Source of the DNA: Chromera velia
Taxonomy: Eukaryota > Sar > Chromeraceae
DNA: 33,538 nt
Direction of reading: 5' to 3'
Assembly: GCA_018398765.1 (NCBI GenBank)
Contig: JAHBMJ010001249.1
Coordinates: 1-33,538 of the forward strand
Shown here: positions 1-33,538 of the stretch, one piece after another
Layout of the letters: each line of letters begins with the position of its first letter
Numbering within the stretch: the stretch's first letter is position 1
Made by a program: the position numbers and the translations under genes
Notes under the pieces: generated by a model
The model's database searches: none
What the model was told of the DNA's origin: nothing
Seen by the model: only the letters and a program-made list of their open reading frames with translations

Positions 1-42
<42 letters not shown>

Positions 43-94
43 CAAAGAGAGAGACAAAGAGAGGAAAAAAGAAAGAGAAAGAGAGAGAGAGAGA
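1..94. repeat. GA-rich microsatellite
   Basis: Almost pure GA dinucleotide repeat with a few AAAG and CAAAG interruptions, running off the left edge of the window. It is a simple-sequence repeat with no coding content. Confidence 0.9.
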
Positions 95-1480
95 GGTCCG
101 GGGCGGGTGGATAGAGACAGAGAAAGATGTGCTGTCAGCCATGCCGGCCAGGATGGAGGGAGGTAGATGTCAGTTGACGGCACCATTGGACGGATGGGCC
201 GGGGGGACAAAAGTGATCGCAGACCCAATTAAGTGGCCTGACTCATGCGCTCTCACTCGATTTCTCTCTTCTGACAGACACATGGACACAGCGTGACAAG
301 TACAGAGAATGATCACTCTGTGGTTTTCAGGCCCAAAGAGAAGAAAGCAGGAACAGGGTCTCTGGAGGGGTAAACAAGCGAGGGGAGTGCAGCAGGGGTT
401 GCAATCCATTGTGGCCAAGAAAACTTTCAGGAAAGAAGAGGGAGGACAACATGATCCCACCAGAATGCCAGGCGCATACGGAGGGAGAGAAAAGGGACAA
501 GCATTGAAACAAGACGAGAACCAAAGGAGAACCAAAGAAGGGGCTGGCCGGAAAGGGGACACCAATGTGGGTCCCCAAGAGAAATCAACATAGGGTAAAA
601 GGGAAGCACAATACCATTGAGTGCATCACAGTCCAAATGGGGACACTCAGAGAGGGAAACGCGAGGAGACATGTCAGGTCAGACAGAAATGAACGGGGAG
701 GGGTCGAGTTCTTTGCTTAATTGTATGCCAACTTGTCTCCCTGGATGCCTGACCTCCAGCTCCAGTGTCACAGATTGCCTTTGTCTTATCCACTAGCGGG
801 AGCTTGGCCTTTGAGAGTTTTCGGCTCACTGTGCAAGAACCGTCCTGCAAGAACGCTCCTGCGACTTCCGTTGTGATACACAAGATACAGGCGAAAAAAA
901 CCAACCGGACACCTTGCATTTTTGACAAGCTCGACCAGGAGGCTGTGGAGGGACGGGTGGATCTATCGGCCTCTCTTACCGCCACTCGGGCGGAGAAGGC
1001 AGACGGCACAAAGAACAGAGCTTCAAAGGATTGACCTAACGAAGCGCTTCCGATCGAAACAATGTTTCCTGACAAAGCGCGCGTGATCGCTTCATCCGAC
1101 GGACCACGAAATCAAGACGTGCCCTTGTACTGCACGTAAGTAACACAACCGAATTACGCATACATGCGTATTATGACAAAGGAAGTGAATTCCGACCCCG
1201 ACTATCCCCGACTTGAATGTCAGAGAGACTGCAGAAGTGGAATCTTCGCTCTGTATCGGTATGTATCGGTCTGCACGCGGCCGCGCGCGGTGCCCCTTTC
1301 AGTGACAGCTATTAATATATAGGGGATCATTCGATCGTGCATGCATGAGTGCAGTCGCTGTGATTTCCCTTGACTCAAGCAGGCGCACTGTGCCACCCTC
1401 TATACAGTCGTTGCGAATTACTAGAGGGTCCACCCATTATTCGGTCTCGGAAAGGGAGTTTGAAAGCGCAAAAGGAGAAA
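95..1480. other. Upstream spacer without a supported gene
   Basis: Several open frames of about 80-130 codons occur on both strands, but they overlap each other, have low-information composition and show no domain, signal peptide or splice continuity. I see no gene here. The last 170 bases probably hold the promoter and 5' leader of the LPMO-like gene. Confidence 0.55.
1310..1345 (+). promoter_or_regulatory. Candidate core promoter of the LPMO-like gene (TATA-like box plus TGCATGCA)
   Basis: A TATA-like stretch, TATTAATATATAG, lies at 1310-1322, about 160 bases before the ATG. It is followed at 1338-1345 by the palindrome TGCATGCA. TGCATGC-type sites are known targets of some apicomplexan AP2 factors, so this could be a factor site, but that link is inference. 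The transcription start is not known. Confidence 0.35.
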
Positions 1481-2177
1481 ATGCTTAAGTACACTCTTGC
1501 CTGTCTCCTTGGCGGTGTCTCCGTCTCCGCCCATGTCTGCCTTCTCGAGCCCCGACAGAGGGGGGAGCTGGGTTTGTCTGTGTCAGGGGACCACAGTTGC
1601 TACAGAAGGACGCCGTACTGTGGTGATGTGGCCGTGGAGTCTCCCTCTGTTGAGTGGAAAGCCAACTCTCGAGTTCGCGTCTCCGTTCAGCAGAACTTCA
1701 ACCACTGGAACAGCGAGAAGCAGGGATTCATTGACCTTGCAGTCGCAGAGCTGAAGGAAGCCGAGACTAACGATGAGGACAAGTGGAGGAAGCTCACCAG
1801 GTACGGGTCTTTTGGGTCGCCTGGTTGTGTGGGAGAAGGAGTTGTGCCGACTCATCTGCGTTTTCTTTTTCTGAATCGTCTCACATGGCATGAACTCCCG
1901 CTCCCCCTCCCCCTCCCCGTATGTGCCCCCCACATCCCCCCCCTCTCTCCTCATCCCCCAAATGATGCGGGCATGTTTCTCCATGGCGTGGTGTATACGC
2001 TCTCGTGTGTGTTTGTGTGTGTTGTGCGCTTGTGTGTGCATGTGGGGAGGGGGGTCGGCTGGGAGGGGTGTGGGAATGTGCAGCTGTGTCCGTGTCTGTC
2101 TGTCTATCTCTCTGTTCTTCTGTCTCTCTCTGGTTTTCGCTCTCTCTCTCGCGCGCGCGACCGCGACCGCTCTCTTT

Positions 2178-2232
<55 letters not shown>

Positions 2233-3513
2233 CGTGCGTGTGGGCTGCCCTGCCGATTGACCTGCATGCAGCTGGCAGGACTTTCCTGCGTGGGAGATGC
2301 ACACGCAGACGAACTTCACGGTGTCCGTCGATGTGCCCAACTTCGCGTGCGACCACTGCATCCTCAGGGTGCGGTATGTGTCCTACAACCCCCTGGAAGT
2401 CGACCCTGAGGACAACACGGATGCGATCTTCTACAACTGCGCAGACATCAGAATTGTCAAGGAGCTCGAGCGTCCCTCCAAACTGAGGGGCCCTCGTCAG
2501 GAGTCGGAGACGGCAGAGGCGGGCACAGAGGAGAGAGAGAGTCAGACTTTGACTTTGCCTTCTCTCTCCCTCCAAGATGAGCCGATTGACCCTATCATCT
2601 ACTCCCGTGTGTGCACCTCCCCCCCCGTGTTCTCTCTCAACTGCACTGAGCGGAACACGCTCGGAGAGGTTACCCACCAGATCTACTGGGACGAGAAGGC
2701 TCTGAAGACGAGGTGGGACAAGCAGGGGGCGATTTCGACAACTGCGGGCACTGAGTCGATTTCCCTCATTAACGACTACACGAAGCCTATCGAGTACGTG
2801 AACCTCCTCAAGGAGGGCGTGTGCGAAGTGAGCGAGAACAACAAGTACTACCCGATGAAGTTTGGGCACACAGAGGGCATGTTCCACAGAGGAAGGGGGG
2901 GCAGCGACCTGTGGATTGCAGACCACAGATATGAGCACGCGAAATGGATGACACAGTAAGTGAGTGGCGGGAGGGATGACTGGAGTCGATTCTGAAGACA
3001 AAGACGAAGAAAAGGAAAAAATCAGGGTGCCTTTTCTACTCGTCTTCCCTCCTTCCTCCCTTCCTCCCTCCCTTCCTTCCTTCCGTCCGTCCGTCCGTCC
3101 GTCCTTCCGTCCATCCATCCATCCATCCAAGCAGCCTTTCTTTTTTTTCTGTTTAATTGCCTGCTGTTGTGCCCGATGTGCACGTAGACAGGCATGCACG
3201 CGCGCACACACCTCCGTGCACACATGCAGCACCGCTTCTCTCTCTTCCTTATTTCTCTCTCTGCAGATACGTCGATGAGAAGGCGAACCTCTGCATCCCG
3301 ACAGCATGGTCCCACGGCGGTCACACGCCCTCCCGGGTGGTCACCTGCGACTCCTACAGCCTGGACCCCATCCCTGCCAGCGTCTTCGAGCCCGCGCCTG
3401 AGTGCGTGCAGGAGAAGACGGTCAAGTTCTCCGGGTGCAGGCCGGAGCAGGCCAGAAGCACTTGGATGAAATTCTACGGGCAGGGGCCGACTGAGAGCAT
3501 CATCGTGCAGTAA
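1481..3513 (+). CDS. Secreted LPMO-like (histidine-brace) protein, 3 exons, 416 aa
   Basis: Exons are 1481-1800, 2272-2955 and 3267-3513 (stop 3511-3513), with splice phases that join cleanly. ATG 1481 is the first ATG in its frame. Residues 1-17 form a short hydrophobic signal peptide ending in SVSA, so cleavage would leave His18 as the N-terminus, as in lytic polysaccharide monooxygenases, where this His is a copper ligand. A second candidate ligand is His75 in QNFNHWN. Further family-like elements are CYRRTPYCG (40-48), CDHCILRVRY (133-142) and FYNCADIRI (160-168), which may supply the axial aromatic residue. The closest style I recall is the protist 'chitin-binding type 4/LPMO' group. Residues about 170-416 are a Cys-containing extension I do not recognise. 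The likely role is oxidative attack on an extracellular or wall polysaccharide, but the substrate cannot be told. A copper-binding, non-catalytic relative (BIM1/X325-like) is the main alternative. Confidence 0.75.
2177..2230 (+). repeat. (TG)n-(AG)n compound microsatellite in LPMO-like intron 1
   Basis: About 13 TG units run straight into about 15 AG units inside the intron 1801-2271. Long apparent reading frames here on both strands are products of the repeat. Confidence 0.9.
3045..3130 (+). repeat. CCTT/CCGT/CCAT microsatellite in LPMO-like intron 2
   Basis: Tetranucleotide arrays TTCC, then GTCC, then ATCC follow each other within the intron 2956-3266, whose 3' end is a pyrimidine tract followed by CTGCAG. 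Confidence 0.85.
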
Positions 3514-4231
3514 ACTTCAGAAAAAGAGAGAGAGAAAGTGAAGAGGGGAGACAGAGGAGAAAAATGAGGTTTGCTGACTGATGCCGGGGGAGAGTTTCCT
3601 CCTCGTGGAAAAGGGGGGAGGGAAGCGTTTGGCGGTGCCAGGTAGGAAGACATTTCTTTCTCTTCTCGTTCCCGTACTGTTAGTTGAACAGTAGGGAAAG
3701 ATGGAAGCGAAAGAAATCGCCTGGACAGGAAACAAGCCAACCAGCTTTTGTTTTTTGTCCGGACTTCTTCTGCAGGCCCCCACCCTTGTGACTACTTATT
3801 CTTTACTGTGTTTTCTCTCCCTGCTGAGAGCCTGCAAATGAACCTGCAAGAGCGATCATGTGAGTCTTGTTTTCTTGTATTCTTCGACAGCGTACTGTGA
3901 ATGGGTGTGTCCCCATCTGTGTGAAGCGTGGACACACACAGCGTGATACGCTCATAAGCACCCTTGAAGCCTGAACGAGCCTTCAGCTAGACCTTCAATG
4001 AGTGATCTAGCTCTTCTAGGATTTCTTTCAAATGATCGATACAGACCTGGCATGAGGAAATCTGCGGTGTTTGCATCCTGCAACATCCTGCAGCCAATAT
4101 GGTCCAGCAACCTGTATATATAGAACAAGCTTCTTGTTATAAGCTTCTCTAGCTAAATTCCGGGCTTACTTCCCTGACCCTCAGTGATCCATCACTAACA
4201 TACTTTAACTTTAGATTTTGACTGCCAGTGT
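3514..4231. other. Spacer between LPMO-like gene and transposon; no gene seen
   Basis: This holds the presumed 3' untranslated region and terminator of the LPMO-like gene and then AT-richer DNA. No clear AATAAA site or coding frame stands out. A composition change towards AT begins around 4100, ahead of the mobile element. Confidence 0.5.
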
Positions 4232-4242
4232 TAACTGGTGTT

Positions 4243-5924
4243 ACACAGTACGGTTAGGAGGAACCAAATTAATTTGGTTACGGCCGCCTGGAAATTACAT
4301 TTATGGGTACGGTAGTAAGTTGGGGCAGAGGTACCATGGTAGTGGTAGTATAGCAGGTTTTCCTAATAATCTTACGTTTTTCAATAAAAAGATTCATAAA
4401 ATATGAAACAATCAATTAAAAAATTATAAAAGCTTTTTGTAAAAAACGATTAAAATGATTGAAAACAATCGTTTTACATTTTTCTAATGGAACATTAATG
4501 TGCGGGACCTAATAAATTTATGTCACCTTATGAATCTAGGCAATGATGTAAAGAATGTTAGAGTAATGTAAAAAATTATGAGACGGATGAGACGGAAAGT
4601 CATGCAGTTCTGAAAAACGAACGCAGAGGATCAAAGAGGATGAACAGTAGGCTCAGACGCTGTAAAAACAGCTGTTCTTACCTCGTTGCTTGCACCTCGA
4701 GCCTCGCTTTTTTTTAGAAACTAGCTCATATGCGAGCTCTCTCTGTAGAATCAAATGAATCAATCGTGAAATTTAGAGAAGTTCAACCCTAGGTTCAACT
4801 GTTTCATCTTTTTAGAATAGATGTATGATAGATTACAAATTAAAGGCTTGATCCGAAAGTGAGGGTAAACATACATGCACGTTTATACATTTTTTTTACC
4901 GCTTTGCCAGGGCCTTTGGTCCAAACTACCATCGCTATGGTTAATTACTTGACGCGGGGGTCTAAGACCTCCTTGGTTAGTACACAATGGTTACTAATGA
5001 CCACATTTGATTTGATTTGATTTGATTTGATTTGATTTGATTTGAAGTAGGGTTTAACCTCAAATCAAATCTTAGGCCTGAGAAACTTTAGCATGATAAG
5101 GTCTATCAAATCCTATCGAATCTACTTCAAATCTGACCCTTTAACCTCAAATCTTCGAGGTCAATCCGTCATCCAGTCTCTCAAATGAGTCTTCGCACTT
5201 TTTTATGCGGAAAAAAAAAAAAATCATAAAAAGATTTTTTTATCGGTTTCACATGAATATGAACGCCCAAAAGCTTTTAATTCCAAAGGTCTGTTCAGTG
5301 AAAAAGAGGTCATCCAGTATATTTTCCAGACATTCAAGTTTTGATTGAGGGTTTGAAGTGGTTTTTTGTTATTTTGTGGCAGTTTTTACGTTTTTTTCTT
5401 AAATTGCCTTGGGCCTTTCTTGGGCCCCCCCCTATCAAACCGATCAACGATGTCAAACAATCCCACAGGTCATGCATAACAACAAGAAAATTCTAGTCTT
5501 AAATTAAGATGATTCTCTAGGATAACTCTAAGATACTAGCTAAGATAAAAACTTATGTAAACTCTTAGCTTTGACAATAGTTTATTATAATTTTGAAAGT
5601 CTGAATTTAGCTTTTAATCTAGTTTTTAGTGATTTTCTTGTCTTTAAGGCTTCCTAGAATTTGCTAGTAGTGTCGACTATGTCATGTCGTCTTCAGTGCT
5701 GTCGACAGCTAGGTCGAGAGTGACCTCTAGACTTCAACCTCAAATTTACCTCAAATCTGGTCAGATTTGAGCTTGAAGCTCAAATCAAATCAAATCAAAT
5801 TAAATCAAATCAAATCCTATCAAATCAAATCTGGTCACTACTGATTACCGCTCACGAGTTACCAAATCCATTGTTACCATGAAATCGCTTGACCCCCTTG
5901 GTAGTTCCCCCTAAGCGTACTGTA
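4243..5924. mobile_element. Non-autonomous TIR DNA transposon with 11-bp target-site duplication
   Basis: The left end reads CACAGTACGGTTAGGAGGAA from 4244. The right end, read inward on the other strand from 5924, is TACAGTACGCTTAGGGGGAA, with about three mismatches over 20-21 bases. The element is flanked by a perfect 11-bp direct repeat TAACTGGTGTT at 4232-4242 and 5925-5935. The 1.68-kb interior is AT-rich, has no transposase frame, and contains inverted arrays of TTTGA (5006-5045) and CAAAT (about 5780-5830) that could fold back. A duplication of 9-11 bp is typical of Mutator-like elements, but I cannot assign the superfamily. Confidence 0.75.
5006..5045 (+). repeat. (TTTGA)8 array, left arm of internal fold-back
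   Basis: Eight perfect TTTGA units. The reverse-complement array, CAAAT units with a few changes, lies at about 5780-5830, so the two arms could pair across a 0.73-kb loop inside the transposon. Flanking bases are also partly inverted: TAATGACCA before this array, TGGTCACTA after the other. Confidence 0.85.
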
Positions 5925-5935
5925 TAACTGGTGTT

Positions 5936-6315
5936 TATTTGTACATAAGCCTTTTAAAATGTTATTTTATCAGCTAGTCTGCTAGCTAGTATGTCAGTAA
6001 AATTTTGAATTCCACTAAACTTTTAATTAAAAGTTTTGATTGCTAGTTTGATTGCAAAAAATTTTAAATTTTGAAGGTAAACTATTAATTATTTTACTAT
6101 TTTAACTTTATCTTATCAGAATTTCTGTGGTGGCGACTACGTTAGGGATTCAATCTAACTTTATATCTGAGACAAAAGTCGGACTTCAATTTCTGCTTCA
6201 ACTTCTTTAAGTTCCAAGTTTCTAGTTGTAAGTACATTGGTCTCAAAAAGTAAGTATCGAATAATGAAACCTAGAAATTTAATTATCTTTATCAGCTAAC
6301 GTCTTTAGTATGTTT
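5936..6315. other. AT-rich spacer downstream of the methyltransferase gene
   Basis: AT-rich DNA with no coding frame or recognisable repeat. It must contain the 3' end of the minus-strand methyltransferase transcript, but no unambiguous polyadenylation signal is visible. Confidence 0.4.
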
Positions 6316-7752
6316 TCATCGAGGCTCTCCCCATAGAATCCACAAGTCGCCTCGGTCTGCAACTGAAGATGCGCTAGATGAACCACAATCTTTCCCATAT
6401 TCCGCGTTTGACTCGTGACTCTCTGTAGACTGATGTTTCATTTCTTCGGAAGCCATGGCTTTTGAGATGCTGCTGAACTTCCCCCCCTCTCTCTCGGCCT
6501 GTTCACTGGATTTCCACTTCGATCGTGCTTGACAAAGTGTTGCAGCCTCTTCGATCTCAAAGTCTTCAACGGTTGTTTTCTCTCGGGGACCACAGCTGAC
6601 AGCATGCGAGGCATCGGGCGTGATATCGAAAAGACGGTAGTGAGACAGGAGACAACCGAAAAACCGGACAACCGCGGGATCCCGATATCGGTGCCCTATC
6701 AAGAGACGGGGCAGTCTCAGAGAAGACCCACTCGATCTAGAGTCGGACTTTTCCCCCGCATTCTCACTTGCCTTCATGAGTCTGGCCGACAAAATGGCCA
6801 GGCCCTCTGCCGCCATGCTGCTGCTTTGATCAGAGCCCTCCTCTCCATGGTCAACGACCTCTCTGTTTTCCTCAACACATGCAGGCCCAGACAAGGGCCC
6901 CGGAGAAACCGCAGAGAGGGCCCCGGCATCCCCGCCTGCTGCAAGGATTGTTGAGAGAAGAGGAGGAAAGTGACACTCATCGTACAAAACGTCGGAGAGA
7001 ATCACCACATCGAAAGGGGGGGCTGGGTTTGTTGCAGGCTGATCATCTCCCGGGGTATCGGCTGAGCCACAGACGGTTGGGATCGAAGGCGTCTCCGGGC
7101 TCCCCTCCTCTTCCCCAGAAACAGATTTCTGTTCAACATTGCCAGAGAGACGCGCACCGTCCGTGCCCTCCCTGTCCCTTCTGCCCCCCCTCTGCTCCTC
7201 CAAGGCAGCGAACATCTCCAGAGATCCCCAGTCCAACTCCTTCCCCAGGATCTGGGCCTTCCTTCCCGTCTCTGCAGTTGGTCACGTTCAGACAGACAGG
7301 GAGGGATAAAAAGGGGAAACACGGGATAATCATTTTGGGGAGAAACAAAACGGTCTGTTGAGCAACTACCAGTCTGGAGCTACACATATTCATACGTTCA
7401 AAAGGAGATTGAAGCTGGTGAGTGAATCACTCATCCCAAAAATGTGTGTGACTCAAATGACACAAACTTCAACAATGCCCCTCCCCCATCTGTCAAGCGA
7501 ATGTTTTCTGTTCGCATCGAATAAGAAGCCGCAGTCGACCTACCCGTTCCAAAATTGAAGTTCAGGTTGGCGGCCAGAACGTCAGTCGCGTCCGCCTTGT
7601 CTGTGCAGACGACCTCCAACGCCCCTAATCGCGCTGCAACCATTCCCTGCAGAAAAAGAAAGAGAAGAAAGGTGCCAGTCAATTTGCCCTCTCGGAAAGC
7701 AGGTACAGAAAAACCATCGGAACGAGAGAAGGACGACATGCACACACACTGA

Positions 7753-7783
<31 letters not shown>

Positions 7784-9596
7784 ACACACAGACACATACA
7801 CATACGCTCACACTTTCTCACTCACTCACGCACGCATATACAGACACACAGGGAGACGCAGGCAACTTCCCACTTGGTAGTGAAGCAAAACCTCAAAAAC
7901 AAAAGAACGAGTCGCACCACAACCAATGACAAATGAATTCTGCATGCCCTCTCTGCATCCACACCACAACTACTTGTCATTCATCCGCTTAATTGATTCT
8001 ACCTACTCCAATCCATAGACTGACCACGGCTCCGGTTCCAGCCCCCAGCTCCAAACACCTTTTCCCTCTAACCAGGGCACTCACCATCCTTCCCGCCCCC
8101 CCCTCATTCCCACCCCCTCTGAGATCCCCAGGGTCGGAAATGGAGGGCACAAGCGACTCGACAGAAGTTTTTAATTGAAAAGGAAGAGGAAGAGAAGAGA
8201 ACCAGAGAGTCTCACAGAGGAGAAGTGCACAATCCCACACGCGACATGCGAGAGAGGAAGCGAGATCTGCTGCCTCCAGAAAAAACACAGAGGAAGGCGA
8301 AGGGTCGAGGGAAACTTCCACGTTGCCCTTCTGCTCTGTTGATTGACTATAATCTTCTTTCTCTTGCTCTTCTACAGCTGTAGAGGGGAAGATTCTCAGA
8401 CTTCTGTACCTTCCTCTTTCACTCGATAGAAAAGAAAGCATCTCTTCTCGCTTTCTTTGCCGTCTTGCCTCTTCTGTTGCCTCTTCAAATTGCCTCTCTT
8501 CCTTTTCTTCTTCTTCCTTCTCAGCTTGATCGCTTGCGGGGATGACGCCTTCGACGTGGCATGCCGGGGCCCTTGTGCTGTCCGGAGATATACTTGACAG
8601 AGGGACTTGCCCTTCGGCTAAAACGGAATCAGGGCTGGGGCCTCTAGAGGAAGAGGCAATGCCGGGGCCCTTGGAGGACGAGAATGAGGGAATGCCGGGG
8701 TCTCTAGAGTGGGGCAGAAGTGCTGGTGGATTGGAGGACTTGGGTGTCTGGGCCAGGGAGAGGGAGAGGGACCGTGAGGAGGAATTTCTTGAGTCCTTCT
8801 CCTTCTCCCTTTCTTTCCCTCCTTCCCTCCCGCGCCCAGAGGGCCTTCGTGCTTTCTGCCCCCCCTTCCCTGCCTTCTGTTTTTGCCGGGGCCCACTCTG
8901 GTCCCTTGGGTCATGCCGGGGCCCTCGGTTGTGATCGAGCGGAGTTTCTGGTTTTGGCCCGCCTCTCCCCGTCTCACTTGGTTGGCTTCTCTCTCTCGGT
9001 GGTCTGTCAACGGCTTTGCGGGCTTGCACTTCAAAAGGAAAAGAAACCACGGAGACAATACGACCCCCCTTGCCAGCTGCCGAGGACGCTTCGGGTGTGT
9101 GAGAAATTCGGTCAGGCGGGCCCGCCATTCCCACAGACAGCATGAGGAAAGCCATGCCCTCCCCCCCTCCCTCCCTACACTGGATTTTCCCCTCCGTCTC
9201 TCTGATGACGAAAGAAAATTTCACCCTCCCCTTGGAGGTCAGCACAAGGTCACGGGGATTCAGCACAACCAGACGGTACCCGGTGCCAGTCCCGTCTGCC
9301 CTTAGGATGGCTGTTTCAGTTCTGCCATCTACTTGGTGTGTCTCGGCAGAGGAGTCAGGATTCTTTTGTTCCTTGACAGACCCTGGAAGTGCCCCGCAAA
9401 AAGAGATGGGGACTTTATACGGCAAAATCTGTGCGCAGAGGCTCACGGAGGCCTGCCTGTCCCTCTCTCTTTCCCTGCCTCGCCCTTCTGCCCCCCCCCT
9501 TGCGTGTTGCTGCCGAGAGCATTCTGAGAGGACGCTCTCAAGGCCGGCAGGGGAGAGGAGCTCGTTTAGCACGTAGAGCTGCAGTGATACAGGCAT
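6316..9596 (-). CDS. METTL21/methyltransferase-16 family SAM-dependent methyltransferase, 3 exons, 876 aa
   Basis: Exons in transcription order are 9596-8025, 7646-7544 and 7271-6316. Joins restore family motifs: ELGAGTGAV (516-524) runs into GMVAARLGA, giving the SAM-binding motif I block. The second join gives KELDWG (569-574), the usual post-acidic segment. FDVVILSDVLYD (645-656) is motif IV, and VWDCALLLC (about 453-461) matches the conserved helix before motif I. Members methylate lysines of cytosolic proteins such as chaperones and elongation factors; the target here is unknown. Family enzymes are usually 220-350 aa. Here about 440 residues of Arg/Glu/Ser/Pro-rich low-complexity sequence precede the core, and further acidic and Ser-rich insertions interrupt its C-terminal half. 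The ATG at 9596 lies just upstream of a CTGCAG that could be a splice acceptor, so the true start may be in another exon further upstream. Confidence 0.8.
7751..7803 (+). repeat. CT/CA microsatellite in methyltransferase intron 1
   Basis: CTCT runs pass into CACACA within the intron 7647-8024 of the minus-strand methyltransferase gene. Confidence 0.85.
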
Positions 9597-10705
9597 GCAG
9601 TCTCAAGCAGCGGTTGAGGGGGTGGAGGAGACAGAAACCCGCTCAGCAACACATGCACATTCTGATACCCAGTGTGAGCCCTCTGTTGATTTCCCCCTGC
9701 ATTTCTCCGACCCTAATCAGCCCGAAAATTGAAAAATCACCTGTCAAGGTCTGTCATGGAGAAAAAAACTGCACGCTGATGACTGCTCTCCAAAGAACGT
9801 GTAAACCTGTTCGCGTACCCACAAATCTACAATGAATGCATGTATACAAAGAACGCCTGTGCAGATACATCCTTCAATTTCTGTCCTTTTCAGCTGACCT
9901 CAACAGATTGTTCTACCCCGAGAGTCACCACAGAAGGGGGGGGCGTTTTGAAGTACAGCCGGAGACTTGAGTTTTCCAACTGGGATGACGTGTCCATTCT
10001 TCCGTGCGTGTTGGAGTGCGCTGAGACTGTATATATACTAGTCACCCTCTGTGCGAACCTATGAAATGCTATGCTGCGGCAACCTGACAGCACATGACAG
10101 CTCATGGAGCCCTCACGATACCAGCTTCCGGAAGGCTGTTACCGTCTTTGTTCCGTATCGAGTGATTCTGAGTCCTGGAGAGACTTGCAGACGCGTAGAC
10201 GGGTCCGATTTGTTCGCGCGTGCAACACTATATATATAGCTTGTTCGCGTTGTACTCGTCTGTTGTTTTCATGCGAGGCCTGCATGTGTTGCATCCATGC
10301 ACACGTTTGCACACCCTGTCGATCTTGACAGTGTACTGGTTCCCTACCAGTTGCAGATCGACGAGCAATTGCACAGTAATAACGTGTATATAGGCAGCAT
10401 TTATCCAGAGGTCTTTCTCGCTTTTCACTTGTGGTACTGCATTCTTTGACTGGGTGCGTGGCCGTGCGGAGAGCGGCAAAGTGTCTCCATCAGTGTTGTT
10501 TTCGATCTGAAACACTCTGCTCGTCCACATCGTATCCCTGGTTGCGAATCAGGAAGAATCTGTTCGTGTCTGCTCAGCACATCTCCCTCAAGACAACGCA
10601 GATACACGAAGGGGGAAGCACGGCGAGCTTTGGAGTCTTGTCACCGTTCTATACGAAAAAATTTGCTTCTGAATCCCGAGGTTTTCCTTTACCCATTTCG
10701 TTCCA
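9597..10705. promoter_or_regulatory. Divergent intergenic region shared by methyltransferase and GT41 genes
   Basis: The methyltransferase reads left and the GT41 gene reads right from this 1.1-kb spacer. Three TATA-like stretches occur: TGTATATATACTAG near 10027, CTATATATATAGC near 10229, and TGTATATAGG at 10385-10394. The last is about 310 bases before the GT41 ATG and is the best candidate for that gene. No convincing coding exon is visible, although an upstream exon of the methyltransferase could lie here. Confidence 0.35.
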
Positions 10706-13250
10706 ATGGCTGGCCTCTTTTCCCTCAGCATTCTTGCTTTTTGCACCTCTTGTCTCTTCTCCTCTCTGGCAAATGACCAGCAGCCACCCCCGTGCACGTA
10801 CCCCAACCCACCCACACCAGAGAACCTTATCGCTGCAGAGGAGAGATGCAGAAGCGCTCCCGAACAGTTCCACAGCCCCTCTGCACTGTTCAACTGGGGA
10901 CGGATGGTCGACTCTCTGTGCGACATGGGCAGGAAGAAGGAACCACACATCAGCCATGAGAAGGCGATTGAGCGCTACAAAGCTGCCGTGCAGAAGGCGG
11001 GGGGTGTCCACAAAGAGTCCATGAACAACATTGGTCGCGTGCTGACCTTCTCTCTCAACCGATTGGCGGAGGGAGAGGCAGTCCTCAGGTTCGTTTCGTT
11101 TGTTTTCTGTTTCTGAATACAAATCCCTAATCCTGAAAATTGCATCTACAGCTATGACTGAGACATGGTAAAGAACGGACGTCGGAGAGTGCCAAGGCCA
11201 ACATTTTTGTCTTTGAGTCTTCATCAAACGACGAGAAAAGAGTCATTGCATTGGCCCGAAAGATCGTTTTTTTCATCGAAAGGACTGCGTTGGTGCGCAC
11301 CATTTATCTAGAACCGTTTTGAATGGTGATTCGAAGCGAGTCTGTCTTTCTATAACGTGGTAATATTCATAGACGTCATTAAGAATATGTGCAGGCAAGC
11401 TTTCGAGGCAGTGGGTGCCTGGTTCTCCCCCGTGAGGAGCAACCTTGCAAAGAATTTGATCAGGCAGGAGAGGATAGGGGAGGCCCTTGAGGTCTACGAA
11501 ATAGCAAAAAAACAAAATGCCAGTCTGACAGCAGGAGAGGAATTTGAGGCAGGGACCCTGATGCCAACAAACTATGAGAGCATGGAAGACCAGACGAAGT
11601 GGCTTCGGAGGTTAGTCTTCTGTCTTCTGCCGTGTGCCTTGTGCGTTCTCTCATTTTGTTGTTCAGTGCTTGTGGTCTTTGTATGTCTCTGGAGAGGTCA
11701 GACTTCTTCTTTCTGTCTCATGTTTACTGTCGTCTGTTTTCTCTCTCCCTTTTTTTCATGAATTGGGTGGGTCATCACTTTTCTCCTCTCTTCTGTTCTC
11801 TTCTCTTCTCTCTCTGAGAGACGACAGTCCTGCCGCGGAAAAAATCCCCAGTCCTCTGTGTGGAGAGAGGGGAGATCACCTTTTGAATGTCTGCCTGTCT
11901 GACTGCAGATACCTTTCCCGTCTGGAGGACCTGAAAAAGAAACCCAACCTGCAGCTGAGGGATCCTTTCAAGGAAATCACATTCAAAAACGCGCCAGGAT
12001 ACTACCTTCTTGCCTACCTGCAGTTCAACATCGCGCCCTTGGTCTGTTCTTGTGCTCATGCTTGCTGTATGCACCTATATACGTGTCTGTTTGTGACACC
12101 TCTGTGTCTTTATTGGCGAAGATGAACCATAAGCGTGGAGTGATCTGGATGGGACTGTCTGTACAATTGCATATTGCTCTTTGTTTTTTGTTTCCATTAG
12201 CCTAACGGTCGCGTGAGTCAATTTTGTTCTCCATCTGCGCTTAAACCAGGCCTAAAATCGCCTAGCATCTCTCAAAATTCCCCTGCTCTAGCTTCGTGAA
12301 TCAACAAGCCCTCGTTTCTGACTTCTGTACGTCCACCTGTCTGTCTTCACACTATTTTTGCATATGTAAATTGTGCGCGCGTACATCGAATCGCTGCACA
12401 CAATTTGAACAATTCCCATCGTGCAGGTCAATCTGCTTGCACGGGTGTACGAGAAAGCGACGCCGTCTCTTCGTTATGTCGCGAACGGACTTGAGAGCAT
12501 TCCGTGGGAGAAAGAGGAGGAAGAAGAAGACGAAGAAGAAGAGGAAGGGGGGATGGCGGCGGGGCAGTTTGTCAACTGGCAACCTCAGTGGAGGTGGGCG
12601 GAACCCCCGAGCAAGGTGGATCCCTCTACTGGGGGAAAGAGGAAAATCAGAGTCGGCGTTCTCTCCTTCTTCTTCAGGTTCCATGCATCAGGTCAGTCAG
12701 TCTGCCAATCAGTCAAACAATTTATAGGAGACAGACAGCCTTTCAGGCAGCAATACAGGCAGTAGATTGGAGCAGCAGTCAGGCATGCAGGAAGTTGGAC
12801 AGATAATGATCCCTTTGTATGAACAGAAACATGTTGTGAATATCAAAATTGAAGACCAGGTGGCGATATTTGATTGGCATTTTCCTTTCACCTTCCAGGT
12901 CAGGTTTTTCAATTCAACAGAGATGCTTCGAATAGATGTTCACGAACAGAGATTGAGAAACATGAACGGCCAAAATTGAAATGTAGTTGTTTTTCTCCCT
13001 GTATGTACATCTGCAAGCAAACAGGTCGGATGGCCTCTGGGGTGTTTCCTCATTTGGACCCTACGAAGTTTCACTTGACGGTCTTCTTTGCGAGAGAACC
13101 CAAACACGGTTCTCTCCTAAACAGCAATGACCCAATATCCACGACGTTCAGAAAGAGGGCAGACGAGAGTGTGGACTTGCCGATGGTCTCTCTCCAACAT
13201 GTAAGTCAGTGGGTGGGTGGGTGAATGAGCAAAAACATCAGTTGTGTTCC

Positions 13251-13281
<31 letters not shown>

Positions 13282-15554
13282 TCGTTCTTTCTTTCTGTGT
13301 TTCTGTCTTTCTGGCTTTCTGTCTTTCTGTCTTTCTTTCTTTCTGTCTTTCTTTCTTTCCTTCCTTCTTTCTTTCTTTCTTTCTTTCTTGCCTACTTGCT
13401 TGCTTGTTCGTCCTGATAATTACCATTCTCTGTCTTTTAATGAATTTAAGTGCGTTTGAACAGCGGGGGTCGCACGGCAGACTAGGAAGAATGGTGACGT
13501 TGAATCTGTGTGACAAGCAAAGTTGCTTGACCCCCTTTCTTCCATTGGTGATCTGCAGGCCCGAGAGGAGATTGCCAAGAGGAAGCTGGACGTCCTTGTG
13601 TATGCAGCGCTGGGCATGGAGCCCTTCTCCTGGTTCCTCGCCTTCTCCAGACTCGCTCCTGTGCAGATCGCCACTCACGGACACGCGTCAACGACCGGGA
13701 TCCAAAAAAGTCTCGACTTCTATGCAACGTACAGGTCAGCCAAAGCTCGTCTATCTCATACGCGTCATTCAATGTGTTGACCACTTTCGCGATGAATCAG
13801 GTACACAAACACTCACCCTTCCGCTCACTTGATTCGCACAGCTGTCTGTCTGAGTGGAGGCATGCGTGGGTGGGATCGAAAGATTCTGCGATTCGTTGAG
13901 AAGGATTCCTTGATTGAATGTGTTAAGCTCGTTTGATGATCATTCTTCTGGCACTCATCGGTGCTGTACCCGTGCGCGTCAATGAAGGTTTGCGTGGGTG
14001 ATCTGATTTTTTGTCTGGCTGCATGCAGAGGTTTTGAAGCTTTTGATGGGCAAAGCAGGTACACGGAGAGACTGTTGACGCATCAGGGAATGGTCAAGTC
14101 AGTCTCTGAAGTGAAATTTGAAGTAGCCATGATCTTCTTGGCAATGCAGGATGAATGACTAATATCTTTCTTTCCTCAGATGGTATTCTTCCTGATTTCT
14201 GCGACAGCAATTGTCTTTTTCTCGGTCCCTTGTTCAATCACACCAACACTGAAGCGACTCTCTCACTTGAGTCCTCAGTCACGAAGTGAGGGGCAGACAA
14301 GACTCTGGTTACGATAAGCGTGAGAAATCTCAGCAGACGAGAAAGGCAGACAGCCACCACCAAACACATCAAGCATCGAAATTCCTTCCTCCTCTGCATG
14401 AATGAAGGACGGAGGATGAGTTCAGAAAAAGGTCAACTAATACACGGATTGGAGAGAAAGGTAGAAGAGGAGAGGGAGACGCAGTGTTCCTTTCTTCTCT
14501 TTTTTGACACTTACTTTCTTTCTCCGCTTCCTTTTTCTTCAGGTATCCCCGCAGGAACATATTCTCCCCCCAGGTCCACGGGCGGGAGTCTATAGGCCTT
14601 CCGGAGTCTGGTCCTCTCCTGATTTGTCTGCAGACACCGTTCAAAAACACCCCGACATTCGACAGAGTCTGGAAGGCACTGCTGATTGCCATCCCCGATG
14701 CTACAGTGGTGTTCAAGGAGGTTGAGCCTCCTGCGTTGAAAGAGAGATTCCGTAAAAGATTCGAGGCGGCGTTGGGAGAAGACCTCTATAAGAGAGTGGT
14801 GTGGGCACGGGGGTTGGATAACCAGAAGTGGTTTGACATCATGAGAGTGGCCACTGTGTTTGTGGATTCGTATCCTTTTGGAGGGTACACAACCTCTCTG
14901 GAGGCACTGGATGTCGGTCTTCCCATCGTCACTCTAGAAAGCCCTGGGATGATGGGCAGGTGTTCTGGAGGGTTTTTGAGGGCTGTGGGTGTGGGGGAAG
15001 AGACGGTGGCAGTTGATGCAGACGATCTGATTGTCAAGGTGAGAGCCTTGGCGACCAACTCGACCCTCCGCTCGGAAGTCAGCAACCGCATTCTGCAAAA
15101 TCTGGGTGCCTTACATGACGACGACACTTCAGTTCGGGGGTGGGAAAAAACGTTTGAGGAGACATTCGAGGCAGTCGAAAGAAGCCGCAAGCAGACAGGT
15201 CCCGAACGGGTGGGTCCGAATATCACGTGGATTCATGAGTGGGAGGAGAGAGTGCCCTATGCAGGGGAAGAAGTGGACGTGCACCATCAGAGAGTATGGC
15301 ACAAGAAGCTGAAAAAACAAGTGAAGCAGATGGGGACACAGCTGGAGGCAGAGCACTTGTTGCAGTTGACTGGACGGGGTTGGGATACCTCGGGTTTGTG
15401 CAGTGCAGAGACTGAAGCAGAGTCGGCAGACGGTAATACAGAAGAAGCGGACAGGAGCGGGGTTTGCAGGGAGCCAGGCTCTAACCCAGAAGCCAAAAAT
15501 GTAGCGCGGGCCGGGCAGGCTCGTGGACACCGCGGTGACCATGATGAGCTCTAA
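10706..15554 (+). CDS. GT41 (O-GlcNAc-transferase-like) enzyme with signal peptide and C-terminal HDEL, 8 exons, 809 aa
   Basis: Exons are 10706-11088, 11395-11610, 11909-12041, 12427-12691, 13025-13200, 13559-13734, 14029-14097 and 14543-15554. Residues 1-22 are a hydrophobic signal peptide. Residues about 50-240 hold poorly conserved TPR-like helices (for example NLIRQERIGEALEVYEIAKK). An acidic Glu run at 272-284 precedes the catalytic part, which begins KIRVGVLSFFFRFH (317-330); His330 matches the conserved His at this point in OGT. LAPVQIATHGHASTTG (423-438) matches the APVQ...G.STG motif. DSYPFGGYTTSLEALDVG (581-598) matches the UDP-sugar site that reads NGHTTxxDxLWxG in typical OGTs. 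The protein ends in HDEL, an ER retrieval signal. GT41 enzymes add GlcNAc or fucose to Ser/Thr of nucleocytoplasmic proteins, whereas this one appears lumenal. Donor sugar and targets cannot be told. Microexon 7 (69 bases) is the weakest boundary. Confidence 0.85.
13249..13390 (+). repeat. (TTTC)n microsatellite in GT41 intron 5
   Basis: An imperfect TTTC/TTTG tetranucleotide array, about 140 bases long, lies inside the intron 13201-13558. Phe/Ser/Leu-rich frames read across it are artefacts. Confidence 0.9.
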
Positions 15555-16012
15555 CCGTTTGGGGATCATAGGCAAAGTACGTGACCTAGACTGTCACCTA
15601 GTATGTGACTTTCTAGGTGACTTTTTCACTGGTTAGCTCTCTCTTGGAAGTCTTTCACAATGATTTCTTCATACTTCGTCTAGTACCTCTATTAAGGTTG
15701 TAGTGAAGTCTTTATACAGGTCTACTATCATAGTACTATCTTCAAGTTAGTTAGTTACTCTAGTAGTTACTACTATAATACTTAGTTAGCTAGGTAATTA
15801 GTTAGTAGTCATTTTCTTTTTTATTTTTTTAGCAATCTAGTACATGCATAGCCTAGTTTGATGGCCGCCGATCAAATTGAACCATAAAATATAAGAATTA
15901 ACTTCAATTAAGTTCTAACTTCTAAACAACGTTTCGCGCTGCTTTACTAGAGGTTCAGATATAGAAGTATTTATGAGTTAAACCTAGAGTTAAACATACA
16001 CAAATTTACCAG
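15555..16012. other. AT-rich spacer between GT41 gene and TIR element
   Basis: AT-rich DNA with many TAGT and AGTTA repeats and no coding frame. It begins directly after the GT41 stop and holds that gene's 3' end. Confidence 0.45.
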
Positions 16013-16194
16013 TACACTGGAACTATAGTGTGTCACAATAAGAATTTTGAGGAACCTTTTATGTCACAATGATTTGTGATACAATAATTGTGGTTTTAAG
16101 AGCTTTTGACTGATTCAATTAAATCACACTTATGTGTAAAAAAAATAGTTGTAGGTTGCGACTCAGAATGTGGCCAAATCTGCTTGTTTTTAGC

Positions 16195-16306
16195 TACTAC
16201 TACTATTATTGGAACAGTACTACCGTAACCATAAAATTGGTAACCAAGCAGCATAGCGGCCGCCTAGTAACAGTCCTACTTTCGTTACTCCTAACCGTAC
16301 TGTGTA
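16195..16306 (-). mobile_element. Fragment of the 4243-5924 transposon family, nested in the 16013-17044 element
   Basis: Read on the minus strand from 16306, the sequence starts CACAGTACGGTTAGGAGTAA, almost the same as the left TIR at 4244. It then shares a GGCCGCC-like block and a match to TATGGGTACGGTAGTA (TATGGTTACGGTAGTA here). No opposite end is visible, so it is a truncated or decayed copy. Confidence 0.55.
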
Positions 16307-16497
16307 TTTACTGTGTTTGGCATGGTTTAACGCACGTTGGAGGGCAGCGTAATAGCCGCTGCGACTATGCAAGCCGCGCGGATCGACTCCGTAGGGACTC
16401 CGCACCGCTCTGCACATGTATGCACGCATGAACATGCAAATCGTGATCTTGTTACTTCCCATCTCTTTCTTTTTAACACTTCACTATAGTCAAGGTG

Positions 16498-16797
16498 ACA
16501 GAAGTCACTGAGTGAGTGTGCGCCTTGAGGTGAGTGAGGTGACTGAGTGACTCATAAGAGTGAGTGACTGAGTGAGTAACTCAGTGAGTGAGTGAGTGTC
16601 CCTGAGTGAGGAAATGATTGAGTGAGTGACTTAGTGAATGAGTGAATGTTCCTGAGTGCATGAGTGAGGTAAGTGAGTGAGTGAGGTGAGTGAGGTGAGT
16701 GAGTGAGTGAGTGACTAAGTGACTCAGTGAGTCAGTAAGTGAGTGAGTGACTGAATGAGTGAGTAAGTGAGTGAATGAGTGAGGAAGTGAGTGAATA
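16498..16797 (+). repeat. GAGT tetranucleotide satellite
   Basis: About 300 bases of imperfect GAGT/GACT units with GTGAG interruptions, inside the TIR element. Units are irregular and there are no spacers, so it is not a CRISPR array. Confidence 0.9.
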
Positions 16798-17071
16798 TCT
16801 AGCTGAATTTAAACGAACAGACTCGGAACAGTCTGATCTTCAACGACTCTAAAGACTTTAAGTCATTTTAAAAGTCTAGGCTTACTTCAATTTTTGTCAG
16901 AAATTTGTCTGACAATTTTATCATACCTAAGTTACTCTAACTATTTCACCACACCTATTGTAACACAATTATTTGTGTCACCGGTACTAGTGTATAGGGT
17001 ATTGTATCACAATTTGAATTGTGTCACACTACAGTTTTAGTGTATTTACCGGAAAAGGTATCATTTTTAAT

Positions 17072-20000
17072 TTAGGCACTGTCAGAGTCAGAGCTAGAGT
17101 CAGAGTCTGAGGCCACTGAGCTGGCGTCTGGGCTAACGTCCATATCAGACTCAGTGCCAGGTACCGCGAAAAACCCATGAAACCTGTCTAGACTGCGGAG
17201 TTTTCTCTCATTCATGAGTCTCTGCTTCAGAGCCGTCACTGCACTGGCGAATTCTAGGCTTCTGTCGGGAACCCCCCCCTCCCTGAACCCCGTCTGTGCG
17301 GACACATCGAGAGCCTTAAGTTTGGGCAACGACTCGCGACTGAGGAGGTCAACGAATGAGTTGAGACCCTCAGGGGTAATGGAGTTGCCAATCAGAGTCA
17401 GGTCGCAAAGCTTCAGATTGGGGGTGGATACAAGCCCGAGGGTAAGGAGCTTCAGCCCCCAGTCATCCACCTCACACTCGCACAGGTGAAGTTTCAGGAG
17501 GCTACTCAGCTTCCCGAGTCTAAATGATGCTGCCAATGACAACATCCCATCCACCCCCAGCCTGCCCCCTCTGATCACCAACCTCTCCAGATTGGGAAGT
17601 CCCCCTTGAGACTGTTCAACGGAGGACATCAGACTGTCAAATGAGGGTGGAGGCTGTGTGCTCTGATGTTGGGTACTAAGAAGAACCCCCCTTCCTAATT
17701 CCAGTCCCTTCAGGACTTTCCCAGGGAACCGCTGACTTCTGAGTGCGCCCGCGAGGGCAACGGCACACTCTTCATCAAACCCACAGTCGAGCAATAACAG
17801 GTCTTGAATCTTCGGAATCTTTCCTGACTCAAGAGCACGGGCAACAAACACCCCCCCCCCCCGGGCATTGGTTCGGGAAAGATTAAGACACTTCAGTTTT
17901 GGCAGACCGATCTCACTTTCACCTACAGCTTTCATCAAAGCTTTCACCCCCTCCCTTCCTACCTGAGGATTCTCCGAAAGATTCAAAAAAGTGACGGCAC
18001 ACAAGTCCCCTCGCGTGACCCCCACACCCAACTCAAGCAACGATTGGTCGGTCAGGGCCGTGTCCCCCAGGTCTATACCCTCCACCCCCCCTAAGTTTCC
18101 TCTACCGAAGCTTCGGACGAGCGACCCCACCCCCTCCCGACCCAGGCGAGCCCCTGAGAGACCCAGACAGGTCACCGGAGGGAGCCCGCGCTCACTCGCC
18201 TCCACCGAGGCCATCAACCCATCAACCTCCACCCTCACTGTCTCAGGGGGGCCCTCTGCAACCGCTCCCCCCTCCCCCGATCCCCGTAAAATCCAGGGAG
18301 GAATCGGAACATTCCATGACCACCTGTAACGTTCAGTCGCGAAAGACAGCCGCTCGGGCAGCCTGCCTGCCCTCACAGCCTCCCCCAGTGCCCCGACCCC
18401 CTCTTGATCGAACCACAGGGCGCCTGTGATGAGGCTTTCAAGACCGGGAAGCTTACCCGACGCAAGCGCAGCCACTACGGAACCCCCCAATTTCGCTACA
18501 GGGGTCCTCTCAAGTCCTAAACTCTTCAGGTGACGGAGGCCTACCTCACTCTCGGCAATGGCTGCCATGAATTCTTCCCACGCCCCCCTGTCCTCAGGGG
18601 CACCCCAGGAAAAATCTAGGGTGGTGATGGGAGGGAACTGGGAGGATCTGCCTCTCAGGGAGGCGGCAAACCCCCTCAACGCATCACCCGTCATCCTACC
18701 GCCATCCACAAGGAGGGTAGAGAGGTTTCGAAGTTTTCCTGACGAGAGGACAGGCCCCATCGAGGCCAACGCCTCCCCTGCTGTTGAAATTGAAAGTGCA
18801 AATTCTTCCAACAACGGTAGCCCTTCCTCGCTCTCCATCAACCCCCCCATCAACGTTTCCATCCCCTCCCTCCCTATAATCTCATCCAAAGACCCGCTAC
18901 CCTCGATTACAAACTTTCGGAGGCTCGGAAAGTTACCATGTCTGAATGCTGCAGCGAGAGGCACACAGTCTGCTTCAGACACATGCACGCAGTGCCAGGC
19001 CATCTCGGACAGATTGGGCAGCTGAACATCTGCGAGGGCAGTGAAGAATCGGAGCTTGGCATCTTTTGTCCCTTGGGACGTCCAAGTGCCGAAGAATTCG
19101 TCGTTAAAGTCGACCTGCCCTGGACCATTGTCCGGCAACGAGTAACAGTCAAAGACCAATCTCTGGATACAACGAAAGCGATTCAATTGGACGACGCTAG
19201 CGAGTGAGCTAAACATATGCTCTGCTTCGGCTTCATTCTGGATGACTATGCGAAGATTGAGAGAGTCAAATTTCGGGGGGTTGGGAGAGTTGGCCATCTC
19301 TCTAAAGAAGACAGCGGCTGTACGGTCAGGAAGATAAAGGCGGACAGTGCGGATGGGTGCATACACGCCGGCTCCTAGTTTTTGGGCATGGGATTCCTCT
19401 AGGAGATTCAGGGTCATCTGGATTTTCTCCAGGGGGGGACACTCTGGGGAGGCAAGGGCGTCTAGGAACACCCCCGGACCCTCTCCTGCCCCCCTCCACC
19501 TATCGCACCTCAGGTCTACATTCTTCAGAGAAGGGACCGCACTCTTTCTCAGAGCCCCTCCCAACGCCTTCAACCCCCCCTCAGACCCGCACCCCTCGTT
19601 CCCCCCAAGGTCGAGAGACTCTAGACACGGCAATTCCCCCTTCTCTAGCACACCCCCCAGAAGCACAACCTCCTCTTCCCCCAACCCACACCCCGACAGT
19701 CCCACCTCCCGCACTCGGGGAAGTGCCGCAGCGCTCAAAATTCGGCACACCGCTTTCATTTTCTGGCCCAATCGAGAGGTTCTTGATTGCCCGACCAGAG
19801 AGGTTTTCGAGAGTCCGAGGACCTCGAGGGAGACCAGGGGTTTCTCTGCGATCGCATCAGCGAGGCACTCCAGCCCCATTGCGGACAGCTGTGTGTGCTC
19901 GAGGATCAGCGTGCGGAGGGAGGAAGCAGACCCTGACCGGATCCACTCAGCCAAACCTTCAACCCTCTGCAGGTATCCCAGGAAGTTGCCTGCATCAGTG

Positions 20001-20600
20001 GATGGAGAACAGATCGAATGACGGAAGAGGCGAGGTGAACAAAGTAGAGACAAAAGTCTGAAACAAAGATAGACGGTGAAACGAGACAGGACACGTGCAC
20101 CGAGAGAGACAAATGAAACGGAAGAAGACCCGTCTCTGTGAGAAGCAATCAGACCCTCATGGAAAGACAGAGACGGGAACAGTAACTCGCCCTCTTTCCT
20201 TGCTACCTCAACAGAAAGGCGGTCATCATAGTCTTGCACACTGTGTGATGCGTGGCCTGCTTTGTGCGCCTGTTTCCTGTGCCTGTCTGGCTTTGTCAAG
20301 GTCGGCACATTTGCTTGCGATAGTTGCCCATGGGCTGGCTGCCTACCTCCTTAATTTCCTGTCTGCCTCACCACCAACTGACGGAAGGACCTATCGACTG
20401 ACCTTTCAAGGAGAGTTTCTCCAGAGTGCCTGGCAGCAAAGGAAAGACGTGTGCGGCCATAAGACGATCGATCGAATTGGCTGCACATCATCTCAGACGA
20501 CGCAGAGAACACGACAAAACAGAGCAGAGGGAACGGAAGATCATGGAGGAAAAAAGAACGGAAGGCCTAAAAAGAGACAGAAAGAACGAAGGAGAAAGGG

Positions 20601-20634
<34 letters not shown>

Positions 20635-21006
20635 CAGAGAGAACGTATGGACGATCTCACAAGCCGAACAACAAATCAAGAGAGGGAAAAGAAAAATCAT
20701 TTGGTGTCTTAATCGTGCCCCCTGAGACCAGGGGCTGGCGTTTCGATCCTTCTAATTCAAAAGTTCTTGCTCCATTCGTCTTTATTCTCCTTGCACCTCT
20801 TTTTTCCCACCGACCTGCGAATGAGAGTGCTTTCAGACGGCGACGTTCCTTTGAGCCCCCTCCTCCTCCCCCACTCGCACTGGTAGCAGCCGCTGCGACG
20901 TCCTTCGTCTCATCCGTCCCATTCCCGTCCCGCTCCCCCCCCCTCTGAAGTCCCTTGAGGAACCTCAGCAGCAGGGGGAGGGCCGGTCCCTCCATTAAGG
21001 GGGAAT
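17072..21006 (-). CDS. Ribonuclease-inhibitor-type leucine-rich repeat protein, 3' part of gene (at least 1035 aa)
   Basis: Two exons are well supported: 21006-20815 and 19989-17072, the second a single 2.9-kb exon ending at a stop at 17072-17074. The join gives LKALSFAGNFLGYLQRVEGL, restoring an LRR consensus across the intron in matching phase. The protein is almost wholly RI-type LRRs of about 28-30 residues, with repeated units such as SLRTLILEHTQLSAMGLECL, CLNLSRTNARGGGVFVARAL and LLLLDCGFDEECAVALAGAL. It ends in an acidic Asp/Ser tail (SDSDSSSDSDSA). No kinase, NACHT or membrane segment is visible in this part. LRR proteins of this type bind other proteins; I infer an intracellular interaction scaffold but can name no partner. 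The exon 21006-20815 also encodes a Gly-rich, basic insert. The 5' end lies further right (see the next two entries). Confidence 0.75.
20606..20633 (+). repeat. (GA)n microsatellite in LRR-gene intron
   Basis: GA dinucleotide run inside the intron 19990-20814 of the LRR gene. On the transcribed strand it is a CT tract. Confidence 0.85.
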
Positions 21007-21247
21007 CTGCAAGATCTCTCCCACCACGTACACGCATTCAGACACACAGACAGGCAGGAGGAGAAAAGGCATAAACGCGCTTCCGCAAGAGCATGGGAAG
21101 CGCGGAACGAATCACGACGGCCGGCGATTGGCATGGTTGGTAAGTTGAACTTATAGTCAACGCCCCCCCCCCCTTTCTCTCTCTCTCTCACACACACACG
21201 GACTGAATGTTTTTCGTCGTTCTCCACACAGATGCCGAGCCACCTAC

Positions 21248-21325
21248 CCAAGGTAATGTCCTGAATTGAAAGAGGAAGAAGGTCCATGAGCAGAGAGATC
21301 TTCTCCGCACAGACACCCCGTATTC
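21248..21325 (-). CDS. Probable upstream exon of the LRR gene
   Basis: Read on the minus strand, this encodes KISLLMDLLPLSIQDITL. It ends TTGG before a GTAGGT donor, which is phase 1. Joined to the exon starting at 21006 it gives DITLDSPLMEGPALPLLLRF in an uninterrupted LRR-like frame. Its 5' boundary is uncertain: TTGCAG just beyond 21325 is a clean acceptor, but an acceptor nearer 21308 would fit the next candidate exon better. Confidence 0.5.
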
Positions 21326-21554
21326 CTGCAACGCAGAGAGGGAGGCAGAAACAGACCGAAGCTTGGAAACCCAGACAGACAGACAGAGACCTGTTGACAC
21401 CACCTTCCGACGGTTCTCTCTTCTGCCTGAATCGACAAACAGCCCGAAGAGCGGGCAGCCGGCCTCCTAGAACAACCGGTGGGAGTGAGACCACCGGAGA
21501 GACACAAGCGGCGAGGCATGGGACTCAAAGGGTGTGGATGACCGGCGAGTCGAC

Positions 21555-21605
21555 CGATAAGTCGACATCCAGGGAAGGGAGTGTCAGCAGATCAAGGCGA
21601 TTTGT
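21555..21605 (-). CDS. Possible short LRR exon further upstream
   Basis: Minus-strand translation after an acceptor-like GGCTCAG gives TNRLDLLTLPSLDVDLS, which has LRR spacing, and is followed by a GTCGAC donor-like site. The phase only matches the next exon if that exon starts inside 21325, so this is tentative. A more distant N-terminal exon may lie in 22543-22848, where a frame ends in a Leu/Val-rich stretch, but I could not join it. Confidence 0.25.
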
Positions 21606-21891
21606 CTGAGCCTTTCCCAACAGAAGCGGATAAGGACGGAGGGATGTGGCAGGAAGAGAAAGAAGAGAGACGAGAATTTGATTAGAATTGACAGACGGAA
21701 AGCACCAACTGACCGGAGAAATCAATGCTGTTCGGAGTAACACGACACTGCTTCTGCAGTTGAGTCGAACGGCAGATCAGGGGAAATGGATGGCTGTGCG
21801 TGCATTTCGTTATGCATCCGCGATTCTTCTTCCCCACTTCCAGAGAGAGATGGAGGAAAACACATAAGCACGGAAGAAAAGTAAGTGCGTG

Positions 21892-21892
21892 C

Positions 21893-21943
<51 letters not shown>
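21892..21943 (+). repeat. (TG)n-(AG)n compound microsatellite
   Basis: TG units followed by AG units, the same compound form and orientation as the repeat in the LPMO-like gene's first intron. Confidence 0.85.
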
Positions 21944-23807
21944 GCAAAAAGTCAACATTCGAACGAAATGCGTTTCCACAGCTCTGAAAGAACAAGTAAA
22001 ATAACACGAATGGATAGAAAGGAATGGTTTCTCTTCATCTCTCTCTTTCTGTCCCTCCTCTCCGTCTCTTTATTTTATTCCTACCCTTCCCTTCTTTTTT
22101 CTTTTGTATTCTTGAGACCTTTCTCTCTCTTCATTCTCCTTTCCATTTTCCGCTCTTTCCAATCCACGTATTTCGCAAAAGAAGAACGGTAGCCACACTG
22201 ATAGACGGAGTGAAGCACCCCTACAGATGCACCGACAAACCTTGCTGATCAGAAAAGCAATCAGCCAAGCAAGGCCAAACCACTCCCTCCTCCGTGACAC
22301 TTCTGAGAACACCTGCACGCACTCGGACAGGACAGGGCAGGGTTAGGTGGGGAGGAAGCGAAACGACAAACAAAACAAAGGAGAAGCAATGGTGTGGGAG
22401 GAACGAGGAAAAACAGAAAACAGTCGAATCTGAAAAATCATCACGGTCCTGACAACTTCTGAGCGCTTCACCCACGCAACGGACGAACCTTAACAAGAAG
22501 AAATGAAAATGAGAGACAAGAGCATCCCATCCGACACGAGTGCTAGGCCGACGGCGTACAACTGATTCTGTGTGTCTGGCTACACACCTCTATGGTGAGT
22601 TTTGCGCTTTGGAGGCAGACACAGAGAGCGTGCTCAGTGTCTGTCTCCATCTTCTGCTCGTTGGAACTGGAGCCCGTCTTCTGCTTCTTTTGCTGGTCCT
22701 CTTGGCTTCCGTTCTCTGGGGGCGCTGAAGAGGCGTGACCGTCCCCCCCCGCAAGCAAGAACGCACGGGCAGTGCCACACAAGGGAAAAGTACAATGCGA
22801 GACGGTGCAAGACGTTTGTTTATGCTGGTCGACCTCAAGTCGAATCATTCCTTCTGAAGCGACCGTCTATATGATCTTTCAGTTGACCTGTCTGTACCCC
22901 AACAGCAATACAACGTCTGCGGCTTCCACATCCTGCGCAATTGGAAGCATCCGCACATAAGAGAAAAAAAAAAAATCAGAAAGGTGACTGCGGCCCCCTC
23001 ACAGCAAATTCATCTGTATCTGCTGCCTCCTTGCGATGAGTCCTATCTACACAAAGAAACCGCACTTATCAATTCTCTCCTCCCCGCGACCCCAGCCGGA
23101 TGGAAGTCCTACTCCTCATTTGAGGGGGGAAACAGAGAGCTTCACGCCTGCCTGGTTTGCCTGCCTACTGCATCCCTGCGGGCCTGTCCATCTTCGCCCC
23201 TTTCTCATTTCTACGCTGGGCAGAAGGAAAGTGACTGAAAATAAAAGCAGATCCGAAGACAAACACGAATTGATCGGCTCAAAGGGCACACCAAAAGAAG
23301 GAGCAAGATTGCAGCCAGAATCCACGAAATGAGTGAGGGAAAAGGACGCAGACCAGTAAAAAAATCCTTTGTACGTCACTGTGACGCAGCTAGCCGAAAA
23401 ATCGTTGAAGCTACCCGGGGCTTACACCCACCGATGCCTGTGAGTTGAGGCCCAATCATGACGAAGACTCCGTCTGTTCGGAGAAAGTTTTACTAAGAAC
23501 TTCCACTCTGTGGAGACGCCGCTTAGTTGTGAGATTTTGTGAGCCGTTCTTGACTCCTCCTGATCCAACTCTTCACCAAGCCTCCCTTAAGCCCAGTCAC
23601 GGTGGAAAATGTCTGTTGCAAAGTGGTCTGTGCTTTCTTCTCCAGAAGCCTCACCAAAAGTTACTGGGGGAGTGAGACGATGACAAGTTTCGAGACCGCC
23701 AGCACACGAATACTCAGCTAATTGAGTCTCGAAGGCAGACGAAGCTAGTACCAGGGTCATGCACATCTTGTCAGGACATGTCAGGAGATGTTCGAACACG
23801 TGTCTGC

Positions 23808-23885
23808 AATTGCCTCAGTGTGCCTGTGATATGCCTGTGATTGCCTGCATGCATTGCCAGTGAGATGCAGTGAGGCAATTTTTTT
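23808..23885. other. Long hairpin followed by a T run
   Basis: AATTGCCTCAGTG (23808-23820) and CAGTGAGGCAATT (23868-23880) are inverted repeats matching at 12 of 13 positions around a 47-base loop. The loop contains TGCCTGTGAT-type repeats and TGCATGCA. Seven T residues (23879-23885) overlap and follow the right arm. It could be a small structured RNA with a Pol III-type end, a mini-transposon relic, or chance. Confidence 0.35.
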
Positions 23886-24236
23886 GTGTTTGGTCAAGCC
23901 GCCGAATTTCAAATTCAGTGTGACACCAGACAGAGCATGCATGCACGCGCAACACCGCGCAACATGCAGTCATCATGCAACAGCCACAGTCAGTCACACC
24001 GTTAATTGCATCAATCAACTGCCTCTGTCCATCTCTCCTTTCTTTCAACATCTTCCAACAGCCGTGCATTGAATATGCAGCAAGCATCTAAGCAGTGCAC
24101 CGCAGCGGCAGTGCAGTAGTAGTCGACAGAAACATTCAGTAGCAGCTATTGATTGTTTTGTGGCGGGGCGCTTTCCAAATTCATTTGTGCAGTCGCTCAC
24201 GAAGCTGACCGGGAAGTTCGGACATTTCTGGACTAA

Positions 24237-26486
24237 ATGGCCTCAAGCTCTTCGTCTTCTTCTGCCCTCCCCTGCTCTTGGAAGGAGCTCTTCGAAGCCC
24301 CTGCAGTGAGCCCCCCATTATCCCTGCTCACGCTGAATGGGAGCTCCCCGAGCTTCGATATGCTTGATGCACTCAGCTGGCCGTCTTACGGGCCGGTCGC
24401 CTGGACACGAAAAGACCTTCCGGGTCTGTCTGTTCATTCTCTGTCCTTCCTTTTCGCGTCGCTGGCCTTTTGATGTGATAAAAGACGCACGAGAGAGAGG
24501 GGCGGGGGTGCGTTAAGTGGTGAAGGGCATGAATTGGCAAATGAAAGTCCTGCATGAAAATGGAGACGCAGCCTCTTGAAATATGTTTCCTGATTTCCAG
24601 GGATCGGCTTTTTTGCCCGCCGAAACTGCAAGGTTTCTTGGACTTCTCCGGTTGTGTGCAGGGCTGTGCCGTCACGAAAAGTGGCATGGGATTCCCTGCT
24701 CCGAATGTCACATGAACGGTCAGCAGGCTTATCCCTCTCCAGGATTCTGCATTAGTATTTCTTTCTGTGTCGCTGTGTCTCCTGGGGGTGGGTGGGTGTT
24801 TTCTGCCGCTTGGCCCCCATGACCGGCGCGCCGGATGTGTCCTTGCGCTGCGTGGCTCTCTTTATCTCGTCGAAGGCCTTGTCTCGCGCCTTGGGTCCCC
24901 TCCTGCCACTCTTTCTAGAGGGTCTTCTTTCTTTGTTTGGCTAATGGATGACCGCCGCCGTGCCTTCCTCTCTCGATTTCTTCGTTGACTGCAGACCTCT
25001 GCATGCACGGGAAGAGCAAAGAGCCTGGAAGGAACCGATGTAACATTTGCCCTCAAGCCTCAGGTAGGACGCCCTCTTTGCCCTGAATATCCCCGCACCA
25101 ACACCCACACCTCTTTCTCTCTCTCTGTCTTATCGCCCGAGTCTTTTTTCTGTGTTGGAATTAGAACTTCTTTATTCACTCTGCTGCCCGAAGAAGTATT
25201 TGTGGTTGACTGTTACGGATTTTTTCCGCCAGTCGTCGTCCAACTTTCTGTCGTTTGCTTTCCCTTCCGGACTGACGGGGTTTTCCAACCTTGCCATCCA
25301 CTCTTGTCCCTCTGTCATTGCCTGTCTCCCTTCCTGTGTCTCTGCTGCACAACTGGCACCTTTGCTTCTTCTTTCTCTCCGTACTTCTCTCCACTCATTC
25401 TGTTTCCTTCTTTGCTCAGGGGGCGCCTCCTCAAGTTCCGCTTCGAGTGCGTCCTCCAACGGCGTCGGTTCATCATCTGAGGAGATTCTGGGCCATGTGT
25501 CCTCAAAGGGTGGGTCTCCCTCTCTCTCACTACTCTTCCCTCCCTGCCCCCCCTTTCTCTTTTGCCTTCCCCTGTTTTCCGCTCGTTCTCTCCACTTGCA
25601 CAAAGCACCCGCCAGTTGTTTATCCCTCTTCTCTCTCCTTGATCGGCGCAGGTCACCCCTGGGTCCCTGCTCGCGACCTTCCTTCTGTGCTTCTCCGGAG
25701 TGCAAAGAGACTCTGGGAGGCTCTAGAGGACCACAAGAAGTCGGGAAAATTCCAGGTGGTCAGAGAGAACGAAAACGGACTCGACTACCGGGAGCTGCTT
25801 TACTTCGAGAAGGGGGTCCTTACTGTGTGCATTGGTCAGCCAAAAGATAAACGTTTATCCAGGCAGTCACCTTGTCTTGAAAGTAGTGCAGCAGGGGCTA
25901 AGGCAGGCCCCCATGAAGGACAGCGTAAATGTTTCAATCCGTCATCAGAAAGAAAAAGATCCGTGGTATTGTGGTCAGTTTGTGTTTCAGTCTCTTCCTC
26001 TGTTTCCCGGTCAGAATTCTTCCGAACTTGCCTCGCATGCCCCTCCCCCCTTGGCCCGGCTCCCTGCCTCCCCACAGCATTCGGCCATGACGTCCTGACA
26101 ACAGAGGCGGAGTATGCGAGGGCCGCCCGGCAATTGCGCTGGATGGTGCGGTGGATGACGCACGCAAAGGAGAAGCACGAGGTGGAGATGGACTTTACGA
26201 ACCCGTGGGACAGGACGCATTTCGTTTGGGAGGGGCGGTTGAGGACGGGCAGGAAGGTGAAGATGATGGCAGTGCCGATGCGTATGTCGACAGAGAGAGA
26301 AACCTCAGGTTCTGAGGGGGAAGGGCCCATCTCTCTGCCGGATATGTGGACTGGAGTTGACAGAGTTGTGCAGAAGATGCATCATGAGGGGAAGTCGGGA
26401 GCAAAGCAGAACGACCCCAAAGCCAGATGGTCAGTCAGAGGGGCCTGCAGGTTAATAGGTCGACCTTTAAGGGGATCATGCAGTTG

Positions 26487-26520
<34 letters not shown>

Positions 26521-26533
26521 CTTTCTTTCTTTC

Positions 26534-26572
<39 letters not shown>

Positions 26573-27668
26573 CTTTCTTTCTTTCTTTCTTTCTTTGTTT
26601 CTTTCTTTCTTCCTTTCTCATGAGCACGCCTCTGCATGTCCAGATTTGACCTGATGTGGTTTTCTTGATTGATATGTTGGGATGTGTCACAGGATGATCT
26701 GGAAGCACAAGGAGAGCCTTGGATGCTGTTGGAATCTGCGGTGCTGTCTTTTTCTTGCATTCGTTTGAAATCTGCGGTCGAGAAGATCCATGCCGAATCT
26801 ATCTAAATGCACGCAAACGAATGGATACAGTGTGATTGCTAACTTGAATGAATGCAGGCACGACAAGTACAGAGACTTTAAACGGTCCGGGACCGATCAG
26901 CAGAGGGAGGGTGACAATGCGCACTTCGTCAATGAGCACATTGATGCCAGTGAAGAGTTTGCTCTCGGATCCTCGCCGTGTATTTTGGCGGTGCGACAAG
27001 GATACAGTCAGTCGAATTCAAGTTCTCTCTGTTTGTTTTCTGTCTCTCCATGGGAAAACAGTAAGTGCATGATTTCCTGCGTGTATCTGTGTGCATGAAT
27101 GACTGTATGTATGGATGTATGTATTGTTTTCTTTCCAGTGACATCGGCCTGGCATTCTTTCTTCTCATGGTCCCTCTTTTCTCTTCTCTTTCCAAACGCC
27201 CTCCCTCCCTCTATCGGTCTCCGTGTTTTTCTCCCTTCAGGCCTCTGTCGATTTGAGTCAGACGAAGAGGGAGACCAGTGGGACGAGCTGTTCAGTCGGT
27301 TGGACCATGCGCTCGTTCAGTGGAGGGAGAGGGGAAGGGGAAAGGGGAAGAAAAAAACAAGGGAGGGCGGGGCGGGGGCAGGAGCGGCTGCCGCTGCAGC
27401 TGTAGGAGGAGACAGTGCCGGGGTTTCTTCTGTGTCGGACAGCAAGAAGAGGAAGGCAGATGGCGGTAGTGGGCCCGTCGGATTGGGCCCTCCATTCGTT
27501 ACTCATCCCCCGCACAACCTTGGGCCTGTGCTTCTTCCAGGTTTCCCTCCGGGATCTACCGTTTTCTCCCAGTCCTCCTTGAGTGGAGACGGGGAAGGGG
27601 GGGAAGGGGGAGAGGACGGGAGACCCCCGAAGAGGCACAAGGGGAGCGAAGAAGACGAGGAAAATTAA
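24237..27668 (+). CDS. Nuclear-type protein with two tandem CxH...CxxC zinc-binding units, 8 exons, 504 aa
   Basis: Exons are 24237-24423, 24662-24718, 24995-25063, 25420-25509, 25652-25834, 26078-26429, 26858-27006 and 27241-27668. After a Ser-rich start come two Cys/His units: C65-H67-C75-C78 and C84-H86-C97-C100 (CRHEKWHGIPCSEC, then CMHGKSK...CNIC). The spacing suits one zinc per unit and recalls the CxHG...CxxC repeats seen in algal and oomycete proteins, thought to bind nucleic acid or protein. A Ser-rich linker (about 105-135) leads to a predicted globular region (about 138-370; for example LLRSAKRLWEALEDHKKSGK and the Trp-rich LRWMVRWMTHAKEKHEVEMDF) that I do not recognise. The tail is Gly-, Lys- and acid-rich with nuclear-localisation-like KKRK and PPKRHKG. 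Seven introns all fit in phase. A role in transcription or RNA biology is inference. Confidence 0.7.
26487..26612 (+). repeat. (TTTC)n microsatellite in Cys/His gene intron 6
   Basis: An array of CTTT units, nearly perfect, within the intron 26430-26857, on the same strand relative to transcription as the TTTC array in the GT41 gene. Confidence 0.9.
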
Positions 27669-28320
27669 GAGAAGGGAGAGGAGGGAGCGTCGGGGGTCGA
27701 AGGAGGCGGTCAACTTCTCCAAGGAGGAGGAAAAGGCGGACAGTCAGGAGGGACGGGCAAAGGGAGGAAAGTGATTTGTGTTTCTGCCACTGGCAAAAAC
27801 AACAAAAGTTTTCTCTCCCGTGGATAAGGTGCAAAATCTTGGAACGTTATTCAAGTTGGCTTGCGCAGTGCACAAATTCGGTCCTAGATTCGGTCACAGT
27901 TTCAAGTTTGTGAACTCCTATACGGATTGATTACAGATTGTGATGGGAGCACAAATGGGTGAGGCTAACAAATATAAGCAGACACACAAATGCAGGCGAA
28001 TTTAGAAGCAGACTTTGTAAGACTTTGAAAAAAAATCAAATTTTGAATCTCTATGTACGGTTCTGCGTAGTTCTACGCTAGGCCTCAGGCTTCCCGCTAT
28101 GTTCATCTCTTGTCAGACTTAGCCAGAGCTAGCAGGCAATTATTTTTTTTATGAGAAACCTAGCTTTCTTAATCGAGCTAGTTCCTAGTCTAATTCTTAA
28201 TACAATCATGTAAATTTAATTCATCTAGAAATTGATATATTTTCCTACACAATTTCTAATACAAATTATTTGAGCATATCACTCACAAGCTAGCTCATAA
28301 ACAAATCGCCGCCCAAAATT
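27669..28320. other. 3' flank of Cys/His gene and AT-rich spacer
   Basis: A GA-rich 3' region (to about 27,770) gives way to AT-rich DNA with CTAGCT motifs. No coding frame, TIR or structured RNA is recognisable. Confidence 0.45.
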
Positions 28321-28890
28321 CTGGCACCCACTGCCTTTCGCCGGCTTCTGACCCCCCTGCTGAGAACACTCCTCACCCTCAGGTCCAACTTTCTAACCAC
28401 GGAAGCTAGAACGGAAGCTTTCCACTGCCTTATTCCATCCCTCATGATGCCTGGCCCAATAACCCCTTCTCGCTGGCCAGATACGTCAATCTCGAGCCAC
28501 GGTACCCAATCACTTTTCGTGTGCGTTGGTGTCCCTAAAGGCCCTCCCCCAGAAGAAGCTAACGGAGCGGACGCAGATGCACTAGATGCTGAAGCTCCCT
28601 CTGGGGTGCCGTTAGCGGGTCTGGAACGGTATGTCCGTCATCTTAAAGTATCTCAAAGCTCGATCCTGTATACACAAAACAGTGTATATTTTCGATGATA
28701 CATGCAGGCGAAGAGCAAAGGGCACATGCAATTGATGTATACAAGTTCAAAATATTGTATAAAAGCAAGCAAAGCTAGCAATCTAGGGACTGTGTAGTAT
28801 CCTACCTCCGGCACCGCCATTCCACCACCACCGCTCGGTCCTTCTTGTATGCGTGCCGCCTTTGCTTCCATCGCCCGCCGCTGTGTTCTG
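28321..28890. other. Unassigned GC-richer island between AT-rich repeats
   Basis: Composition rises at 28321 and frames are open over about 250 bases on the plus strand (28444-28698), but with no ATG-led protein of recognisable type and no splice partner. TACCCAATCACTTT at 28503 recurs near 29046, which suggests a decayed repeat rather than a gene. Confidence 0.3.
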
Positions 28891-28898
28891 TCTGTTTA

Positions 28899-29085
28899 GC
28901 CGGTAGGCAGAAGGACTCCGGCAGAGATGCCAAGGTGTCCAGAGAGGACCCCTGGAGGTACGTCAGGCAACCTCCTGGAATATGGTCTCTGCCTTCATTT
29001 CCTTCTGCTGCTCCTTCCTGGGAAGCCAAAACAGCGCAGAGAAGTACCCAATCACTTTCATTGAGAAGGTTTCTTTACCACAATT
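28899..29085 (-). repeat. Diverged duplicated segment, copy A
   Basis: This matches 30846-31015 in direct orientation (for example GGCAGAGATGCCAAGGTGTCC against GGCAAAGATGCCAGCGTCTCC). On the minus strand both copies encode related peptides in shifting frames: VIGYFSALFWLPRKEQQKEM and LDTLASLPES here, AIGYSFPLLLLNFKEQQKEM and LETLASLPLS in copy B. The shared peptide with frame breaks points to two decayed copies of a once-coding mobile element. The family is not recognised. Confidence 0.55.
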
Positions 29086-29289
29086 TCCGCAAAAACTGGG
29101 AGTCCCTGTCCGGGACCCTGCTCCTCCCTCCACAGCCCCACCTCATTCTTGAGATCAACCTTTTGAACCACATTGCACCTACGGGGCCGCACTGTATGCG
29201 GCCCATGGTAATGTCCACTTGGTTTCTAGTATCAAAAGTGATAAACAGATTCTATCTAAAAGAAAATTAATCAAATAGATTTTGAATAT

Positions 29290-30150
29290 AAAATAATGTC
29301 TGAAAAGTCTATTGTGACATGTTTTAGCTTAGTTCTTGACCGGTTCCCACTAGTTCTTACGCAAAAAGTAGGTGTCCAGCGTTTTGGTTCCTAAGTTTCT
29401 AAAATACGGTTCCTGACCACTCTGAACTGAGGCTGCTACAGGAACCACAAAGGACCTAAATTAAGTATATGAATATCAAAATTGCTAGCAAGTCAAACAG
29501 GAACCTTAAGATTCATGAAATAACCCTGAAAAACCAATAGGAACCATATGAGAACCAAAGAACTATGTAGGAAGTTACTAGAAACTGCCTGGGGAACTAG
29601 AAAGAATTCAGTCCCTCAATTGGCCCAAGACGCTCCTGATATTTAAGTGATACTAGTGCTGCTTGCTTTTTTAGACTGGGCAAGAGAGAAGCCATCTTCC
29701 GGGGGGGGGGGCCAAAGAGGGTCGATGGAAGCGTGTTTATGGATGCATTGGGAGCGAGTTAGCACGAGCTGGCACAACTTGTGTCTACATTTAATCAGTT
29801 ATAAACTTATCTACAGCCTCTTTCAAATGCATTTCTTTACAGAGGAATGTTAGTTCTTATTGGTTCTTGGCGGTTCCTTCCGGTTCCTTCATAGTTCCTA
29901 AAAGGCGGTTCCTAGGCTTTTTGGTCAACGTGAGAACCAAAAGCTCGGACATGACTTTATCGTCGAGAACTAACATCAATCTTTCATCTAAATATAAGGA
30001 ACTCCTAGGAACTTGAATCAACATGTTGTAAAAAGCTTAAAACAAGCGTTTTTAGAGGCTAGATTAACAGTAGACTTAGTAGTCTGTACCTATATCTAAC
30101 CTACGGTTAGTAAGAACTACTAAGAGTGCAAGACCGTAGCATTACGCTTA
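29290..30150. repeat. AT-rich region with recurrent GGTTCC/GGAACC motifs
   Basis: Motifs GGTTCC or GGAACC recur at least eight times in both orientations (for example near 29342, 29386, 29408, 29443, 29500, 29540 and 29868-29915). The pattern looks like the subterminal repeats of a non-autonomous transposon, but I could not define terminal repeats or a target-site duplication. No gene is present. Confidence 0.35.
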
Positions 30151-30488
30151 GGATAGCCCTCTACAAGCCTGCATGGAGGGGTGATCCGCACGTCTCTTGA
30201 CTCTGTGCTATGGGGGTGCTGGGGCTTTTGGAGGCGCTGCGGCAGGGGCAACTCACATTTGACTGCTGCGGTCTCAGAGAAGGAGCCTCAGGCCCTCAAC
30301 TTGCTGAAGATGCTCCATGATCATATGAAGCTCCACAGGCATGTCCGCTGTGAGGATCTGGGTTCCAACGTGTCCCGCCTCTCCTCGCCCCCCGTCGTAG
30401 GATATCCCTCCACGAGCCTGGAGAAGTGATCCAAAGGTCTCTTGACTCCGTGCGGTGGGGGTACTGGGGGCGCTGCGGCAACACCTGC
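30151..30488 (+). repeat. Direct repeat, two copies about 249 bases apart
   Basis: GGATAGCCCTCTACAAGCCTG (30151-30171) recurs as GGATATCCCTCCACGAGCCTG (30400-30420). Each is followed by GTGATCC, then GTCTCTTGACTC and GGGGGCGCTGCGGCA-like sequence, so the matched blocks are about 90-100 bases long. The region between is GC-rich and open on the minus strand but encodes nothing I recognise. Confidence 0.6.
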
Positions 30489-30622
30489 GCCTGCGGTTGC
30501 GTCCACGGCAGGCATATAAGTACACCTCCCCCCTCACCCAAGCGACGAGATCCTATATGCGTTTTGCCTCATCCCCCTCCTGAGACCTAGTCCCAAGACC
30601 CCTCGAAGTACTACAGCTGGGC

Positions 30623-31015
30623 CTACAGATTCCCTTCCAACTCTGCCTTTCTGAAATACAGGTAGTCGCTGGCTCTCCCCATGCATCTCCTGGCCGGCGA
30701 ACCTACCACCAAATCAAGAGGGCACATTTTACCCAGGATTACCGCAACCTTGTGGCCGAGGTCTGCGGGTGTGGTGTTCTCTACCACGAGGATGAGAGGG
30801 GCGGCAGCCGGGAAGGTCATGATCGCCTGCGTCTTAAGGGGAGGCAAGCTGACAGACAGAGGCAAAGATGCCAGCGTCTCCAGGGCGGTCTTCTAAATCA
30901 GGTCCAGACGCTCTTATGGAATAACCTCTGCAGCCATCTCCTTCTGTTGCTCTTTGAAATTTAGCAGCAACAGGGGGAAAGAGTAGCCGATGGCCTTCCT
31001 CGAGCTTTTTCTATC
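30623..31015 (-). pseudogene. Decayed coding repeat, copy B of the duplicated segment
   Basis: The minus strand carries AIGYSFPLLLLNFKEQQKEM, then, past in-frame stops, LETLASLPLSVSLPPLK followed by an open stretch containing ENTTPADLGHKVAVILGK and YLYFRKAELEGNL. This is related to 28899-29085. Stop codons break any single long frame, and no start or clean splice sites explain them, so I call it a remnant of a mobile or repeated gene of unknown type. Confidence 0.4.
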
Positions 31016-31020
31016 CAGAG

Positions 31021-33538
31021 CCTCAAGTCCCCCGTTCATTTTGGAGGAGACCTGCAGTTATGCACAAGTTACGACAGCCATTTGTATATATTGTCAAGCT
31101 ATCATTTGCCATGGTAATTTTTGTCAGGAATATCCAGGTGGACAAAGAAAACGCAGAGGATACGAATTCTCTCCGACACATGCCGATATCCTCAGCTCGT
31201 TCAATCTTCAATTAAACAACTCAGTCTGTACAATCGCACCATGCAAACACATTCTATTCATCTTCTTTTTAGTTGGCAATGCCATAAAATTGAACCGACG
31301 GTTCTCTTTCTGAGAGCAGGTGCCACGGCCTTTCCCACCCTCGACTTGACCATCCTCTTCCCTCGCTCTTTTGATCCCCACACTTTCACATTCACATTCA
31401 GAAGGAGGCATGGTGCTTTTGCAGATAAACTGACCTCAAGTGACCTGACAGAGACTACATAAAGAGGTTGTGGGAGGGAGGAGAGGACCGGTCTAAGGGG
31501 GGGAAACTTAACCGGGTGTGGGAGGGACGGAGGGGGATGAAGAAATGGGGGGGTGGCTGGCGAGGTGTGATGGGTAGTACCTGCTGATAGTATGCGTGCA
31601 CGGCGGGGTGGCGGCGATGCTGGTTTGTGGATGAGCCTGTCTGTGGGGCAGGTAGGTGTGGGGGCTTGTGGAGGAGGGGGGGCAGCGAAGCATGCCAGCT
31701 ATGAAGGAAGCGTATCCTCTAGACTTGCTCCCAGCATCCAAGCTGCCCTCTCAAATTGTCTCTGCATGCATGCGATACAGGACAGGAAACTTTGAACATA
31801 CCACTGATACGTGCATGCATGAGGGCATTAAATTTCCACTTATCTAATTCATCGATGGATAGTTCACTTCTCAATCCCGAGAGACCCTTCCATTCACCCA
31901 TACAACCCACACGCCTAGCTGCATGCGGCTGCATGACTTAGAGGTTGCATGCACAATGGAATCTAGTGCACCTGAGGATTACGAGTTGTGCGGACTCATA
32001 AGTTTATGCCCGGACAAATAACAATCATACAAGCATGTCAAACATGGGTCTCAGAGGTCATTCATGATATATCAGGTTTGAATTTTTCTAGGCACGCGGA
32101 CGGCTGTATTTCTGGGGGCTTTCTTTTCACACACTTGGAAGAATGTCCTCTTCTCGTGTTGGCTCCCTGGGAGACTTGTGCGGAGTAAATAGTGACAACA
32201 CGGTGCGTGGCAGTTTGGATTAGAAAAGAAGTGACGCAAGAAGGCTAGTTAGTATATGTATGGGCGGGCTGACTCTGAGATTGTATCTCTGACTAAGTCT
32301 CTGAAGGATAATAAACGCACGTAGATCACCCTCTAAAGCCCCTCTATCTCGATCTTTCAAAAGGTCTTCACGTCGAAATCGACCTTGTCGATCTTGATCC
32401 TGCATGGAGAGAAAAAATATGCGTCGAATTATGTAAAAAAGGGTTGCTCGATCGTTCATAGTTTTTACCCCTTCCACCCTGTCTCTTTTGCGGTTTCCCT
32501 AAGGCTTGCATGATTCCTACCCAGGCTTTTCCTTATCCTTCCCGCCCTGCATGCCCCTCCTTAATTCCTTGCATGTCCTTCTCTATTGTTGTATGTGACT
32601 TCACGAATCATGCACTGTTGCATGGGAGGCATTGACTGACTAGCTTCCGCGGTCTTTCACATTCAGAGCAGCCCTTAGGAACTGCTCAGCCCCGGGATTG
32701 AGCGTAAAGGCGATCCCAAAATTTGCCCCCGAAATATCTTTAAGAAGCCTTCTGAGACTGCATCCACCCATCCATCTATCCATTCATTCAAAAATTACAT
32801 GCATCTTGCAAATGGAAGTGGACCATAGAATCTTTTCGCATGTTTAACTTAAAAAAAAATGAAAGAGACTCAATCAAAAAAGGGGATAGAGAGCTTGGAC
32901 CTGACTTGAAAGCGTGAAACGACGTTCAAAGGACTCAAAACTCTAAGTGAATACCGTGTGAACGGGCGGAAAGGGCCTTGAAAAGACAAAAGAACGTTGA
33001 CAGCTTTGGGGTCAAACGAAATCGAACGAAGCCAGAAGGACCAGAATGGAATAGACCATATATTTCAGACTGACCGCCCTTAATTCGGTAAAGCAGGACG
33101 ACCTTCTATTCTAAAAGCGTCCACTCATGCAGATTTCAAGCCCTAGCTAGCCCTAGCTGCGTTTTCTGCTGTTTGTCGAGGAAAAGGGGATTCTCTGCTT
33201 AATTCAGGACTTCGCAGAACGGATGTTGCTGCATTCTAGGATGTTGCTGTAGCGTACCAGGTCTCCCAACTCCTGTGCCACGAAAGCGTTGAACTTTTCT
33301 ATGCGCTGCTATCTTATGGGTCTGCAGTCGTGCCAGTGTTGCGGTCTCCTCAGGCTTCGGCAGGCGAAGCAGTTCCTTTCTAGAGTTCCTTTTCTTCATC
33401 TGCCGTGAAGAATCCCTCTTCTTCCCCCCCCTCCACAACTTCGTTCGCAAGGCTTAGTGTGTTTTTCACTACTTGCTTTCTTAGCAGATGATCCTCTACC
33501 CCTCCAGCCACCACCCAACGGCTTATGAGACTTTGAGC
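31021..33538. other. Repeat-like terminal region without a supported gene
   Basis: Frames are short and on both strands. The largest at the right end (33450-33199, minus, 83 codons, Arg/Lys-rich) has no recognisable motif and could be part of an exon of a gene beyond the window. A G-rich stretch at 31465-31690 and a cluster of GCATGC-type palindromes at 31760-31950 are the only distinctive sequences. Confidence 0.4.

Follow-up and report, generated by a model that had tools for sequence, protein, structure and literature searches.

The alga Chromera velia carries a gene that is predicted from its sequence to encode a soluble ER-lumenal glycosyltransferase of the GT41 type with bacterial-type affinity, and we place the probability of this reading at about 0.75. 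The gene lies at positions 10706–15554 on the forward strand of the window, which is the whole 33,538-nucleotide stretch of DNA that was analyzed (contig JAHBMJ010001249.1). Since its product bears signals for both entry into and retention in the ER, sugar would probably be transferred to proteins inside the secretory pathway. Characterized eukaryotic GT41s, namely OGT and SPINDLY, are the standard case of sugar transfer outside that pathway.

Gene model

Eight exons joined by seven GT-AG introns give a single open frame of 809 amino acids plus a stop, reproducing the length and frame consistency of an earlier sequence-only reading. Seven further sets of nearby splice sites also stay open, at 801–808 codons including the stop; as the start and stop were held fixed, this enumeration says nothing on the ends of the gene. 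The ATG at 10706 is the first in its frame, downstream of a TGA in the same frame at 10670. The whole window returned zero tRNA and zero Rfam matches. The features are as follows.

10706..11088, + strand: exon 1, encoding the putative signal peptide, a linker and the opening TPR-like helices (upstream in-frame TGA)
10706..10771, + strand: signal-peptide-like N-terminus, residues 1-22 (SSLA/NDQQ)
11395..11610, + strand: exon 2, TPR-like region (splice model; TPR_10 match below the cut-off)
11909..12041, + strand: exon 3, connector region (splice model)
12427..12691, + strand: exon 4, acidic insert, then the start of the N-terminal catalytic lobe (KIRVGVLSFFFRFHASG) (splice model, alignment)
13025..13200, + strand: exon 5, N-terminal catalytic lobe (splice model, alignment)
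13559..13734, + strand: exon 6, N-terminal catalytic lobe carrying the motifs GMEP and RLAPVQ..HGHASTTG (splice model, alignment)
14029..14097, + strand: exon 7, inter-lobe segment (splice model)
14543..15554, + strand: exon 8, C-terminal catalytic lobe (K507, K531, W569, I572, F585, Y588, T589, E593) and C-terminal tail
15540..15551, + strand: HDEL retrieval signal (tail GDHDEL), followed by TAA at 15552-15554

Predicted signals for entry into and retention in the ER

The N-terminus, MAGLFSLSILAFCTSCLFSSLA followed by NDQQ, comprises an n-region without charge and a hydrophobic core whose best 15-residue Kyte-Doolittle mean is 2.12. A von Heijne-type matrix, weak as a discriminator of signal peptides, scored 6.18 at the top cut and 5.85 at the likelier cut after A22. 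Its weakness is apparent from the 22 of 190 open ATG-led 60-mers in the window that score equally high, from the bacterial relatives L027 (5.38) and L028 (4.97), and from a neighboring gene, likely secreted, that reaches only 2.17. A divergent paralogue in the same genome (C3766), 35% identical across 710 amino acids, has a hydrophobic signal-like N-terminus at the aligned position; its matrix score of 4.55 is exceeded by both of those bacterial relatives. By matrix and hydropathy, the N-terminus is a candidate signal peptide with a signal-like counterpart in the paralogue. Beyond the N-terminus, the best 19-residue mean is 1.38, leaving the protein without a stretch of transmembrane strength. 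N-glycosylation sequons are present at N169, N645 and N699.

At the opposite end, the HDEL tetrapeptide noted before the TAA was confirmed, but its codons occupy 15540-15551, one base before the 15541-15552 first given. Its chance occurrence, given the protein's own composition, is about 9.4e-6. The hexapeptide GDHDEL also terminates two BiP-type HSP70s encoded in this genome; four C-termini were read among 38 HSP70 matches, and the other two end in EEVD, while a stretch taken as a fifth HSP70 (C3483, L097) showed no visible C-terminus. Calreticulin ends in RDEL, and KDEL-receptor family genes are present, so that HDEL-type retrieval tetrapeptides appear to be in use in this organism. Within the thioredoxin family, 30 loci of 39 matches showed no [HKRSNDQE][DEN]EL stop inside their flanks, and two loci were extended downstream. 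One of these, the PDI-like gene on C1141, ends in AEEL, which indicates that HDEL is not universal among the ER proteins of that genome; both the calreticulin tail and the PDI tail are placed from position and character and are provisional with respect to the last splice. The paralogue ends in LTTAA, ruling out HDEL as a common trait of the gene pair, and retention is accordingly not a trait of both copies. The frame of the genome's OGT-like protein on C1496, read by eye, also lacks HDEL. Overall, the paralogue's signal-like N-terminus and the tail shared with two HSP70s support secretory targeting and ER retrieval. The sequence-only reading would have taken close homologues without either signal as a refutation; the paralogue is half such a case, having the N-terminal signal but no HDEL.

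These signals also bear on a different destination, in which the N-terminus would be the first half of a bipartite plastid leader, or serve some other secretory route, and HDEL would be there by chance. Complex-plastid algae route plastid proteins via the ER, 58 light-harvesting matches show the genome to come from a photosynthetic eukaryote, and one copy of the pair does without HDEL. However, downstream of the cut lies NDQQPPPCTYPNPPTPENLIAAEERCR, an acidic segment rich in proline that does not resemble a transit peptide as generally understood, and plastid targeting is rated low for that reason; together with the small odds of a chance HDEL and its match to the HSP70 tails, this makes such a destination very improbable.

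Family, fold and phylogenetic position

Against the GT41 profile PF13844, the window protein scores 23.9 bits, just below the Pfam cut-off of 25, compared with 38.1 bits for the paralogue and 54.8–85.2 bits for the bacterial relatives scanned (six of the 20 used). The catalytic lysine of GT41 (K842 in human OGT) is present as K507. The C-terminal lobe has a GT-B fold of the OGT/SPY/NGT type: AlphaFold gave a usable model for residues 474–709 with 20 bacterial rows, and a mean pLDDT of 41 for exon 8 alone without an alignment. The only TPR match is a weak one to TPR_10 at residues 105–132 (exons 1–2), below its cut-off.

Relatives were sought in collections of prokaryotes, phages, plasmids and viral contigs; none was found in the viral contigs scanned. 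In the resulting phylogeny, the window protein groups with bacterial TPR-GT41s in one clade supported at 100/100, and XcOGT, the genome's own OGT-like protein and AtSPY all stand apart. The GT41 phylogeny suggested earlier was obtained here at a scale of 26 rows with four references, three of them on long branches, and with human OGT and NGT left out. As the 20 bacterial relatives were picked by query-derived motifs and form their own clade at 90/85 only, the tree speaks to how far the protein lies from OGT and SPINDLY and not to its origin. On its sequence, the window protein is neither an OGT orthologue nor a SPINDLY orthologue, and a separate SPINDLY-like locus, seen as exons, lies on C1083.

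Donor site and competing activities

The label of O-GlcNAc-transferase type given to the protein by the sequence-only reading was not supported, both on tree position and because the OGT donor-site residues are missing. The residues that bind uridine and GlcNAc in OGT, including L866, R904 and C917, are defined in PMC10027727; these three are replaced by K531, I572 and F585, and H920 aligns with Tyr. PMC9715652 and PMC10027727 report that a bulky residue at C917 clashes with GlcNAc, and with Phe at this position UDP-GlcNAc is an unlikely donor. A secretory-pathway O-GlcNAc transferase, moving GlcNAc from UDP-GlcNAc onto Ser/Thr of lumenal proteins as an analogue of EOGT, is therefore improbable, despite the retained catalytic lysine and the nearest solved sequences and folds being XcOGT and, by fold, human OGT. 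More likely, the enzyme would draw a hexose or deoxyhexose from a sugar linked to GDP or UDP.

An ER-lumenal SPINDLY-like O-fucosyltransferase, or another enzyme using a GDP-sugar, would explain K531, which aligns with SPY K689 and may read guanine in the same way; K507, T589 and E593 likewise align with SPY K665, T748 and E752. A lysine at the K531 position occurs in the paralogue and in 0 of 19 bacterial rows with a letter there, which suggests a feature particular to the two algal proteins. However, K531 is the only member kept of the SPINDLY set K689, A731 and Y744, as A731 and Y744 become I572 and F585; T747 becomes Tyr, and the fucose-methyl pocket V497/I592 becomes Ser/His. With the tree placing AtSPY elsewhere and a distinct SPINDLY-like locus in the genome, this activity is a credible but doubtful candidate. 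Slightly less likely is an HMW1C/NGT-style glucosyltransferase in the ER lumen acting from UDP-Glc onto Asn or Ser/Thr: the NF049992 score of 26.2 bits is far under the cut-off of 1000, K531 suggests a purine nucleotide, and the folds of OGT and SPY score equal or higher. The unusual donor pocket and the PF13844 score below the cut-off could also indicate that transfer activity has been lost, leaving a pseudo-enzyme or a lectin-like factor in ER folding, but Lys507, His330, T589, E593 and the PFGGYTT loop are retained in both paralogues, whose catalytic domains are 44% identical, and we consider this about as improbable as the O-GlcNAc activity.

Proposed mechanism and significance

For the ER-lumenal glycosyltransferase that we favor, the signal peptide would bring the chain into the ER, where the TPR-like N-terminal third probably grips the polypeptides to be modified, while the two-lobed GT-B domain would move one sugar from a nucleotide sugar onto them. 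K507 would contact the phosphates, by homology with OGT and SPINDLY, and KDEL receptors recognizing GDHDEL may bring the enzyme back from the Golgi. The alga may have acquired or retained a bacterial-type TPR-GT41, which was duplicated and came to be targeted to the secretory pathway. Tentatively, and with somewhat less than even odds, this recruitment would have created in the ER lumen a single-sugar protein modification that none of the known lumenal transferase families makes. It would be the ER equivalent of O-GlcNAc or O-fucose in the nucleus and cytosol, with a hexose supplied as a GDP- or UDP-sugar and acceptors held by the TPRs.

If true, an ER-retained member means that the GT41 fold has been relocated to the lumen, and it predicts that an alga makes glycoproteins of a new class in the lumen or the cell wall. 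The protein also yields donor-site predictions open to testing. The view that GT41s are nuclear and cytosolic fits the characterized enzymes covered here, but predicted-secreted GT41s from a cryptomonad, oomycetes and thraustochytrids already appear in published tables, listed without discussion in the portions available; these entries merit re-examination. Further sources consulted are PMC11468063, PMC4316629, PMC6260743, PMC6050695, PMC6939170, PMC10507012 and PMC7949088. No title among the literature matches listed reports an ER-localized GT41, and the literature search found no paper that brings O-GlcNAc transferase or HDEL together with Chromera velia.

Comparison with known systems

EOGT (GT61) and POFUT1/2 (GT65/GT68) are lumenal protein glycosyltransferases, as the window protein is predicted to be, but they belong to other CAZy families. 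PMC4257092 gives the EOGT family as GT61, and PMC10027727 and PMC9715652 describe the POFUTs as ER-localized. SPINDLY (AtSPY, TgSPY), the nucleocytosolic protein O-fucosyltransferase of GT41, falls in another clade, has 11 TPRs against one weak match here, and has donor contacts that the window protein does not keep; the ER signals belong to the window protein. OGT/SEC and XcOGT differ in clade, in donor-site residues and in the ER signals, and the HMW1C-like N-glucosyltransferases (ApNGT, AaNGT) differ in profile score and ER signals. The bacterial TPR-GT41s (e.g., the L025 Gammaproteobacteria and L024 Alphaproteobacteria MAGs) are alike in the RLAPVQ..GH..TTG region, the K842-equivalent lysine and the Phe at the C917 position, the better ones reaching 28–31% identity over ~500–630 amino acids including the TPR region. 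In contrast, they are intronless single open frames, carry a hydrophobic residue in place of Lys at the SPY K689 position and, by a crude check, lack an N-terminal hydrophobic segment of equal strength.

Gene structure and genomic neighborhood

The predicted GT41-type glycosyltransferase, referred to here as the window protein, is encoded by the following exons.

10706-11088, 11395-11610, 11909-12041, 12427-12691, 13025-13200, 13559-13734, 14029-14097 and 14543-15554, plus strand: GT41-type gene, spliced

Every intron is GT-AG, and the spliced product of 809 aa bears out the eight-exon, frame-consistent model of the sequence-only reading; 7 further nearby splice-site combinations, enumerated with start and stop fixed, are likewise open. 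An in-frame stop precedes the ATG by 36 bases, the signal-peptide-like N-terminus shares one frame with the first TPR-like helices in exon 1, and the HDEL codons occupy 15540-15551. One lobe adopts the GT41 fold in a predicted structural model, and the putative active-site Lys and His are conserved. Should the protein indeed be lumenal, its three N-X-S/T sequons (169, 645 and 699) are potential glycosylation sites. CTTT-type repeats were seen by eye at 13254-13390, within intron 5, and at 26488-26614. The neighboring features are as follows.

1481-3513, plus strand: gene of three exons encoding a likely secreted protein, with a putative signal peptide and BIM1-like and LPMO_10 Pfam matches, both below cut-off
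6319-9602, minus strand: open frames, one with CLELGAGTGAV, resembling by eye a methyltransferase SAM loop
17075-20350, minus strand: long open frame (1092 codons) with leucine-rich repeats; LRR_4 and LRR_6 above cut-off

Signal peptide cleavage of the 1481-3513 protein is possible directly before a His (between VSVSA and HVCLLEP), as in copper histidine-brace proteins. The two pieces scanned from the 6319-9602 open frames gave no Pfam match.

Predicted targeting signals and GT41 loci in the genome

A divergent paralogue was identified on another contig of the same genome (177.8 Mb, 4040 contigs), which is photosynthetic, with 58 light-harvesting-family matches.

C3766:12894-17098, minus strand: GT41 paralogue, five exons, 948 aa

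It shares 35% identity with the window protein across 710 aa. Of the two signals sought in homologues, it carries a hydrophobic signal-like N-terminus, MSFPLGVLWILCATCVVC, at the aligned position, but not HDEL, which is therefore not common to the pair; its long C-terminal extension ends LTTAA, without an ER retrieval signal, and it may be a secretory protein acting further along the pathway. Separate loci have as their best match SPINDLY (C1083, two exon pieces, 7.9e-10 and 2.5e-12) and, after joining by eye, XcOGT (C1496, 1.4e-34), so the two putative secretory GT41 proteins are additional to them.

A von Heijne-type matrix score is not decisive alone, because 22/190 open ATG-led peptides in the window score as high as the window protein and two bacterial relatives outscore the paralogue. 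Comparative evidence is stronger: the best 15-residue hydropathy is 2.30 in the paralogue and 2.12 in the window protein, against at most 1.57 in bacterial relatives (n=21, starts set crudely at the first Met). From the protein's own composition, the chance of a terminal HDEL is about 9.4e-6.

The window protein ends RGDHDEL, its final six residues being identical to those of two BiP-type HSP70s (C1522 and C786) ending YDGDHDEL, a provisional assignment based on the HDEL end and HSP70 matches. Two other HSP70s end EEVD, the cytosolic type. ER protein tails vary within the genome, calreticulin (C3485) ending VRDEL and a PDI-like protein (C1141) AEEL; perhaps the several matches to the KDEL-receptor family (7; best E 1.1e-33, 7.1e-27 and 4.9e-26) fit these mixed tails. 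Judged from genes whose ends were readable, the organism uses HDEL. The window protein would enter the ER and be retrieved to it, its TPR-like part binding the acceptor and the sugar passing directly onto protein.

Bacterial relatives

The alignment of window protein and paralogue was used to scan bacterial and archaeal genomes; among 88 pattern matches were 22 relatives, the better ones showing 28-31% identity across about 500-630 aa. Two were left out as broken or misaligned (L044 and L045, the latter a betaproteobacterial MAG contig whose GT41 gene is broken into pieces), leaving 20 bacterial rows. Two alphaproteobacterial MAG contigs (L034 and L037) each carry two adjacent GT41-type genes, with the second tblastn match at about 4578-6164.

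In the 26-row tree, the window protein and paralogue are sisters (100/98), and this pair unites with the 20 bacteria at 100/100, apart from XcOGT, the C1496 OGT-like protein, Thermobaculum OGT and AtSPY; the bacteria by themselves reach only 90/85. The grouping of XcOGT with C1496 may be a long-branch join. The earlier description as O-GlcNAc-transferase-type thus gives way to a placement with bacteria, away from the OGT references. Since the bacteria were picked by query motifs, the tree shows separation from the references used, not transfer direction.

Donor site and comparison with known GT41 enzymes

In published structures, OGT (L866, R904, C917) is separated from SPINDLY (K689, A731, Y744) at three positions, and mixed sets are reported in some prokaryote and stramenopile enzymes (PMC10027727). 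The window protein has K531, I572 and F585. The paralogue likewise has Lys at the first position, a residue present in 0/19 bacterial rows having a letter there; Arg at the second occurs in 0/20, and the third is Phe in 19/20 and Tyr in 1/20. PMC9715652 argues that the third position (OGT C917) sets donor size and reports Phe there in ApHMW1C, a UDP-glucose enzyme. In the window protein, S332 and H431 stand in place of V497 and I592, the fucose-methyl pocket of SPINDLY. These residues lead us to expect a donor sugar smaller than GlcNAc, GDP- or UDP-linked.

An ER-retention tail, the paralogue and a donor-site analysis were not found in the published literature searched. Brown algae have about 10 GT41s each, a significant number of their groups lying far from characterized ones (PMC11468063). 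Predicted-secreted GT41s are tabulated for Guillardia theta (8/60; Goniomonas avonlea, 0/88; PMC6260743, Table 2), for Saprolegnia parasitica (3), Achlya hypogyna (2), Phytophthora ramorum (1) and P. sojae (1), by the column order given (PMC4316629), and for thraustochytrids, in secretomes from more than three genomes (PMC6050695); the parts of these three sources available contain no discussion of them. Through these tables, a secretory GT41 has precedent as a prediction.
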